A stretch of 64,000 nt of DNA from contig NZ_MBSS01000068.1 in the NCBI RefSeq assembly GCF_001695855.1, forward strand, positions 62,001-126,000. The letters are read 5' to 3'. Origin of the DNA: Ensifer sp. LC163 (GTDB lineage Bacteria > Pseudomonadota > Alphaproteobacteria > Rhizobiales > Rhizobiaceae). This document shows positions 1 to 64,000 of the stretch, piece by piece. The notes beneath the pieces were generated by a model. It made no database searches. It was not told the DNA's origin and was given only the letters and a program-made list of their open reading frames with translations. Position 1 is the first letter of the stretch. Each line of letters starts with the position of its first letter. The position numbers and the translations under genes are program-made.

Positions 1-415
1 CGACAATCTTGCCGCCGAACTTGTCGGCGTTTTCGTTGAGTTGTTCGACGGAGTCGACGGTGACGTATTGCGGCACTGCAATGGCCTGATAGAGGCCGTG
101 CGAAACAGGCGAAATCTTCTCGAGGCGCTTCTTGTTCTTATCCCAGTAGTCCTGTGCGACATAATCTGTCTGCGAGGCGAGGAGCTGAACGTCGCCCTTG
201 GTGAGAGCAGCGTAGGCGATGCCCCACTCGGAAAACGGCACGACCTTGACGGTGTATCCGGCGTCCTCGAGCACTTTCTTGGTGATTCCGGTGATGGGGG
301 TGAGGTCCTCCCAAGACATGGTGCCCAGTGTGATGGTTTTTTCTTCGGCCCGCGCGGACACCATGGTCATTCCGACCATCGCAGCAGCACAGAGCGCTTT
401 CCACAAAGTCTTCAT
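1..415 (-). CDS. Glycine betaine/proline-type ABC transporter substrate-binding protein (N-terminal part)
   Basis: The gene runs off the left edge; 138 codons from the ATG at 415 are visible. The protein starts with a typical Sec signal peptide (MKTLWKALCAAAMVGMTMV, cleavage probably after SARA). It continues with an OpuAC/ProX-like fold start: TLGTMSWEDLTPITG, then KVVPFSEWGIAYAALTKGDVQL. This family binds quaternary amines in the periplasm for an ABC importer. It lies 78 bp downstream of the FAD oxidase gene on the same strand, so it is probably the next gene of the same operon, with permease and ATPase genes expected beyond the edge. The family call rests on the N-terminal half only, and the ligand cannot be read from it. 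Confidence 0.72.
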   Translation of the reverse strand, partial: MKTLWKALCAAAMVGMTMVSARAEEKTITLGTMSWEDLTPITGITKKVLEDAGYTVKVVPFSEWGIAYAALTKGDVQLLASQTDYVAQDYWDKNKKRLEKISPVSHGLYQAIAVPQYVTVDSVEQLNENADKFGGKIV

Positions 416-493
416 TATTGTTCTCCTAGTTTTCGTTCCCATTCTCTTTGAAGACCGGCAGTCGCCTCAGCCCTCACATTGCGCGGCGAAGGG

Positions 494-1840
494 TCAGCCC
501 TCGCGGCCTGCGCGCAATTCCTGCAGGCGGATCACCGAGTTGATGCCGAGCCACGCAAATGGCTCAGGCGGCAGGCGGGTTGGCCCTGGGTGATCCATAT
601 ATTCTTCGAGTTCCCTGGAGATGGTCCCGGTCGCCAATTCGGCGGCCATCATCCCGGCCAGCGTGCTCTTCACGGTGCCAAGACCATTCTCGCAGCAGGC
701 GGAAAAGAGCCCCTCTTCAACTTCGCCGAAGGCGGGCACGTGGTTGAGGCTGAGGCAAAGACGGCCCGCCCAGCTGTGCTCGAACGCTATCCCCTTGAGG
801 CCAGGGAACCTCGCATCCAGTGAGTTCCGGTGTGCCTCAGCCATTTTCGACAGGCGGCGTTCCGACAAAGTGACCGTCGTGTCGTACGTGTATTTGGTCC
901 GGATCGCGATCCGCGATTGTCCGCCGGACGTGATCTTGCGTACGGTGGCACCCATCGCATCGGCCGGAAGCAGGGCCCAGCGATCGCGGCCCGAAACCTT
1001 GTGCCCAAAGTCATCGGCTGGAAAGGGCGCCGTCATTGAGGCATAGGCGAAAATGTGCATCAGGCGCCTGCCGAAATGGCCAAAGTCTTCGATATGGCCA
1101 TTGACGCCGAGAATGACCTTTGGGGCGCTAACCCTGCCGCGCGCGGTCGATGCCGTCCAGGATCCGTTTTCGCGCCGCAGTGACATCACCGGAGACCGCT
1201 CGAAGAGATCGATCCTTTGTGACAGCCCGGCGGCGAACTGGCGCATATAGTCGGCCGGCTGGATCAGGACCGCCCCGGGGGTGTAAAGCCCGCCAAGATA
1301 ATAGCTAGACCCCGTGATCTCGCGCATTTCGGCGGCGTCGAGCAAGGAGTGTTTCTCGCCAGCGCTCTTCAGAGACTGGCCGAAACTCGCGTTGAGCTTC
1401 ATGCCGCGCGCGGTCGCGGCGGCATTGATCTTGCCCGCTGGATCGAACGTCTCGCGAGACATGCCGTAGTCTTCAGCCGCGCGGGTGGCGAATGCGATGG
1501 CCGATCGGTTCTGGGCCATCTCCAGGCGGGTCGCATCAGCGGTGCCGCTTGAATACTCGCTGGAGGTGAGGTTGTGCGGCACGTCGATCATGTAGCCGGA
1601 GTTCCGCCCCGACGTGCCCTTGCCAACCTCACTGGCCTCGAGAACGACGATCTTGTCGTCAGGCCTAAGCTCGAGCAGACGGCGCGCCGACGAAAGTCCG
1701 GCGAACCCGGCGCCGATGATGAGCCAGTCCGCCTCCACGTTGCCGTCGAGGCACCGGACGGGAAACGAACGTCGACTGATCGCCTCCCAGCCCGAGATGC
1801 CATTTTCGACCGGCAAGCGTTTGACGGACCGCGTGTTCAT
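494..1840 (-). CDS. FAD-dependent amine/amino-acid oxidase of the DAO family (PuuB-like)
   Basis: The protein has 448 aa. A Rossmann FAD motif IIGAGFAGLSSA lies at residues 41-52, and a GTSGRNSGYM segment follows, as in gamma-glutamylputrescine oxidase and related DAO enzymes that oxidise secondary or primary amines to imine/aldehyde with release of H2O2. The start was placed at the ATG at 1840 because it overlaps the TGA of the aldehyde dehydrogenase (ATGA), a usual translational coupling. An in-frame start at 1900 would overlap that gene by 60 bp. The neighbouring PuuC-like dehydrogenase suggests that the aldehyde formed here is oxidised to an acid. The true substrate is unknown; no PuuA or PuuD homologue is in view. 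Confidence 0.8.
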   Translation of the reverse strand: MNTRSVKRLPVENGISGWEAISRRSFPVRCLDGNVEADWLIIGAGFAGLSSARRLLELRPDDKIVVLEASEVGKGTSGRNSGYMIDVPHNLTSSEYSSGTADATRLEMAQNRSAIAFATRAAEDYGMSRETFDPAGKINAAATARGMKLNASFGQSLKSAGEKHSLLDAAEMREITGSSYYLGGLYTPGAVLIQPADYMRQFAAGLSQRIDLFERSPVMSLRRENGSWTASTARGRVSAPKVILGVNGHIEDFGHFGRRLMHIFAYASMTAPFPADDFGHKVSGRDRWALLPADAMGATVRKITSGGQSRIAIRTKYTYDTTVTLSERRLSKMAEAHRNSLDARFPGLKGIAFEHSWAGRLCLSLNHVPAFGEVEEGLFSACCENGLGTVKSTLAGMMAAELATGTISRELEEYMDHPGPTRLPPEPFAWLGINSVIRLQELRAGREG

Positions 1841-3354
1841 CGGATCGTCTCGTCGACGGAGCGTTCCGAAACGTCGATCCAGATCGTCTTCAGTTCGCAA
1901 TAATTGTCGTGGGCGAAGATCGATTTGTCACGGCCGCCAAAGCCGGACTCCTTGTATCCACCGAACGGGGTTGTGGCGTCACCTTCGCCGAAGCAGTTGA
2001 CGGTGACGAGGCCCGCGCGGATGTCGCGGGATAGCCGGATCGCGTTTCGAAGGCTTCCCGTGTAAATCGATGCCGTCAGGCCGTAATTGGTGTCATTGGC
2101 GAGCGCTACCGCTTCGGCGAGGTTCTCGAAAGTCGTGACCGAAAGGATCGGCCCGAAGATCTCCTCCTGGAACAGCCGGCTCGCCGGCGTTACCCCGTCT
2201 ACAACAGTCGGTTCGATGAAGGCGCCCTCATATGTCCCGCCACCGTGAGCGAGCGCGAGTTTCTCCGACTTCACGTCGTCGAGGAACGACCGCACCTTCT
2301 CGAAGTGGCTCTTGCTGACGAGCGCGCCGATGCGATTCTCCGGGTCAAGCGGATCCCCCGTCTTCCACTCGCGCATATAGGCGCCGATCCGCTGCAGCAG
2401 TTCGTCCTTGATGCTCGACTGGACGATCAGGCGGGAGGTCGCCGAGCAATTTTCGCCCATGTTCCAGAAGGCGCCGTTGACCACCTGTTCGGCGACGAGA
2501 TCGAGGTCTTCCGCATCCCCCAGCACGACCGCGGGGTTCTTGCCGCCGCACTCGAGCACAACCTTCTTCAGGTTGGAGTCGGCCGCATAGCGCAGGAACC
2601 GCCGGCCGGTCGGGGTGGAGCCGGTGAAGGCGACCATGTCGACATCCATGTGCAGGCCGATCGGCTCGCCGACATCCTTGCCGCTGCCCGTTACAACGTT
2701 GAAGACGCCCGGCGGGATCCCCGCCTCATGGGCAAGCTCGGCGACACGAAGGGTGGTCAGTGTCGTTTCCTGCGCGGGCTTCACGACGACCGAACATCCG
2801 GACGCGAGCGCCGGGCCGATCTTCCAGGCCAGCATCAGAAGCGGGAAGTTCCAGGGTAGGACGCAGCCGACGACGCCGATGGGCTCGCGCACGACCATGG
2901 CCAAGGCATTCGCGCCGACATTGTTGGTGTTGTCGTAGAGCTTGTCGATCAGTTCGGCATGCCAGCGGATCGTGTGGATCGTGTCGGGCACGTCGACCGT
3001 CTGGCACTCACGCACCGGCTTGCCGCTGTCGATGCTTTCCATGACGGCGAGTTCGTGGCGATTGTCTTCGATGAGTTTTGCGAGCTTGACCAGCACGGCC
3101 TTGCGGTCGCCGGGCGATTGCAGGCGCCAACGACCGTCTTCGAAGGCCTGCCTTGCCTTGGCGACGGCAAAGTCGACGTCGCTTGCGTCGCAGGCCGCGA
3201 TCTCGGCCAGAGCCTCGCCCGTAGCCGGGTTGGTCGTCGTAAAGGTTTTGCCGAAATTGGCCGGGCGGAAGGCCCCGTCGATGAAGGCGTTGGTAGGCAG
3301 GTCGAGCCCGACGGCGATGGCCTTGTATTCAGCGGCGGTCAGAGGTTCATGCAT
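1837..3354 (-). CDS. Aldehyde dehydrogenase (PuuC-like, NAD(P)+)
   Basis: The protein has 505 aa, the usual length for the family. Conserved ALDH residues are all present: Asn169 in PWNFP, Glu268 in LECGGKNP and the catalytic Cys303 in NMGENCSATSR. An FTGSTPTG cofactor motif lies near 243-250. The overall pattern follows gamma-glutamyl-gamma-aminobutyraldehyde dehydrogenase (PuuC), including the C-terminal GGYKESGFGGRDKS segment and an ELKTIWI ending. Its start overlaps the end of the DapA-family gene by 8 bp, and its stop overlaps the oxidase start, so the four genes are coupled. It probably oxidises the aldehyde released by the neighbouring FAD oxidase. Substrate specificity is inferred from context only. 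Confidence 0.88.
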   Translation of the reverse strand: MHEPLTAAEYKAIAVGLDLPTNAFIDGAFRPANFGKTFTTTNPATGEALAEIAACDASDVDFAVAKARQAFEDGRWRLQSPGDRKAVLVKLAKLIEDNRHELAVMESIDSGKPVRECQTVDVPDTIHTIRWHAELIDKLYDNTNNVGANALAMVVREPIGVVGCVLPWNFPLLMLAWKIGPALASGCSVVVKPAQETTLTTLRVAELAHEAGIPPGVFNVVTGSGKDVGEPIGLHMDVDMVAFTGSTPTGRRFLRYAADSNLKKVVLECGGKNPAVVLGDAEDLDLVAEQVVNGAFWNMGENCSATSRLIVQSSIKDELLQRIGAYMREWKTGDPLDPENRIGALVSKSHFEKVRSFLDDVKSEKLALAHGGGTYEGAFIEPTVVDGVTPASRLFQEEIFGPILSVTTFENLAEAVALANDTNYGLTASIYTGSLRNAIRLSRDIRAGLVTVNCFGEGDATTPFGGYKESGFGGRDKSIFAHDNYCELKTIWIDVSERSVDETIR

Positions 3355-4258
3355 TGTTGGCTCCCGACGTGATCTGGGCGACCGTTCGCTTCAACGTGGA
3401 GACGACAGTCTGGAGGGTTCGCTTCTCTTCGGAGTTGAGCGGGCGGAGCGGGGCTCGGACGGAGCCTGTCTTCAAGCCGATCAGTTCGCATCCGTGCTTG
3501 ATCGACTGCACGAACTTGCCGCATTCGAGGAAGTCCATCAGCGGCAGCATCGCCGTCATGATCGCGCGGCCCTTGTCGAAGTTCCTTTCGACGACGCAGG
3601 CCTCATAGAGGGCCACATGCTCCCTCGGCAGGAAGTTCGAGCCGGCGCAGACCCAGCTCTTTGCTCCCCAGGCAAAGAACTCGAGCGCCTGATCGTCCCA
3701 ACCGCAGGAAAGCGAGATGTGCGGGAATTTCCGGGCCAGCAGGTGCAGATTGGCCATGTCGCCCGAGCTCTCCTTGATGGCGACAACGTTCCTGGACTTG
3801 CCGACGCGGGAGAAATATTCGTCTCCCATCATCACGCCCATTCGAGCGGGGTAGTTGTAGAGCATGATCGGCAGGTTCGCGGCCCGGTCGACAGTCAGCG
3901 CATGAACGGCGTTCTCGCGCTCCGTCGGCAAGGCATAAGGCGGTGACGACACGAGGATGGCGTCCGCACGGATCTCCTTGGCCGCCTTGGCGAATTCCAC
4001 CGAGTCTTCGGTTCTGGTCGCACCCGTTCCGACGACGAGCGGCAGACGTGAGCCGATGACATCTTTGGCGAGCGCGGCCAGGTCGAAGCGTTCCTGAGCG
4101 CTCTGGGCGTAATATTCACCCGTCGATCCGCCGACGATGATGCCGTGGACCTTGGCCTCGATCAGCGTTTCCAGCACGGCCGCGAAGCCCTTGCGGTCGA
4201 TCTGTCCGTCTTGCCCGAGTGGGGTGACCGCCGGCGTGTATATACCTTCGAACTTCAA
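3347..4258 (-). CDS. DapA/N-acetylneuraminate lyase family aldolase or dehydratase
   Basis: The protein is a 303-aa TIM barrel of the class I aldolase DHDPS family. The Schiff-base lysine is Lys162 in VVAIKESSGD and the proton-relay tyrosine is Tyr136 in LYNYPARMG. The pyruvate-binding GTTGE motif is modified to GGSTGEYYA (residues 43-51). Such members act on 2-oxo acids (for example KDG dehydratase or hydroxyproline pathway HypD) and are rarely true DapA in catabolic operons. Its ATG overlaps the stop of the GntR gene by 4 bp. Combined with an amine oxidase and an aldehyde dehydrogenase it probably handles a keto acid from the same substrate. The exact reaction is unresolved. Confidence 0.82.
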   Translation of the reverse strand: MKFEGIYTPAVTPLGQDGQIDRKGFAAVLETLIEAKVHGIIVGGSTGEYYAQSAQERFDLAALAKDVIGSRLPLVVGTGATRTEDSVEFAKAAKEIRADAILVSSPPYALPTERENAVHALTVDRAANLPIMLYNYPARMGVMMGDEYFSRVGKSRNVVAIKESSGDMANLHLLARKFPHISLSCGWDDQALEFFAWGAKSWVCAGSNFLPREHVALYEACVVERNFDKGRAIMTAMLPLMDFLECGKFVQSIKHGCELIGLKTGSVRAPLRPLNSEEKRTLQTVVSTLKRTVAQITSGANNA

Positions 4259-4965
4259 GATGACTTCTCCATCGATTGGGCGGGAACCTCAACGAGCGCG
4301 TCCGCCTTCATCCCCTCCGGCGCGATGAACATTTCCATGTTTTCGCGCGACAGTTCCCAGTGCTCGAACACCAGATCGACGACGGTGTCTTCGTCGTGCG
4401 AGGCTATTGCCGCGATGAAGCCATCGTGATGATCGACCGCGACCTGCAGGCGCTGGCGCATGTCATCGGTCTTCGGGCGGAAGAAGGTGTGGCCGATACG
4501 AGCGTGATCGATCAGCAGGCGTCCGAGGCTCGGCTGCAGATAAGCATTGCCGGACATTTCCCCGATGATCTCGTGGAAGCGATTGTTCTCGAGAACCATT
4601 GAAAGAGCGTCGCCCGTGAGACTTGCCGAGCGAAAGCGCTCCTGCGTGTCCTTGAGGTCGCCCAACTGCTTTTGCTTGAAGTTCTGGACGGCCAGGCGAC
4701 CGATCGCGGCATAGACCATCGGAGCCACCAAAAAGAAGTGCCGGAGCGTTTGATGATTCATCGGGCTGACGCGTGCGCCGCGATTGGCGCGGATGTCGAT
4801 GTAGCCCTCGCCTTCGAGCCGACGAAAGATCTCGCGAACCGGCGTGCGGGAGAGGCCGTACAGTTCGCCCAGGCTTACCTCGTCGAGATCCTGATCGGGA
4901 TCGAGTTCCATCGTCAGAATCTGGCGTTTGAGATCCTCGTAGAGGCCGCTCTTTCCCTTCTTCAC
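4255..4965 (-). CDS. GntR-family (FadR/FCD) transcriptional regulator
   Basis: The protein has 236 aa. The N-terminal winged helix (about residues 8-70) contains LGELYGLSRTPVREIFRRLE followed by the wing IRANRGARVSP. The rest is an all-helical FCD effector domain (about 80-215) with the usual Asp/His metal-site spacing (NNRFHEIIGEMSGN and a later VAVDHHDGFIAAI). It is the first gene of the minus-strand amine operon and overlaps the DapA-family start by 4 bp. It therefore probably controls its own operon in response to the imported amine or a breakdown product. The nested palindrome at 5057-5105 is the likely operator. Confidence 0.88.
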   Translation of the reverse strand: MKKGKSGLYEDLKRQILTMELDPDQDLDEVSLGELYGLSRTPVREIFRRLEGEGYIDIRANRGARVSPMNHQTLRHFFLVAPMVYAAIGRLAVQNFKQKQLGDLKDTQERFRSASLTGDALSMVLENNRFHEIIGEMSGNAYLQPSLGRLLIDHARIGHTFFRPKTDDMRQRLQVAVDHHDGFIAAIASHDEDTVVDLVFEHWELSRENMEMFIAPEGMKADALVEVPAQSMEKSS

Positions 4966-5056
4966 CGAACCCTCCTTCGTGAAATTTCGTGTCGGCGGAT
5001 GCGTTGATCGCCATTTGACAAATGGAAGGTCTCACAGCGCCGCGACGGAGTCAATG

Positions 5057-5105
5057 AAATTGTATAATCTGCGTATACAGAGATTATGGTCACATTATAC
5101 AATTT
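5057..5105. promoter_or_regulatory. Nested palindromic operator upstream of the GntR operon
   Basis: A perfect 12-bp inverted repeat, AAATTGTATAAT at 5057-5068 and ATTATACAATTT at 5094-5105, encloses a second inverted repeat, ATAATCT at 5064-5070 and AGATTAT at 5081-5087, centred near CGTATA. It lies about 90-140 bp upstream of the GntR start codon at 4965. FadR-type GntR proteins bind short AT-rich palindromes of the TTGTATACAA kind, so this is the natural candidate site for the adjacent regulator. The repeats are seen; the binding is inferred. Confidence 0.6.
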
Positions 5106-5461
5106 GCGGCGAGCGAATGGCTACCGGTTGGGACGAGCCGATCCGGCGCGGTCTCACAAAAAGGAAAAAGGGATGCGCGAAAACTTACTGTCGCCGGCTA
5201 TCTCCGCGATCACCTCGAATACTTCGAGAGGGAGCTTGACGCGCACTGTTGATCCCGACGGTCTGCTGGCTCCGGGGATAGACCCCGAAACTCTTGAAAT
5301 CGTTCGCCTTGAGCGCGGGCTCAATCGATTGATCCGCGGCATCGACAGGCACTATTGCGATACCGAGCCGGCGTCAGACGATCGCGCCCTCGACGTGGAG
5401 TCTCCCGCATCCAGGGGACATCCTAACCGAAGTGCATCATGCCGGTTTAGAGGGTAGGGGG
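5106..5461. other. Intergenic stretch with no supported gene
   Basis: No convincing intact gene is present between the operator and the IS30 tail. A minus-strand stretch at about 5230-5380 reads like the end of an effector-binding domain (RLGIAIVPVDAADQS) but is interrupted by a stop upstream and shifts frame. It may be a decayed regulator, which is too weak to call. Confidence 0.4.
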
Positions 5462-5690
5462 TCAGCCTCCGTCTTGCAAATGTGCCCCGAACACTTCGGC
5501 CGGCGTCCTGTAGTCGAGGCACTTTCTCGGCTGGTCGTTGAGATGGCGAGCAAGCTGGATGAGGTCGCGTTGCGATACGGTGGTAAGGTCCGTATCGCCT
5601 GGCATGAACCGGCGAATGCGCTTGTTCACGTTTTCGACCGCACCTTTCTGCCAGGGCGCACTGGGGTCGCAGAACCAGCTGCGCGCGCCT
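5462..5690 (-). pseudogene. IS30-family transposase, C-terminal remnant
   Basis: About 76 codons match the end of an IS30-type DDE transposase: WFCDPSAPWQKGAVENVNKR (the region of the catalytic Glu) and then RKCLDYRTPAEVFGAHL. The N-terminal HTH and the first two catalytic Asp regions are missing. The reading frame continues upstream to 5752, but that part does not resemble a transposase. It lies directly downstream of the DoxX-like gene. Three other IS30 fragments occur at 20475, 56430 and 58945. Confidence 0.8.
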
Positions 5691-5768
5691 CCATCAACAT
5701 CATTCGAATTCCGAGAGCGGAAACTCCAAAGGTATCGAAGCCCGTCATCCATCCAGTCTTGAAGGCTT

Positions 5769-6908
5769 TCACTTTGACATCACCAGAGGAATGTCCTGTC
5801 CGGTATGCACCGACAGTTCCGTCGGCGGGGCATGACTATGAAGGAGCGAATGCAGATTCCAGTAGGTCGGGGCCAGGATCGCCAAAGCAGCAATGAAGCC
5901 AATGGGCACGCCGAAGATCGCTCGCCGGAATTCGGGAGCAATCTGCATTTCGCGGGCGGGGTCAATGGCCGCAATCACCAGCATCATTGTAATCAGGCCG
6001 TGACCAACAAAATCCAGCCGCCCGAATGCAACGACGGCTGCATTGAAGATCACAAGCAACGCAATGGCGGAAAGCCGCCGCACAATCGGGGTCCAGATCA
6101 GTCCAAGACCGAGGACGAACTCGACGACGCCTGCCATCGGAAGAAACACATTCTCCGGCATCCCGAAGGTCAGGAACGGCTTCTCCTGTGCCAGCGGGTC
6201 GAACCATTCAGGATAGGCGAATTTTTCGAGGCTGGAGCGCATCAGGGTAATCGCGATCGCCCAGCGCAGAATGGCGAAGCGCTGTTCTCGCCACGAAGAT
6301 CCCTCAAGCGAAAACAGTATGAGATAACCAGCAAGGCCAAGGCAGAGCACCAGGTAGTCGAGCAGATGAAAAAGCTGATACTCATGCAGCGCCGCTCCCC
6401 AGAGCGCGAGTATCCCAATCGCGGAACACCACATTGTTCTGCGCGAGAAGAGACCTGCCGCGATCAACAACTGCGCCCAGGAAACCCATTCCAAGCCAGT
6501 TCTCAGGTCAGGCGTGAGATAGACGCCGCCAATGACGAAGATTGCGATGAAGAAAGCTGCCGTCGCTGCGCGAACAAAATCATCAGCTCGGCTCCACAAC
6601 GGGGCGGTCAGTCGCTCCATCGTCGTGAGCACCTTATCGCCTGCGGCAGTGCGCTCGAAGGCGACGGTCATGACGAATAGCGGGACCGCAATGGCGACGG
6701 CAAGCCAGAACCACTGGCTTGCCAAGGTCTCCGCGAATGGCCGTGCGGGCGATGCAATGTCAAACGGCGCGAACCATTTGACATGAGCCGCGGCAGCCGT
6801 CGGCCACAGCATAGGAGTGGCGGCGCCAACCGTAGCCGCTGCGACCGCTTGCCGAAGTCGCCTTGAGAAAAATTCTCCCCGGCTTATTCCACCATACGTA
6901 ACACGCAT
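5769..6908 (-). CDS. DoxX-like multi-spanning membrane protein
   Basis: The protein has 379 aa from the ATG at 6908, chosen because GAGGG precedes it; an upstream in-frame ATG at 6959 would add a non-hydrophobic leader. About nine hydrophobic segments alternate with short loops, for example FWLAVAIAVPLFVMTVAF, FFIAIFVIGGVYL, YLVLCLGLAGYLILF and LAILAPTYW. The segment WAIAITLMRSSLEKFAYPEW resembles the conserved core of DoxX/DoxD-like proteins, a loosely defined family linked to quinone or thiol redox chemistry. No neighbour on the same strand gives a clue to its role, and it sits among IS and prophage debris. Membrane location is certain, function is not. Confidence 0.6.
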   Translation of the reverse strand: MRVTYGGISRGEFFSRRLRQAVAAATVGAATPMLWPTAAAAHVKWFAPFDIASPARPFAETLASQWFWLAVAIAVPLFVMTVAFERTAAGDKVLTTMERLTAPLWSRADDFVRAATAAFFIAIFVIGGVYLTPDLRTGLEWVSWAQLLIAAGLFSRRTMWCSAIGILALWGAALHEYQLFHLLDYLVLCLGLAGYLILFSLEGSSWREQRFAILRWAIAITLMRSSLEKFAYPEWFDPLAQEKPFLTFGMPENVFLPMAGVVEFVLGLGLIWTPIVRRLSAIALLVIFNAAVVAFGRLDFVGHGLITMMLVIAAIDPAREMQIAPEFRRAIFGVPIGFIAALAILAPTYWNLHSLLHSHAPPTELSVHTGQDIPLVMSK

Positions 6909-7291
6909 CACAACACCCTCTGCAGTTGCAGCAGTGACCGGTCGGTGCTTCCAAGACAAACGCCCGACTTGATTTACCCAACACGGTATCTACGCCCTCG
7001 GCGTCCTTTTAGACGCACGTAGGGCCGCTGCCGCCCTTGAACCGCGGCATTGTCACGCCCAATCGGTTCCGTCGGGTCCTAGCCGCAGGGGTCTCGCCAT
7101 GGAAAAAGGATCGCCAGAAACCGGCGTAATGGGAACGGCGGAAAGTCCAACAAGTTTTGCGACTTTCGTCGCCATCGGCCTCTCTGCCGCTTCGCCGGAT
7201 GGATCAGCCAGCGCATATCCATGCCGCAGGTCGTGGAGCTTGAGGATGCGTGTGCGGATCTCGAACTCCCGGAGGAGGAAGGTGTCCTGTG
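6909..7291. other. Intergenic region ending in the tail of a truncated gene
   Basis: There is no intact gene. Just before the methyltransferase remnant a plus-strand frame ends with VVELEDACADLELPEEEGVL and a TGA that overlaps the next ATG (7290-7294). This looks like the last codons of a small gene once cotranscribed with the methyltransferase, as in phage DNA-modification modules. The rest is featureless. Confidence 0.35.
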
Positions 7292-7783
7292 ATGCGTGTT
7301 CTGTCTACTTTCTCCGGCATCAGTGCGGCGTCCGTCGCATGGAAACCTCTGGGATACGAGTTCGCGGCATACTGTGAGCCGTCCGCATTCCAGTGCCACG
7401 TGCTCAATCAGCGTCTCGACGCATCGGCTCCGAAATACCTGCCTAAAGAAGCTTCCGAAAGCGGTACTGTCGGCTCAGGAGACGTGATTTGGGCGCCCGT
7501 CTTTGGAACTCTGAACGCGAGCGGTGCTGGAATGTCTCGCCCGGCCGGGCAAGGCAACCAGATGGATTTCGTTATCGTGACGAGCGACGGAACCGTTCGC
7601 CGTCCAACGCCGCTGGAGTGTGAGCGCGCGCAGGGCTTCCCGGATAACTGGACAGTTGTCGTTGTCGGCGGTCGCCGTGCGTTGGATATCGTGCGGTATC
7701 GAGGCGTCGGCAACAGCATGAGCGTCCCGGTTATGGAATACATCGGCTACCATCGGCGCCGCCGAATTCGCGCAGCAGGATAG
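7292..7783 (+). pseudogene. DNA cytosine-5 methyltransferase, internally deleted
   Basis: The frame begins MRVLSTFSGISAASVAWKPL, matching motif I of C5 methyltransferases (FSGIGG-type SAM site). It ends with the C-terminal motifs RRPTPLECERAQGFPDNWT (motif IX/target region) and RGVGNSMSVPVMEYIG (motif X). The middle of the enzyme, including the catalytic Pro-Cys-Gln loop and the ENV motif, is absent: the frame passes from GDVIWAPVFGTLNASGAG straight to the C-terminal part. At about 163 aa it is less than half the usual length. It is almost certainly inactive and is probably the relic of a prophage gene. Confidence 0.72.
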
Positions 7784-8035
7784 GATCGGAGCATGACCCG
7801 CCGTTTGAGCAGGACCGACGCCAAGCGCGCAGCTCAAAGCGACACGGTCCGGTAGCGGCCGCCCGGCCGTAGGTGGCAGCGAAGCTAGCGGGTCCAGCAT
7901 CCGGAACAGCACGGGTGTGTCTTGACCGACTAGGTGCCTGCGACGCCGCCGAGATCGGAGCAAAACATGGCATCGCGTGGATGCCGCCGACGTGGTCAAG
8001 GCGAGCGAGAATGCGGACAGGGGTGTTTCCCTTCC

Positions 8036-8230
8036 ATGATGGAGACTATCAAAGTGCGGAAGAAACATTTTACGGTTAAACTGGCGCTGGTCGGTTCTCG
8101 TGAACAGCACCGGCTTGGTGAAGTCGACAACGAGCAGGTCTACGAATGCGCGTACGAGCGGACCCGGAGAATTTGGGGCCGGCTCCTGCAGAACGATCAG
8201 ACAGGTGAGGTTGGGACGCGCACCAGCTAA
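8036..8230 (+). CDS. Small hypothetical protein
   Basis: A 64-aa frame from the ATG at 8036 (MMETIKVRKKHFTVKLALVG) to the stop at 8230. It is rich in Arg/Lys and has no recognised domain. It lies between the methyltransferase remnant and a broken regulator, so it may be another prophage leftover. A weak AG-rich stretch precedes the start. It could equally be a chance frame. Confidence 0.25.
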   Translation: MMETIKVRKKHFTVKLALVGSREQHRLGEVDNEQVYECAYERTRRIWGRLLQNDQTGEVGTRTS

Positions 8231-8254
8231 ATAGGCTCGTTGGTGACGTCGTTC

Positions 8255-8596
8255 AACAGGCGACCGTCTCGGAGGAAGACGACGACGTTCTCGAAGCGCT
8301 CGGCGCTGGAGCGGCCGGCTATGTCCTGAAGGGCCGGCATTGGAGCTGGTCGCGGTCGCCGAGGGGCGTTCTTATATGTCACCCAACCTCGGCATGCGGC
8401 TATTCGGCGTTATCCGCAGCAGAACGCAGGAGCACAAGGTCGCGAAGCTGATCGGGCGATCGCCGAGGAAATGGGCGTTCAGGTCAAGACCATCAAGTTT
8501 CATGTCAGCCGGCTGCTGACGAAGCTCGGAACGAAAAACCGCGTCGAGGCTGCACTGATGGCGCAACGGCATTTAAACGCTTCAAGCAATCAGTGA
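8255..8596 (+). pseudogene. LuxR/NarL-type response regulator, frameshifted remnant
   Basis: Pieces of a NarL-type regulator can be read in order with frame changes. These are EEDDDVLEALGAGAAGYVLKG (end of a receiver domain, with the GAxGYxLK signature), then AVAEGRSYMSPNLGMRLFGV, and then in another frame AIAEEMGVQVKTIKFHVSRL plus LLTKLGTKNRVEAALMAQRH, the LuxR HTH, ending at TGA 8594-8596. At least two frameshifts or small deletions separate the pieces and the phospho-acceptor half is missing. It is inactive as a regulator. Confidence 0.68.
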
Positions 8597-8913
8597 CATG
8601 GTCTGCAAGCAACACAGCCTGAGCTGTTGCGTCGTTGAGAGTGGTGACGCCGTCTTGGTGAGCACTCCCCCCCCCAAAGCCTTCACAGTAGGGAGCGTTC
8701 TACGTCCCTTGAATAGCCGCAACCGCCCGGCCAAGGCATTCGCCTCGAATGGCAGCCACCCGAAAGGATTTTGGCAGTTGCTTAATGTGAGGCAAAGCTT
8801 GTGGGCGATACTGGGGGGCGCAGGTTCGCTTCCGTTCAAGGCGATATATCGGTCTGGCTCCGCCGCGCTTTTGCTTAAAGTGCAGGGTCCTCTTCCGCCA
8901 CCGGAACACGTAC
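8597..8913. other. Intergenic region with a nine-cytosine tract
   Basis: There is no supported gene between the LuxR remnant and the end of the aldo/keto reductase gene. A run of nine C residues lies at 8667-8675. Such tracts can be slippage-prone, but no reading frame depends on it here. Confidence 0.4.
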
Positions 8914-9975
8914 TTAGATCATGCCAAGATCTGCGTAGCTGTCATGCAGCACCCGGTCGCCGGCGCTGAAACGCGCGCTGGCGAAATTGTGCTGGTGCCA
9001 GTAGGGATAGATACAGGGCAGGCGGCTGACCTTGTTCAGCGTGCCAAGTTCGTCCTCGGTAAGCGTGAGGTCCACGGCTGCGATGTTGTCGCGGAAGTGT
9101 TCTTTGCTGAGGCCGCCGACGACGAGGCTCGATATGGCGGGGCGTGACAGCGTCCAGGCTAGTGAGACCTGCGCCACCGTGACACCGCGGTTCCTGGCGA
9201 TCGCCTCCAGCGCTTCGACGATCGTCCACAGGCGTTCCTGATCGCGGATCGGCGGTTCGCTCCAGCCGGCAGTCTGACGGGAGTCGGCCGGCTGCCTGCC
9301 ACGGCCGAAGGCGCCAGAGAGAAGACCGGCGGCTAGCGGACTCCAGACCATCACGCCGAGGCCCTGATCGACCGAAATCGGCAGCAGCTCGTACTCCGCC
9401 TCGCGTGCTTCCAGCGTGTAGTGGATCTGCTGGGTCACGAAGCGCGGCAGGTTTTTCGCCTCCGCCACGCCCAGCGCCTTCATGATATGCCATCCGGAAT
9501 AGTTCGAGCAGCCGATATAGCGGATCTTGCCCTGCTGGCGCAGCGTGTCGAGCGCCGAGAGCATCTCCTCGACCGGAGTCACGCCGTCCCATTCGTGCAT
9601 GAAGTAGATGTCGATATGGTCGGTCTTCAGGCGCTTGAGGCTCAGTTCGCACTCGCGGATCAGATGGTAGCGCGAGGTCCCCTCGTCGTTCGGCCCGTCG
9701 CCGATGCGCATGCGCGCCTTCGATGAGATCAGCACCCTATTGCGCTTTTCGCCGAGCGCCTCGCCGAGAATTTCCTCCGAGCGGCCGAGCGAATACATGT
9801 TGGCGGTGTCGAAGAGATTGACGCCGCCGTCGATGCAGCAGTCGATGAGACGCCGGGCCTCGGGAACCCCCTGGTTCGCTACCCGGGAAAAGGCGCCGAC
9901 CCCGCCGAAGGAGAAGGTGCCCATTGCAATGGCCGAAACCTTGAGCCCCGTGCGGCCAAGTGTCCTGTATTCCAT
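8914..9975 (-). CDS. Aldo/keto reductase
   Basis: The protein has 353 aa and a complete AKR TIM-barrel pattern. It starts EYRTLGRTGLKVSAIAMGT and carries the catalytic tetrad Asp56 and Tyr61 (NLFDTANMYS), Lys86 (ISSKARMR) and His127 (YFMHEWD). An NADPH-binding C-terminal segment includes SSLVVGGLSKEHF. It resembles the YajO/Tas-like AKR subgroup that reduces sugars and ketones with NADPH or runs the reverse oxidation. It lies 18 bp downstream of the LacI gene on the same strand and opposite a sugar ABC operon, so it probably interconverts the imported polyol/sugar and a carbonyl form. The substrate is not readable. Confidence 0.86.
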   Translation of the reverse strand: MEYRTLGRTGLKVSAIAMGTFSFGGVGAFSRVANQGVPEARRLIDCCIDGGVNLFDTANMYSLGRSEEILGEALGEKRNRVLISSKARMRIGDGPNDEGTSRYHLIRECELSLKRLKTDHIDIYFMHEWDGVTPVEEMLSALDTLRQQGKIRYIGCSNYSGWHIMKALGVAEAKNLPRFVTQQIHYTLEAREAEYELLPISVDQGLGVMVWSPLAAGLLSGAFGRGRQPADSRQTAGWSEPPIRDQERLWTIVEALEAIARNRGVTVAQVSLAWTLSRPAISSLVVGGLSKEHFRDNIAAVDLTLTEDELGTLNKVSRLPCIYPYWHQHNFASARFSAGDRVLHDSYADLGMI

Positions 9976-9993
9976 AATCGCTTCTCCTTCGGA

Positions 9994-11079
9994 CTATTCC
10001 GCCGACTGCCGCGCCGCCCGCGCGGGACGGCTGTACGTCGCCTTCGGTGCGCCGTGCTCATGGCTGGCACGTAGCACGAGGTCCGCGCCGACGAGGATTT
10101 TAACCGGCGGCTGCGGTTCGGCGGCGGCGATGAGGTCGTCGAGAACGGTGACGGCGAGGTAGCCAATCTTGCGCTTCGAGACGTCGATCGTCGTCAGGCC
10201 GGGTTCCATGGTGCCGCTCTGCGGAAGGTTGTCGAAGCCGATGATCGAGACGTCCTGCGGTATGGCGATGCCGTGCTCCTTGAGCGCCCGGATGAAGCCG
10301 TAGGCGATGATGTCGTTCGTGCAGAAATAACATTCGGCGAGGTCGAGGCCGGTCGCGAGCAGCGTGCGCGTATCGAGATAGGCCCCGTCATAGGTCGATT
10401 CCACCGAAAGGATATCGGCCTCGTTCACCGGCAAGCCGAGGCGCGCCATGTTCTTGAAGAACGCCTCGCGGCGCAGGCGGAAGTTGGTCGTATCGACATG
10501 GGAGGCGACGAAGCCGATGCGCTGGAAACCCTGCATGCGGAAGCGGGACAGCACCTTGTAGACGGCGTCCTCGTTGTTCATGTCGACGAAATTGGCGTCG
10601 AGCACATCGTAGAACGTGTCAATGAAGACCGTCGGCAGGCCGAGGCCCTGGATCAACCTGATATCAGCTTCCGTCAACTCCGTGCCGAGGGCAATGACGC
10701 CGGAAATCGGCGCGCCGGCTAACGATTCCGCCACGGTGCTGATCGGCTGGCCCTCGAAGCTCACCACTTCCAGCGTGTAGTTGCGCCGCGTCGCCTCAGC
10801 AGACATGCCGTCGATATAGTCGGAGATGAAGACGCTGTGATCCCGGTTCACGGTGTGGCCGTGCTTGGCGATCTTCAGGAAGCGCAGTGTTTCGCCGGGT
10901 TCCGTGCTGCTTTTCGTGGCGCGCGGCACATAGTTCAGGCTTGCCACCGCCTCTAGCACGCGCGCACGCGTCACTCCGGAAATTTCCCCCTTGCCGTTCA
11001 ACACGAGCGAAACCGTCGCGGCCGATACACCCGCCGCCTCCGCGATGTCCCTGATGGTCAGTTTTCCCGGTTTCTTCAT
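9994..11079 (-). CDS. LacI-family transcriptional regulator
   Basis: The protein has 361 aa. The N-terminal helix-turn-helix and hinge (residues 8-60) read TIRDIAEAAGVSAATVSLVL followed by RARVLEAVASLNYVPR. The C-terminal part is a periplasmic-binding-protein-like effector domain with YDGAYLDTRTLLATG and the IIGFDNLPQSG motif that faces the ligand. It is divergent from the CUT2 ABC operon with about 196 bp between starts. That interval holds two LacI-type palindromes (11119-11129 and 11248-11262). It probably represses both the reductase-regulator pair and the transport operon until the sugar binds. Confidence 0.9.
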   Translation of the reverse strand: MKKPGKLTIRDIAEAAGVSAATVSLVLNGKGEISGVTRARVLEAVASLNYVPRATKSSTEPGETLRFLKIAKHGHTVNRDHSVFISDYIDGMSAEATRRNYTLEVVSFEGQPISTVAESLAGAPISGVIALGTELTEADIRLIQGLGLPTVFIDTFYDVLDANFVDMNNEDAVYKVLSRFRMQGFQRIGFVASHVDTTNFRLRREAFFKNMARLGLPVNEADILSVESTYDGAYLDTRTLLATGLDLAECYFCTNDIIAYGFIRALKEHGIAIPQDVSIIGFDNLPQSGTMEPGLTTIDVSKRKIGYLAVTVLDDLIAAAEPQPPVKILVGADLVLRASHEHGAPKATYSRPARAARQSAE

Positions 11080-11118
11080 GTGGAGGTTAGGGCCTCTTTA
11101 TGCTGCGACTGCTAACAA

Positions 11119-11129
11119 GTTTACTAAAC
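11119..11129. promoter_or_regulatory. LacI-type half operator GTTTACTAAAC
   Basis: An 11-bp perfect palindrome (GTTTA-C-TAAAC) lies 40 bp upstream of the LacI start codon. It shares its core with the longer site at 11248-11262. The position suits autoregulation of the LacI gene. Binding is inferred. Confidence 0.55.
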
Positions 11130-11247
11130 GATTTAGGTGGCCTTTGCGACGCCTAGGGCAATTTTTCGCCTTTCGCAACCGATATGTCGCGAAAATTGGG
11201 CTTGTCAGCGCAAATTTCCTTTGTTAGCGTTTTAGTGAAGATGCAGT

Positions 11248-11262
11248 TTGTTTAGTAAACAA
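11248..11262. promoter_or_regulatory. LacI-type operator TTGTTTAGTAAACAA
   Basis: A perfect 15-bp palindrome with a central G (TTGTTTA-G-TAAACAA) ends 13 bp before the ATG of the first ABC gene and just ahead of its GGGAGGGG ribosome-binding site. Odd-length palindromes of this type are usual for rhizobial LacI repressors of sugar operons. Repression by blocking early transcription is the likely mode. Confidence 0.65.
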
Positions 11263-11275
11263 TTGGGAGGGGATT

Positions 11276-12298
11276 ATGCAAAAAACCGGCGGGCAGCTGG
11301 CGATGCTGGTTGTCATAAACAGCCTTTTGCTCGTGGCGGGCGCCCTGATCTCCGGCGGCACGTTCCTCTCGGTTTTCAATCTCCAGTCCATGGCGAGCCA
11401 GGTGCCGGAAATCGGCCTTCTGGCCATTGGCGTCATGCTGGCAATGTGCGCCGGCAATGGCGGCATCGACCTGTCGGGCATCGCACTTGCCAACCTCTCG
11501 GGCGTACTCTCCGCCGTCATCGTCTCGTCCTTTCTGTCGGCGACGGAGAGTGGTGCGGCCTTCAGTCTCGCCTTCATCGCCGGCGCGCTCCTCGTCGGCT
11601 TTGCCGGCGGCGTCATCAACGGCCTCCTCATTTCGCGGCTGAACATCACGCCGATTCTCTGCACGCTCGGCACGCAGATGGCCTTCATGGGCCTTGCGGT
11701 GGTGGTCTCCAGCGGCAAGGCGGTGACGGTCGGCAGTCCGGCGCTGCTGTCCAGCATTGGCAACGACATGATCGCCGCCGTCCCGATCAGCTTCTTCGTC
11801 TTCGTGCTGGTCGCCGGCGTGGTTGCCGCGCTGCTGAAGTTCACGCCGTATGGCCTGTGGCTCATGCTGATGGGCACCAATCCCAAGGCAGCGGTCTATG
11901 CGGGCTTCCCCAAGAACGGCGTGATCATCGCCACCTATGCGATCTCAGGCACGCTGTCGGCCCTTGTTGGCGTCATCATCGCGGCGCGCAACGTCAACGT
12001 GAAGTTCGACTACGGCAGCTCCTACCTGCTCATCGCCATCCTCATCGCGGTGATGGCCGGCGTGAAGCCGGAAGGCGGCTACGGGCGTGTCATCTGTGTC
12101 GTGCTGAGCGCCATCGCCCTGCAGCTCATGTCGAGCCTGCTCAATTTCAGCGGCCTTTCCAACTTCGTGCGCGATTTCGCCTGGGGCCTGCTGTTGCTGA
12201 CGTTCCTGGCCGTCGGACGCTACGACATCGCTGGCTTTCTGTCTCCGGGCCGCCGCTCGCAAACCCCTTCGGTGCCTGTCCCTCAAGCGCCGAAGTGA
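11276..12298 (+). CDS. CUT2 sugar ABC transporter permease 1 (RbsC-like)
   Basis: A 340-aa integral membrane protein of the BPD_transp_2 family with about nine or ten hydrophobic helices. Family marks include GLLAIGVMLAMCAGNGGIDL (residues 47-66, the conserved GGIDLS entry) and GTNPKAAVYAGFPKNG. It forms a heterodimeric channel with the second permease at 14980. A strong GGGAGGGG precedes the ATG. It is the first gene of a plus-strand operon under a LacI palindrome. The order permease, binding protein, ATPase, permease is less common than the usual binding protein first. Confidence 0.9.
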   Translation: MQKTGGQLAMLVVINSLLLVAGALISGGTFLSVFNLQSMASQVPEIGLLAIGVMLAMCAGNGGIDLSGIALANLSGVLSAVIVSSFLSATESGAAFSLAFIAGALLVGFAGGVINGLLISRLNITPILCTLGTQMAFMGLAVVVSSGKAVTVGSPALLSSIGNDMIAAVPISFFVFVLVAGVVAALLKFTPYGLWLMLMGTNPKAAVYAGFPKNGVIIATYAISGTLSALVGVIIAARNVNVKFDYGSSYLLIAILIAVMAGVKPEGGYGRVICVVLSAIALQLMSSLLNFSGLSNFVRDFAWGLLLLTFLAVGRYDIAGFLSPGRRSQTPSVPVPQAPK

Positions 12299-12328
12299 AA
12301 ACAGGAGGGAAAATTCGTGGAGGAAAAC

Positions 12329-13339
12329 ATGAAGTCATTTTCAAAGAAGGTACTGGCTGGAACCACGGTTGCTGCCGTCGCGCTCGCGGGCTCCATCGGC
12401 ACGCTGGTCGCCCAGGAAAAGCCTGTGATCGCCACCGTGGTCAAGATCAGTGGCATTCCGTGGTTCGACCGCATGAACACCGGCGTCGTCGCTTACCAGG
12501 AAGCCAACCCGGGTGTCGTTGCAAGCCAGAGCGGCCCGGCGACGGCGGACTCGGCCCAGCAGCTTCAGATCGTCAATGACCTCGTCGCCAAGGGCGTCAA
12601 CGCGCTTGCCGTCGTGCCGATGGATCCGGCCGTTCTGGAAGGCACGTTCCAGCGCGCCATGGAGCGAGGCATCGTTGTCGTGACCCATGAAGCCGACAAC
12701 CAGACGAACACCAACGCTGACGTTGAGGCCTTCGACAATGCCGACTACGGCGCTGCGCTGAACGAGCGCCTGGCCGAGTGCATGGGCAAGGAAGGCAAAT
12801 GGACAACCTTTGTCGGTTCGCTCGGCAGCCGCACGCACATGCAGTGGGTCGGCGCGGGCGAGGAGAACGCCAAGAAATATACCGGCATGGAGCTCGTCGA
12901 TCCGAACAACGAATCCTTCGACGACGCCAACGGCACGTACGAGAAGGCCAAGGAAATCCTGCGCAAGCACCCGGATATCAAGGGCTTCCAGACCTCGGCC
13001 GGCAACGACGTTCTCGGTGTCGGCCGCGCGATCGACGAGGCGGGCCTGAGCGGCAAGGTTTGCCTCGTCGGGACCGGCCTGCCGAACCCGTCGTCCGACC
13101 TTCTGGAATCCGGCGCCATCACGGCGATCGGCTTCTGGGATCCGCAGAAGGCCGGCATGGCGATGAATGCCGTCGCCAAGCTGCTGCTGGAGAAGAAGGA
13201 CGTCACCGACGGTATGGACCTCGGCGTCGAAGGCTACAACAAGGTCTCGGTCAAGCAGGGTCCGGGCAAGGGCCTGCTTATCCTCGGCAACGGCATGGTG
13301 CTCGCCGACAAGGCGACCTACAAGGAACACCTGTTCTAA
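12329..13339 (+). CDS. CUT2 sugar ABC transporter substrate-binding protein (LsrB/RhaS-like)
   Basis: The protein has 336 aa from the ATG at 12329, preceded by GGAGG; an upstream in-frame GTG at 12317 overlaps that ribosome-binding site and is unlikely. The signal peptide is MKSFSKKVLAGTTVAAVALA, cleaved near LVAQ. The mature part is a Peripla_BP_4 fold with VVKISGIPWFDRMNTGV, VNALAVVPMDPAVL and IGFWDPQKAGMA. The layout resembles the rhamnose/autoinducer-2 subgroup of ribose-type binding proteins. The ligand is probably a small sugar or polyol, judging by the DhaK/DhaL and FGGY kinases downstream. Confidence 0.88.
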   Translation: MKSFSKKVLAGTTVAAVALAGSIGTLVAQEKPVIATVVKISGIPWFDRMNTGVVAYQEANPGVVASQSGPATADSAQQLQIVNDLVAKGVNALAVVPMDPAVLEGTFQRAMERGIVVVTHEADNQTNTNADVEAFDNADYGAALNERLAECMGKEGKWTTFVGSLGSRTHMQWVGAGEENAKKYTGMELVDPNNESFDDANGTYEKAKEILRKHPDIKGFQTSAGNDVLGVGRAIDEAGLSGKVCLVGTGLPNPSSDLLESGAITAIGFWDPQKAGMAMNAVAKLLLEKKDVTDGMDLGVEGYNKVSVKQGPGKGLLILGNGMVLADKATYKEHLF

Positions 13340-13357
13340 TCCGGCAAACCGTCAGCC

Positions 13358-13381
13358 GGCCGGGAGGCTTGCCTTCCGGCC
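13358..13381 (+). terminator. Intercistronic RNA hairpin after the binding-protein gene
   Basis: GGCCGGGAGGC (13358-13368) pairs with GCCTTCCGGCC (13371-13381) with one G-U pair. It lies 18 bp after the binding-protein stop, and no T tract follows. Such hairpins behind binding-protein genes commonly protect the upstream message, raising binding protein over ATPase and permease. It is not a classical terminator. Confidence 0.55.
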
Positions 13382-13414
13382 GAACCCGTCCGGCGTGGCG
13401 ACGCGCCGGTCAGC

Positions 13415-14983
13415 ATGAGGACAATTTCCGTGGCGGCACAAGCACATACCGCGCAGCAGTCGGCAGCGCTCCTTGAACTGAGAAACATCCAGAAGTGGTT
13501 CGGCGGCGTCCATGCCCTGCGCGGCATCGACCTCACGCTTCAGCCGGGCGAGGCCTATCATCTTCTCGGTGAGAACGGCTGCGGCAAGAGCACCGTCATC
13601 AAGATCATGTCGGGCGCCCATGCGCCGACATCGGGGGAGATCGTGCTTGGCGGCGAGTCCTTTTCGTCGCTGACGCCGATCCAGTCGCTCGCCGCCGGCA
13701 TCGAGACCGTCTACCAGGACTTGTCGCTGCTGCCCAATCTCACCGTCGCCGAGAACGTCGCGCTGAACGAGCAGTTGGTAAACGCCAATGGCCGCCTCGC
13801 GCGCCTCTTCGACCGCAAGCGACTGCGGGAAACGGCGGTACGGGCGCTTGCCGCCGCGGGCCTGCCGACCGACGGCGCCTTCCTCAACACCATCGTTTCC
13901 GATCTGCCGCTCGCTTCCCGCCAGCTTGTCGCCATCGCGCGGGCAATTGCGACCCGCGCCAAGCTCGTGATCATGGACGAGCCGACCACGTCGCTGACGC
14001 GCCGCGAGGTGGACAATCTCATCCGCGTCGTCGAGCGCCTGCGCTCCGAAAACGTCGCCGTGCTCTTCGTTACGCACAAATTGGACGAATGTTACCGCAT
14101 CGGCGGCCATGCCGTCGTCTTCCGCGACGGCCAGTGCGTCGCGCAGGGGCCGATTGCGAACTACAGCAAGAAGGAACTGGCCGAGCTGATGACCGGCCGT
14201 TCCATCGATGCGCAGCGCTATCGCACCGGCAAGCCGTCCGATGTCGAGCTCCTCAAAGTCGATCGTCTTGTCGCCGATGGCGTGCGGGGGATGAGTTTTG
14301 CCGTCAAGAAGGGCGAGATCCTCGGCATCACGGGCCTTGCCGATTCCGGGCGCAACGAACTTGCCATGGCCCTGACCGGCGTGGCCCCTGCGACCGCGGG
14401 TGTCGTGGCGCTTGATGGCAAGGCGGTATCGGTGCGATCGCCCGCAGAGGCCATCGAGCGAGGCATTGGCTACGTGCCGGAGGACCGGCTTGCCGAAGGC
14501 CTCTTCCTCGACAAGTCGATTTTCGAGAACGAGATCGCGCTCATCGTCTCGCGCCTCGCCAATTCGTTAGGCGTCGTCGACCGGGAGGAGGGGCGCGCGA
14601 TTGCAGCCCGCCTGTCCGAGGAAATGCGCCTCAACACCAGGAATCTCGATCTGCCGGTCGGCGCGCTCTCGGGTGGCAACCAGCAGCGCGTGCTGATCGG
14701 CCGCTGGCTGAGCATTGCGCCGAAACTGCTCGTGCTGCATGGGCCGACCGTCGGCGTTGATGTCGGCTCCAAGGATACGATCTACCGGGTCATCCAGGCG
14801 CTCGCTGAAGCGGGCATGGGCCTCGTCATCGTCAGCGATGACCTGCCCGAACTCCTGCAGAACGCCGACCGCATCCTCGTCATGAACAGCGGCCGGGTGG
14901 TCGCAGAAGTGGATGCGGAGCAGGCAACCGAAGACCAGCTTTACAAGGCGATGCTGACGACCACGACGGAGACTCTGCAATGA
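13415..14983 (+). CDS. CUT2 sugar ABC transporter ATP-binding protein (RbsA/MglA-like, two ATPase domains)
   Basis: The protein has 522 aa with two fused nucleotide-binding domains. The first has Walker A GENGCGKST near residue 53 and Walker B LVIMDEPTTSL near 185. The second has a degenerate Walker A (GLADSGRNELAM), then LSGGNQQRV and LLVLHGPTVGVDVG. The Asp before the Glu in the second Walker B is replaced (LHGPT), as is usual for the inactive half of CUT2 ATPases. Its last four bases overlap the second permease start (ATGA). It energises uptake of the operon's sugar at the cytoplasmic face. Confidence 0.92.
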   Translation: MRTISVAAQAHTAQQSAALLELRNIQKWFGGVHALRGIDLTLQPGEAYHLLGENGCGKSTVIKIMSGAHAPTSGEIVLGGESFSSLTPIQSLAAGIETVYQDLSLLPNLTVAENVALNEQLVNANGRLARLFDRKRLRETAVRALAAAGLPTDGAFLNTIVSDLPLASRQLVAIARAIATRAKLVIMDEPTTSLTRREVDNLIRVVERLRSENVAVLFVTHKLDECYRIGGHAVVFRDGQCVAQGPIANYSKKELAELMTGRSIDAQRYRTGKPSDVELLKVDRLVADGVRGMSFAVKKGEILGITGLADSGRNELAMALTGVAPATAGVVALDGKAVSVRSPAEAIERGIGYVPEDRLAEGLFLDKSIFENEIALIVSRLANSLGVVDREEGRAIAARLSEEMRLNTRNLDLPVGALSGGNQQRVLIGRWLSIAPKLLVLHGPTVGVDVGSKDTIYRVIQALAEAGMGLVIVSDDLPELLQNADRILVMNSGRVVAEVDAEQATEDQLYKAMLTTTTETLQ

Positions 14984-16014
14984 GCGTTTCACGGACCGAT
15001 GAACTCCACGGCGCCGCCGGCCAGTCGCGTTCCTTCAGCTTCGGGGAGCACGTGCGCCGCCGTCCGGAGACCATTACCTTCCTGCTGCTGGTGGCGATCT
15101 GCGTGATCGTCGCCGTGGTCAACCCGGCCTTCCTGCAGCCCTCGACGCTCATCGACATCGGCCGCGCCAGCGTGGTCATGGGACTGTTCGCACTCGGCGT
15201 CTTCATCATCCTGGCGGCGGGCGGCATTGACGTGTCCTTCACGGCGATTGCGGCTTTCACCATGTATTCGATGACCGTGCTCGTGCAGAGCTATCTGCCC
15301 AATCTGCCCATCGTCGTCGTTATCCTCATGGCGACGCTCGGCGGGGCGGCGCTCGGCATCATCAACGGCTTGCTCGTCCATCACCTGAAGGTGCCGTCGC
15401 TGATCGTCACCATCGGCACGCAGTATCTCTTCCGCGGCTTCCTGCTCTCCTTCATAGGCACGGTCTGGATCATGTCGCTGCCGCCGCAGATGGGGGCCTT
15501 CGGCCGCATGCCGCTCGTCCAGTTCGAATCTGCCAATGGCGCGCTCATCACACTGCCGTTCTATTTCCTCGTCCTGCCCATCGCGGCGTTCGGGACCTGG
15601 TGGATACTCAACCGCACGCTGATGGGCCGCGCCATTTTCGCGGTTGGCGGCAATGCCGACATCGCTAGCCGCCTCGGCTACAGCCTGCGCACCGTGCATG
15701 TCTTCCTGTTCGGCTATGCGGGCGCGCTCGCGGGCCTTGCCGGGATCATCCATGTCTGCGCCAACCGGCAGGCCAATCCCTTCGATCTCGTCGGTACCGA
15801 GATCAACGTCATCGCCGCCGTCGTGCTCGGCGGGGCGCGCATCACCGGCGGCACGGGCACGGTTCTCGGCACTCTTCTCGGCGTGCTCCTGATCGTCGTG
15901 CTCAACAGCGTGCTCGTCATGGTCGGCATTCCCAGCACCTGGCAGCGGCTGGTCGTCGGCAGCTTCATCCTGTTGGCCGCCGCCTTCTTCGTCACGCGAC
16001 AACGCAAGAAATAA
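14980..16014 (+). CDS. CUT2 sugar ABC transporter permease 2 (RbsC-like)
   Basis: A 344-aa membrane protein with about ten helices. It includes the family signatures FIILAAGGIDVSFTAIA, NGLLVHHLKVPSLIVTIGTQ and GTEINVIAAVVLGGARITGG. It overlaps the ATPase gene by 4 bp and is followed after 23 bp by dhaK. It pairs with the permease at 11276 to form the translocation pore. An Arg/Lys-rich C-terminus (TRQRKK) marks the cytoplasmic end. Confidence 0.9.
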   Translation: MSVSRTDELHGAAGQSRSFSFGEHVRRRPETITFLLLVAICVIVAVVNPAFLQPSTLIDIGRASVVMGLFALGVFIILAAGGIDVSFTAIAAFTMYSMTVLVQSYLPNLPIVVVILMATLGGAALGIINGLLVHHLKVPSLIVTIGTQYLFRGFLLSFIGTVWIMSLPPQMGAFGRMPLVQFESANGALITLPFYFLVLPIAAFGTWWILNRTLMGRAIFAVGGNADIASRLGYSLRTVHVFLFGYAGALAGLAGIIHVCANRQANPFDLVGTEINVIAAVVLGGARITGGTGTVLGTLLGVLLIVVLNSVLVMVGIPSTWQRLVVGSFILLAAAFFVTRQRKK

Positions 16015-16037
16015 CCCCCCATTCCCGGAGGAAATCC

Positions 16038-17039
16038 ATGAAGAAATTCCTGAACGATCCCGTCAATTTCGTCGACGAAATGCTGGAAGGTATCTACAAG
16101 GCGCATCCCGCCGTCACCTACACGGCCGATGACCTGCGTTGCCTCGTCACGGCGAAGACCAGGCCCGGCAAGGTCGGTATCGCCACAGGCGGCGGCTCCG
16201 GGCATCTCCCGACCTTCCTCGGCTTCGTCGGCGACGGCATGCTGGACGGCGCGGCCGTCGGCGGCGTCTTCCAGTCGCCCAGCGCCGAGCAGATGTACCA
16301 GGTGACCAAGCACATCGATCAAGGTGCCGGCGTCCTCTATATTTACGGCAACTATACCGGCGACATCATCAACTTCGACATGGCGGCGGAACTTGCCGAT
16401 CTCGACGGCATCGCCGTCAAGCAGGTCGTCGGCAATGACGACGTCGCCTCGTCGGTCGTTGGCGAGGAGCACAAGCGTCGCGGCGTTGCCGGCATCTTCT
16501 TCATCTACAAGGCTGCCGGCGCGGCCGCCGCGGAAGGCCTTCCGCTCGACCAGGTCGCGCGTCTTGCCGACAAGGCGCGCCTGCGTACCCGCACAATTGG
16601 CGTTGCCCTTTCGAGCTGTGTCGTTCCGGAAATCGGCCATGCCACCTTCTCCATCGGCGACGATGAGATGGAAATCGGCATGGGTATCCATGGCGAGCCC
16701 GGCATCAGCCGCAAGAAGCTGGCGCCGGCCGATGCCGTGGTCGACGAGATGATGGACCGCATCTTCGCCGAAACGGATTACAAGCAGGGCGACAACGTCG
16801 CCGTACTGATGAACGGCCTCGGCGGCACGCCGCTGGAAGAACTTTACATCCTCTTCCGCCGCGTCTCGCAACTACTGGATGTACGTGGTGTCACCGCAAA
16901 ATACGTCTGGGTCGGCGAGTTCGCCACTTCGATGGAAATGGCCGGCGCCTCGATCTCGATCCTGCATCTCGACGATGAACTGGACCGCCTGGTCGCCGCT
17001 CCGGCCAACACACCATTCTTCCAGCACGTTGCGGAGTAA
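16038..17039 (+). CDS. Dihydroxyacetone kinase subunit DhaK-like (substrate-binding subunit)
   Basis: The protein has 333 aa. The ketose-binding residues of DhaK are all present: His56 in GGGSGHLP, Asp109 in NYTGD, and His218 in MGIHGEPG, which in the family forms a covalent hemiaminal with the substrate. It is followed by DhaL after 4 bp, but no DhaM phosphotransfer gene is nearby, so phosphate probably comes from ATP, as for DhaKL enzymes acting on dihydroxyacetone or erythrulose. GGAGG precedes the ATG. It is co-transcribed with a CUT2 importer and an FGGY kinase, so it is likely to phosphorylate a short ketose derived from the imported compound. Confidence 0.88.
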   Translation: MKKFLNDPVNFVDEMLEGIYKAHPAVTYTADDLRCLVTAKTRPGKVGIATGGGSGHLPTFLGFVGDGMLDGAAVGGVFQSPSAEQMYQVTKHIDQGAGVLYIYGNYTGDIINFDMAAELADLDGIAVKQVVGNDDVASSVVGEEHKRRGVAGIFFIYKAAGAAAAEGLPLDQVARLADKARLRTRTIGVALSSCVVPEIGHATFSIGDDEMEIGMGIHGEPGISRKKLAPADAVVDEMMDRIFAETDYKQGDNVAVLMNGLGGTPLEELYILFRRVSQLLDVRGVTAKYVWVGEFATSMEMAGASISILHLDDELDRLVAAPANTPFFQHVAE

Positions 17040-17043
17040 TGCC

Positions 17044-17691
17044 ATGACGCTTCAGACATTGAACGCCGCTGACCTCATCGACCTCTTCAAGAGCTGGAAG
17101 GGCCTCTTTGCCGAACAGCGCGAATTCCTCATTGCGCTCGATGGCAAGGTGGGCGACAGCGACCTCGGCATCACCATGAGCAAGTCCTTCGCCGCTGCTG
17201 CCGAAGCGCTCGAAGCGGAAGGGGAGGCGGCGGGCATCGCCAAGCTGCTGCGCACCGCCGGCGCCACCATGGCTCGTACCGCTCCCTCCACCATGGGAAC
17301 GCTGACGGCGACCGGGTTCCTGCGCGCAAGCAAGGCCGTGGAAGGCAAGGAAACGCTGAATGCCGCTGATATGGCCGCCTTCTGGCGTGCTTATCGCGAC
17401 GGTGTCGCCGAGCGCGGCAAGGCCAAGGTCGGCGACAAGACCTTGCTCGACGTGCTCGACCCGATCGCGGTGAGGCTGGAAGCTGAGGCTTCCGGTGGTG
17501 CGGCGCTTTCGGATGCGCTCAACGTGACGGCGGATGTGGCGGAACAGGCACTGGAGGGCACCAAGTCCATGCTCGCCCAGCATGGTAAGGCGGCGGCCTT
17601 CCAGGAAAAGACCGTCGGTTTGCAGGATGCCGGCGCGACGGTGGGTGCTTTCCTGATCCGCCGCATGGCCGACTTCGTCGCGGGCCGGTAG
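17044..17691 (+). CDS. Dihydroxyacetone kinase subunit DhaL-like (nucleotide-binding subunit)
   Basis: The protein has 215 aa from the ATG at 17044, 4 bp after the dhaK stop. The metal/nucleotide loop that usually reads GDGDHG is GKVGDSDLGITM here, so the Asp residues are kept but His is replaced by Leu. The second glycine-rich loop is APSTMGTLTATGF instead of GGASGPLYGT. These variants are consistent with a DhaL branch that serves ATP-dependent ketose kinases other than the PTS-coupled enzyme. It acts in the cytoplasm with the DhaK-like subunit. Confidence 0.82.
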   Translation: MTLQTLNAADLIDLFKSWKGLFAEQREFLIALDGKVGDSDLGITMSKSFAAAAEALEAEGEAAGIAKLLRTAGATMARTAPSTMGTLTATGFLRASKAVEGKETLNAADMAAFWRAYRDGVAERGKAKVGDKTLLDVLDPIAVRLEAEASGGAALSDALNVTADVAEQALEGTKSMLAQHGKAAAFQEKTVGLQDAGATVGAFLIRRMADFVAGR

Positions 17692-17728
17692 AACTTTCGG
17701 CAACCAGCAATGTCAGCGAGCTTGGCCC

Positions 17729-19354
17729 ATGACCCAGTCCTCGGAATGCAATTCCCGCTACGTCGTAGGTGTCGATGTTGGCACCGGTAGTGCGCGGGCC
17801 GGCCTGTTCGACCTTTCGGGCGCCATGCTCGCCTCCGCCAAGCGGGACATTTCGCTGTTCCGCGCGGCGGGCGCGATCGTCGAGCAATCGAGCACGGAAA
17901 TCTGGGACACTGTCTGCACGAGCGTGCGCGAGGCCGTGGTTAGTGCAGGTGTCGACCCGGCGTCGGTGGTCGGTCTCGGCTTCGACGCCACCTGCTCGCT
18001 CGTGGTGCTCGGTGAGGGCGGAGCGCCGCTCGCTGTCGGTTCCTCAGAAAAGCCGGAGCGCGACATCATCGTGTGGATGGATCACCGGGCCGTCGGGCAG
18101 GCGGAGCGCATCAACGCGATCGGCCATGACGTGCTGCGCTATGTCGGTGGGCGCGTCTCGCCGGAAATGCAGACGCCGAAGCTGCTTTGGCTGAAAGAGA
18201 ACAGGCCGCAGGTTTTTCGTGCGGCCTGGCAGTTCTTCGATCTCGCCGATTTCCTCACTTGGAAGGCAACGGGCGATCTCGCCCGTTCGACCTGCACCGT
18301 CACCTGCAAATGGACCTATCTCGCGCACGAGAAGCGCTGGGATCCGAGCTATTTCGAGAAGGTCGGCCTCGCGGAACTCGCCGAAGAGGGCTTTGGTCGA
18401 ATCGGTACTGAGATTGTCGAGCCGGGCACGCGGCTGGGGCAGGGGCTGACGCCCGACGCGGCGGCGGCCATGGGCCTGAACCCCGGTACGGCAGTTGCTG
18501 CGGGCATGATCGACGCCCACGCCGGCGGGATCGGCACGGTCGGCATCGGCGGCCGGTCGACCGAGAACCTCGCCTATGTCTTCGGTACTTCCTCCTGCAC
18601 CATGACCTCGACGCAGGAGCCTGTCTTCGTGCCCGGAGTCTGGGGGCCGTACTACTCGGCCATGCTGCCGGGCCTGTGGCTCAATGAAGGCGGCCAGAGC
18701 GCCGCGGGTGCTGCTATCGATCAACTGCTCGCTTTCCATCCCGCCGCGCCGGAAGCGACGGCTCAGGCGTGTGCACGCGGGTGCTCGCTGCCCGTCTTCT
18801 TGGCCGAGATGGCTTCCGCCAAGGCTTCCTCATTGTCCGACGCCGTCCATCTTGCCACTGGCCTGCATGTGGTGCCGGAATTCCTCGGCAACCGCGCGCC
18901 CTTTGCCGATCCGCATGCAAGGGCTGTCATCGCCGGCCTCGGCATGGAGCGGAGTGTCGACAGCCTCGTCGCGCTTTACATCGCCGGTCTGTGTGGCATT
19001 GGTTACGGATTGCGGCAGATCATCGAGGCGCAGGCGCGGGAAGGGGCCTTGGTCGAACGCGTGGTGATCAGCGGCGGGGCGGGGCAGAGCGATCTCGTGC
19101 GTCAATTGCTTGCCGATGCCTGTGGAAAGCCGGTCGTCGCGCCGCGCGCGCAAGAGCCGGTCCTCCTCGGCTCTGCCATCCTCGGGGTGGTCGCTTCCGG
19201 CGCTTTCGCCGATGTCGCAGCCGCCATGGCCGCCCTCAGTTCCGTTTCGATGGTCTATGAGCCGGCAAGCGGCGAGATCGCCGACAGGCATGAAACCCGT
19301 TTCCGCTGCTTCGAGGACCTGCAGGCCGCCATGCGTGCGATGCTAGGCATCTAA
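17729..19354 (+). CDS. FGGY-family carbohydrate kinase (ribulokinase-like)
   Basis: A 541-aa kinase of the FGGY fold. The N-terminal phosphate-binding motif is YVVGVDVGTGSARAGLFD (residues 11-28). A WMDHRA segment near 112-117 and the long insert with VTCKWTYLAHEKRWD are typical of the D-ribulokinase/FGGY-C subgroup. The C-terminal adenosine motif VVISGGAGQSDLV lies near 446-458. It phosphorylates a pentulose or similar ketose with ATP. It is the last gene of the operon, 37 bp after DhaL. Two different kinases in one operon suggest either two branches or two entry substrates. Confidence 0.88.
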   Translation: MTQSSECNSRYVVGVDVGTGSARAGLFDLSGAMLASAKRDISLFRAAGAIVEQSSTEIWDTVCTSVREAVVSAGVDPASVVGLGFDATCSLVVLGEGGAPLAVGSSEKPERDIIVWMDHRAVGQAERINAIGHDVLRYVGGRVSPEMQTPKLLWLKENRPQVFRAAWQFFDLADFLTWKATGDLARSTCTVTCKWTYLAHEKRWDPSYFEKVGLAELAEEGFGRIGTEIVEPGTRLGQGLTPDAAAAMGLNPGTAVAAGMIDAHAGGIGTVGIGGRSTENLAYVFGTSSCTMTSTQEPVFVPGVWGPYYSAMLPGLWLNEGGQSAAGAAIDQLLAFHPAAPEATAQACARGCSLPVFLAEMASAKASSLSDAVHLATGLHVVPEFLGNRAPFADPHARAVIAGLGMERSVDSLVALYIAGLCGIGYGLRQIIEAQAREGALVERVVISGGAGQSDLVRQLLADACGKPVVAPRAQEPVLLGSAILGVVASGAFADVAAAMAALSSVSMVYEPASGEIADRHETRFRCFEDLQAAMRAMLGI

Positions 19355-19742
19355 TTGCTGGAACTTGGGATTGGCGGTGTCCTCTTTCCGCACGGATGAA
19401 GCGTTTCCGCGACCTCACTGCCACAGGGATGAAGGGCCGGGGATCTGCCACGGAGGGCGCGCTCGTGCTGGATGCTTATGGATTTATGCGGCGCGCTCTG
19501 ACCTGGCTGCTTCCAGCGCCTGTAGCTCTTCCAGCTTTTACCTCACTTCAACCCGGTGAGCCTGGGCTATGTCGCACGTCTCGGTGCAGTCTCTGTTCTT
19601 GCTAATTGACGGGTCGGGCAGCACGCGCACGGGCTGCCTTCAGCGGCATCGCATTGCATTTCGGCCAGCGTGTCCGCCACTGATACCTAAAAATAGACGA
19701 GATAGATCGTCCCCATCCATCTTTGCAATGTCTCCAGTTCCA
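19355..19742. other. Intergenic region without a supported gene
   Basis: No family could be recognised in any frame between the kinase and the IS1595-like remnant. Codon pattern and frame interruptions suggest decayed DNA. Confidence 0.4.
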
Positions 19743-19905
19743 GTCGCGAGTATGTTGGCGATGCGGTTCACGTCAATTCGGTGGAAGGCTTCAATTCCCG
19801 GACCCGCCGCACCATTGCCGGTGTGTTTCATCATATCAGTCCGCAGCACGCCGATCTCTATTTCCACGATGCGACCAACTTCTATTCGATGAAGAGCGTT
19901 GGTGG
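19743..19905 (+). pseudogene. IS1595-like transposase, C-terminal remnant
   Basis: One plus-strand frame reads YVGDAVHVNSVEGFNSRTRR and then TIAGVFHHISPQHADLYF. This resembles the last conserved block of IS1595 transposases (HVNTxEGFxSxxKRxxxGxxHHxSxxHLxxY). The sequence then loses similarity, and the N-terminal zinc ribbon and catalytic Asp region are missing. It abuts the truncated CoA-transferase gene. Confidence 0.5.
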
Positions 19906-19934
19906 GCGACCGATGGGCGTAGCGGCGCTGGGCT

Positions 19935-20468
19935 TCATCTCAGGAAGCGGGCGGTCGTCTTCGATGCGACCTCATCTGCAGACACGCCATCAGCCAGTTC
20001 GATCAGCGAAAATGGTGCGGCAGGAGATTGGCGCTCAAAGACGCAAAGATCCGTTATGATCATGTCCACGACGTCGCGGCCGGTCAGCGGCAGGCTGCAG
20101 GAGGGTATGAACTTCAGCGACCCATCCTTTGACACGTGTTCCATCAGCACGACGATCTTTTTGACGCCCGCGACCAGGTCCATGGCTCCGCCCATCCCCT
20201 TGATCATTTTGCCTGGGATCATCCAGTTGGCAATATCGCCACTTTCGCTGACCTCCATGGCGCCGAGAACCGTCGAGTCGATGTGGCCACCGCGGATCAT
20301 GGCGAAACTGTCGGAGCTCGAAAAATAACTGCTACTTGCCAACTCGCTGATTGTTTGCTTGCCTGCGTTGATCAAATCGGGATCCTCTTCCCCTTCGAAG
20401 GGGAAAGGTCCAATTCCAAGCATGCCGTTTTCAGACTGAAGCGTGACCTCAATGCCCGGCGGAATAGG
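19935..20468 (-). pseudogene. 3-oxoacid CoA-transferase subunit B, N-terminally truncated
   Basis: About 175 codons match the main part of ScoB/AtoA-type subunits: EVTLQSENGMLGIGPFPFEG, containing the catalytic Glu of SENG, then IRGGHIDSTVLGAMEVSESGD, GAMDLVAGVKKIVVLMEH and ITDLCVFE. The normal first 30-35 residues (the NLGIGIPT glycine loop) are missing and replaced by an IS30-like N-terminal coding stretch at 20475-20541 in a different frame. No partner subunit A gene is present. It was probably once part of ketone-body or beta-ketoadipate metabolism and is now inactive. Confidence 0.75.
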
Positions 20469-20474
20469 CTCGCG

Positions 20475-20541
20475 ACCGCGCGAACTCAGCCTGGCTGATC
20501 TTCTTCTTATGCATCCGCGCAATGACGCGTCGTTCATTCAT
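20475..20541 (-). pseudogene. IS30-family transposase, N-terminal scrap
   Basis: From the ATG at 20541 the frame reads NERRVIARMHKKKISQAEFA, the start of the IS30 helix-turn-helix. It then runs into the truncated CoA-transferase sequence and stops. The same N-terminal block, with a few changes, occurs at 56590-56680 (MHEKKISQAEIARTLRRDRS). It marks one side of a deletion or insertion junction. Confidence 0.55.
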
Positions 20542-20769
20542 ACTCAACTGCACAAACGAGCGGGCCACTTCCATCCTCCAGAGACCATGGCCAATTTGTC
20601 TCTGTTGCATTTGAAAATGGAATCCGCCCCCGCAAATGTCGTACTAATCATGTGCGTCCTCTACGATAACATCCTGACATATATTGCTTTATTTAGCCTG
20701 GGATCCCGCTGACGCCAGTTGCATATTGCTAGCTACTTGTGACATTGCTCGCGGCGGTGGCGACATCGT
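20542..20769. other. Intergenic, no gene seen
   Basis: No conserved frame, repeat or hairpin of note lies between the IS30 scrap and the HlyD remnant. The segment around 20680-20730 is AT-rich relative to its surroundings and may be promoter-like, but nothing intact lies downstream of it. Confidence 0.3.
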
Positions 20770-20932
20770 CGCGACCGCACAGGCAAGATCCAGCCGGTCC
20801 GCCGGGTCAAGATCGTCGAGTATAAAGAACCGGGCCGGGTATTCACCGCAAATGCGATCAACGGCATCCGAGTGCAAAAGGGCGGGGTGCTTGTCGAGCT
20901 CGATCCGACGACCCGCGGGCAGAAGAGTAGGC
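20770..20932 (+). pseudogene. HlyD-type membrane fusion protein remnant
   Basis: A single frame reads TGKIQPVRRVKIVEYKEPGR, then VFTANAINGIRVQKGGVLVE, then LDPTTRG. This is the lipoyl-like half-motif of type I secretion membrane fusion proteins (GKIQPxGRxKxVQxxExGxVxxIxVxxGxxVxxGxxLxxLDPT). The signal anchor before it and the coiled coil after it are missing or frameshifted. No secretion ABC ATPase is nearby. Confidence 0.6.
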
Positions 20933-21116
20933 ACTGTAGCTGCGCCTTGACGCGTTGTGCACCGCGATCGTCGGCGGCAGGCGCAGCGGGACACGGTCGC
21001 TGCCTGGGCCAAGAGCGAGCCCTGGGTAGGCGCCGGCGGGCCGGCCCGGCCCCGGCCCCGGCCGGCGTCCGACGTGACTGAAGACGAGTTTCAATAGTAT
21101 TTTGGAGAGACTAAGG
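20933..21116. other. GC-rich intergenic segment upstream of the DUF350 operon
   Basis: A very GC-rich run at about 21030-21067 contains repeated GGCCCC/CCGGCC units that could fold on themselves. It precedes the ribosome-binding region (GGAGAG, AAGG) of the DUF350 gene. It may be leader RNA of that operon or only low-complexity DNA left after deletion of the HlyD gene. Confidence 0.35.
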
Positions 21117-21518
21117 ATGTTTGGTTATGTTGAAGGGCTGCCAGCTTTTCTCGCCTATTTCGCTATCGGCTTAGCTGCCTATGCGATCTTTGCGACCGTC
21201 TACACCCACCTCACTCCCCATGCGGAGGCCAAATTGATCCGATCGGGAAACCTGGCTGCCGTCACCGCGTTCATGGGTGCCCTGATCGGGTTCAGTTTGC
21301 CGCTTGCCTCGGCGGCAGCCAATTCAGTGAGCATTCTCGATTACGTCATCTGGGCGGTCATTGGCATTGTCATGCAAGTGCTCGCCTTCTTCCTCGCGGG
21401 ATTCACAATGCCAGGTCTCCACGAGAAGATAACGCGGGGGGATATGGCCGCGGGTCTCTGGGGCGGAGGAATTGCCCTGGCGGTCGGCATTCTCAATGCC
21501 GCTTGCATGACCTACTGA
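21117..21518 (+). CDS. DUF350 (YjfL-like) inner-membrane protein
   Basis: A 133-aa protein with four hydrophobic helices: FLAYFAIGLAAYAIFATVY, LAAVTAFMGALIGFSLPLAS, YVIWAVIGIVMQVLAFFLAG and WGGGIALAVGILNAACM. The conserved TPH(A)E segment after helix 1 and the LHEKITRGDMAAGLWGG motif before helix 4 are DUF350 features. The start at 21117 was preferred to an in-frame TTG at 21102, since GGAGAG precedes it. Enterobacterial YjfL is encoded beside YjfM and YjfC, the same order seen here with DUF1190 and the ATP-grasp gene. The biochemical function is unknown; a membrane-stress role is proposed for the family. Confidence 0.82.
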   Translation: MFGYVEGLPAFLAYFAIGLAAYAIFATVYTHLTPHAEAKLIRSGNLAAVTAFMGALIGFSLPLASAAANSVSILDYVIWAVIGIVMQVLAFFLAGFTMPGLHEKITRGDMAAGLWGGGIALAVGILNAACMTY

Positions 21519-21528
21519 GGAAGCTCCG

Positions 21529-22143
21529 ATGCGCAGACGACTTTCCGGCCGCACGCCTCCTATCCTTGCCCTCGGCACCATTGCGGCCTCCGGCCTTGCG
21601 TTGGCGAGTTGCGGCGACAACCCACCTACCGAAGATGTCATGTTCAAATCCGTAGACCAGTGCATGCAGGCCGGCATGGATGAGCAAGTTTGTCGGGCCG
21701 GTTATCAGGACGCAATGCGCGCCCACCTGGCGGGCGCTCCCCGGTTCGACCGTCGCGCCGCATGCGAAGCAGAATACGGGTGGGCGCAATGCACTCAGGC
21801 GCGCGGCGCCGACGGCAGCGGAAGCGCGGGCAGTTTCTTCATCCCCTTTATTGCAGGATACATGCTGTCTACCGGGTTCGAGAAAATTGACGATTATTAC
21901 AAGTACCGCCGCCGAGAGGAGGAGCAGGGAGGCGGTGGTGGTGGTGGAGGGTACTCCGGCTCCCCCATCTATAGAACGCGCTCCGGCCAAACAGTGACGA
22001 CGACGCCCGCGCCTGCCCGCGGCTCGCAGAGCGCCAGCGCCTCGTCTTCCCGATACAGTGTAAAGCCAGTCAATGTGAACACACGAACCGTGGCGCGCCA
22101 AGGATTTGGCGGACGTTCGTTCTCGTTTGGATTTGGCGGTTGA
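21529..22143 (+). CDS. DUF1190 (YgiB/YjfM-like) lipoprotein
   Basis: The protein has 204 aa. The lipobox LALASC puts the acylated Cys at residue 28. The mature part has four further Cys residues in spaced motifs (VDQCMQAGMDEQVCRAGY and ACEAEYGWAQC), a short hydrophobic stretch (FFIPFIAGYMLSTGF) and a low-complexity Gly/Ser/Arg tail with a run of glycines. This is the YgiB arrangement. It is probably in the outer membrane or anchored in the periplasm. It starts 10 bp after the DUF350 stop and ends 1 bp before the ATP-grasp ATG. Confidence 0.82.
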   Translation: MRRRLSGRTPPILALGTIAASGLALASCGDNPPTEDVMFKSVDQCMQAGMDEQVCRAGYQDAMRAHLAGAPRFDRRAACEAEYGWAQCTQARGADGSGSAGSFFIPFIAGYMLSTGFEKIDDYYKYRRREEEQGGGGGGGGYSGSPIYRTRSGQTVTTTPAPARGSQSASASSSRYSVKPVNVNTRTVARQGFGGRSFSFGFGG

Positions 22144-22144
22144 C

Positions 22145-23296
22145 ATGCACCGAATAAGTCTGCCGGCACGCCCGGATTGGCAGGACAAGGCACGTGCCGT
22201 CGGCTTTGGCTTCCACGAAATGTATGGCGAGCCGTATTGGCTTGATGACGCGGCCTACGTGTTTACGCTTGAGGAGATTGAAACCCAAATCGAAGGTCCG
22301 AGCGAGGAACTTCACGCAATGTGCATGGAACTCGTCACAGACATTGTGGGGAGTGATGAAAAGCTTCATCGGTTAGCGATCCCGGATGAGTTCCGTGAGG
22401 TCGTTCGTCGCTCCTGGCAACAGGGCGAGCGACATCTCTATGGCCGGTTTGATTTGGCCTATGACGGCAGCGGACCCGCCAAACTTCTCGAGTACAATGC
22501 TGACACACCGACTTCGATTTTCGAGTCGGCTTTCTTTCAGAATAATTGGCTGACGGATCAGGTTGCGCTCGGTGTTTTGCCGGCCAATGCCGATCAGTTC
22601 AACTCCCTGCAGGAGAGCTTGGTCGAAGCTTTCCAACAATTCGACACAAGCTCCATTTTCCATTTCGCCGCAATGACAGACAATGAGGAAGATCGCGGCA
22701 CGACGGTCTATCTCATGGATTGCGCTGTGCAAGGCGGTCACCGCGTCGAGCTACTCGACGTTCGTGATATTGGCGTGGATGGCATTGGCCGCTTCACGGA
22801 TTTGAAGGACCGCGTCATCGATCGATGTTTCAAACTCTATCCCTGGGAATTTATGTTTCGGGAGGGCTTCAGTTCTCATCTGCCCCAATCAGGATCGATC
22901 TTCGTTGAACCCGCCTGGAAGGCGGTTCTCGCAAATAAAGGTCTTCTTGCATTCTTGTGGGAGCGGTATCCGAACCATCCAAACCTTCTGCCGAGTTTTT
23001 TTCCCGACGATCCCCCACCGCTTTCAAACTACGTCCGCAAGCCATTGCTTTCCCGTGAAGGCGAGAATGTAAGTGTCTATCGCGACGGCAGGGAGTTCCT
23101 GTCTCTGGGGGGCAGCTACGGCGACGAAGGCTTCGTGATACAAGCGTATGCGCCGCTGTTTCACAGTGAGGCTGGCTACGCGGTGCTGGGGAGCTGGATT
23201 GTCGGCGACCGTTCTTGTGGCCTCGGCATCCGCGAGGATCGTACTTGCATCACCGCGAATTTGTCGCGGTTTGTACCCCACATAATCTTAGACTGA
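22145..23296 (+). CDS. Glutathionylspermidine synthase-like ATP-grasp protein (YgiC/YjfC family)
   Basis: The protein has 383 aa from the ATG at 22145. Family motifs include RPDWQDKARAVGFGFH at the start, YGRFDLAYDGSGPAKLLEYN, ADTPTSIFESAFFQ, KLYPWEFMFREGF, NKGLLAFLWERYPNHPNLLP, and the C-terminal KPLLSREGENV with a Gly-rich loop. It is equivalent to the synthetase half of E. coli Gss without the amidase half. Such stand-alone members have not all been shown to make glutathionylspermidine, so the product could be another peptide or amine ligation. It is the last gene of the DUF350-DUF1190-ATP-grasp operon. Confidence 0.85.
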   Translation: MHRISLPARPDWQDKARAVGFGFHEMYGEPYWLDDAAYVFTLEEIETQIEGPSEELHAMCMELVTDIVGSDEKLHRLAIPDEFREVVRRSWQQGERHLYGRFDLAYDGSGPAKLLEYNADTPTSIFESAFFQNNWLTDQVALGVLPANADQFNSLQESLVEAFQQFDTSSIFHFAAMTDNEEDRGTTVYLMDCAVQGGHRVELLDVRDIGVDGIGRFTDLKDRVIDRCFKLYPWEFMFREGFSSHLPQSGSIFVEPAWKAVLANKGLLAFLWERYPNHPNLLPSFFPDDPPPLSNYVRKPLLSREGENVSVYRDGREFLSLGGSYGDEGFVIQAYAPLFHSEAGYAVLGSWIVGDRSCGLGIREDRTCITANLSRFVPHIILD

Positions 23297-23632
23297 CCTA
23301 TGGAAGGAGAGGTCGTAGTCGTACCGCTTCTTCAAACCTCGGAGCGTCGCGTGGGAGTGAGTGGTATTCTCGTTCCGTACTGAAGAGATGGCATAATGGA
23401 TCGAAGGGAACTGCCGGCGCGGCGAGCCACGAAAATAGAGGTAGTCTTTATTCGTCGCCGATTTGAACCGCTGGCCCGGTACTATCATCGCACCGGAGAC
23501 ACCATCATCTGAAATGAGAGTAGAATCCGTCTGAGGACACGAAGTGTGCTCCTACGAGCGGTGGTGCGCATCGGCTCGTAGTAAAAAGCGGCTGCGCGCG
23601 TTGCGCCTTGGGTCAAAGTTTGTGAGCTATCG
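23297..23632. other. Intergenic, with a possible oxidase tail on the minus strand
   Basis: There is no intact gene. On the minus strand at 23288-23400 a short frame ends ATLRGLKKRYDYDLSFHRSV, reminiscent of the end of BBE/FAD-binding-4 oxidases (LxxLKxRYDPxNxFR). Only about 30 codons fit, so it is at best a scrap. Confidence 0.25.
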
Positions 23633-25471
23633 ATGACGCCAGGACCAGAAAATTACAAGGAGCTTCTGCTGTTTCTGGCGACGGCCGGCGTAATAGTGCC
23701 TCTGTTTGGGCGGTTGAAATTGAGCCCGGTCTTTGGATTTCTCGCCGCTGGCATGATGCTTGGCCCCTTCGGTCTCGGAGCTCTCGCGAGAGATTTGCCG
23801 TGGCTCTCTGCAATCTCCATAACAGATGTCGGACAGATCGCGCATCTTGCTGAATTCGGCGTAGCATTCCTGCTCTTCATGATCGCGCTCGAGCTGTCGT
23901 GGAGCCGCCTTCTGCTAATGCGCAAACTCGTCTTCGGGCTAGGGGGCTTGCAGGTTCTCGCCTCAACAGCCGTCCTCGCGACCGTCGCGGGCTTGCTGGG
24001 TCAAACCCCAGCTTCGGCGGTGGTGCTTGGCAGCGCGCTCGCGATGTCATCGACGGCTATCATTCTGCCGTCGCTTGTCGAGCGCAAACTGCTGAACACC
24101 ACGGTTGGACGCGCAAGTTTCGCCGTGCTGCTCTTCCAGGACCTTGCGGTGGCGCCTCTCCTTTTCATGGTGACGATGTTGGGTGCTCGTGGAGGGACGG
24201 GACTCGGCGCCGGCTTTTTGTATGCGCTAGCGCCTGCCGCAGTTGCGTTATTCGCAATGGCCGGGCTGGGTCGCCTAATTCTTCGGCCCCTGTTTAAGCT
24301 GGTCGCGACAACAAAGAGCAGCGAGTTGTTCGTCGCTGCATGCCTCTTGGTCGTGATCGGCTCTGGCCTTGTCACAGCGCTCAGTGGTCAGTCCATGGCT
24401 CTGGGCGCCTTCATCGCGGGCCTCCTGCTGGCTGAAACCGAGTATCGTCGGCAGATCGAGGTCACGATCCAGCCCTTCCAGGGTCTTCTGCTTGGCCTCT
24501 TCTTCGTCTCGGTTGGAGCCCGTCTGGATCTTTCGGAGATCATCGCCAACCCGTTCGTTACGGTGGGTGTCGCGATCGGTTTATTTGCCATAAAGGCAGT
24601 TATCCTGTTCCCCATCGCGCGCCTATCGGGCTTGACGAACCGGAGTGCCGGCGAGCTGGCGGTTGTACTGGGCCCCGGCGGCGAGTTCGCATTGATCCTT
24701 ATCGGTGCAGCTGTGGCGGGCAACGTCGTCCTTGACGAAGCCGGCGCCACTGCCACGGTCGCGGCTACTTTGACGATGGTTGGCATCCCCCTGCTGATCC
24801 GTATACTGGGCCGCGGTCGAGCATATGCCGGTATGGATGAACCTGCATTCGCGGGATTGACGCCCCAGCATGACGATGGTCTGGAGCGCGTGATCGTCGT
24901 CGGATACGGGCGTGTCGGACAGTTGGTCGCCGAGATGCTCACACGGCACGGATTGAGGTTCCTCGCAATCGACGCCGATCCCGTGCTCGTCGCCAATGAG
25001 CGAGCTCGCGGTCCCACGATCTATTATGGCGATGCCACCCGGATCGAGTTGCTTCGACGTTGTGGAATCCAGAACGCCCGCGCGCTTGTCGTGACCTTGG
25101 ACAATGCCGAGGCGGTTGAATCTATCGTCCGCGCTGCGAGATCGGAGCGGTCGGAACTTACCATCGTCGCCCGCGCGCGGGATGCGGTGCACGCAACTGA
25201 ATTGTACGAGCTGAAAGTCACTGATGCAGTGCCGGAGACCATCGAAGCCAGCCTCCAGCTCTCGCAAGCAGTGCTCGTTGGCATCGGCATTCCGATGGGC
25301 CTGGTGATTGCATCCATACACGAGAAACGGGATGAATTTCGCAAGATGCTGCAGCCCACGGACGGATCCGGCAGAGAACGACATGCCATCCGCGCTGCGC
25401 AGGCAAAACGTGACCTGCCTCGTAGGCCGCGCTCAGGCTCCGATGCGCATGAGCACACTCGGGATCGTTAA
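23633..25471 (+). CDS. KefB/KefC-type CPA2 cation:proton antiporter with RCK_N domain
   Basis: The protein has 612 aa. About twelve helices fill residues 5-390, with the CPA2 signatures FLAAGMMLGPFGLG, LAEFGVAFLLFMIALEL, ALAMSSTAIILP and LGPGGEFALIL. A cytoplasmic Rossmann TrkA-N/RCK domain follows (about 410-530: RVIVVGYGRVGQLVAEML, ending with GDATRIELLRRCG). A Lys/Arg-rich tail closes the protein. KefC-type proteins expel K+ in exchange for H+ under electrophile stress. No KefF/KefG ancillary oxidoreductase gene is adjacent. It may work with the glutathionylspermidine-type operon upstream, since Kef channels respond to glutathione adducts; that link is an inference. Confidence 0.88.
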   Translation: MTPGPENYKELLLFLATAGVIVPLFGRLKLSPVFGFLAAGMMLGPFGLGALARDLPWLSAISITDVGQIAHLAEFGVAFLLFMIALELSWSRLLLMRKLVFGLGGLQVLASTAVLATVAGLLGQTPASAVVLGSALAMSSTAIILPSLVERKLLNTTVGRASFAVLLFQDLAVAPLLFMVTMLGARGGTGLGAGFLYALAPAAVALFAMAGLGRLILRPLFKLVATTKSSELFVAACLLVVIGSGLVTALSGQSMALGAFIAGLLLAETEYRRQIEVTIQPFQGLLLGLFFVSVGARLDLSEIIANPFVTVGVAIGLFAIKAVILFPIARLSGLTNRSAGELAVVLGPGGEFALILIGAAVAGNVVLDEAGATATVAATLTMVGIPLLIRILGRGRAYAGMDEPAFAGLTPQHDDGLERVIVVGYGRVGQLVAEMLTRHGLRFLAIDADPVLVANERARGPTIYYGDATRIELLRRCGIQNARALVVTLDNAEAVESIVRAARSERSELTIVARARDAVHATELYELKVTDAVPETIEASLQLSQAVLVGIGIPMGLVIASIHEKRDEFRKMLQPTDGSGRERHAIRAAQAKRDLPRRPRSGSDAHEHTRDR

Positions 25472-25588
25472 TTCAAAGGAACGCTCGACTGCTTCATTCG
25501 ATGAAGGGAACACCGCGGTCGGCGTTACGCCTCGGCCTTGGAGCATGAGATCTCGCCCTTCAGGTCGGTCCTGACCGGATCCGAAAGC

Positions 25589-25687
25589 TACAGCGCCGCG
25601 CGTCTATTTAGACGCGCAAAGGTCGCTGTAACACTTTGAATTTCTGCATAATTCCTTAAATCGATTCCGATTTAAGGAATTATGCAG
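25589..25687 (-). repeat. Two-stem palindromic intergenic element, copy 1 (inverted orientation)
   Basis: Stem B is 25589-25604 with 25611-25630 (TACAGCGCCGCGCGTC / GACGCGCaaaggtCGCTGTA). Stem A is a perfect 20-bp inverted repeat, 25644-25663 with 25668-25687, and a 4-nt loop ATTC. Relative to copies at 60190 and 62034 it is reversed. It lies between convergent genes, where it could also end both transcripts. The style matches rhizobial RIME-like mosaic elements. Confidence 0.8.
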
Positions 25688-25694
25688 TAGACAC

Positions 25695-26936
25695 TCAGTG
25701 CAAATTCTTGAGGTTGATGGTTGTGCTGAATTCGCCGTTCATTAGTCGCCTCAGGTGAAAGCCAGCGAGCGGGTCCTCCGGATTGCGACCAACCAGCGCA
25801 GCGAATGAAGCTACAGCACGAGGATCACCGCTCTCCAGCTCTTCGAAGGCAGCCATGTACGCCTGCGTTGCGCCGCTGGCATAGATTTCGGCCTCAAGCG
25901 GCTCGAAAGCGCGGATCGGCTCCACCCTGCCTCTGAGCAGGAGGTCGCCAACAGGGCGACCGCAGAACCCCTGCATGTTCGCTGCGAGGCGTGTGCCAAG
26001 CGACTTGTTGGCCGCTTCCAAGCGCGCGGCAACGTTGATGGTGTCGCCGTAGGCGCTATAGTCGAAGAACTTTCCTCCGCCGAAGTTGCCGACTACGGCC
26101 GTGCCGGCATGCGCACCAATCCGGGTGTGGCCAAGGGCTATTCCCTTTCTGCACCAGTGTTCACGGAAAGACCGTGCGAAGGCGTCAAGTGCGAATGAAC
26201 AGGCGATCGCGCGACTGGCATGGTCCGGCTGATCGACCGGTGCGCCGAAAAGTACGTGGAGTGCGTCGCCAATGATCTTGGCGACAGTACCGTCGTGGGC
26301 GAACACGATGTCAGTCATGCCGACGATGTAATCGTTGAGGAGCTGCCCAAGCACGTTCGGCTCGATCGTTTCCGCCAGTGTGGTGAACCCCGTCAGATCG
26401 GTAAAGAGCGACGCAACATCTCGGCGTTTTCCGCCAAGATCGAGGGCGTCGGCGCTGCTGGCCAGGCGTTCGGCGAGATTTGGCGAAAAGTAACGGGAAA
26501 GTGACGCACGTGCCTGCTCGGCGGCCGACTGCCGGCGCTGCGCCTCACGCAACGTCTCCACGTGGTGGATCGTCTTGACGATCGTCGCCTCCAGGTCGGG
26601 AAAATCGATCGGCTTCGTCACGAAATCATAGGCGCCGCGATTCATCGCGATCCGGATGTTGGGCATATCGCTGTAGGCCGAGACGATTATCGTGGACAGA
26701 TCCACGTCCCTCTGCTGAAGCTTGGCCAGCAGCGACAGGCCATCCATACGCGGCATGTTGATGTCGCTCAGCACAATATCCACGTCGTGGTTGGCAGCAA
26801 GCACTGCCAAGGCGTCAACTCCGTCGCAGGCGAACAGGAAACGCAGTAATCCGTCGCGGATCTGCTTCCGGAATTTCTGGAGAAGAAGCATCTCCAGGTC
26901 CGGCTCGTCGTCAACAACGAGGATACTTGTGCTCAT
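25695..26936 (-). CDS. Response regulator with class III adenylate/guanylate cyclase output
   Basis: The protein has 413 aa. The receiver domain (1-120) has the acidic pair DDEPD, phospho-acceptor Asp58 in VLSDINMPRMDG, and Lys108 in TKPIDF. A coiled-coil linker follows (125-160). The class III cyclase domain (170-350) has metal-binding Asp180 in FTDLTGFT and Asp224 in KIIGDALHVLFG, and GDTINVAARLEAAN. It should make cAMP (or cGMP) when phosphorylated by the adjacent multi-GAF histidine kinase. It overlaps the single-domain response regulator by 4 bp (ATGA). The C-terminal about 60 residues are helical without a known domain. Confidence 0.9.
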   Translation of the reverse strand: MSTSILVVDDEPDLEMLLLQKFRKQIRDGLLRFLFACDGVDALAVLAANHDVDIVLSDINMPRMDGLSLLAKLQQRDVDLSTIIVSAYSDMPNIRIAMNRGAYDFVTKPIDFPDLEATIVKTIHHVETLREAQRRQSAAEQARASLSRYFSPNLAERLASSADALDLGGKRRDVASLFTDLTGFTTLAETIEPNVLGQLLNDYIVGMTDIVFAHDGTVAKIIGDALHVLFGAPVDQPDHASRAIACSFALDAFARSFREHWCRKGIALGHTRIGAHAGTAVVGNFGGGKFFDYSAYGDTINVAARLEAANKSLGTRLAANMQGFCGRPVGDLLLRGRVEPIRAFEPLEAEIYASGATQAYMAAFEELESGDPRAVASFAALVGRNPEDPLAGFHLRRLMNGEFSTTINLKNLH

Positions 26937-27322
26937 GCGGCGCGCCCAACTCGACTGTCGATTTCTACTCGCAACGCGATAAAGTCGATCGGCTTGGTCA
27001 GCAACGCCTCCGCACCACTTTCCATGGCTCGTCGCTTCGTATCCGGATCGCCATAGGCAGTGATCATGATCACCGGCACATCAGGCCGTACGGTCCTCGC
27101 CTTCGGCAGAAGTTCGAACCCGCTCATACCGGGCATGTTGACGTCGGACAGGATGAGAATGAGCATGACGTCGCCCGCATCGGCGATCCGCTCGAGTGCG
27201 GATGATGCTGATCGCGCGAACTCCATGACAAAGCGACCAGCGCGCAGGTCATGGCGGAACTGTTGTTTGAAAAGCAGTTCGACGTCGGGCTCGTCATCGA
27301 CCACCAGAATGAGGAGGCTCAT
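26933..27322 (-). CDS. Single-domain response regulator (CheY-like)
   Basis: A 129-aa stand-alone receiver: acidic residues DDEPD at 9-13, phospho-acceptor Asp60 in [13 protein letters not shown], Thr88 in MITAYGDPD, and Lys110 in LTKPIDF. It overlaps the kinase by 4 bp upstream and the cyclase response regulator by 4 bp downstream, so the three are made together. Its receiver is more similar in wording to the cyclase protein's receiver than to generic ones (both end TKPIDF). It may act as a phosphate sink or relay between kinase and cyclase. Confidence 0.9.
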
Positions 27323-30300
27323 GATTTGCCCTCCGGTGTAGCCATCGCCGGGGTTAACCGCGGCAGTCGAATGCGAAACTCGGTGTACTGACCAGGTTCT
27401 GTTTCCACCTCGATGGAACCGGCATGCTGCTTGACGATGATGTCGTGGCTGAGTGACAGGCCGAGGCCGGTCCCCTCGCCAGCGGGTTTGGTTGTGAAGA
27501 AAGGATTGAACATTTTCTCCCTCACCTCTGGCGGGATTCCGACACCATTATCGCGGATAGTGATCTCAACGCTGTCTCCGAGGTCCCTGGTCACCGCCGC
27601 AAGCGTCGGCTCATAACTGTCACCGGGGTCGGATGCTGCGCGTTTGCTCGTCGCATAGAAGCCGTTTGAGATGAGGTTGAGAAGCACGCGTGTGATCTCC
27701 TGCGGGTATAGATCGATCTCCCCGGCCACCGGATCGAGCGATTTCTTTAGGGAGATCGTGAACCCCTGCTTCTCCGCTCGAGCCCCATGATAGGCGAGAT
27801 TGAGGCTCTCCTCGACGATGGCGTTGATATTGGTCGGCCTGCGCTCGCCCGCTCCCTGACGCGAATGCATAAGCATGTTCTTGATGATTGAATCGGCGCG
27901 TTTGCCGTGCTGGACGATCTTTTTAAGATTACCCTTTATCGTCTCGGCGAGTGCGTCGATCTCGGAGCGCGGCGCGCCGTCGAGCGCCTGCTGAAGCTCT
28001 TCGATCAATTCGACCGACAGCGCCGAGAAATTGTTCACGAAGTTCAACGGGTTCTTGATCTCGTGTGCAATTCCGGCGGTAAGCTGTCCGAGTGAGGCGA
28101 GTTTTTCCGTCTGGATCAATCGGTCCTGCGTAGCCTTGAGTTCCTCGAGGGAGTGCGACAGTTCGTCGGTTCTCGCCCGCACTTCCTGAAATAGACGCAC
28201 ATTCTCGATGGCAATCACGGCCTGGTCGGCAAAGGTAGATGCCAACTCGATCTGCTTGTCCGTGAATGGCCGCACGGTGGAACGGGTCAATGCGAGCACC
28301 CCGATCGGGCTACCCTCGCGCAGGAGCGGCACGCCAAGTACGGTACGAAACCCGCCAAGTCTTTGCGCTTCCGGCATGGCGTACTCGGGATCGTGGAGGA
28401 CGTCGGCCACCTGAACCGGCCGGATCTCAAGCAGGGTTCGCCCTACTATGCTCCCGCGCCCCGGCTCCAGCGGGAGCGCTCGGAAATATTGGTCGAATTC
28501 CTGAGAGAAGCCGTAGCTGGACACTGGATAATGCGCGTCACCCATCGGCCGGGTCATCGTCGCCATGTCCGCCTCGCAAAGACGGGCACCGGACGCCACC
28601 AGAGTATCCAAAACCGATTGCAAGTCGAACGCGGAGCGGCTGATGACCTTCAGAACGTCAGCCGTCGCGGTTTGCTGTTCTAGCGCCTCGGCCAGTTCGG
28701 CCGTCCGCGCTTTCACCTCGTCGAAAAGCCGCACGTTCTCAATCGCTATGACCGCTTGGTCGGCAAAGGTCTGGAGAAGGTCGATCTGCTTTTCAGTAAA
28801 TGGCTTGACTTCAGTTCGGCGTATGACGAGCCCACCAATAGCTTGCTGCTGTCGCAGCAAGGGCGCCGCTAAAATCGTGCGATGCCCCATCCGCACGGCC
28901 ATGCTCTGGCCGTCCGGGTACTCGTCGGCGTCGGCCGTCAGGTCAGGCACATGAATAGGTTTTCTGTCAACGACGGCCCGTCCGGTCACCCAACCCCGTG
29001 ACACCGGCCAGCCTGCGAAATCGATCGGAATTGGCCCGTGATGCGCTCTCAAGTAGAGAGTGTCTCCATCCTTTAGGAAAATGGCCGCATCATAGGCCTC
29101 GCAAAGCCGCACGGCCGATTCGACAAGCGTATCAAGTACCGTCTGGAGATCGAAGGTCGACCGACTGATGACCTTCAGAACATCGGCTGTCGCCGTTTGT
29201 TGCTGCAGAGCCTCCTTCAGGTCGAGATTCCGTTCTTCCAAATCGGAAAACAGTCGAACATTCTCGATTGCTATCCCGGCCTGATCGGCGAAGGTCTTGA
29301 GAACTTCGACCTGGCGATCGGGGAACAATCCTGGTTCGCTTCGTGCCACGACAATGGTTCCGATCGCGACGCCGCCGCGTATGATGGGCACCGCCACCAG
29401 GCTTCTGTAGTTCGAGGATTGACTGCCGATGACGGTATAGGCCGTGTATTCCGGATCGGCGAGCCAGTCTTCTATCTGCTCTACTGATCGGCTGAGGATC
29501 GAACGGCCGGCCGCACTGCCTCGACCGGGCGGGGCTGGAAGCACCGCGCCTTCGGGTTCCAGCCGGTGGTGCGCCACGAAATGCAACAGTTCGCCATCAT
29601 AGCGAAACACGTGGCAGAACTGCGCGCCGCAAAGCCGGGCTGCACGCTGCGCGATCGTGTCGAACACGGGCTGCGCATCGGTCGGTGAGGTCGAGATGAC
29701 GCGAAGTATTTCACTTGTCGCCGTCTGCTGTTCGAGCGCCTCGCCAATCTCTCGGTTGTGCGCTTGCGCCTCCTCGAAAAGATGAACGTTCTCGATGGCG
29801 ATCACCGCCTGATCAGCGAATGTTCGCAGCAGCTCAACCTGTCGCTCTGGAAAGACGCCGATCGCGCGCCGAGTGACGGCGATCGATCCAATCGGACGTC
29901 CCTTTCGTAACAGCGGCACGCCCATGGCGCTACGGTACGACACGATCTCCGCCAGCTGGAGCATCTGATAATCTGGGTCGGAAAAGACGTCGGGGATCTG
30001 CTCGATGACACCGCTGATAAAAGCTCTGCCCGTGACGTTGCCTTTATTTGGTCGCTGCGGAAACCTGGCACGTACTGCTTCAATGCCTTCGCGCGATATG
30101 CCGTGATAGGCGACTGGGTGTAGGAACTCTCCGTCGAACTGAAATACGAAACAAAATTCCGCCGCGCATAGCCTTGCTACGCTTTTCGCTATCGCATCGA
30201 AGACGGGCTGCGCGGAGTTGGTCGAGATCGGAATGACGCGCAGTATTTCGCTCGCCGCCGTCTGTTGCTCGAGGGCCTCGTCAAGCTCCCGCTTCAGCAG

Positions 30301-30369
30301 TTCGACCTGTTGTCTGAGACTGACGCTTGATTCATCCGCCTCGCGCCCCTCCACTGCAGTATCCCCCAT
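27319..30369 (-). CDS. Histidine kinase with four tandem GAF domains
   Basis: A 1016-aa soluble kinase with no transmembrane segment. Four GAF repeats occupy roughly residues 40-200, 225-380, 410-560 and 590-740. Each is preceded by a linker with the EQQTA(T)xxEILRVIS or DVLKVISRS wording and ends [15 protein letters not shown]. The dimerisation domain has phospho-acceptor His769 in [17 protein letters not shown]. The ATPase domain has the N box [18 protein letters not shown] and [11 protein letters not shown]. The first gene of the operon, it feeds both response regulators. Multiple GAFs suggest sensing of small molecules, redox state or cyclic nucleotides, but cysteine/histidine ligands were not obvious. 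Confidence 0.9.
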
Positions 30370-30840
30370 GCAATCAGCTTGCGTCGAGTGCTACCGCCCC
30401 CACCACAGGGTGCGCCATGGCCGGTATGCCTGCCAGGATGGATAGAATACTCCATCTGATCAGTTGTGACGAGGTTACTTCACTGCCATGCGCATCTGAG
30501 CCTGGAAGACGTAACTGCTGCCACAATAATCCCTTTCGGACGGCTGCAGAGTGTCGATCTTTCCCGTTTCCGGTTCCATCGTCGCAGAAGGGTCAGCACC
30601 TGAAATTCCCAGCGTTATCGGCGAATGGCAGCAACGGGTCGAATTTGGCCTTCAGCGTGGCCAGATAGCGGCGCCTCCTTCGAAGCGCGGCAAGGGCGAA
30701 CACCTTTCCTGGGTTGCTCTTCCTTTTCAGAGCCAGATCCATCAGGTATGGCAGATAGCCCCTACCGGGCAGGGCCGCCGTCGAGGCCATTGGCAACGTT
30801 CCGACAGCTGAAGCCGCCGCGCAGTGTTACGCCAGGGTGG
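30370..30840. other. Intergenic, with an oxidase tail scrap on the minus strand
   Basis: There is no intact gene. A minus-strand frame at 30593-30700 ends RRYLATLKAKFDPLLPFADN and then AGNFRC, similar to the BBE-domain end of FAD-linked oxidases (LxxLKxKxDPxNxF). The upstream part is missing. The kinase promoter presumably lies near 30370-30450. Confidence 0.3.
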
Positions 30841-32223
30841 TCAGTCCAAGCCGATCCAGACGGAGCCGTCCTGTACGCGGCACGGGTAAACAACCAGCTT
30901 GGCGCGGTTTTTCGAAATATCTCCCGCGTATTCATAGCCAGGCGCAGTGCCATCCTGCTGTAATTGCGCCCACTGCCTGATTTCGCCGGTGAGCAGGTCA
31001 AAACAGCTTTGATGCCATCGGCAGACGAGGCCAAGATCGCTGGTAATGGTACTTTCGGTGTGTGGGAGTTGCAGCCCTTTTGTCTGGGCTGGACTGCGGC
31101 GCTCGTATAACGGCAAGTGAAGATGTGGGCAGGCGTTGTTGAAGGCGCAATAGCCGTCCGCTTCGCGAACTATGACGATGTCGTAGTCGTCGAAGTCGAG
31201 AATCCGTCTTTCGTGGAGCTGGAGGTCTTGTTCAGCAAGAGCGCAAACCCACCTTCGGCCGCCATGTCGGATGGTTTCGCGGGAGGGCTTGGCGTTGAGC
31301 TCGGCGTCGATTTCGGGCCTTAGCCTGTCTACTTCGAATAGCGTTGTGCGCTCGCTTGTACCGCGAAGGCGCACTCTGACAAAGTCAGCAATTTCCACCT
31401 TATCGGCAAGCACGTTACGGAGCGATTCGGATATCAGCAACCGCGTACCGGCATCTTTATTGGCGGCCTCAATCCGGCTCGCCACATTCACAACGTCACC
31501 AATGGCCGTTAGTCGTCCATGTCCGGCAAAACCCAATGTTCCGATGACAGCCTCGCCGTAGTTGAGGCCGATGCGGATCTCGAAGTCGATCCCATACATC
31601 GAGGCAAAGAACGGCTTCAATCGATCCACGGTGCAGAGAGTCTGAAGGGCCGCATTGACGGCGTGGAGCGGTGCGTCAGGTCGACCATCTATGCCGAATA
31701 TGGCCATGAGCCCGTCACCAATGAAACTGTCGATGAAGCCGCCATTCTTCTCGATGATGTCGCCGACCTGGGCGAAGTAGCGATTGAGTAGGTACATCAC
31801 GTCGTAGGCAGAGAGCTTCTCCGACAGCGCCGTGAAATCGACAATGTCGCTGAAGAACACCGTGATGCGCTTGGCTTCTCCAGAACGTGTCGCGGCAGTT
31901 GCACCAAGTTGGTTGGTGATCATCATGTCGGTTTCGTCCAACACCAGCCGCCGGACACGAAGGTCGCCTTGGGGTTTAAGCTGGCAAGCCAACCGAACCT
32001 CGTCCGTCAAACTCAATCGGTCCGCCATCGAAGCCTCAGTGGCATTCCGATTTGGGCAGGCCTCCAAGCCAGAGAGGATCCAGACACGGCAGGTCGAGCA
32101 TTTCGCCCGCCCGCCGCATGCATGCGCGAACGGCAAGCCCGATCTCAAAGCCGCCTCCAGCAAGGTCTCGCCGGCGGTCACGTCGAAGTCCATCTGATCC
32201 GGCAGGGCGGTTACTCTGGTCAT
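30841..32223 (-). CDS. Ferredoxin-domain / class III nucleotide cyclase / Rieske-domain fusion protein
   Basis: A 460-aa protein with three domains. Residues 1-95 are a plant-type [2Fe-2S] ferredoxin with ligands Cys36, Cys42, Cys45 and Cys80 (ACGGRAKCSTC, RLAC). Residues 115-300 are a class III cyclase with metal-binding Asp126 (FFSDIVDFT) and Asp170 (SFIGDGLMAIFG) and the GDVVNVASRIEAAN segment. Residues 320-458 are a Rieske-like domain with Cys365-Pro-His367 and Cys401-Arg-Trp-His404 (CPHLHLPL, CRWHQSCFDL). There is no transmembrane segment. It should make cAMP under control of iron-sulfur redox state, possibly passing electrons between the two clusters. Ferredoxin-cyclase fusions are known in rhizobia; the added Rieske end is the uncommon part. 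The gene stands alone. Confidence 0.88.
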   Translation of the reverse strand: MTRVTALPDQMDFDVTAGETLLEAALRSGLPFAHACGGRAKCSTCRVWILSGLEACPNRNATEASMADRLSLTDEVRLACQLKPQGDLRVRRLVLDETDMMITNQLGATAATRSGEAKRITVFFSDIVDFTALSEKLSAYDVMYLLNRYFAQVGDIIEKNGGFIDSFIGDGLMAIFGIDGRPDAPLHAVNAALQTLCTVDRLKPFFASMYGIDFEIRIGLNYGEAVIGTLGFAGHGRLTAIGDVVNVASRIEAANKDAGTRLLISESLRNVLADKVEIADFVRVRLRGTSERTTLFEVDRLRPEIDAELNAKPSRETIRHGGRRWVCALAEQDLQLHERRILDFDDYDIVIVREADGYCAFNNACPHLHLPLYERRSPAQTKGLQLPHTESTITSDLGLVCRWHQSCFDLLTGEIRQWAQLQQDGTAPGYEYAGDISKNRAKLVVYPCRVQDGSVWIGLD

Positions 32224-32686
32224 CTTCGACTCCGCAGGTTGGTCCCAATTCTAACACCAAGAGAACAGGCGATCGAATCTTGTACGGGCCGGGAGGCCGC
32301 AAAGCCCATGGGTGATCTCGGGGGGGGCTCAACGATTGGCGCTGATCGCGATGGTATCGGCGGCATGACCAAACACTAGACCGATCTCATGTCTCACGGT
32401 TGCGGGCGCCACTGCGCGCTTGCCGATATCATCACCCATGCAGTGTGGCTGTATTTTCGGTTTCCGCGGCGGCCTGCATGTGATTGCGTAAAATTTGCGC
32501 TGAACGTGCCACCTCACCGCTGTTGTCGCAGGTCGTTTGACAACAGCCAATGATTCCCGGATCGTCTGATAAGGTTGGTCTTGTTTCGCGGAAGGCTAGG
32601 GGAGGCGCCGGCGCGCTATCGCGTGCAGCCTCCCGTGGACCTCTTCTAAAAGCCAAGCACCATTCGAAGCAAACCGGGAGGATGGC
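32224..32686. other. Intergenic region upstream of dodecin and the cyclase fusion
   Basis: The divergent region between the cyclase fusion (minus) and dodecin (plus). No recognisable gene is in it. It must hold both promoters, but no clear operator was found. A run of seven G residues lies near 32321-32327. Confidence 0.35.
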
Positions 32687-32896
32687 ATGAGCGACCACGT
32701 CTATAAGAAAGTGGAACTTGTCGGAAGTTCGAAGACCTCCGTCACAGAGGCGATCGAGACTGCGATTGAGCGGGCATCGAAGACCATGAGAAATCTCGAA
32801 TGGTTCGAGGTTGACCAGATCCGGGGACACATCAAAGATGGCGAAGTTGCGCACTATCAGGTGGTCGTGAAAGTCGGGTTTAGGATTGACGACTGA
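32687..32896 (+). CDS. Dodecin (flavin-binding dodecamer)
   Basis: A 69-aa protein of normal dodecin length beginning SDHVYKKVELVGSS, with TSVTEAIETAIERASKTMRN, then LEWFEVDQIRGHI and HYQVVVKVGF. Trp39 and Gln58 match the aromatic stacker and flavin-contacting Gln of bacterial dodecins, which store riboflavin/FMN in a twelve-subunit shell. The start at 32687 follows a GGGAGGA ribosome-binding site. A minus-strand open frame covers it completely but is an antisense extension of the broken hydrolase and not a gene. Confidence 0.93.
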   Translation: MSDHVYKKVELVGSSKTSVTEAIETAIERASKTMRNLEWFEVDQIRGHIKDGEVAHYQVVVKVGFRIDD

Positions 32897-32923
32897 AGCA
32901 TGATCCAACCGAAGCCAGAGCAG

Positions 32924-33292
32924 ATCCGCGGCCTTGAGGGCTGCGGCCGCGCCGGTATTCGCCCCGAAGATCCCGATCGGCAGCCCTGGCCTCTCTTGCG
33001 CCGCCAAGACCCATTTGTAGGCACCAACCAGTCTTCCGGCCAGAAGCGGGATATCGAAGACATGGGCGCGGTCTGCAGCCTCCCTCTCACCCAGGAGGTC
33101 GAAGAGCAAGCTCGCAACGCCGTGCCGCCGCAGCGTCTCGGCAACGTAGACATTAGGCGGGCGCTTATGACTCGACCCACTGCCATGAGCGAACACAATG
33201 ACACCGCGAGGGTTTGACGGATTTCGAAGGCAGCCTGGCAAACCGAACGGCGAAATTTCGACATCGATCACCTCGGCTTGGTCTGCAGCCAT
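32924..33292 (-). pseudogene. Alpha/beta hydrolase (dienelactone-hydrolase-like), C-terminally truncated
   Basis: 123 codons from the ATG at 33292 match the first half of a small alpha/beta hydrolase: GVIVFAHGSGSS (oxyanion HGSGSS motif), NVYVAETLRRHGVASLLFDL and LPIGIFGANTGAAAALKAA. The nucleophile elbow normally reads G-x-S-x-G; here Ser is Asn112 (GANTG). The Asp and His parts of the triad are lost because the frame runs into the antisense strand of dodecin. It sits 25 bp downstream of the rtcB stop. Both truncation and nucleophile change point to an inactive relic. Confidence 0.72.
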
Positions 33293-33317
33293 ATGGTCAT
33301 CTTGCCGGATGCTATGG

Positions 33318-34748
33318 CTAGCCCTTGATGCATATGACGGGCCGCATGCGCGCCACACGCCGGGCAAGACCGGCCCGTTCGGCGGCAAGCACGACGGCTT
33401 CGACATCCTTGTAGGCGCCGGGCGCTTCTTCTGCCACGCCACGGCTGGAGGGGCTGCAGATGAGAATTCCCCGCACAGCGAGCTCGTCAACGATTTGGCG
33501 GCCGCTCCAGAGCTTTAGTGCCGCATGGCGTGACATCGCCCTGCCGGCACCATGGCATGCGGACGAAAACGCCTTCTCCTCGCTCGTCGGCTCGCCGGCC
33601 AGCACATAGGAGGCGGTGCCCATGCTCCCGCCGATAAGGACCGGCTGCCCGACGGCGCGGAATGCTTGCGGAACGACCGGATGGCCGGCCCCGAGCGAAC
33701 GGGTTGCGCCTTTGCGGTGAACGAAGAGCTCACGGCGCTTGCCGCCCACCACGTGCGACTCGAGCTTGCAGGTGTTGTGCGAAACGTCGAACAGTAGTTC
33801 GAGGCTGGCCTGCGGAAAGTAGCGGCCAAAGACCTGCCGGCTGTAATGGCCGAGAATCTCCCGATTTGCCAATGCGCAGTTGATCCCGGCGCGCATCGCC
33901 CCGAGGTATCGCTCCCCCAACTTGGACTTGATGGGCGCACAGGCCAGTTCGCGGTCCGGAAGGATGATCCCTGCAGCCGGTGCAGTACTCGCCATTTCCT
34001 TCAGGAACTCACTGCCGATCTGATGGCCGAGCCCGCGCGAGCCGCAATGAATTGTCACGACGACGCCCTCGACACGCAAGCCGAATGCGTCAGCGGCCTG
34101 TTCATCGAAGATCTCAGCCACGGCCTGCACTTCGAGATAGTGGTTGCCGGAGCCCAACGTGCCCATTTCCCGCCGCTGGCGCTCCTTGGCGCGATCCGAG
34201 ACAAAATCCGGCCTGGCGCCTTCCATTCGGCCGCCGTCTTCAATCCGGTCCAGGTCGTGCTCCTCGCCCCAGCCACGCTCTACGGCCCAGCGCGCGCCCC
34301 CCGTGAGCATCGCGTCCATCTCGGCATCGTCGAGCGTCATCTCTCCCCTGCTTCCGACGCCTGCGGGGATTTGCCGGAACAGAGTTTCGGCCAAAGCCTC
34401 CTGTACCGGCAGAATATCCTCTACCGACAGGCCGGTGAGCATCGTGCGCACCCCGCATGAGATGTCGAAGCCGACGCCGCCGGCGGAGACCACGCCTCCT
34501 TCCTCCGGATCGAAGGCGGCCACACCGCCGATCGGAAACCCATAGCCCCAATGGGCATCGGGCATCGCTATCGAGGCAGACACGATTCCTGGCAGGGTCG
34601 CGACATTGCAGGCCTGCTGACCGACCTTATCGTCCATCTCGCTGATGAGTTGCTCATCCGCGAAGATGATCGCCGGCACGCGCATCGCTCCGGTCGGTTC
34701 GATGCGCCAGGTGACCGGATCAATCTGCGTGAAGCCAGCCGGATCCAT
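33318..34748 (-). CDS. rtcB: RtcB-type RNA-splicing ligase
   Basis: The protein has 476 aa, at the long end for the family (E. coli RtcB has 408). Metal and GTP-binding motifs are complete: MPDAHWGYGFPIGGVAAF, GGVGFDISCGVR, GTLGSGNHYLEVQ, HCGSRGLGHQIG, LLFDVSHNTCK, and SACHGAGRAMSR where His399 is the expected guanylylated residue. The enzyme joins RNA 2',3'-cyclic phosphate and 5'-OH ends using GTP and Mn2+, and repairs or splices tRNA-like RNAs. Archease, its activator, is encoded 9 bp upstream on the same strand. No RtcR or RtcA gene is next to it. Confidence 0.93.
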   Translation of the reverse strand: MDPAGFTQIDPVTWRIEPTGAMRVPAIIFADEQLISEMDDKVGQQACNVATLPGIVSASIAMPDAHWGYGFPIGGVAAFDPEEGGVVSAGGVGFDISCGVRTMLTGLSVEDILPVQEALAETLFRQIPAGVGSRGEMTLDDAEMDAMLTGGARWAVERGWGEEHDLDRIEDGGRMEGARPDFVSDRAKERQRREMGTLGSGNHYLEVQAVAEIFDEQAADAFGLRVEGVVVTIHCGSRGLGHQIGSEFLKEMASTAPAAGIILPDRELACAPIKSKLGERYLGAMRAGINCALANREILGHYSRQVFGRYFPQASLELLFDVSHNTCKLESHVVGGKRRELFVHRKGATRSLGAGHPVVPQAFRAVGQPVLIGGSMGTASYVLAGEPTSEEKAFSSACHGAGRAMSRHAALKLWSGRQIVDELAVRGILICSPSSRGVAEEAPGAYKDVEAVVLAAERAGLARRVARMRPVICIKG

Positions 34749-34757
34749 TGAAGCGCC

Positions 34758-35195
34758 TCATACGTCGATCACGCACTGTGCGGTCCAGATGCCACTGTCG
34801 TCTCGCGCCACCTTCAATGCCGTGAGCGTGGCACCCTTCGGTTCGCAAGCTGGTGCGTGCCGCACCACGTCAACGGGTTCGCCCCAAAGCGAGCCCTGCA
34901 GAAAGAGCCCCTCTATGCGCACCGCGAAGCACCCAAAAAGCACCTTACGGGTCGCTATCTCGTAAATGATGGCGTCGAGCCAGTCCACGAAGAGCAATTC
35001 CAGGTCGCATTGACGGCATTCTACCTCAACCCGGATATCCGCGGCGATCGGACTGTAGGTGACAATCCGGGTCAGGCCCAAGGCGGCCTGCTCGAAGGCC
35101 TCCACAACAGACCGACCACTTCCGCGCACCCCGATGTCGGCGTCATGATGGAAATGCTCCCAGCCGAACCCGGATATCTGGCCCGTGGCGTTCAT
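34758..35195 (-). CDS. Archease (RtcB activator)
   Basis: A 145-aa protein from the ATG at 35195, chosen because family similarity begins there (GFGWEHFHHDADIGVRGSG). The HDADIGV metal site is characteristic of archease, followed by FEQAALGLTRIVT and LELLFVDWLDAIIYEIATRK, and it ends IWTAQCVIDV in the usual beta-strand. Archease speeds guanylylation of RtcB and lets it turn over. It is coupled to rtcB by a 9-bp gap. A longer frame reaching 35369 adds 58 residues without similarity and is not favoured. Confidence 0.88.
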   Translation of the reverse strand: MNATGQISGFGWEHFHHDADIGVRGSGRSVVEAFEQAALGLTRIVTYSPIAADIRVEVECRQCDLELLFVDWLDAIIYEIATRKVLFGCFAVRIEGLFLQGSLWGEPVDVVRHAPACEPKGATLTALKVARDDSGIWTAQCVIDV

Positions 35196-35399
35196 TGCAG
35201 GCCATCCCTTCCACCGACCTGCCGAACACTCCTGAGTGAAAGGCCGGTGCGTGCGAAACCATACCATGCTGCCCTCTCCCCGTCGAGAAAACAGGCCGTG
35301 CCAGCCATGGGACTTGGCCTGCGGCAAGAGTTCGCCGAGCGTGCGCGACCTGCCGCCTTCGCTTGTCATCGGCCGTTGACTGCAGGAGGGGCCGTGCCG

Positions 35400-38267
35400 C
35401 TACGCCACGACTTGTGGCGGTTCCGGCTTTGCCAGCCCGCCGAGATCGGGTTCGCCGCAGCGGGCGAGGATTGCGCTGCGTACCGCGTCGCGCAGCCGCA
35501 GAACGGATCCGAAGTCCGTGCCCGACGGCGCAATCGGCTCGCCGATCTCGACGCTGAGCGGCACATGTCTCGGAAACCATTGATTGCTTCGGAGCATCGA
35601 TCTCGTTCCACGAATGACCCCCGGCAGGATCGCAAGGCCGGCTTCCGCCGCTACCTTGAACGCACCGAGATAGAAGCCTGAAAGACCGGCTCTGCGGGTG
35701 AGGGTACCCTCCGGAAAGAAGACCAGCACACGGCCCTCGCGGGCAAGACCTGTCAACGCCTCGGCATCCTGGAGGCTCGCGGAAACGTCGTAGCGTTCGA
35801 CGAAGGGAATACCGAGGCGCCGCAGCAGCGGGCCCGCGACGAAGTGCTCGGCCAGTTCCCTCTTGGCGACGATCGCTGGTTCGCCCGGAAGGCCGGCCGC
35901 CAGAACGAGCGCATCTGCATAGCTCGAATGATTGAAGACCAGCATCGCGCCGCTCTTCGGGATGCGCTCCGTTCCCCCGGTAGAGACGGACACGCCCATG
36001 ACTGCGAACGCAATGCGCGCAATCCACCGAACGGCACGCCAGCGCCAGGGGAGACGCGGGATAACGAGCACGGCGAGGGACCCGAGCAGCACTGCAACGC
36101 CAAGAACCGTCCACCACCAGGCTGCATACAGCGCCTCCCGAAAGAGCCGCGCAGAGCGCCACATCTGAGGGACGGCACTCAACAGTATCAAGCGTGTGAA
36201 TTGCAGCGCGAGGCTGTGTGGGGCGGATCCCATGCGGCCCGACTCGTAGAGCGCTTTCGAGGCGCTCCTGCGGATCTTGCCGCTCGATGTCTTGGGCACC
36301 GACCGCGGCGGGACCAGGACAACCTCGTCGGCCGGCGTGCCTGCGATGTCGGTCGTGACGTCGATCACGCGCGCCTGCAGCGATGCCCGTGAAGCCGGAT
36401 CGGTCTGGGCCGTCTCGGCGACGACCACCACTCGCTCAGTGCCGGAGTCCGGATCGGATGTGCCGAAGACCACGACCCCTCCCTTGCGTATTCCCGGCAA
36501 GGCCGCCGCCGCCTCTTCGATTTCTTGCGGATAGAGATGGCGACCGGCACGAATGATGATGTCCTTGACGCGGCCCGTGACGAAGACGTCGCCCCCGGCC
36601 ATATAGGCGCGATCGCCGCTGTCGAGCCAGTCGTCATGGAAGAGCGCGCGGGTCTTTTCGTCGTTTCGGAAATAGCCGGCCGTCGCCGAGGGACCACGGA
36701 ACTCGAGCCTTCCTTCCCGCCGTTCCTCGAGTTCATGGCCCGCTTCATCGACAATCCGAATCTCATGGCCGGGCAATGGCTGGCCGCAGGCCACGATTTC
36801 AAGGGCCGTATGGTCTTCCGGGCTGGCAGGTTCTGCCACGCCGCTTGTGGCCAAGCGATCGCGGTCGACGCGATCGACAACAGGCGGGCGTTCCAGCGGC
36901 GGAAAGGCGAGGCCCACCGAACTCTCAGCAAGCCCATAGACCGGGGCCACCGCCTCAGCGGAAAGGCCGTAACGGCCGAACCGCTCGATGAACCTGCGAA
37001 GCGTGCGCGCGCTCACCGGCTCCGCGCCATTAGCGACCATACGCAGCGAAGAGAGATCGAGGCCCTCCAGGTCGGCGTCGGCAACCTTATTGAGGCAAAT
37101 TTCGAAGCCGAAATTCGGCGAAGCGGAGAACGTCGCCCGAAAGTTGTGCATCGCCCACAGCCAGGCTGCCGGCCTTCCGAGGAAGCTCAGAGGCGACATC
37201 GCGTAAAGCGGCGCGGCATAGTAGAGGCATCCCAGCCACGCGCCGATGAGACCCATGTCGTGGTAGAGCGGCAGCCAGCTCACGACGATGTCGGCCGAAC
37301 TCGCCTGCATGGCGCCGCCCATCGCACGAATGTTGGAAAGCAGATTGGCGTGGCTCAGCACGACCCCTTTCGGGTCGCCCGTACTGCCGGAGGTATATTG
37401 AATGAGCGCGACGGCATTCGGGTCGCAAGATTGGGGAAGGTCCACCGCTGCTGCCGCGCTCTCTATATCGGCGACGCAATCGACCGCGTTCAACGTGTCC
37501 ACAAGCGCTCTGAGTAGTCCGGCGAGCCGCCGTGCCTCCGGCATTGTGATAAGCAGGCGGGCGCCCGCATTGCCGAGAATGCCGGCCTGGCGGCGGACAT
37601 GCTCCTCAAGCTGTGCAAGCCGTGTCGGGGGGTATATCGGAACCGGAATGGCGCCGGCGTAAAGGATCCCGAAGAACGCGACGAAGAAATCGATGCCGGT
37701 TGGCAGCATCAGTGCCACCCGGTCACCCGGAACAACGCCGCGGACAATCAGGCTACCGGCAATCCGGCGCGCTCTCGTCGCAAGTTCTCCATAGGTCAGG
37801 GCTCCGAGACTGGTCACCTCGTCCTGCAACACGGTCAGATGACGTCGGTCGGAATGCCGCGTCGCATGCCACTCCAGAGCCTCGACCAGCGTGCGCGCCT
37901 CAGTCGCGGCCGGTGCGGACGGCAGAACGGCAGCTGGCGGCGTACCAGCGGCGATCCGCTCCCCCGCTGGCTGTGCCCGCTCCAAGGCTTGCACAAGGTC
38001 AAGGACCGTCTCCGCCCCGGCGACGATTTCGGCGGGCAAATGCACGCGAAATGCGCGCTCGATCCGCAAGGCCAGTTCAGTCCGGCCGAGGCTGTCGATG
38101 CCGAGATCGCGTTCGATGCGGCTCGAAGGGACGACATCCATGGCTCGATCGTGCCGAGGATGCACTTCGCGCACAAATTCCTTAACGATCGCAATCATGT
38201 CGCGACCGCGCAAATCCTGCTCTTGAACAGGTGAAATCGGCTGCCCAGCTTCCGTCGCCATAAGCAA
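35400..38267 (-). CDS. Three-domain ACP / acyl-AMP ligase / PlsC-type acyltransferase
   Basis: The protein has 955 aa. An acyl-carrier domain (about 20-95) has phosphopantetheine Ser59 in RDLGIDSLGRTEL. An AMP-forming fatty acyl ligase (about 125-640) has IQYTSGSTGDPKGVVLSH, SWLPLYHDMGLIG, and the ending TSSGKIRRSASK. A hydrophobic segment (about 690-740) is followed by a PlsC acyltransferase (about 760-930) with NHSSYAD (His780 and Asp785) and FFPEGTLTRRAG. The ligase could load the ACP with a fatty acid and the acyltransferase could transfer it to a lysolipid or another acceptor at the inner membrane. The architecture resembles Aas-like salvage enzymes with an added ACP. It stands alone on its strand, near a BacA/YddA-like exporter. 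Confidence 0.87.
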   Translation of the reverse strand: MLMATEAGQPISPVQEQDLRGRDMIAIVKEFVREVHPRHDRAMDVVPSSRIERDLGIDSLGRTELALRIERAFRVHLPAEIVAGAETVLDLVQALERAQPAGERIAAGTPPAAVLPSAPAATEARTLVEALEWHATRHSDRRHLTVLQDEVTSLGALTYGELATRARRIAGSLIVRGVVPGDRVALMLPTGIDFFVAFFGILYAGAIPVPIYPPTRLAQLEEHVRRQAGILGNAGARLLITMPEARRLAGLLRALVDTLNAVDCVADIESAAAAVDLPQSCDPNAVALIQYTSGSTGDPKGVVLSHANLLSNIRAMGGAMQASSADIVVSWLPLYHDMGLIGAWLGCLYYAAPLYAMSPLSFLGRPAAWLWAMHNFRATFSASPNFGFEICLNKVADADLEGLDLSSLRMVANGAEPVSARTLRRFIERFGRYGLSAEAVAPVYGLAESSVGLAFPPLERPPVVDRVDRDRLATSGVAEPASPEDHTALEIVACGQPLPGHEIRIVDEAGHELEERREGRLEFRGPSATAGYFRNDEKTRALFHDDWLDSGDRAYMAGGDVFVTGRVKDIIIRAGRHLYPQEIEEAAAALPGIRKGGVVVFGTSDPDSGTERVVVVAETAQTDPASRASLQARVIDVTTDIAGTPADEVVLVPPRSVPKTSSGKIRRSASKALYESGRMGSAPHSLALQFTRLILLSAVPQMWRSARLFREALYAAWWWTVLGVAVLLGSLAVLVIPRLPWRWRAVRWIARIAFAVMGVSVSTGGTERIPKSGAMLVFNHSSYADALVLAAGLPGEPAIVAKRELAEHFVAGPLLRRLGIPFVERYDVSASLQDAEALTGLAREGRVLVFFPEGTLTRRAGLSGFYLGAFKVAAEAGLAILPGVIRGTRSMLRSNQWFPRHVPLSVEIGEPIAPSGTDFGSVLRLRDAVRSAILARCGEPDLGGLAKPEPPQVVA

Positions 38268-38823
38268 ACATTATAGCACAACGCGTCGCGTTCGTCTTGG
38301 TGCGTATCAGTAACGGAATTGCCGGCCACGGTTCTTTTGCGTGGAAACTATTGGAGGCACTGCAAGCCCGCTTACCTAATCCATCGCATATAGAGCACGG
38401 CCACGTCAGTATCAGACGTCCGTTCGGCCGTTGCTCCACACCGGCGTCCACTTTCGCGGTCCCGCGTCCACGGACATTTGTTCTTTTCCTGCTCCCTCCG
38501 CGATCGCTTAGGGACTATACTTGTTTGTAGCGTCTGTTGCAGTGAGGATCGTTGTTGCTCGCTGCCGTTGGCCTGGACGGTTTGATGCAACACACCGCAG
38601 CTGAAGACACTGCCGACTGACAGTCGCCATGGAATCGAAGCGTCACGCCTCCGTCATGACATCTGGTCAGGAACGTTTCAGGAGCCTTGAGGGTAGCGAG
38701 CTAGGCATCGAACCGGGGAGGAGTCAACCGGCACTCCGCTCTTCGCGGGGTGAGCGGCGAATGCAATAACAAGGGAACATCAGTGAGGGATGTACTGATC
38801 ACCGGCGGGGAGGCGCTGCACTG
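38268..38823. other. Intergenic region, no gene found
   Basis: The divergent promoter region between the acyl ligase (minus) and the ABC transporter (plus). No frame resembled a known protein. It is long for this genome and may have carried a lost gene. Confidence 0.4.
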
Positions 38824-40743
38824 GTGAAGCCGCAACTGGGAAAGCAGCCGCAGCCGACCCCCGTCTCCTCGATGCGCAGCTTCTGGGGGCTGATGTGGGC
38901 CTATTGGTTCTCCGACAGATGGCAGGAGGCTTGGGGACTGGCGGCGATCATCGTCGTGCTTACGGCCCTGTCGGCAATGGCTAGCGTCTGGTTCGCCGAG
39001 GCGTCGGGCGAACTTGTCAGCGCAATCGCCTTCCTCCACCATCCGGAAAACCCGACGACGCTCAAGTCGCTTCTGGCAAGCGCCGTGACCTTGGCCGCGA
39101 TCGTCGTGCTCAAGGAAGTCGGTTTCACCGCAGTCCGCCACTTCTTCTCGACGAGCCTGCATCGCAAGTGGCGCGCCTGGCTTGACCGGCGTTTCAACGA
39201 CGCACTGCTCGACCGCAACCATACGCATTTTCACCTGCAGCACGGGGCGGTGGACGCCGTTCTGTCCGACGCGGCAGTGCCGGACAATATCGACCAGCGC
39301 ATCCAGGAATCGATCAAGGGCATGACCGGCGGCGCCATCGGGCTTGCCATGGGCATCGCCGGCGTGGTCCTGTCGCTGCTCTTTGTCGGGGGCAAAATCA
39401 TCGAAACGTCCACCAAGGTCAGCGGACTGGAGTTCCTTGGCAGTTACGCCAGCGCCTGTCTGACGCTTGTGGCCGTCGTCGCCTATGTCCCCGCCAACAC
39501 GCTTTTGGCTGTGAAGATCGGAGCGATCCAGCAAAGGCTGGATGTCAGGATGCAATGGGCTGAAGGCAGCTACCGCCGCGAACTGACCACGCTCCTCCAC
39601 CGCAGTTTCCACGTCGCGGCCGCCGGCGGCGAGGAAGCACAGAACGGTGTTCACAGGCGGCGCTATCTCGACATTGACCGCACCTGGGCAAGGCTCAACA
39701 TTCTGACCGCGAGCTATATGGGTTTCGAACTCGTCTACAACTTTTTCAGCTCGCGCATCGTCGCCTACGCGCCCGGGCTGCTCCCCTATGTGGAGGCCAG
39801 GCTCAGCTTGCAAGCATACGTAACCGGCGCGGAGCTCGCCAATGCGATCATCAACGATTGTTCGTGGTTCATCCACGTCATGCCCGACATAGCGAGGCTC
39901 AGGGCGAATGCGGGCCGTATTGTCGACCTTGCAAAAGCCATCGAAGACGTGCAGCAGCCGCGCGATTTCTATGCCCACACCGGTCACGCCGAGCTGCACT
40001 ATACCCGGCAGGATCCTGAGTTCGGCTTGACGATCCGGCATCTTGAACTGATGCACCCGGGCGATGATCAACCCTTCGTCACGACCGGGCTCCTCCACTT
40101 CGACCGTGGCGAATGGACGCTTCTCGTCGGCGAATCGGGCAGCGGCAAGTCGTCGTTGCTCAACGCGTTCAACGGACTCTGGCCGCATGGCCGCGGCACC
40201 ATTGTCTTGCCCAGGAAGGTGCGGGCCCTCTATGCCGCGCAGGACATAAAGCTGCCGACAATATCGCTGAAGGAGCTGATTTGCCTCCCCGATCCCGTCG
40301 AGGCGCACTCAGATACTGAGGCCGCCGCAGCGTTGACAAAAGCCGGTCTTGCCGATTTCATCGGCGACCTTGCCGAGGAGGGGCGCGACAACCAAAGCTG
40401 GGACCAGCTTCTTTCCGGCGGTCAGAAGCAAAAGCTCGTTCTGGCGCGGATCCTGTTACTGCGCCCGGGGCTCCTGTTTCTCGACGAACCGACCAGCGCT
40501 CTCGACCGCGAGGCGGCGGTCGCCTTTCACCAGGCCCTCAAGGACGATTGCCCTGGCGCGACGGTGATCAGCGTCATGCACGACGCCACGCCTCCGAAAT
40601 CCGCAAGCGGCGAGGAGTTCTTTGACAACGTACTCGTCATCGCCGGTGGCTCATTGACCAAGACGCATCTGTCGAGACCGACAGGCGGCCCCGTCGGCCC
40701 CGCGCGCGTGAGGCGGCGTGGGGAAAAATGGCCCGTAGATTGA
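38824..40743 (+). CDS. Fused ABC transporter, BacA/YddA-like (ABC_membrane_2 plus ATPase)
   Basis: The protein has 639 aa from a GTG at 38824, with a GGGGAGG about 14 bp upstream. The membrane domain (residues 18-370) shows six helices in the SbmA/BacA style with FWGLMWAYWFSDRWQEAWGL at the start and RFFSTSLHRKWRAWLDRRF-like wording. The ATPase domain (about 400-610) has Walker A GESGSGKSS near 436, signature LSGGQKQKL and Walker B LLFLDEPTSALD. Homologues such as BclA import peptides, and ExsE-type members are linked to long-chain fatty acids. The divergent fatty acyl ligase makes a lipid role possible. Substrate not determined. Confidence 0.85.
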   Translation: MKPQLGKQPQPTPVSSMRSFWGLMWAYWFSDRWQEAWGLAAIIVVLTALSAMASVWFAEASGELVSAIAFLHHPENPTTLKSLLASAVTLAAIVVLKEVGFTAVRHFFSTSLHRKWRAWLDRRFNDALLDRNHTHFHLQHGAVDAVLSDAAVPDNIDQRIQESIKGMTGGAIGLAMGIAGVVLSLLFVGGKIIETSTKVSGLEFLGSYASACLTLVAVVAYVPANTLLAVKIGAIQQRLDVRMQWAEGSYRRELTTLLHRSFHVAAAGGEEAQNGVHRRRYLDIDRTWARLNILTASYMGFELVYNFFSSRIVAYAPGLLPYVEARLSLQAYVTGAELANAIINDCSWFIHVMPDIARLRANAGRIVDLAKAIEDVQQPRDFYAHTGHAELHYTRQDPEFGLTIRHLELMHPGDDQPFVTTGLLHFDRGEWTLLVGESGSGKSSLLNAFNGLWPHGRGTIVLPRKVRALYAAQDIKLPTISLKELICLPDPVEAHSDTEAAAALTKAGLADFIGDLAEEGRDNQSWDQLLSGGQKQKLVLARILLLRPGLLFLDEPTSALDREAAVAFHQALKDDCPGATVISVMHDATPPKSASGEEFFDNVLVIAGGSLTKTHLSRPTGGPVGPARVRRRGEKWPVD

Positions 40744-41054
40744 CGTGAGGAGCACGTCAGGCCGTTACCCGGTTCGACGCCTTCTTCGCTGGCCGATGGC
40801 GCGGTTCGGAACAGAAAAGGAACATGTCAGCTTGCTGTGCCTCCGGAAACCCTTGAGGCCGCGCTTCTTCGTCATCCCAGGTCTCAGGACCATTGCCGTT
40901 TCCCTCATGTCGTCTTTCTAGGGAACGGCCGCCATCTCGAAGGGTCCGGATGGGGCCTGCGGCGCGGGCACGGCTTGGCGGTCTGCGGTATTGCCTTCGC
41001 GATCCCAAGGTGCGAGCCTTCACACGCGGCGCTTTTGGCGCCCGGCGAAATAGC
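40744..41054. other. Intergenic stretch between converging genes
   Basis: No gene was found between the ABC transporter stop and the narK terminator. TGACGTG/CACGTCA (40741-40759) forms a small hairpin overlapping the transporter stop codon but lacks a T tract. Confidence 0.4.
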
Positions 41055-41111
41055 AAAAAAATGCCCGGCACAAAGTGGCCGGGCAAGAAGCAGGGCCTTG
41101 GCTCGGCCCTG
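41055..41111 (-). terminator. Rho-independent terminator of the narK gene
   Basis: Read on the minus strand, a first hairpin (41111-41091, CAGGGCC/GGCCCTG) is followed by a second (41085-41062, TGCCCGGC/GCCGGGCA) and then seven T residues (complement of the A run 41055-41061). The perfect 8-bp GC-rich stem followed by the T tract is a standard intrinsic terminator, about 55-110 bp after the narK stop. Confidence 0.85.
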
Positions 41112-41165
41112 CGGGGAAGCTCTTTCACCCCGAAGCTTTGGATATTTCAGGTCGCTCCGGACCAC

Positions 41166-42440
41166 CTATCGAGCAAAGGCGCCGGCTGGCATGTCTTCTT
41201 CGGCGTGGCGCTTGAACTGCCGTATTGAGGCGGTCATCCAGATAAGTGAAACCGCAACGATCGCGAAGAGCAGCATGAAACAGCTCGACCAGAGGCCGGT
41301 CGCATCCTTGAGAAAGCCGAAAGCGATCGGCAGGACGAAGCCGCCAAGACCGCCCATCATACCAACGATGCCGCCGACGGCGCCGACACTGGCGGGGTAA
41401 TAGGCGGGAATATGCTTGTAGACCGCCGCCTTGCCGAGGCTCATGAAAAAGCCGAGCACAAAGATCACGAAGACAAAGACGGCCGGGGTCACAGCAATCG
41501 GCATTGCTCCGCCCGCCCCACCTGCCGGCACGGATAGAATGAGCGTCGCCACGGCCGCGACGGAAAGCGTCGCGTACATGATCTTGCGTGCCCCGATCTT
41601 ATCGGAAAGCATGCCGCCATAAGCGCGGAAGATGCTGCCAGGGATCGAATAGGCTGCGGCGATCATGCCGGCGGTCTCGATGCGGAAACCGTAGACGCCG
41701 ACCAGGTAGCGCGGCAGCCAAAGCGACAAAGCAACGAAGCCGCCAAAGGCGAAGAAGTAGTAGAGAGCGAAGCGCCAGACCTGAATGTTCCGGAGCGGCT
41801 CGAACTCTTGCAGGAAGCTCTTTCGCGGAACTTGGTGATTGCGGCGCGCGCGAAACTGAGGGTCGTCGTTCGTGGAAAACCAGAAGACGACGGCCGTGAT
41901 GAGCAGCACTGCGGACCAGATTTGTGCGACGGTCTGCCAGCCGAAGGCAACGAGAACGAGCGGAGCCGCAAACTTGGTCACAGCTGCACCGACATTGCCG
42001 GCGCCGAAAATTCCGAGCGCCGTCCCCTGTTTTTCCGGCGGAAAGAAGGGCGACACATAGGCGACACCGACGGCGAACGAGCCACCAGCCAGGCCAATGC
42101 CCAGCCCCGCGAGCAGCATCTCGGGATAGGTCTTTGCGTGGGAGAGGAGAAACGTGGCAAGGGCTGCTGCCGTCATGGTGACGGTGTAGACGAGCCGGCC
42201 GCCATAGCGGCACGTCCAGATACCCAGCACAATGCGGATCAGCGAGCCGGTGAGGATGGGCATGCCAATCAGCAGGCCGAATTGCGCCTCGGTGAGGCCG
42301 AGTTCGTCTTTGATGCGCACGCCGATGATGGAAAAGATCGTCCATACGGCAAAACAGACGGTGAAGGCAGTCGCGGAGGTCCACAGCGCGCGCGCTTGCT
42401 CGCTTGCAGAGATCTCTTGTGTTTGATGAAGAGCGGACAT
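41166..42440 (-). CDS. Nitrate/nitrite transporter, NarK family (MFS)
   Basis: The protein has 424 aa from the ATG at 42440 (GGGAGATGCA before it); a longer frame from 42620 has no membrane-protein character. About twelve helices are visible. The two nitrate signatures are present: GIFGAGNVGAAVTKFAAPL in helix 5 and GIVGMMGGLGGFVLP in helix 11, each with the Gly-rich wording of nitrate/nitrite porters. It imports nitrate or exchanges nitrate for nitrite at the inner membrane. No nitrate reductase gene is in the window, so its partner is elsewhere. Confidence 0.88.
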   Translation of the reverse strand: MSALHQTQEISASEQARALWTSATAFTVCFAVWTIFSIIGVRIKDELGLTEAQFGLLIGMPILTGSLIRIVLGIWTCRYGGRLVYTVTMTAAALATFLLSHAKTYPEMLLAGLGIGLAGGSFAVGVAYVSPFFPPEKQGTALGIFGAGNVGAAVTKFAAPLVLVAFGWQTVAQIWSAVLLITAVVFWFSTNDDPQFRARRNHQVPRKSFLQEFEPLRNIQVWRFALYYFFAFGGFVALSLWLPRYLVGVYGFRIETAGMIAAAYSIPGSIFRAYGGMLSDKIGARKIMYATLSVAAVATLILSVPAGGAGGAMPIAVTPAVFVFVIFVLGFFMSLGKAAVYKHIPAYYPASVGAVGGIVGMMGGLGGFVLPIAFGFLKDATGLWSSCFMLLFAIVAVSLIWMTASIRQFKRHAEEDMPAGAFAR

Positions 42441-42949
42441 TGCATCTCCCGGCGCGTTGAACGCGCCATTCTCCTGTTGGTCCTGGAAACACCATGAGCG
42501 AAGACGACGCCCATCGGATTGGGCGCGTCGATCCTGTTCAGCAACTTTGCACTTGGCGCGCGACATTGGGCGCCTGCGACGGAATCCGCTTGGTCTCGAG
42601 ATCAGGAAAGCAAATAGCATGCCAGCTGGAGCGAAACTGGGTCCCTAGTGATTTCAATAACCTAGCGAGGCGGGTCCCAGCGGGGCGTTCGATGCTGTTC
42701 AAATAATAGCCCTCTGAGAGGGCATTGCTCAATTATGGTGCACTGCGGTGCGCCCGACCATCGCTTCCGCATACTCGCCATTTCAAAGGCACCGCGACTT
42801 CTTGGGTTCTATGCGTAGCTGTGTTGGCGGTGGGCCGATCTTTGATGCGGTGCAGCAACGAACCTGTCTTGACTAGTCATACTTTTCGCGGCTCCATGGA
42901 AACTGATCTGCTGGACCAACCAGTGGGTCAGTTGGAGGTGATGGTGGCG
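42441..42949. other. Divergent promoter region between narK and the GntR gene
   Basis: No gene was supported. A 15-bp site at 42688-42702 (TTCGATGCTGTTCAA) matches an FNR/NnrR-type dyad imperfectly (TTGA-N6-TCGA on the minus strand) and could serve narK. A 6-bp hairpin GCCCTC/GAGGGC follows at 42709-42723. Both are suggestive only. Confidence 0.3.
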
Positions 42950-43726
42950 ATGGACGGCAGCCCGATACTCACGCAAATGCCAAAGGTCGGGCAGAGTCTC
43001 GACCGGCGCACGGCTCGTGACCTCATCGCCGACAAGCTGATGGTGCTAATCGCCACCAACATGCTGCGCCCCGGCGACGTCTTGCCGGGCGAACGGGAGC
43101 TCGCCAATGTGCTTCATGTCAGCCGCGAGACCGTGCGCGGTGCCATCCAGACGCTCGCCGCGCGCGGTATCGTCGAGGTGTCTCAGGGCAGCCGCACACG
43201 GATCTGCAATGTCGATCTCAGCCATCTCACCGTTACCATCGCTTCGCCCAACGCCATCGACAGCTACGATCTCGACGATGTTCATGCGGCCCGGCTGCAT
43301 ATCGAGCTGAAGGTCGTCGGCGATGCTGCCGATCGGATTGATGAAGAGACGCTGGGCAAGCTCAAAAGCCTGCTCGAAGCGCAGAAGCTGTGTGGCGATG
43401 ACGCCATGCGCTTCCTGATCTGCGACCGCGAATTCCACATGGGAATCTATCGGGCTTGCGGAAACCCGCTGCTGTCCGATTTCGTCACCGATCTCTACAC
43501 CTACATGATGGACTACCGGCGCAGCGCGATGTCACGGCCGGGCGCTATCGATGCCAGCTATGACGACCACACCGAGATCGTGGAGGCACTGGAGCGGCGC
43601 GACCGGGACGCGGTGATCGCTGCATTTCGCCAGCATCTCACCCGGATCTACGACACGACGAAGGAACTGCTTGCGGGGAGCGGGCAGAAAAAACGGGAAA
43701 AGAACAAGAGCGGGACGGCAGGCTGA
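42950..43726 (+). CDS. GntR-family (FadR/FCD) regulator of the tetronate cluster
   Basis: The protein has 258 aa from the ATG at 42950; in-frame ATGs at 42941 and 42896 are alternatives, since the GGAGG at 42934-42938 suits none perfectly. The winged helix (about 20-90) has LRPGDVLPGERELANVLHVS and RETVRGAIQTLAARGIVEVS. The FCD domain holds the His-containing FLICDREFHMGIYRACGNPLL segment and DDHTEIVEALERRD. It lies 40 bp upstream of denD on the same strand and probably represses the D-erythronate arm of the cluster. No clear operator was spotted. Confidence 0.85.
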   Translation: MDGSPILTQMPKVGQSLDRRTARDLIADKLMVLIATNMLRPGDVLPGERELANVLHVSRETVRGAIQTLAARGIVEVSQGSRTRICNVDLSHLTVTIASPNAIDSYDLDDVHAARLHIELKVVGDAADRIDEETLGKLKSLLEAQKLCGDDAMRFLICDREFHMGIYRACGNPLLSDFVTDLYTYMMDYRRSAMSRPGAIDASYDDHTEIVEALERRDRDAVIAAFRQHLTRIYDTTKELLAGSGQKKREKNKSGTAG

Positions 43727-43766
43727 TCCGGCTGAGCCGGGCGGCAGACGGGGAGGTTCGCCGGAA

Positions 43767-44750
43767 ATGCATATCATGGTGATTGGAGCGGCCGGGATGG
43801 TCGGCCGCAAACTGGTGGAGAAGCTCGCCTCAGAGGAAGGCGCGCTTGGCTACGATATTTCCAGGCTGGCGCTGGTGGATGTGATCGAGCCGCCTGTGCC
43901 TCAAGGGCTGTCGCCGATCGCGAAGGCACTCGCGCTTGATCTGTCAACCGAGGACGCCGCTGGCAAACTGGTCGCTTTGCGCCCCGACGTGATCTTCCAC
44001 CTCGCGGCGATCGTTTCCGGTGAGGCCGAGGCTGATTTCGACAAGGGCTACAAGGTCAATCTTGACGGAACGCGGGCGCTCTTCGAGGCGATCCGCCATG
44101 AGAGTTTGCGGGAGCCCTACGTTCCGCGGGTCATCTTCGCCTCGTCGATCGCCGTTTTCGGAAAGCCTTTCCCGGAAAAGATCGGCGACGAGTTCTTTAC
44201 CACGCCACTGACGAGCTACGGTACGCAGAAGGCAATCTGCGAACTGCTTCTCGCCGACTATTCGAGGCGCGGCATTTTCGATGGCGTCGGCATCCGCCTG
44301 CCGACGATCTGCATCCGCCCCGGCAAACCCAACAAGGCGGCGTCCGGCTTCTTTTCCAATATTCTCCGCGAGCCGCTGGCAGGTCAGGAGGCGGTGTTGC
44401 CGGTGGACGAGAACTTGCGTCACTGGTTTGCAAGCCCGCGTTCGGCAGTCGGTTTCTTCATTCATGCCGCGCGGATGGATACGTCCGCGATCGGCCCGAG
44501 ACGCAATCTGACCATGCCTGGCCTTTCCGCCCTCGTTGGTGAAGAGATCGAAGCGCTTCGGCGTGTGGCCGGTCTGAAGGCCGTCAAGCTCATCCGCCGT
44601 GAGCCCGACCCGGTTATCCAGTCGATTGTTTCAGGCTGGGCGACCGATTTCGACGCGCGGCGTGCTTCCCAACTGGGTTTCAAAGCCGAAACCAACTTCG
44701 ACGAGATCATCAGGATCCATATCGAAGACGAACTCGGAGGACATATCTGA
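43767..44750 (+). CDS. denD: D-erythronate 2-dehydrogenase (extended-SDR/epimerase fold)
   Basis: The protein has 327 aa from the ATG at 43767, behind GGAGG. The N-terminal NAD motif is [26 protein letters not shown] and the catalytic YGTQK tyrosine-lysine pair ([17 protein letters not shown]) fit the SDR-extended family; [20 protein letters not shown] follows as in DenD. In the tetronate pathway DenD oxidises D-erythronate to 2-oxo-tetronate with NAD+. The call is strengthened by OtnI, OtnK, OtnC and LtnD in the same 14 kb. The following SDR gene starts 1 bp later. Confidence 0.88.
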
Positions 44751-44751
44751 G

Positions 44752-45528
44752 ATGGTCCGCGCTTTGAAATCCGGCGAAGGCAAGATCGCATTGGTGACGG
44801 GCGGCGGCACGGGCGTCGGACGCGGCATCGCCGGGGCCTTGAGCGCGGAGGGTTATACCGTCGTCATCACCGGCCGGCGCGCCGACGTGCTCGATAAAGC
44901 CGCTGGCGACATAGCGGTGCAAACGGGAGAAACCGTGCGGGCGATCGTTGCAGATATCGGCGACCCCGCTGCGGTCGCTCGCCTTTTCGAGGCGATCCGC
45001 AGGGAGTTCGGCCGGCTCGACTTGCTGGTCAACAATGCCGGTTCCACCGTGCCGCCAGTGTCGCTGGAAGATGTGACCTTCGAGCAATGGAGCGGTATTC
45101 TCGCCGCGAACCTCACGGGTGCCTTTCTCTGCACACAGCAGGCGTTCCGGCTGATGAAGGCGCAGGCGCCGCGCGGCGGGAGGATCATCAACAACGGCTC
45201 GATTTCGGCCCAGACGCCGCGGCCGAACTCCGCGCCTTACACGGCAACCAAGCATGCGATCACGGGGTTGACGAAGTCGACCGCGCTCGACGGGCGCAAA
45301 TATGACATCGCCTGCGGCCAGATCGATATCGGCAATGCCGCGACCGACATGACGTCGAAGATGAATTCCGGGGTGTTGCAGGCGAATGGCGCGACCGCCA
45401 GTGAGCCGACGATCCCGGTCGCGCATATCGCCGAAGCCGTTGTCTACATGGCAAGCCTGCCGCTGGAGGCGAATGTGCTGACGATGACGGTCATGGCGAC
45501 GAAGATGCCGCTGGTGGGGCGAGGGTAA
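44752..45528 (+). CDS. Short-chain dehydrogenase/reductase (classical SDR)
   Basis: A 258-aa classical SDR: cofactor motif [21 protein letters not shown], catalytic Ser in NNGSISAQ and YTATK (Tyr-x3-Lys), then a C-terminal half with [15 protein letters not shown]. It begins 1 bp after denD with GGAGG within the denD end, so the two are co-translated. It is not one of the five enzymes defined for tetronate breakdown. It may oxidise a related tetritol, a lactone precursor or another stereoisomer. Substrate unknown. Confidence 0.85.
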
Positions 45529-45626
45529 GGGCAGTCGATCGGGAACCGGACGGGGTCCGAGTACGGCATGAGGAGGCCGCCGGACAATCCGCCGATTTCA
45601 GATGAAATTCACAGGGAGGAAAGTAT

Positions 45627-46694
45627 ATGGCAGGCGTTGACTTCGTCGATGTCAGAAAATCATTCGGAGCCTTTCCCGTCATCAAGGGCGTGAATATCGA
45701 AATCGAGGATGGCGAATTCGTCATCCTTGTCGGCCCGTCGGGCTGCGGGAAATCGACGCTTCTGCGAATGCTGGCCGGGCTTGAAAACATTTCAGCGGGC
45801 GAGATCCGCATCGGCGACAAGGTGGTCAACGCCCTGCCGCCCAAGGATCGGGATATCGCCATGGTGTTCCAGAACTATGCGCTCTACCCGCATATGACGG
45901 TCGCCGACAATATGGCTTTCTCCCTTATGCTGAACGGCTCGCCGAAATCCGAGATCGAGAAGCGCGTCGGCACCGCGGCCGGAATTTTGGGACTTTCCAA
46001 GCTGCTCGACCGCTATCCGCGCCAGCTCTCCGGCGGCCAGCGCCAGCGCGTGGCCATGGGCAGGGCGATCGTGCGCGATCCGCAGGTGTTTCTCTTCGAC
46101 GAACCGCTGTCCAACCTCGATGCGAAACTGCGGGTAGCAATGCGCGCCGAGATCAAGGAACTGCACCAGCGGCTGAAGACGACCACCGTCTATGTCACGC
46201 ATGACCAGATCGAGGCGATGACCATGGCCGACAAAATCGTCGTCATGCATGACGGCATTGTCGAACAGATCGGCGCGCCGCTTGACCTCTACGACAGTCC
46301 CGCCAATCTTTTCGTCGCGGGTTTTATCGGTTCGCCGGCGATGAACATGATCAAAGGCAGGCTCGACCCGCAAAATCCGAATAGCTTTATCGCAACCGAT
46401 GGCATGGCGCTGCCGCTCGCGCGGTCGCCATCGGCGGCAAGAGGGCGTGATCTGATCTACGGCTTGCGGCCGGAATATATGTCGCTCGACCCGAACGGGT
46501 TTCCTGTGACCGTCGCGGTTATCGAGCCCACCGGCTACGAGACGCAGTTGATCGTGCGCTTCGGCGGCACGGACGTCACCTGCGTTTTCCGTGAGCGCGT
46601 GACCGCCCGGCCGGGCGAGGCAATCCACCTATCGATCGATGCCGATCATGTGCACCTGTTCGACGCCGAAACCGGCGTGCGGCTGACCGACTGA
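45627..46694 (+). CDS. CUT1 ABC transporter ATP-binding protein (MalK/UgpC-like)
   Basis: The protein has 355 aa. Walker A is GPSGCGKST (about 37-45), signature LSGGQRQRVAMGRAIV, Walker B VFLFDEPLSNLDAKLR, and the switch His in YVTHDQIEAMTMADK. A C-terminal TOBE-type domain (about 240-355) begins MNMIKGRLDPQNP. A GGGAGG precedes the ATG. It powers the importer made of the binding protein at 46845 and permeases at 48257 and 49206. The location within the denD operon indicates uptake of an acid sugar or its polyol. Confidence 0.92.
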   Translation: MAGVDFVDVRKSFGAFPVIKGVNIEIEDGEFVILVGPSGCGKSTLLRMLAGLENISAGEIRIGDKVVNALPPKDRDIAMVFQNYALYPHMTVADNMAFSLMLNGSPKSEIEKRVGTAAGILGLSKLLDRYPRQLSGGQRQRVAMGRAIVRDPQVFLFDEPLSNLDAKLRVAMRAEIKELHQRLKTTTVYVTHDQIEAMTMADKIVVMHDGIVEQIGAPLDLYDSPANLFVAGFIGSPAMNMIKGRLDPQNPNSFIATDGMALPLARSPSAARGRDLIYGLRPEYMSLDPNGFPVTVAVIEPTGYETQLIVRFGGTDVTCVFRERVTARPGEAIHLSIDADHVHLFDAETGVRLTD

Positions 46695-46844
46695 TACCGT
46701 CCCGTTTTGCGCTGCGTGAGGGAAGAGGAGCCCTGACGCATCGGCCGGCATTCCGGCATTTCCGGAAGCCATTAACTCAGCATTCGCCAAACGGGACGGC
46801 GGGTGCCGGAAAGGATGATGTCCCGTGTCACCAGGAGGAGCATT

Positions 46845-48161
46845 ATGACTTTCAAGAGACGTGATTTTCTTGCCGCATCCGCCGCGGTCGCGGGCATGGC
46901 CGGCCTTTCGCCTTTCGGCATCCGCTCGTCGTTCGCCCAAGGGGCGGAGCCGGCCTACAAGCCGGAGGACGGTGCTAACCTGAGGCTGTTGCGCTGGACA
47001 CCCTTCGTCAAGGGTGACGAGGATGCATGGCTTGCCAACACCGCGAAGTTCACCCAAGCGACCGGTGTCGAGGTCCGCATCGACAAGGAAAGCTGGGAAG
47101 ACATTCGCCCGAAAGCGGCCGTCGCTGCCAATGTCGGCTCCGGGCCGGATATGGTGATGTGCTGGTTCGACGATGCCCATCAATATCCGGACAAGCTCGT
47201 CGATCTGACCGAACTCGCCAACTACCTCGGCGGCAAATACGGCGGCTGGTACGATGGCGTAAAGGGTTATGCTTCGCGCGGCGACAAGTTCATCGCCATG
47301 CCGCTGGCGGCCATCGGCAATGCGATCTGCTACCGCGATAGTCACATGAAGGCGGCCGGCTTCAGCGAATTTCCGAAGGAAACCGACGGGTTCCTCGAAC
47401 TCTGCAAAGCCATGAAGGCCAAGGGAACGCCAGCCGGCTTCCCGCACGGCAAGGCCGTCGGCGACGGCAACAACTATGCCCATTGGCTGCTCTGGAGCCA
47501 TGGCGGCAAGATGGTCGATGAAGGCGGCAAGGTCGTCATCAACAGCCCCGAGACGCTCAAAGCGGTCAACTATGCCAAGGCGCTTTACGAGACCTTCATT
47601 CCGGGCACCGAGAGCTGGCTCGACATCAACAACAACCGGGCCTTCCTGGCGGGCCAGGTGTCGCTGACGGCGAACGGCGTCTCGCTCTACTATGCGTCGA
47701 AGAAGGACCCGGCGATGGCGGAACTTTCAGCCGACATCCGCACCACGAACTTCCCTGTCGGTCCGGTCGGCCAGAGCGTCGAGCTGCATCAGACGAGTTC
47801 GCTGCTGCTCTTCAGCCATACGAAATATCCGGAAGCGGCCAAGGCGTACATCAAGTTCATGATGGAGGCCGACCAGATGAATGCCTGGATCACGGGCTCC
47901 AGCGCGTACTGCTGCCAGCCGCTCAAGGCTTTCGCCGACAATCCCGTCTGGACGTCCGATCCGATCCACGCGCCTTATGCGCGCGCCTCGGAAACGCTGC
48001 GCCCGAACGGTTATGCCGGCCCGCTCGGCTATGCGTCCGCCGGCGTCATGGCCGACTACGTGCTGGTCGACATGTTCGCCACCGCGGTTACGGGGCAGAT
48101 GACGCCGGAAGAGGCAATTGTAGAGGCTGAGCGCCGGGCAAACCGCTACTACCGGGTCTAA
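46845..48161 (+). CDS. CUT1 ABC transporter substrate-binding protein (Tat-exported)
   Basis: The protein has 438 aa from the ATG at 46845, with AGGAGGAG five bases before it. The leader TFKRRDFLAASAAVAGMAGL has the twin-arginine RRDF motif and the processing site is probably near SSFAQG. The mature protein is a solute-binding family 1 member with LRLLRWTPFVKGDEDAWLAN, VGSGPDMVMCWFDD and AKGTPAGFPHGKAVGDG. Its ligand is presumably D-erythronate or a related tetronate/tetritol, from the neighbours. Hairpin 48196-48224 follows the gene. Confidence 0.88.
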   Translation: MTFKRRDFLAASAAVAGMAGLSPFGIRSSFAQGAEPAYKPEDGANLRLLRWTPFVKGDEDAWLANTAKFTQATGVEVRIDKESWEDIRPKAAVAANVGSGPDMVMCWFDDAHQYPDKLVDLTELANYLGGKYGGWYDGVKGYASRGDKFIAMPLAAIGNAICYRDSHMKAAGFSEFPKETDGFLELCKAMKAKGTPAGFPHGKAVGDGNNYAHWLLWSHGGKMVDEGGKVVINSPETLKAVNYAKALYETFIPGTESWLDINNNRAFLAGQVSLTANGVSLYYASKKDPAMAELSADIRTTNFPVGPVGQSVELHQTSSLLLFSHTKYPEAAKAYIKFMMEADQMNAWITGSSAYCCQPLKAFADNPVWTSDPIHAPYARASETLRPNGYAGPLGYASAGVMADYVLVDMFATAVTGQMTPEEAIVEAERRANRYYRV

Positions 48162-48195
48162 ATCCCAACGTGGCCTGTATAGGCCGCTGAGACAA

Positions 48196-48224
48196 GGTAT
48201 CGGCGGAAATGCCCCGCCGATACC
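48196..48224 (+). terminator. Intercistronic hairpin after the binding-protein gene
   Basis: A perfect 11-bp stem, GGTATCGGCGG (48196-48206) with CCGCCGATACC (48214-48224), and a 7-nt loop, lies between the binding-protein stop and the first permease start. No T tract follows. It probably stabilises the binding-protein message or reduces transcription into the permeases. Confidence 0.65.
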
Positions 48225-48256
48225 CGTTCCCCAATCCGCTATACGGGAGATGTCCG

Positions 48257-49189
48257 ATGTCCACAGCGTCATCCAGGAAGCCGCCATCCGCGATGGCCTC
48301 GCTCATGCAGAACAGGAACATGATTGGTTTCCTCTTCATGCTTCCGGCCGCCGTCTTCCTTGTCTGCTTCCTCACCTATCCACTCGGTCTCGGCGTCTGG
48401 CTTGGCTTTACCGACACGCGCATCGGTCGTGACGGGGTGTTCATCGGGCTCGAAAACTACATCTTCCTTGCCGAGGACTCGGTCTTCTGGCTCTCGGTCT
48501 TCAACACGTTGCTCTACACGATTGTGGCGTCGATCCTGAAATTCGTCTTCGGGCTCTGGCTGGCGCTGCTGCTGAATGAAAATTTGCCATTCAAGTCCTT
48601 CTTCCGGGCAATCGTACTCTTGCCCTGGGTCGTTCCCACCGTGCTCTCGGCGCTGGCCTTCTGGTGGATCTACGATGCGCAGTTCTCGATCATTTCATGG
48701 TCGCTGATGCAGCTCGGCGTGATCGACAGTCCGATCAACTTCCTGGGCGATCCGGAAAATGCCCGAGCCTCGGTGATCGCAGCCAATGTCTGGCGCGGCA
48801 TTCCCTTTGTCGCCATTTCGTTGCTGGCTGGCCTGCAGACCATTCCGGCCTCGCTGCAGGAGGCGGCGTCGCTGGACGGTGCAACGAGCTGGCAACGCTT
48901 CCGCTATGTGACGTTGCCGATGCTGACGCCGATCATTGCCGTCGTCATGACCTTCTCGGTGCTGTTCACCTTCACCGATTTCCAGCTCATCTATGTGCTC
49001 ACCAAGGGTGGGCCGGTGAATGCGACGCATCTGATGGCGACGCTGTCTTTCCAGCGCGGCATTCCCGGCGGACAGCTGGGCGAGGGGGCGGCGATCGCTG
49101 TGGCGATGATCCCCTTCCTGCTTGCCGCCATCATGTTCAGCTTCTTCGGTCTGCAACGCCGTAAATGGCAGCAGGGTGGCCAGGATTGA
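48257..49189 (+). CDS. CUT1 ABC transporter permease 1 (MalF/UgpA-like)
   Basis: A 310-aa protein with six helices from the ATG at 48257 (GGGAGATG upstream). The EAA-type loop reads LQEAASLDGATSWQRFRYVTLPML. Other marks are GFLFMLPAAVFLVCFLTYPL and PWVVPTVLSALAFWWIYD. It forms the translocation pore with the second permease, which begins 16 bp later. It belongs to the denD operon and probably carries a sugar acid. Confidence 0.92.
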   Translation: MSTASSRKPPSAMASLMQNRNMIGFLFMLPAAVFLVCFLTYPLGLGVWLGFTDTRIGRDGVFIGLENYIFLAEDSVFWLSVFNTLLYTIVASILKFVFGLWLALLLNENLPFKSFFRAIVLLPWVVPTVLSALAFWWIYDAQFSIISWSLMQLGVIDSPINFLGDPENARASVIAANVWRGIPFVAISLLAGLQTIPASLQEAASLDGATSWQRFRYVTLPMLTPIIAVVMTFSVLFTFTDFQLIYVLTKGGPVNATHLMATLSFQRGIPGGQLGEGAAIAVAMIPFLLAAIMFSFFGLQRRKWQQGGQD

Positions 49190-49205
49190 TTGGGGGAGAA
49201 TGACG

Positions 49206-50105
49206 ATGACAACGACCGTGAAATCCGAAGATGCCGTTCTGACAGATGATGTACAGGGAATGAGCTATCTCAACCGCCTGCCACGCAGGATCGTGATGGT
49301 TTATCTGCCGATGGCGGTGTTCGTCTTCGTGCTGCTCTTTCCGTTCTACTGGATGGCGATCACTGCAGTGAAGCCGAATTCGCAGCTGACGGATTACAAC
49401 AATTACAGCCCCTTCTGGGTGGTCGGGCCGACGTTTGACCATATCAAGTACCTGCTGTTCGAAACCTCCTATCCAGGCTGGCTGTGGAACACGATGCTGG
49501 TGGCGACCTGCGCGACGTTTCTGTCGCTTGCGGCTTCGGTCTTTGCGGCCTACGCGATCGAGCGGGTGCGGTTCTCGGGCTCGCGGCCGGTGGGCCTGAT
49601 GATCTTTCTCGCCTATCTCGTGCCGCCCTCGATCCTGTTCATTCCGCTGGCATTCATCGTCTTCAAGTTCGGCATCTACGATTCCAGGCTGGCGCTGATC
49701 TTTACCTATCCGACCTTCCTCATCCCCTTCTGCACCTGGCTGCTGATGGGCTATTTCAGGTCGATCCCGTTCGAGCTCGAGGAGAGTGCGCTGGTGGATG
49801 GCGCGACGCGCTGGCAGATCCTGATCAAGATCATCCTGCCGCTTGCCGTCCCCGGGCTTATCTCGGCTGGTATCTTTGCCTTCACGCTTTCCTGGAACGA
49901 GTTCATCTATGCGCTCACTTTCATCCAGTCTTCGGAGAACAAGACCGTGCCCGTGGGCGTGCTGACGGAGCTGGTCCGCGGCGACGTGTTCGAATGGGGA
50001 GCGCTGATGGCGGGCGCGCTGTTCGGTTCGCTGCCGGTGGTGATCCTCTATTCCTTCTTCGTCGATTATTACGTGTCGTCCATGACCGGGGCGGTGAAGG
50101 AATGA
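49206..50105 (+). CDS. CUT1 ABC transporter permease 2 (MalG/UgpE-like)
   Basis: The protein has 299 aa from the ATG at 49206, six bases past an alternative ATG at 49200; GGGGGAG is better spaced for the former. It shows six helices, the MalG-type EAA loop FELEESALVDGATRWQILIKIILPL and the ending FFVDYYVSSMTGAVKE. It is the last gene of the denD operon and converges with otnC, 24 bp away, with no obvious terminator between. Confidence 0.92.
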   Translation: MTTTVKSEDAVLTDDVQGMSYLNRLPRRIVMVYLPMAVFVFVLLFPFYWMAITAVKPNSQLTDYNNYSPFWVVGPTFDHIKYLLFETSYPGWLWNTMLVATCATFLSLAASVFAAYAIERVRFSGSRPVGLMIFLAYLVPPSILFIPLAFIVFKFGIYDSRLALIFTYPTFLIPFCTWLLMGYFRSIPFELEESALVDGATRWQILIKIILPLAVPGLISAGIFAFTLSWNEFIYALTFIQSSENKTVPVGVLTELVRGDVFEWGALMAGALFGSLPVVILYSFFVDYYVSSMTGAVKE

Positions 50106-50129
50106 GTGCCTGCTTCAGGCGATAGCGCA

Positions 50130-50798
50130 TCAATCGTGGTCGTGGTCGTGATGCGACGGCAGGTCGAGGCCGAAGGTCTCGGTGAGATCTGCCACCTGCG
50201 CCGGGCTGAGGTAACGGGGGTTGAGGTTGCGCAGCAGCAGATAGAGCTTCGCCGTCTCCTCCAATTCCTCGGTAGCGAAAACCGCCGCCTCCAGGCTGTC
50301 GCCGGCGACGACCGGTCCGTGATTGGCCAGAAGCACCGACGAATATTTGCCCGCCAGCCCGCGGATCGCGTCGGCCACCGCCGGATCGCCGGGACGGTAA
50401 TAGGGGACCAGCGCGGTCTCGCCGGCGCGCATGAGATAATAGGGCGTCATCGGCGGCAGGGCGGCGCGCGGATCGATCTCCGGCAGCATGGTCAGCGCAA
50501 CCGCGTGGGTGGAATGAAGATGGACGATGGCGCGGGCGCTGCCGCGCGTGTCGTAGAGGGCCGTGTGAAGCGGAATTTCCTTGGTCGGCTTGTCGCCGGA
50601 CACGAGACGCCCGGCGGCATCGAGCCTTGAGATACGGGCCGGGTCGAGGAAGCCGAGCGAGGCGTTGGTCGGCGTGACCAGCCAGCCGCCATCCTCCAGC
50701 CGCAGCGATATATTGCCCGACGACCCGGGCGTCAGCCCGCGTTCGAACAGCGAGCGGCCGTAACGGCAGATTTCCTCACGCAGGCGCGCGTCGGACAT
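50130..50798 (-). CDS. otnC: 3-oxo-tetronate 4-phosphate decarboxylase (class II aldolase family)
   Basis: The protein has 222 aa. The class II aldolase/adducin fold shows RGLTPGSSGNISLR, catalytic Glu74 in TKEIPLHTALY and the zinc ligands His93, His95 and His160 (VHLHSTHAVA, LLANHGPVVAG). In the tetronate pathway OtnC decarboxylates 3-oxo-tetronate 4-phosphate to dihydroxyacetone phosphate. It lies 16 bp downstream of the LacI gene on the minus strand, facing the ABC operon. The C-terminus is an unusual His/Asp run (HHDHDHD), which may bind extra metal or be neutral. Confidence 0.88.
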   Translation of the reverse strand: MSDARLREEICRYGRSLFERGLTPGSSGNISLRLEDGGWLVTPTNASLGFLDPARISRLDAAGRLVSGDKPTKEIPLHTALYDTRGSARAIVHLHSTHAVALTMLPEIDPRAALPPMTPYYLMRAGETALVPYYRPGDPAVADAIRGLAGKYSSVLLANHGPVVAGDSLEAAVFATEELEETAKLYLLLRNLNPRYLSPAQVADLTETFGLDLPSHHDHDHD

Positions 50799-50814
50799 GA
50801 CAGTTCCTCCAGCT

Positions 50815-51813
50815 CTAGGCAGTTGCCCCTTCGATCAGTTCAAAACCGAGATCGACGACCTGGGGTGGCGCATTGGCGACGACAAGTTGTGCCGCCACAT
50901 GTCCGGTCGCAACGCGGGGCGTGCGGATGGTCGAGAGCGGCTGCGGCGTTGCCCGGCCGATATCGAGGCCGTTATAGCCGAAAATGGCAAGCTGCGAGGG
51001 GATCGCAATCCCCCGCGCCAGACAGTGAAAATAGCCGCCCAGCGCCATGTCGTCGTTGGAGAAATAGACCGCGTCGAGATCGGGCGTCCGGGCGAGCAGC
51101 CGCTCCAGTCCCAGCCTGCCGTTTTCCACCGACGATGCCCCGGCGAGAATTTCGCGATCGGCGAGGGGGGCGTCATGCGCGCCCAGCGTTTCGCAAAAAG
51201 CGGAAAACCGCTTGCCGGCGCGCGTATCGCGGTTGAGGTCGTGGCCGACATACCCGATCCGGCGATAGCCCCGCTTGAGCAGGAAGGCAGCACTTTCGCG
51301 TCCGGCTGCGCGGTTGGAGAAACCGACCGCCAGATCAAGCGCATCGCCGTCCAGATCGAGCAGCTCGACGATCCGGCAGCCGCTTGCGCGCAGCATCTTC
51401 ACCGTGCCCTCCGTGTGCTCGTACCCCGCCAGCATCACCGCCGCGGGCCGCCAGGCGAGCATCGCGGCGGCAAGCGCTTCTTCCTTCCCCGGATCATAGT
51501 CGGTGACGGAGAAGACCGCCTGATACCGGTTTTCCTCCAGAACGGCGCTGGCGCCGCGCAGTACATCGGGAAAGACGATGTTGGATAGCGAGGGAATGAC
51601 GAAGGCGACAAGGCGCGAAGCGGTGGAGGCGAGCGTTCCTGCGATCCGGTTCGGCACATAGCCGAGCCGCTCGACCGCAGCCATCACCCGGTCCCGCGTC
51701 TTGCCGGAAAACGAGCCGTGGTTGCGCAGCACCCGCGAGACCGTGCTCTCGCCGACCCCGGCCGCTTCCGCGACCTCGGCAAGCGTCACTGTCGCCTGGT
51801 GTTTGAATTCCAT
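50815..51813 (-). CDS. LacI-family regulator of the tetronate cluster
   Basis: The protein has 332 aa from the ATG at 51813 (an ATG at 51819 gives two more residues). The HTH reads TLAEVAEAAGVGESTVSRVL, then DRVMAAVERLGYVPNRIAGT. The effector domain ends with YFSNDDMALGGYFHCLARG and IFGYNGLDIGRATPQPLST, as in the GntR (gluconate) subgroup of LacI. It is divergent from the MFS transporter gene; three TGGCAGCGCTGCCA boxes lie between. It probably represses itself with otnC and the MFS-ltnD-otnI-otnK operon until a tetronate or intermediate binds. Confidence 0.9.
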   Translation of the reverse strand: MEFKHQATVTLAEVAEAAGVGESTVSRVLRNHGSFSGKTRDRVMAAVERLGYVPNRIAGTLASTASRLVAFVIPSLSNIVFPDVLRGASAVLEENRYQAVFSVTDYDPGKEEALAAAMLAWRPAAVMLAGYEHTEGTVKMLRASGCRIVELLDLDGDALDLAVGFSNRAAGRESAAFLLKRGYRRIGYVGHDLNRDTRAGKRFSAFCETLGAHDAPLADREILAGASSVENGRLGLERLLARTPDLDAVYFSNDDMALGGYFHCLARGIAIPSQLAIFGYNGLDIGRATPQPLSTIRTPRVATGHVAAQLVVANAPPQVVDLGFELIEGATA

Positions 51814-51931
51814 AGTCACTTTCGAACCCGGCCTTGGGTGGGCGCTTCAGCCGCGAAGCCGTCATCCCTCCGATGTCGCCCACCATGCAGTCCTCATTTT
51901 TCACCACTCTCTTCAAGAAGCAAGATTTTTT

Positions 51932-51999
51932 TGGCAGCGCTACCAATTTCGTGTTGGCAGCGCTGCCAAAATGGATTAAGGAAAATGGCAGCGCTGCCA
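51932..51999. promoter_or_regulatory. Triple LacI operator (TGGCAGCGCTGCCA boxes)
   Basis: Three 14-bp boxes: TGGCAGCGCTACCA at 51932-51945 (one mismatch), TGGCAGCGCTGCCA at 51955-51968 and again at 51986-51999 (both perfect palindromes). Centre spacings are 23 and 31 bp, close to two and three helical turns. They lie between the divergent LacI gene (start 51813) and MFS gene (start 52056). The even-length CG-centred palindrome is typical of LacI repressors, and the multiplicity suggests cooperative or looping repression. Confidence 0.82.
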
Positions 52000-52055
52000 T
52001 TATTGGCTCGGCGTGCCGCGGAAGGAGACTGCGGCAACAATTGGAGGAGAAAATC

Positions 52056-53372
52056 ATGACGCTGCAAACGCAGGCGCCAGTCGATGGCGCATACGCCGCA
52101 CAGACAATGGAAGACCGGGCCTATGGCAAGGTATTCTGGAGAATCGTTCCTTTTTTGATGCTGTGCTACGTGGTGGCCTATCTCGACCGCGTCAATGTCG
52201 GCTTCGCGAAGCTGCAGATGTCGAGTGAGCTCGGCCTCTCGGAAGCGGCCTATGGCATCGGCGCAGGTATTTTCTTCATCGGCTATTTTCTGTTTGAAGT
52301 GCCGAGCAACATTATCATGAACAAGGTCGGCGCGCGGGTGTGGATTGCCCGCATCATGGTCACCTGGGGCATCATTTCCGCCGCCTTCATGTTCACCTCG
52401 TCGGAAGCCGTCTTCTATGTCCTGCGTTTCCTGCTGGGCGTTGCCGAAGCGGGATTTTTCCCCGGCATCATTCTCTATCTGACCGCTTGGTATCCGGCCC
52501 ATCGCCGCGGCAGAATCATCACCACCTTCATGTCCGCAATCCCGATATCCGCCATTTTCGGTAATCCGCTTTCGGGTCTCTTGATGGACAGCTTCCACGG
52601 CACGCATGGCCTTTCCGGCTGGCAGTGGATGTTCCTGATCGAAGCCATCCCGGCCATCCTTTTCGGCGTCGTCACGTTCTTCTACCTTGATGATACGATC
52701 CGTGACGCGAAATGGCTGAACGAAGACGAAAAGCGTGTGCTGGCGGCCAATATCGAGGCGGAGAACCGGGCCAAGGCCTCGAGCCCGCACAGCATTGCCG
52801 GAACGCTGACGGACCGCCGCGTCTGGCTGATGTGCTTCATCTATTTCTGCTTCGTGCTTGGGCAATACGGCCTGAATTTCTGGATGCCCTCCATCGTCAA
52901 GGCCTCCGGCGTCAGCGGGAACCTGAATATCGGCCTGATTTCCGCTATCCCCTATATCTGCACGTTCGTTGCCATGCTGGTGCTCGGACGCTCCGCCGAC
53001 AGGCTGCGTGAACGCCGGTGGCACCTGGTCATTCCCGCCCTCATCGCCGCCGGTGGTTTTGTCGCGGCAACGACGGCAACAAGCACGACGGTCTCAATCG
53101 TCTGCCTCTCGCTGGCTGCTGCGGGCGCCATCAGTTGCGCGCCGCTCTTCTGGTCGCTTCCGACCGCTTTTCTCGCCGGCACGGGCGCGGCCGCCGGCAT
53201 CGCCTGGATCAATTCGGTCGGCAATCTCGCCGGGTTCCTCGGGCCGTTTCTGGTGGGCTATCTGAAGGATCTTACGGGCAGCAACAGCGCGGGCATGTAT
53301 CTTCTCGCCGCGGCCCTGGTCATCGGTTCGCTGGCCGTGTTGACGGTTCCGGCGAAGACCGTCAACCGCTAA
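52056..53372 (+). CDS. MFS transporter, anion:cation symporter (tartrate/phthalate) type
   Basis: The protein has 438 aa from the ATG at 52056, with GGAGGA eight bases before it; the frame stays open to 51834 through the operator region but that part is not expected to be translated. Twelve helices are visible, with the ACS-family signature LCYVVAYLDRVNVGFAKLQM in helix 1 and FEVPSNIIMNKVGARVWIAR in the first loop. It probably imports L-threonate or a related tetronate with protons. It is the first gene of the plus-strand operon that continues with ltnD, otnI and otnK, giving the cluster a second uptake route. Confidence 0.9.
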   Translation: MTLQTQAPVDGAYAAQTMEDRAYGKVFWRIVPFLMLCYVVAYLDRVNVGFAKLQMSSELGLSEAAYGIGAGIFFIGYFLFEVPSNIIMNKVGARVWIARIMVTWGIISAAFMFTSSEAVFYVLRFLLGVAEAGFFPGIILYLTAWYPAHRRGRIITTFMSAIPISAIFGNPLSGLLMDSFHGTHGLSGWQWMFLIEAIPAILFGVVTFFYLDDTIRDAKWLNEDEKRVLAANIEAENRAKASSPHSIAGTLTDRRVWLMCFIYFCFVLGQYGLNFWMPSIVKASGVSGNLNIGLISAIPYICTFVAMLVLGRSADRLRERRWHLVIPALIAAGGFVAATTATSTTVSIVCLSLAAAGAISCAPLFWSLPTAFLAGTGAAAGIAWINSVGNLAGFLGPFLVGYLKDLTGSNSAGMYLLAAALVIGSLAVLTVPAKTVNR

Positions 53373-53439
53373 ACACCAACCCCTCCGGGTGGCAGCATCC
53401 GGAGGGCAGCTCTTCCTTTACAAGACTGGAGAACTCGTC

Positions 53440-54384
53440 ATGTCACCGCTTGCTGAAAACTCAGGCCCCGCTGTTGTCGCGGCCGTCATCGGCCTTGGCT
53501 CCATGGGGCTCGGAATGGCCCGGTCGATGAAGCGCGCAGGCCTCGACGTCGTTGGGTATGACATCACTCCTGCGGCGGTGGACCGCTTCACCGCCGAGGG
53601 TGGACGCGGCGCGGCCACGCCCGCCGGTGCGGCAAAGGATGCCGACCTTGTCGTCTCCGTCGTCGTCAACGGTGCGCAGACCGAGGCTGTGCTGTTCGGC
53701 GTCGAGGGTGTAGCGAGGACGATGAAGCCCGGAGCAGTCTTCATTTCGTCGGCTACCATGGACCCGGCTGTGGCACGCGACCTGGCACAACGGGTGGAGG
53801 CTCTCGGTCTGCATTATCTCGATGCGCCAATTTCGGGCGGTGCGGCCAAGGCGGCAAACGGCGAACTGACGATCATGGCATCCGGCTCCAAGCAGGCTTT
53901 CGACACGGCCCGCCCGGGTCTCGACGCCATGGCCGGCAAGATCTACGAGCTCGGCGACGCGGCCGGAACCGGCGCCGCCTTCAAGATGATCAACCAGCTT
54001 CTCGCCGGCGTGCACATCGCGGCCGCCTGCGAAGCGATAACGTTTGCCGCCAAGCAGGGCCTCGACCTCCACAAGGTCTATGAAGTGATCACGGCCTCGG
54101 CCGGCAATTCCTGGATGTTCGAAAACCGCGTGCCGCATGTGTTGGCCGGAGACTATACTCCGCTGAGCAGCATCGAGATTTTCGTCAAGGACCTCGGCAT
54201 CGTCCAGGATATGGCTCGCTCGGAGCGCTATCCGGTACCGCTCGCAGCTGCGGCCCTGCAGATGTATTTGGGCGCGTCCGGAGCCGGCATGGGCCGCGAC
54301 GACGATTCCTCGCTCGCGCGGCTCTACGCCCAGCTGTCGGGTGCCACATTGCCCGGTGCCACCAAAGAGCCTCAGAAGCCGTAA
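53440..54384 (+). CDS. ltnD: L-threonate 2-dehydrogenase (beta-hydroxyacid dehydrogenase family)
   Basis: The protein has 314 aa from the ATG at 53440. The NAD motif is VIGLGSMGLGMARSMKRAG (about residues 16-34). The substrate loop is DAPISGGAAKAANGELTIMA, and the catalytic Lys182 with Asn185 lies in AAFKMINQLLAG. LtnD oxidises L-threonate to 2-oxo-tetronate with NAD+. The placement before otnI and otnK supports the assignment over the similar 3-hydroxyisobutyrate dehydrogenases. GGAGAACTCGTC precedes the ATG. Confidence 0.86.
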   Translation: MSPLAENSGPAVVAAVIGLGSMGLGMARSMKRAGLDVVGYDITPAAVDRFTAEGGRGAATPAGAAKDADLVVSVVVNGAQTEAVLFGVEGVARTMKPGAVFISSATMDPAVARDLAQRVEALGLHYLDAPISGGAAKAANGELTIMASGSKQAFDTARPGLDAMAGKIYELGDAAGTGAAFKMINQLLAGVHIAAACEAITFAAKQGLDLHKVYEVITASAGNSWMFENRVPHVLAGDYTPLSSIEIFVKDLGIVQDMARSERYPVPLAAAALQMYLGASGAGMGRDDDSSLARLYAQLSGATLPGATKEPQKP

Positions 54385-54395
54385 GGAACGCCACC

Positions 54396-55172
54396 ATGCC
54401 GGTTTTTGCCGCCAACCTGACGATGATGTTCAACGAATGGCCGTTCCTCGACCGCTTCGACGCCGCGGCCGATGCCGGGTTTGCCGCCGTCGAATATCTT
54501 TTTCCCTATGAAGCCGCACCGGAGGCGATCGCCGAACGGCTCGCCCGCAACAATCTGCAGCAGGCCTTGTTCAATCTGCCGCCGGGCGATTGGGCCGCCG
54601 GCGACCGGGGTGTCGCGGCGCTTCCCGGACGGTTCGATGCGCTGAAAGCGGGCGTCGAGCGGGCGCTGGACTATGCGGTGGCGACGGGTGTCGGGCGGCT
54701 GCACCTGATGGCCGGCCTTGCTGATCCCCACGACAAAGACGCGGCCTCATCTTACCGACGCTCCGTTGCCTACGTTGCGGGGCGGCTTTCAGAGGAGGGC
54801 ATCGACCTGTTGCTCGAGCCGATCAACGGGCGAAACATGCCGGGCTACTTCCTCAATGACTTCGGCGCGGCCGAAAAGCTGATCGCGGAACTCGGTATGC
54901 CGAACCTGAAACTGCAGTTCGACATCTATCACCGCCAGATCCTGCATGGCGACGTGGTCATGGCCTTGCGCCGCCTGCTACCGATCACCGGCCATATCCA
55001 GATCGCCAGCGTGCCGTCGCGCAACGAGCCGGACGGGGAGGAGTTGAACTATCCCTATCTGTTCGTGGAAATCGACCGGCTCGGTTACGGCGGCTTTGTC
55101 GGCTGCGAATACATCCCCCGTGGCCGTACGCTGGACGGCCTCGACTGGTTCAGACCTTTTGCACGGAGCTAG
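54396..55172 (+). CDS. otnI: 2-oxo-tetronate isomerase (hydroxypyruvate isomerase family)
   Basis: A 258-aa TIM barrel of the Hyi family. It starts VFAANLTMMFNEWPFLDRFD and carries the two metal/catalytic glutamates Glu141 (LLEPINGRNMPGYFL) and Glu238 (GCEYIPRG). QFDIYHRQI and GHIQIASVPSRNEPD are also family marks. It converts 2-oxo-tetronate to 3-oxo-tetronate. It is 11 bp after ltnD and 3 bp before otnK, so the operon is tightly packed. Confidence 0.9.
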   Translation: MPVFAANLTMMFNEWPFLDRFDAAADAGFAAVEYLFPYEAAPEAIAERLARNNLQQALFNLPPGDWAAGDRGVAALPGRFDALKAGVERALDYAVATGVGRLHLMAGLADPHDKDAASSYRRSVAYVAGRLSEEGIDLLLEPINGRNMPGYFLNDFGAAEKLIAELGMPNLKLQFDIYHRQILHGDVVMALRRLLPITGHIQIASVPSRNEPDGEELNYPYLFVEIDRLGYGGFVGCEYIPRGRTLDGLDWFRPFARS

Positions 55173-55175
55173 CTG

Positions 55176-56456
55176 ATGACCATCCTGCTTGGATCGATCG
55201 CTGACGACTACACCGGCGCGTCAGACCTTGCCAACACACTGACGAAAAACGGCCTGCGCACCGTGCAGACGGTCGGTATTCCCGACCCGTCCCTGGCGCT
55301 GCCGGATGTCGACGCGGTCGTCGTCTCGCTGAAAATCCGCTCGGTCGCGGCCGCTGACGCCGTGGCTGCGGCGACGCAAGCCGAACGATGGCTGCGCGAG
55401 CGCGGAGCGGACCATGTGCTTTACAAGATCTGCTCGACTTTCGATTCCACCGACGCCGGCAATATCGGTCCGGTGACGGAGGCCCTGAGCGCCGCTGCCG
55501 GCGGCGGTTTGGTGCTGGTTACGCCCGCCTTTCCGGAAACGGGACGCACCGTCTATTTCGGCCACCTCTTCGTTAACGGAGAGCCGTTGAACGAAAGCCC
55601 GCTCAAGGATCATCCCCTCAACCCGATGCACGACGCCAATCTTGTGCGCGTCATGACCAGACAGTCGCGTGGCGCCGTCGGTCTCATCGATTTGCCGGCA
55701 ATCGCTGCGGGACCCGATACGGTAAGAGCCCGGCTCGAGGCTCTGCAGGTCACCGGTGTCAAGACGGTGATAGCGGACGCGGTCTTCGAACGCGATCTTG
55801 AAACGCTTGGCGAGATCGCCCTCGAAACGCCGGTGTCCACCGGCGCGTCGGGGCTCGGCCTCGGCCTTGCCCGCGCACTCGTCCGCTCCGGCCGGGTATC
55901 GTCCGGGGAGGCAACGACAGCGGATGCCATTCGCCCGGTGGGCGGGCCTGCCGTGGTCGTTGCCGGCAGTTGCTCCAAGGCGACGCTGCGGCAACTCGAT
56001 GTCGCCGAACGGTCGATGCCCGTCCTGCGGCTCGACCCGGAGCGGCTGCTTGCCGGCCCGGACGAGATTGCCGCTGCGATTTCCTGGGCCGGAGACCGCA
56101 TTGCCGCCGGTCCGGTCGTCATCGCGGCGAGTGCATCGCCTGAAACCGTTTTGCAGCTGCAGTCGCAATACGGACGGGAGGCCTCCGGCCACGCGATCGA
56201 AACCGCGACTTCGATCATCGCCGCCGAGTTAGTAGCAAGAGGCGTGCGGCGCCTGGTCGTCGCAGGCGGAGAAACCTCGGGTGCCGCGGTCGACAGGCTG
56301 GCCATTCCAGCCTTCCTGATCGGCCCGGAGATCGCGCCCGGCGTGCCGGTGCTGCGAACGGTCGGCAATGCGCAGGGCGATATGCTATTGGCGCTGAAAT
56401 CGGGAAACTTCGGAGGCGAGGATTTCTTCACAGCCGCGCTGGCGATGATGCACTGA
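55176..56456 (+). CDS. otnK: 3-oxo-tetronate 4-kinase (DUF1537 family)
   Basis: The protein has 426 aa. The N-terminal acid-sugar-binding domain has IADDYTGASDLANTLTKNG (Asp10/Asp11), ICSTFDSTDAGNIGPV and TPAFPETGRTVYFGHLFVNG. The C-terminal ATP-binding domain ends with GGETSG at 364-369 and GPEIAPGVP, then LALKSGNFGGEDFF. DUF1537 enzymes phosphorylate acid sugars; with OtnI and OtnC next to it the substrate is 3-oxo-tetronate. It is the last gene of the operon. Confidence 0.92.
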   Translation: MTILLGSIADDYTGASDLANTLTKNGLRTVQTVGIPDPSLALPDVDAVVVSLKIRSVAAADAVAAATQAERWLRERGADHVLYKICSTFDSTDAGNIGPVTEALSAAAGGGLVLVTPAFPETGRTVYFGHLFVNGEPLNESPLKDHPLNPMHDANLVRVMTRQSRGAVGLIDLPAIAAGPDTVRARLEALQVTGVKTVIADAVFERDLETLGEIALETPVSTGASGLGLGLARALVRSGRVSSGEATTADAIRPVGGPAVVVAGSCSKATLRQLDVAERSMPVLRLDPERLLAGPDEIAAAISWAGDRIAAGPVVIAASASPETVLQLQSQYGREASGHAIETATSIIAAELVARGVRRLVVAGGETSGAAVDRLAIPAFLIGPEIAPGVPVLRTVGNAQGDMLLALKSGNFGGEDFFTAALAMMH

Positions 56457-56680
56457 GCAAGACTAGCTCTCGCCACGAGACGAATTCCAAGCGTCGATCG
56501 AACGTCAGACTTTGCCGAGCTTGCGCGGGTAGGGAGCCCAAATGGCTTATCAGCTGCCCCCGCAGTTCGCGGCAGATTGTCGAGCGGTCTCGGCGAAGCG
56601 TCCGCGCGATCTCCGCCTGGCTGATCTTCTTCTCATGCATCCCCGCCTTGATGCGGCGGAATAATCGGCTGCATTCATAG
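56430..56680 (-). pseudogene. IS30-family transposase with internal deletion
   Basis: The minus-strand frame joins the IS30 N-terminal HTH (RLFRRIKAGMHEKKISQAEI, ARTLRRDRSTICRELRG) directly to a block from the catalytic core (LGSLPAQARQSLTFDRRLEF, VSWREL). About 200 residues between them are missing. After the core block the frame drifts and ends. It overlaps the otnK stop region by some 27 bp. It is clearly inactive and is related to the fragment at 58945. Confidence 0.72.
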
Positions 56681-56933
56681 TCTCAAAGCGAAAGCCGATA
56701 GGCGTCCGTCACCCGCCCCGATCTGTCCTTGCAACCCGGACCAGCCGGTCAGATCGGGGCTGGTGGTGGTGCGATATGACTGCTCAAAATGACATTTCTA
56801 CTTTGCGCAACGGCGGACATTTCAACCTTGCGGTCACAGGATAGTACCATTTTTGAGCGGCTGTGCGATTATCCGTGCTTGTGCGGGACGCATTACTGTT
56901 AGCCGGAGCGAACTCGTCTCGAGGAGTGGTTAA
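56681..56933. other. Intergenic region upstream of the cNMP-patatin gene
   Basis: No gene is seen. The segment just before 56934 (GAGGAGTGGTTAA) gives the patatin gene a ribosome-binding site. No CRP-like palindrome was noticed. Confidence 0.4.
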
Positions 56934-58808
56934 ATGGCCTCCGTCGATTCCCTTGCGGCGAGATTGCTGTCGGCGACATTGATGTTCGATCGGGCGTCTT
57001 TGGCGGCACTTGAGGCTTTGGCTGCCGAATCCGACCGGCGGGTCCTGCGACGCGGTGAGGTCCTGGTTCGCGAAGGTGATCCATCGGACCGGTTCTTCAT
57101 AGTACTATCTGGCCGCTTTACGGTGCACAAAGAAGATTCAGCCGGCTGGGTCGCCGAGATTGGCCAGGGCGAACTCGTCGGTGAGGTCGGTTTCTTCGCG
57201 GGGCTGCCCCGCATGGCCACCGTTCTCGCAGCGCGCGATTCGATCGTTCTTGAAATCCGCGGCAACCAGTTCGAGAAAGCGGCCGTCGCCTTGCCAAGCC
57301 TACGACAGGCGGTCACGACTTTTCTGGCGCGCCGGTTCGCCATGCAGGCTCCGAATTCATCGCTTCCCAAGAAACCTGCCAAGATCCGAACGCTTGCGGT
57401 CATTCCAGCCGGCGGAAGTCGCATTTCACCAGTTTTCATCCGGCACCTGCGGAAAGCGTTCGATGTACGCGCGCGCGTTCAGTTCCTTGCCCGGGCTGAC
57501 ATTGAAGCGCGGTTCGCCGGTCTTCCGATCGACGATCAGCCGGTCCTCAACTGGTTGAATGAACTCGAGGCCAAAACCGAAATCATCGTTTATGTCGCCG
57601 ATGAAGAGCCCAATGAATGGACACGAGTCTGCATTCGCCAGGCGGATTGCGTCCTGTTGCTTGCCAGCGCGTCCTCTTCGCCCTGCATGAACCTGTCCGA
57701 GCAGCTGGCGCTATCGGTCCATCCACCATCGACCGCGCGGCTCGTCCTGGTTCACGACAATCGCTCGGTAGCGGTCTCCGGTACCACTGAATGGCTTAAC
57801 GAGCGTCCTCATGTTGGCCATCATCATCATGTTGCGCTAGTGGACGGGTCCGACATCCAACGCCTGGCTCGATTCATTTCCGGCAACGCGAGGGGTTTCG
57901 TGGCGGCAGGGGGCGGGTCCCTCGGCAGCGCCCATCTGGGCGTCTACAAGGCCTTCCTTGAGGCGGGCGCTTGCTTCGACTATCTCGGCGGTACGAGTTC
58001 CGGAGCGGCAATGATGGCCGGCTTTGCCCGTGGGTTGGATGCGGATGAGATCGACCGTGGCACGCACAACATATTCATTAAGAGCCGGGCATTTCGCCGT
58101 CCCACATTGCCGCATTTCGCGCTCCTGGATCACAAGGTGTTCGATCGAGCCCTTCAGGCGGAGTACAGCGACGTTCTGATCGAGGATCTTTGGCTTCCGT
58201 TCTTTGCGCTTTCGACCAATCTGAGCAGTCGTCAGCCCCATGTTCATCGCTATGGAAAGCTGTGGCAGGCCGTTCGGGCGTCCGGCTCGATCCCGGGTGT
58301 CCTGCCGCCGTTCTTTACGACTGACGGCGATATGCTGGTGGATGGTGGGATTATGAACAATCTGCCGTTGGAGCAGATGAAGGAACTCAAGACCGGACCC
58401 AATGTCGTCGTGAGCTTGGAGTCGGGTGGACCACAGAAATACCAAATCGACTATGACCGCATCCCCGGAGCTTCCCAGTTGGCGCTCGCCTGGCTAAATC
58501 CTTTCGGTCGTGCCAGCTTGCCAAAGGTGCCCAGCGTGATTCACGTGATTGCTGCGAGCATGCTGGCGCACCGGCCGCAGGACATTGCCATTGGCGAAGA
58601 GGATGTTTTGGTCTGTCCGCCGGTTTCGAGCACGATCAGCTTCATGGATTGGAGCCGGCATTCCGAATTGTTCTCTGATACCTACGACTGGACGATCAGA
58701 TGGATGAAGGAACGTCTGCGCCAGAACGACCCGGGCCTCCAAGCGGTGCTCGGCACCTCTGCTCAGCAAGGCCTGATCCAAGTCCGTGGCGACAGCATGG
58801 ACCTGTAG
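56934..58808 (+). CDS. Patatin-like phospholipase with N-terminal cyclic-nucleotide-binding domain (NTE-like)
   Basis: The protein has 624 aa. Residues 15-140 are a cNMP-binding domain with RRGEVLVREGDPSDRFFIVL, GELVGEVGFFAGLPRMATV and an Arg-containing phosphate-cassette region (GLPRMATVLA). A middle segment (145-310) has an RssA/NTE-type wording. The patatin domain (about 320-510) has the oxyanion loop GGGSLGSAHLGVYKAFLEAG, the nucleophile Ser355 in GGTSSGAAM and Asp470 in the DGGIMNNLP dyad. It should hydrolyse lysophospholipids or related esters under cAMP/cGMP control, at the membrane. The gene stands alone. The two cyclases 25-30 kb away are possible partners. Confidence 0.9.
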   Translation: MASVDSLAARLLSATLMFDRASLAALEALAAESDRRVLRRGEVLVREGDPSDRFFIVLSGRFTVHKEDSAGWVAEIGQGELVGEVGFFAGLPRMATVLAARDSIVLEIRGNQFEKAAVALPSLRQAVTTFLARRFAMQAPNSSLPKKPAKIRTLAVIPAGGSRISPVFIRHLRKAFDVRARVQFLARADIEARFAGLPIDDQPVLNWLNELEAKTEIIVYVADEEPNEWTRVCIRQADCVLLLASASSSPCMNLSEQLALSVHPPSTARLVLVHDNRSVAVSGTTEWLNERPHVGHHHHVALVDGSDIQRLARFISGNARGFVAAGGGSLGSAHLGVYKAFLEAGACFDYLGGTSSGAAMMAGFARGLDADEIDRGTHNIFIKSRAFRRPTLPHFALLDHKVFDRALQAEYSDVLIEDLWLPFFALSTNLSSRQPHVHRYGKLWQAVRASGSIPGVLPPFFTTDGDMLVDGGIMNNLPLEQMKELKTGPNVVVSLESGGPQKYQIDYDRIPGASQLALAWLNPFGRASLPKVPSVIHVIAASMLAHRPQDIAIGEEDVLVCPPVSSTISFMDWSRHSELFSDTYDWTIRWMKERLRQNDPGLQAVLGTSAQQGLIQVRGDSMDL

Positions 58809-58944
58809 CGCATCCAATCACATCGTATCATCTGAGAGCAGTCACCTCCTTTTGCGGTGTCACTGGCGATTATGTTGGCGAGGTCGGCAGAGCCAAGCGA
58901 CATCTCACCTGCGGCAACCACGGTGGTGCCGTTGTTTTGCTGAG

Positions 58945-59366
58945 GTGAGCGCTATCGCCACGTTGCTAACAACGAGGATAACGACGTGTCTATTCCCGAA
59001 CTTCTTGCGAAACTGAATGAGATCGCGCTCCCAATGACCGAACTGCTTGCGCTCGGCGACGGTGTCCGGACGGTGGAGAATGTTGAGTTCCGGGCTGAAA
59101 CGGCGGCCGTAGCGCCGCCTGGCATGGCGCGGGCGACGTCTCGCACGCCGTTCCGGCAGATGCCGCCATAGCTTGATGGCCTGACCGTCTGCAGAATAGG
59201 CAAATTTGTAGATCGTCTCGTAGCTGACGGAAATCGGATGACGCTCCAGCCGCATGCGGCCGGCGATCTGCCGCGTAGCTCGGTTATCGAGATCGCCGAT
59301 CGTGCGGCGTCGCGTGCGGGCCGTCGATCGGCCGCGTGGTACATTGGCACTTTCAATGGCAGACAA
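58945..59366 (-). pseudogene. IS30-family transposase, middle remnant
   Basis: The minus-strand frame contains IS30 blocks RHPISVSYETIYKFAYSADG, AIKLWRHLPERRARRRPRH, ARRRYGRRF, and then HWERDLIQFRKKFGNRHVV (first catalytic Asp region, WERD). The next part (after VVILVVSNVAIAL) is frameshifted, and both the HTH and C-terminal DDE ends are absent. It lies directly upstream of the toxin-antitoxin operator. It completes the set of IS30 scraps in the window. Confidence 0.75.
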
Positions 59367-59377
59367 ATAGGACTATA

Positions 59378-59396
59378 TAGCTAGACAGTCTAGCTA
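59378..59396. promoter_or_regulatory. Palindromic operator of the toxin-antitoxin pair
   Basis: A perfect 19-bp palindrome, TAGCTAGAC-A-GTCTAGCTA, ends 15 bp before the antitoxin ATG. Phd/YefM-type antitoxins bind short palindromes in their own promoters, so this is the probable autoregulatory site. It also overlaps a TATATA-like segment (59374-59379). Confidence 0.72.
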
Positions 59397-59411
59397 ATTT
59401 GGAGCGAAGTT

Positions 59412-59666
59412 ATGGAATGGCAACTGCAGGACGCCAAGAACCAATTCTCGAAGGTGGTGCAGAAGGCGCGCCATGAAGGGCCGCAGATTGTCACGCTGCG
59501 CGGTGAGCGCACGGCCGTCGTGCTGTCCGCTCATGACTACGACGCTCTGCGCGCCGGCCGGCCAACGCTGGTCGACGATCTGCTTGGCGGTCCCGCTTGG
59601 GACGATCAGCTCGCTGATGAGGTGAATGTACGCGCCAAGACGCCAAGCCGCGATGTGGCCTTCTAA
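59412..59666 (+). CDS. Phd/YefM-family antitoxin
   Basis: The protein has 84 aa. It starts MEWQLQDAKNQFSKVVQKAR and has the PhdYeFM pattern GPQIVTLRGERTAVVLSAHDYDAL. The N-terminal half binds DNA as a dimer and the C-terminal tail neutralises the toxin. GGAGCGAAGTT precedes the ATG. The stop TAA shares its final A with the toxin ATG (TAATG), a tight coupling typical of toxin-antitoxin pairs. Confidence 0.88.
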   Translation: MEWQLQDAKNQFSKVVQKARHEGPQIVTLRGERTAVVLSAHDYDALRAGRPTLVDDLLGGPAWDDQLADEVNVRAKTPSRDVAF

Positions 59667-60073
59667 TGTATCTGGTTGACACCAACATCGTCTCAGAGGC
59701 GCGACGCGGCACGCCGCAGGCAGTGTCCTGGCTGCGCTCTGTAGATCCGCTCAGCATCCACCTGAGTGCCCTCACCTTCGGCGAAATCATGCGCGGGATT
59801 GCCCTGAAACAGAGGTCGGATCCGAAGACTGCCGCGCACCTCACCGAATGGCTGCGCAAGTTGCGCCACGACCATGGCGACCGCATTCTGCCGATAACCG
59901 ACCAAATCGCGGTCGAATGGGGCCGCATCGCGGCAATCCGCCCTCGCGGCGATATCGACGGGTTGATCGCCGCGACCGCGATCGTCCACGATCTCATCCT
60001 TGTCACACGCAACGTCAAGGATTTCGAAGACACAGACGCCTCCGTAATCAACCCTTGGGAGACGTCGGCGTGA
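59666..60073 (+). CDS. PIN-domain toxin (VapC/FitB-like ribonuclease)
   Basis: A 135-aa PIN domain. The acidic metal site is Asp5 (MYLVDTNIVSE), Glu40 (LTFGEIMRG), Asp98 (GDIDGLIAATA) and Asp119 (TRNVKDF). The order and wording fit the VapC/FitB branch that cleaves tRNA or rRNA. Its partner is a Phd-type antitoxin, a frequent pairing. It probably stabilises the surrounding accessory DNA. Confidence 0.9.
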   Translation: MYLVDTNIVSEARRGTPQAVSWLRSVDPLSIHLSALTFGEIMRGIALKQRSDPKTAAHLTEWLRKLRHDHGDRILPITDQIAVEWGRIAAIRPRGDIDGLIAATAIVHDLILVTRNVKDFEDTDASVINPWETSA

Positions 60074-60189
60074 GCCGCTCGGCGTCGAACACCCGCTGTA
60101 TGCCGGCATTCACTGTGTCCATTCGACGGAAGTACCTTTTAGACCCCTGAAGTTGCATAATGTATCGTCGGGATTTGCGTCGACCTCTA

Positions 60190-60292
60190 CTGCATAATTC
60201 CTTAAATCGGAATCGATTTAAGGATAAATTATGCAGCAAGTTTAAAGCGTTACAGCGTCCTTAGCGCGTCATGTTTGACGCGCGGCGCTGTA
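60190..60292 (+). repeat. Two-stem palindromic intergenic element, copy 2
   Basis: Stem A: 60190-60209 pairs with 60214-60236, loop GAAT, with a 3-nt insertion (ATA) in the right arm. Stem B: TACAGCGTCCTTAGCGCGTC (60251-60270) pairs with GACGCGCGGCGCTGTA (60277-60292). It is about 100 bp long and lies between the toxin gene and the sulfite-oxidase gene in the same orientation as copy 3. A shorter TGCATAAT echo occurs at 60154-60161. Confidence 0.85.
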
Positions 60293-60534
60293 GCGAGACT
60301 TCTTCACAACGATATCCGGCGAAAGCGAAGGCGGGGCGTGATATATTGCGGCCATTGCTCGTCTGGTCTCGCCGGAAGGAAGGTGCGCGATTCATCTCCG
60401 CATCGTGCAGGTGCCGAAATGATCGTGAGCAGTGCGAGCGGAGCAATGTGTCCTCAGGATCGGGACCGATCGCCTTGCAGGCCGCAACGTGCAGTTTGGC
60501 GCAGGGCAACCCCGCCCTAGCATGGAGGTTCCCA
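60293..60534. other. Leader region of the sulfite-oxidase-like gene
   Basis: The sulfite-oxidase frame stays open back to 60271, but the upstream part starts inside the repeat and has no similarity to the family, so it is treated as non-coding. It presumably holds the promoter. No clear -35/-10 pair was recognised. Confidence 0.4.
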
Positions 60535-61929
60535 GTGCCTCTGTTCATTGTGCACCATCAGCATTCGCCCGAAACCTGCCCCGCACGCGATCCGGCCAAG
60601 GGCGCGATGCTGCTGAATCATTTGAGCCGGCCTAGCGCCGCTCGCCATGGCGTGGTCATCAAGGGCGAGGCCGTCGTTCGTGGCTCCCATTCACTGTTCT
60701 TCATCGCCGAAGCGGCGGATGAGACCGTCCTCCAAGCGTTCTTGACGCCGTTCCGTCAAGCCGGCGAGGTCGAAGTGATGGCGGCGTCGACCTGCGCCGG
60801 GGTGGTGGCGAGCGGCGGCTGCGATGCACGCCCGGCGGAGGTTTCTGCCGCGTTTCTCGACCCCGCGGACGCTTGCCAGGACGCCGTTGAGGCGGGGCTC
60901 CTGGTTCATCGCGTCTATCCGCTGAACGGCGAGACGTCGGTGCAGGACCTAGCGGGCGGGGCAGTGGTGCCCAATGGTCGGTTCTACTTGCGTAATCACT
61001 TCGATATTCCGAACCTCGATGGCGAGAGCTATCGGCTCTCGGTCGGCGGACTGGTCGAAAGGTCTCTGAGTCTGAGCATGAGGGACCTTCACAATCTTCA
61101 TGCTGAGAGCCTCGTGGTGACCCTCGAATGCGCTGGCAACGGCCGCAGCCTGTTCGGTCCGGCCGTGCCCGGCGAGGCCTGGGGCCTGGGCGCCGTCAGC
61201 ACCGCCGAATGGACCGGCGTTCCCTTGATCGAGGTGATCGAACGGGCAGGCCTGCGACCCGGCGCGACGGAACTTACGTTCCGCGGTGCGGACGGCGGGC
61301 TCGTCGAGGGTCACGATGCGCCGATTCGTTTCGAGCGTGGCCTCAGCTTCGACCAGATTCGCGAAGCGGGCGCGCTTCTCGCCTACGAGATGAACGGCGA
61401 GCAGCTGTCGTCGCCTCATGGCTATCCGTTGCGGCTGATCGTGCCGGGCTGGTATGCGGTGGCGTCCGTCAAGTGGCTGACCGAGATCGTCGTCACCGAC
61501 AAGCCCTGCGAGGCCCACTATCAAACGGAGAAGTACTGGTACCAGTGGGTGCGGAACGGGGGCGACGAGCGCGCGCCGGTGACGCTCATGAGTGTGCGGG
61601 CGCTGATCTCTTCACCCGATCAGGGCGAGAGCCTGCCGCGCGGCGAGACCGCGATCCGCGGCGTCGCGTGGTCTGGCGCCGGGAGCATATCCAGGGTCGA
61701 TGTAAGCCTAAACGACGGCCCGTGGCGCGAGGCGCGGCTCGTCGGCGAACGGCGGCGCTCTGCCTGGCAATGGTGGGAGCTGATGACGCGACTTGAGCAG
61801 ACGGGGCCGCTCGCCGTGCGGGCGCGCGCCACCGACATGGCGGGCCGAACCCAGCCTGAGCGCGCCGAGTGGAACCGTCTGGGCTACGGTAACAACTCGA
61901 TCCACTGTGTGACCGCACAGGTGATCTGA
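60535..61929 (+). CDS. Sulfite oxidase-family molybdopterin enzyme with N-terminal extra domain
   Basis: The protein has 464 aa from a GTG at 60535, selected because GGAGG sits 6 bases before it. Residues 1-95 (PLFIVHHQHSPETCPARDP, then HGVVIKGEAVVRGSHSLFF) form a small domain I do not assign. Residues 140-330 are a sulfite-oxidase molybdopterin domain with FYLRNHFDIP, the Mo-ligand Cys199 in LECAGNGRS, and SPHGYPLRLIVPGWYAVASVKWLTEI. Residues 360-460 are a Mo-co dimerisation domain (AWSGAGSISRVDVSLNDGPW). There is no Tat leader, so it is probably cytoplasmic. No heme or cytochrome gene is adjacent. It may oxidise sulfite or act as a reductase on an unknown S- or N-oxide. Confidence 0.82.
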   Translation: MPLFIVHHQHSPETCPARDPAKGAMLLNHLSRPSAARHGVVIKGEAVVRGSHSLFFIAEAADETVLQAFLTPFRQAGEVEVMAASTCAGVVASGGCDARPAEVSAAFLDPADACQDAVEAGLLVHRVYPLNGETSVQDLAGGAVVPNGRFYLRNHFDIPNLDGESYRLSVGGLVERSLSLSMRDLHNLHAESLVVTLECAGNGRSLFGPAVPGEAWGLGAVSTAEWTGVPLIEVIERAGLRPGATELTFRGADGGLVEGHDAPIRFERGLSFDQIREAGALLAYEMNGEQLSSPHGYPLRLIVPGWYAVASVKWLTEIVVTDKPCEAHYQTEKYWYQWVRNGGDERAPVTLMSVRALISSPDQGESLPRGETAIRGVAWSGAGSISRVDVSLNDGPWREARLVGERRRSAWQWWELMTRLEQTGPLAVRARATDMAGRTQPERAEWNRLGYGNNSIHCVTAQVI

Positions 61930-62033
61930 AGCCGTGAGAGCGCGCGCGCGACGAGACGTCTCGTCAGCAAAACGTCGCCGCGGCGGATGCGGTCGGAAGG
62001 CCAAGTGCAAAACAAGCAGTCGATCGGAGCCTA

Positions 62034-62137
62034 CTGCATAATTCCTTAAATCGGATCCGATTTAAGGAGAAAATTATGCAGCAAGTTTAAAGCGTTACAG
62101 CGTCCTTTGCGCGTCATATTTGACGCGCGGCGCTGTA
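62034..62137 (+). repeat. Two-stem palindromic intergenic element, copy 3
   Basis: Stem A: 62034-62053 pairs with 62058-62081, loop GATC, with a 4-nt insertion in the right arm. Stem B: TACAGCGTCCTTTGCGCGTC (62096-62115) pairs with GACGCGCGGCGCTGTA (62122-62137). It has the same orientation and near-identical sequence to copy 2, with the sulfite-oxidase gene between them. It also lies between convergent genes. Confidence 0.85.
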
Positions 62138-62198
62138 AGGTATGCGATGCGTGATGCAGCGATCCTAGCCTCAGTTATTAAAGCGATCGTCGTTGCCG

Positions 62199-63350
62199 CT
62201 ACTTCTGCGCCTGCCCCGCCGGCATCGGCTTGACTGGCGCGCCGGGGAAGATCTTCTGCAGATTTCCGGCGATCACCTGGTCGCCTTCCGAAACACCCGA
62301 GGCCAACCCAATGAGATCGCCGCTGGTCGGGCCGAGGGTGACGAGCCGCTGCTCGACCGTATCATCCTTGCCGACGACGTAGACATACTTGCCGAGCTGG
62401 CTCGATCCGAGCGCTGTTCCCGGCACCATCATCACGTTCGGTTCATCCCTGATCTTCAGGCGCACGCGGACATACTGGCCGGGAAGCAGGGTCAGATCGG
62501 CATTGTCGATCGTGGCGCGCGCTACCACCGTTCCGGTATTGCCCTCGACCGTGTTGTTTATGAAGCTGAGGTCGCCGCGGTAACGCGGTTCCTTGTCGCC
62601 GGGCAGAAGCACCTCTGCCTCCACTTTGCCCTTCGTCCGGGCCTTCCGGATGTCGGCGAGTTCGGTTTCGCTCGGGTTGAACGAGACATAGATCGGCGAA
62701 AGCTGCACAAGGTTGTTGAGCGGGGTTCCGGTCGTGTTGCTGACCAGTGTTCCCTCCGGCGCCAGGTTGCGCCCGAGCCGCCCGGCAAAGGGGGCGCGGA
62801 TTTCGGTGTAGTCGAGGTTGATCTCAGCCGTGCGCACCGCCGCCTGCGACATGGCAAGTGCAGCCTCCGCCTGACGCACTGCGCTGTGACGCTGGTCGAA
62901 ACTGTCCTTGTCCAGATAGCCTGTCGTGGCAAGCTCGTTGCCGCGCGTGAGATTGGATCGGAGATAGGCGAGTGACGCTTCGTCCCTTTCGACCTGGGCC
63001 TTTGCCTGATCCAGTTCCGCCCGATAGTCGCGTGCGTCGATCCGGTAGAGGAGGTCGCCGCCGTGAACATCCGAACCGTCCGGAACCGCCTGTGACTCGA
63101 TATAGCCGGAGACCTTGGCGCGAAGCGTCACGTTGCGGATCGCCTCGGTCCGTGCCGAATAGTCGAGATAGATGGGGATCGTTTTCTTGACGACCGCCGC
63201 GACGGGAACGGGCATGGCCTGTTGCGCCGGAGCCGGGGCGGCCCCGGCATCGCCGCCTTCGATCTCAAACCCGCCATTCCTGTAGTGGTAGGCCGCAGCA
63301 AGGGCGGCGATTATGACCACTGCGGCAAGGACCAGTCTCGAACCACGCAT
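62199..63350 (-). CDS. RND efflux periplasmic adaptor (membrane fusion protein)
   Basis: The protein has 383 aa from the ATG at 63350 (GGAG before it; an ATG at 63362 is an alternative). The N-terminal anchor RGSRLVLAAVVIIAALAAAY is followed by the barrel-sandwich (VTLRAKVSGYIESQAVPDGS, DVHGGDLLYRIDARDY), an alpha-helical hairpin (about 110-170), and the beta-barrel motif NLDYTEIRAPFAGRLGRNL. This is the AcrA/MexE type. It connects the inner-membrane pump, encoded 15 bp upstream, to an outer-membrane channel that is not in view. Drug or plant-compound export is the usual role. Confidence 0.9.
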   Translation of the reverse strand: MRGSRLVLAAVVIIAALAAAYHYRNGGFEIEGGDAGAAPAPAQQAMPVPVAAVVKKTIPIYLDYSARTEAIRNVTLRAKVSGYIESQAVPDGSDVHGGDLLYRIDARDYRAELDQAKAQVERDEASLAYLRSNLTRGNELATTGYLDKDSFDQRHSAVRQAEAALAMSQAAVRTAEINLDYTEIRAPFAGRLGRNLAPEGTLVSNTTGTPLNNLVQLSPIYVSFNPSETELADIRKARTKGKVEAEVLLPGDKEPRYRGDLSFINNTVEGNTGTVVARATIDNADLTLLPGQYVRVRLKIRDEPNVMMVPGTALGSSQLGKYVYVVGKDDTVEQRLVTLGPTSGDLIGLASGVSEGDQVIAGNLQKIFPGAPVKPMPAGQAQK

Positions 63351-63365
63351 GTTAGGCTCCAATCC

Positions 63366-64000
63366 CTATTCCGCCGCCTCCGGCTCTCGCCGCTGGCCGA
63401 CGGGCTTCGAGGAAAGTCCCTCCCGCCATTGTTCGATAACCGCGTAGAACACCGGGACGAAAATGAGTGTGAGAACGGTCGCCACGAGCATGCCGCCGAA
63501 CACGGTGGTGCCGATCGACTGGCGGCTGGCGGCACCTGCGCCTCTGGCGTACATCAATGGCAGCACGCCGAGGATGAAGGCGAAGGCAGTCATCAGGATC
63601 GGGCGCAGGCGCAGGCGCGCCGCTTCCGCTGCTGCTGCCACCACATCCAGCCCTTCCTCGCGCCGGCGGCGGGCGAACTCGACGATCAGGATGGCGTTCT
63701 TGGCGGCAAGTCCTACCAACATTACGAAACCGATCTGCGAATAGACGTCGATCTGCATTCCACGGAGCCATAGCGCCGACAGCGCGCCCAGGAGCGCCAG
63801 CGGCACCGAGAGCAGCACCATGAACGGCATCGACCAGCTTTCGTACTGGGCGGCCAGGATCAGGAAGCAGAAAACGAGCGCGAGCGCGAAGACGAGCGCG
63901 GCGATCGAACCTGCGCGGATCTCCTGATAGGTAATGCCGGTCCATTCGAATGTGTAGTCCCGCGGCAGCGTCGTGCGGGCCACCCGCTCCATCGCCGCCA
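63366..64000 (-). CDS. RND efflux transporter, HAE1 type (C-terminal part)
   Basis: The gene enters from the right edge; about 211 C-terminal codons are visible. Signatures include FEWTGITYQEIRAGSIAALV, FLILAAQYESWSMPFMVLLS, MLVGLAAKNAILIVEFARRR, LRLRPILMTAFAFILGVLPL and FGGMLVATVLTLIFVPVFY. This is the last third of an AcrB/MexF-like proton-driven pump. Here the pump gene comes before its adaptor in the transcript, the reverse of the usual acrA-acrB order. Its stop lies 15 bp from the adaptor start. Confidence 0.92.
   Translation of the reverse strand, partial: AAMERVARTTLPRDYTFEWTGITYQEIRAGSIAALVFALALVFCFLILAAQYESWSMPFMVLLSVPLALLGALSALWLRGMQIDVYSQIGFVMLVGLAAKNAILIVEFARRRREEGLDVVAAAAEAARLRLRPILMTAFAFILGVLPLMYARGAGAASRQSIGTTVFGGMLVATVLTLIFVPVFYAVIEQWREGLSSKPVGQRREPEAAE

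Follow-up and report, generated by a model that had tools for sequence, protein, structure and literature searches.

The closest described system is CyaC (SMc01818) of Sinorhizobium meliloti, a redox-regulated diheme/[2Fe-2S] class III cyclase that responds to quinone redox state and whose redox sensitivity is ascribed, in the available text, to its hemes (PMC10463352); the available part of a second source likewise has it regulated through its diheme membrane domain (PMC9552081). Cyclases are over-represented in plant-associated Proteobacteria, S. meliloti included (PMC554113, available part). Cyclases with a ferredoxin domain (Fer2) are already known, and what is new here is a soluble variant with a C-terminal Rieske domain. 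The primary paper on CyaC is reportedly Wissig 2019. CyaC and the protein described here are both class III cyclases with a [2Fe-2S] cluster site, and in CyaC, too, Fer2 stands directly before the cyclase. However, CyaC has a six-helix diheme-B anchor, to which its redox sensitivity is attributed, whereas our protein has no anchor, carries a Rieske domain at its C-terminus and lacks the ATP-selecting lysine.

The gene lies in a window of 64,000 nucleotides, the whole stretch of DNA that was analysed, from Ensifer sp. LC163. Its features are:

30841..32223, minus strand: gene for a Fer2 – class III cyclase – Rieske protein of 460 aa (P0001), from the ORF and Pfam
31969..32199, minus strand: Fer2 [2Fe-2S] domain, residues 9-85, with Cys36, 42, 45 and 80 and an extra invariant Cys56, from Pfam
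31879..31968, minus strand: linker, residues 86-115, from alignment
31342..31878, minus strand: class III nucleotide cyclase domain, residues 116-294, with metal Asp126/Asp170, Thr239, Asn246 and Arg250, from Pfam
31726..31728, minus strand: Ser166, where CyaC has its ATP-selecting Lys410 (positions matched by spacing through CyaC-type rows; PMC10463352)
30958..31251, minus strand: Rieske domain, residues 325-422 (homology to 460), with Cys365, His367, Cys401 and His404, from Pfam
32248..32279, minus strand: promoter-like block, from an upstream pattern of close relatives

Domains, ligands and selection

The initial annotation had described a single 460-aa chain with ferredoxin, cyclase and Rieske domains, and this reading is borne out by the ORF and by three Pfam matches, all over their curated cut-offs (Fer2, E 1.8e-10; Guanylate_cyc, 3.2e-21; Rieske, 1.1e-10). 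The PF00211 profile scores 76.2 bits against a cut-off of 21.9, and PF00355 scores 41.6 bits against 20.3. The ligands are also where they had been placed, at Cys36/42/45/80, Asp126/170, Cys365-x-His367 and Cys401-x2-His404, and are indeed intact: across 32 distinct full-length loci, the window's included, all eight cluster ligands and both metal aspartates are invariant. Among the 21 cysteines and histidines of P0001 only nine are invariant in 32/32 loci, namely the eight ligands and Cys56. Thr239 and the transition-state residues Asn246 and Arg250 are equally invariant. No hydrophobic membrane segment was found in P0001, and hence no membrane anchor, and the protein is predicted to be a cytosolic class III cyclase that would form a homodimer and load both clusters; this prediction shares the standing of the overall explanation given below, which falls a little short of probable.

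One claim had to be corrected. The ferredoxin domain had been called plant-type, but plant-type ferredoxins have the spacing C-x4-C-x2-C, whereas P0001 has five residues between Cys36 and Cys42. Its full spacing, Cys36-x5-Cys42-x2-Cys45-x34-Cys80, is the adrenodoxin/ISC-ferredoxin pattern, and among ferredoxins of solved structure E. coli Fdx (1i7h), an adrenodoxin homologue and putidaredoxin come nearest, so the subtype was wrong. The best ferredoxin models in NCBIfam were NqrF and fdx_isc, both under their cut-offs.

For the Rieske domain no solved structure is close, the best match having E 0.05. High-potential Rieske proteins of the bc1 type carry an extra disulfide cysteine five residues past the first ligand cysteine; P0001 differs in lacking it, and position 370 is Leu in 32/32 loci. 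The Rieske-type ferredoxin subunits of aromatic dioxygenases and NirD share the C-x-H and C-x2-H motifs with P0001 and show a weak profile similarity, under cut-offs, but P0001 has its Rieske domain fused to a cyclase, with 27-33 residues between the two motifs (range over the 32 loci). An alignment scan of the class for the Rieske domain gave matches in 6 of 240 genomes: the real form in the own genome and weak matches in five others. These five were considered as another Rieske donor, which was rejected for the two ORFs examined, each an N-terminal Rieske domain fused to an unrelated region. By motif, no stand-alone Rieske gene was found beside two-domain cyclases at six loci (L088-L091, L104, L105), counting ORFs of at least 100 aa; at L089 the ORF picker missed the cyclase itself.

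Invariant alignment columns over the 32 loci amount to 32/95 in Fer2, 78/185 in the cyclase and 23/140 in the Rieske domain. The ratio dN/dS is 0.04-0.40 in each of the three domains, for 11 chosen pairs with synonymous change near saturation in several. Values for short sub-stretches are noisy, reaching 1.46 in one pair between the Rieske motifs, with one undefined value (no synonymous change) in the pocket around residue 166. The invariant ligands and low dN/dS argue that purifying selection maintains the cyclase and both cluster sites.

Relation to CyaC, distribution and surroundings

Of the many proteins of CyaC type that were found, likened to CyaC by their build and not by CyaC's own sequence, 35 were examined. 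They combine Fer2 and cyclase (three were scanned with Pfam) with a membrane part of 3-7 segments that contains four invariant histidines in 35/35 proteins, and are homologous to P0001 over Fer2 and cyclase at 34-41% identity. One of them is encoded in the own genome (L002), where no TetR gene was recognised by eye beside it. In a tree of the Fer2-cyclase unit the three-domain proteins form one clade (ultrafast bootstrap 99, SH-aLRT 95), the nearest branches to which are soluble two-domain Fer2-cyclases, and a 100/100 branch separates the CyaC-type proteins from both. Rows omitted from this main tree are L071, five cyclases that lack Fer2, 23 of the 35 CyaC-type rows and eight Mesorhizobium rows that are nearly identical to others; a second, larger tree, built quickly and rooted from outside, is in agreement (96 and 94). 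L081 and L082 were dropped from the trees, and from the count of 32, as duplicates of L009 and L012.

The linker tells the same groups apart. Arg91, Arg92 and Asp96 are invariant in 32/32 three-domain rows (two genomes counted twice) and 14/14 two-domain rows, whereas CyaC-type rows have Arg91 in 3/35 and Arg92 and Asp96 in 0/35. The two-domain proteins (about 300 aa) resemble P0001 in their Fer2 and cyclase domains and in these residues, and 13/14 have no hydrophobic segment, but they have no Rieske domain and some differ at positions 166 and 239. Specifically, among the 14 two-domain rows (L057-L069, L071) seven have Asp at the position of the ATP-selecting lysine and six have Ala at that of the threonine. 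Those of Hymenobacter are annotated only as adenylate/guanylate cyclase domain-containing protein. The single clade within the soluble group, the 100/100 branch and the linker residues together argue that the Rieske domain was gained once, by a soluble Fer2-cyclase, and that P0001 is a relative of CyaC and not a member of its type.

The three-domain form is confined in our searches to the window's own order, into which all 32 loci fall, with relatives at 52-96% identity. When 84,980 species genomes were scanned by pattern, a search that picks up close relatives only, 19 loci with 82-96% identity were found, in Ensifer/Sinorhizobium and Mesorhizobium. Whole-genome scans, in which the best four candidates per genome were scored, found the full-length form in 8/394 genomes of the family, 6/397 of the order and 2/398 of the phylum (the sets overlap and each includes the own genome), and the open-access full-text literature held no description of it among the matches listed. 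The suggestion that Fer2-Guanylate_cyc-Rieske might turn out to be a frequent and well-studied class therefore falls away. Two of 72,556 plasmid records carry the form, those of Rhizobium etli 8C-3 and R. gallicum. That ferredoxin–cyclase fusions are known in rhizobia, as also stated in the initial annotation, agrees with CyaC of S. meliloti and with the Fer2-cyclases seen in 80/397 order genomes at E <= 1e-45, nearly all of which matched the Fer2-cyclase part only.

No neighbour is common to the loci. A conserved operon was rejected, since none of the nine window neighbours stands beside the gene in 24 loci, save for cross-matches of the cyclase domain (five of the loci extend about 1.5 kb per side, and contig ends truncate others). 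Clustering of the ORFs in 20 neighbourhoods gave only partial sub-contexts, in Mesorhizobium, and revealed no recurring reductase or ferredoxin gene beside the cyclase. The promoter-like block stays with the gene as the surroundings change: its pattern occurs in 15 of 32 upstream regions, though in none of the six distant ones. The travelling block and the lack of a common neighbour suggest that the three-domain gene is probably transcribed alone, and the differing neighbourhoods that it probably works alone. The same 32 upstream regions contained no match to the Clr, FixK (strict or loose) or sigma-54 patterns and one RirA-like match, and a scan for the sigma-70 consensus and terminators found nothing.

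Several other genes around these loci deserve mention. Directly downstream of the gene (window 25695-30369, minus strand) lie a histidine kinase with four GAF stretches, a response regulator and a response regulator–class III cyclase fusion, which make up a probable separate two-component cyclase system. An ORF without a Pfam match at 32432-33490 (minus strand) overlaps the RtcB ORF (33318-34748) and is perhaps a decayed gene, whose first half we take to read like an alpha/beta hydrolase. At five Mesorhizobium loci (L014 3986-13588, L015, L021, L024 and L026) the gene is clustered with genes for a Zn-ribbon/cyclase/AAA/TPR protein, an AhpC-like protein and a periplasmic binding protein; in four of the five a HAMP-PAS cyclase is added, so that three cyclase genes stand nearly side by side (only the L014 copies were scanned with Pfam). 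Within the window, 25 kb from the cyclase gene, a protein encoded at 56934-58808 (plus strand) joins a cNMP-binding domain, an NTE P-loop and a patatin domain and is a candidate cyclic-nucleotide-regulated phospholipase. It occurs in 12/24 searched genomes. In L013 its orthologue lies about 450 nt upstream of the three-domain gene, and in L010 the distance is about 6 kb; in the flanks examined, no copy was seen near the cyclase outside the window and these two loci.

Position 166 and the linkage to mlotiK1

Residue 166 is Lys in 18 of the 32 loci, Asn in 10, Ser in two and Leu in two. The lysine is present in 14/14 Mesorhizobium loci and 4/6 distant loci and in 0/6 Ensifer and 0/6 Rhizobium-branch loci, and a tree with 22 three-domain rows requires four changes at this position. 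P0001 has Ser166 in place of the ATP-selecting lysine that marks an adenylate cyclase, so cAMP is not assured as its product and must be called uncertain; in Mesorhizobium the product is probably cAMP.

A possible target is suggested by gene order. MlotiK1 (mll3241), a cyclic-nucleotide-gated K+ channel known mainly from structural work, is not a homologue of the cyclase but is proposed here as its target. In 4 of the 14 Mesorhizobium loci (L016, L017, L020 and L025) mlotiK1 is the next gene downstream, on the same strand and 219-261 nt away; the L016 channel matches PDB 2zd9 at E 2.5e-205, and the linked cyclases have Lys166 in 4/4 cases. Traces of the same arrangement are found elsewhere. 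At L018 the contig ends 0.6 kb downstream, with about 97 nt of the cyclase–mlotiK1 spacer kept before the break. In genome G1351 most of the spacer (82% over 248 nt) stands ahead of the channel, together with a 73-bp relic of the three-domain gene at 93% identity (L138 5808-5879), while the intact gene (L024) lies on another contig with 49 nt of spacer. The linkage thus appears to be old within Mesorhizobium and to have been lost repeatedly. In Mesorhizobium genomes where the two genes are unlinked, some of the region upstream of the channel is retained, so the linked genes need not be co-transcribed. In the own genome mlotiK1 is on another contig (L156, C1:77600-92700), unlinked to the three-domain gene and beside a divergently oriented DUF5939-cyclase.

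Possible mechanism and competing explanations

Our preferred explanation, which we hold tentatively and just short of calling it probable, is a soluble redox-set cyclase in which the Fer2 cluster sets the rate, the Rieske centre exchanges electrons and local cyclic-nucleotide effectors respond. We infer the gating and its direction, the role and potential of the Rieske centre, the product and the effector. Specifically, the rate would be set by the redox state, or the occupancy, of the N-terminal adrenodoxin-like [2Fe-2S] cluster, which would most likely control the cyclase via the short linker, as part of a Fer2-cyclase unit also used by CyaC. There the unit is driven by the diheme membrane anchor, which reads the quinone pool; in P0001 a low-potential Rieske centre would most likely stand in for this anchor as second redox centre, and soluble partners would link it to the redox pool of the cell by exchange of electrons. 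With the potentials of these two types of cluster, electrons could flow from Fer2 to Rieske; that they might pass across the cyclase dimer is a conjecture of the initial annotation. The cyclic nucleotide would then act on cyclic-nucleotide-binding effectors, of which the neighbouring MlotiK1 is the likely one in Mesorhizobium. The initial annotation had proposed a redox or O2/NO-gated cAMP switch: a redox-set cyclase is supported by analogy with CyaC, and cAMP is the part that Ser166 leaves uncertain. The analogy is itself incomplete, because redox sensitivity in CyaC is ascribed to the hemes and the available text gives no gating role for its [2Fe-2S] cluster (PMC10463352).

The clusters might instead act without reversible electron transfer, as sensors of their own integrity: O2, NO or iron shortage would destroy or strip a cluster, and the cyclase rate would change in the apo or damaged protein. 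Fe-S regulators that work through cluster damage are common, all the ligands are conserved and no redox partner gene recurs nearby, yet the regulatory-site scan gave only one RirA-like match and CyaC, the nearest studied relative, responds to quinone redox state, though through hemes (PMC10463352, available part). We regard this as unlikely, and give about the same weight to the idea that only Fer2 controls the cyclase while the Rieske domain serves for docking or structure or passively stores electrons. Soluble two-domain Fer2-cyclases do exist without a Rieske domain, which by the column counts given above is the least conserved domain outside its ligands; its four ligands, however, do not vary even where overall identity falls to about 52%, and purifying selection acts on the domain.

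The product and the effector have their own alternatives. Guanylate cyclases usually have Glu at the position equivalent to 166. The Ensifer/Rhizobium branch, in which Lys166 has become Asn or Ser, may hold cyclases that are not strictly adenylate cyclases and that make cGMP or a mixture, which we consider doubtful: the split at position 166 and its four changes on the tree are what this would look like, but Thr239 is kept in 32/32 loci, the residue is Ser or Asn rather than Glu, and Asn166 could still bond N1 of adenine. Two published observations, each taken from the available part of its source, point toward a change of product. Replacing the equivalent residue of Ma1120 by Glu raised guanylate and lowered adenylate cyclase activity at pH 7.5 (PMC4215837), and S. 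meliloti Clr answers cGMP while no dominant guanylate cyclase is known in that species (PMC10127613). As for the channel, two accessory genes may simply have travelled together in Mesorhizobium with no functional link, which is quite possible though not what we would assume. The channel is carried by 12/18 searched genomes with the three-domain gene, and in the family sample by 5/8 genomes with the gene against 20/386 without it (Fisher 3e-5); within the own genus the figures are similar (3/3 sampled genomes with the gene, 4/5 without), so the association is mostly ancestry. At 19 of the 35 mlotiK1 loci no cyclase lies within about 7 kb. Against an incidental neighbourhood, the other 16 loci, which share ancestry and are not independent, do have some class III cyclase within that distance, where about one is expected from the cyclase density of the own genome only (in 6.5 Mb, 19 matches less 3 that are confined to the ferredoxin part). 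These cyclases have at least four domain arrangements, being of the three-domain form at four loci, of a 472-aa type at nine (one scanned with Pfam, a DUF5939-cyclase) and TPR-cyclases or a hydrolase-cyclase at three. The furthest-reaching version of our preferred redox-set reading is also the least likely of the proposals made here: a soluble cyclase with two [2Fe-2S] centres in series would be the natural upstream switch of MlotiK1, with cytosol redox state acting through Fer2 and Rieske on the cyclic nucleotide and thereby on K+ flux, and the Ensifer/Rhizobium branch would have been re-tuned to another nucleotide and effector.

CyaC is the sole redox-regulated Fer2-cyclase that we found in print, and, as far as the available text of its sources goes, it is a membrane protein whose hemes are held to sense. 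A soluble, heme-free version with two clusters would lend itself better to purification and spectroscopy, and would show whether an Fe-S cluster alone can gate a class III dimer and whether the switching potential is set by a second cluster. The linkage to mlotiK1 offers a testable physiological input for the MlotiK1 channel, and the lost Lys166 bears on a question left open in the available part of the literature, namely what makes cGMP for Clr in rhizobia (PMC10127613).
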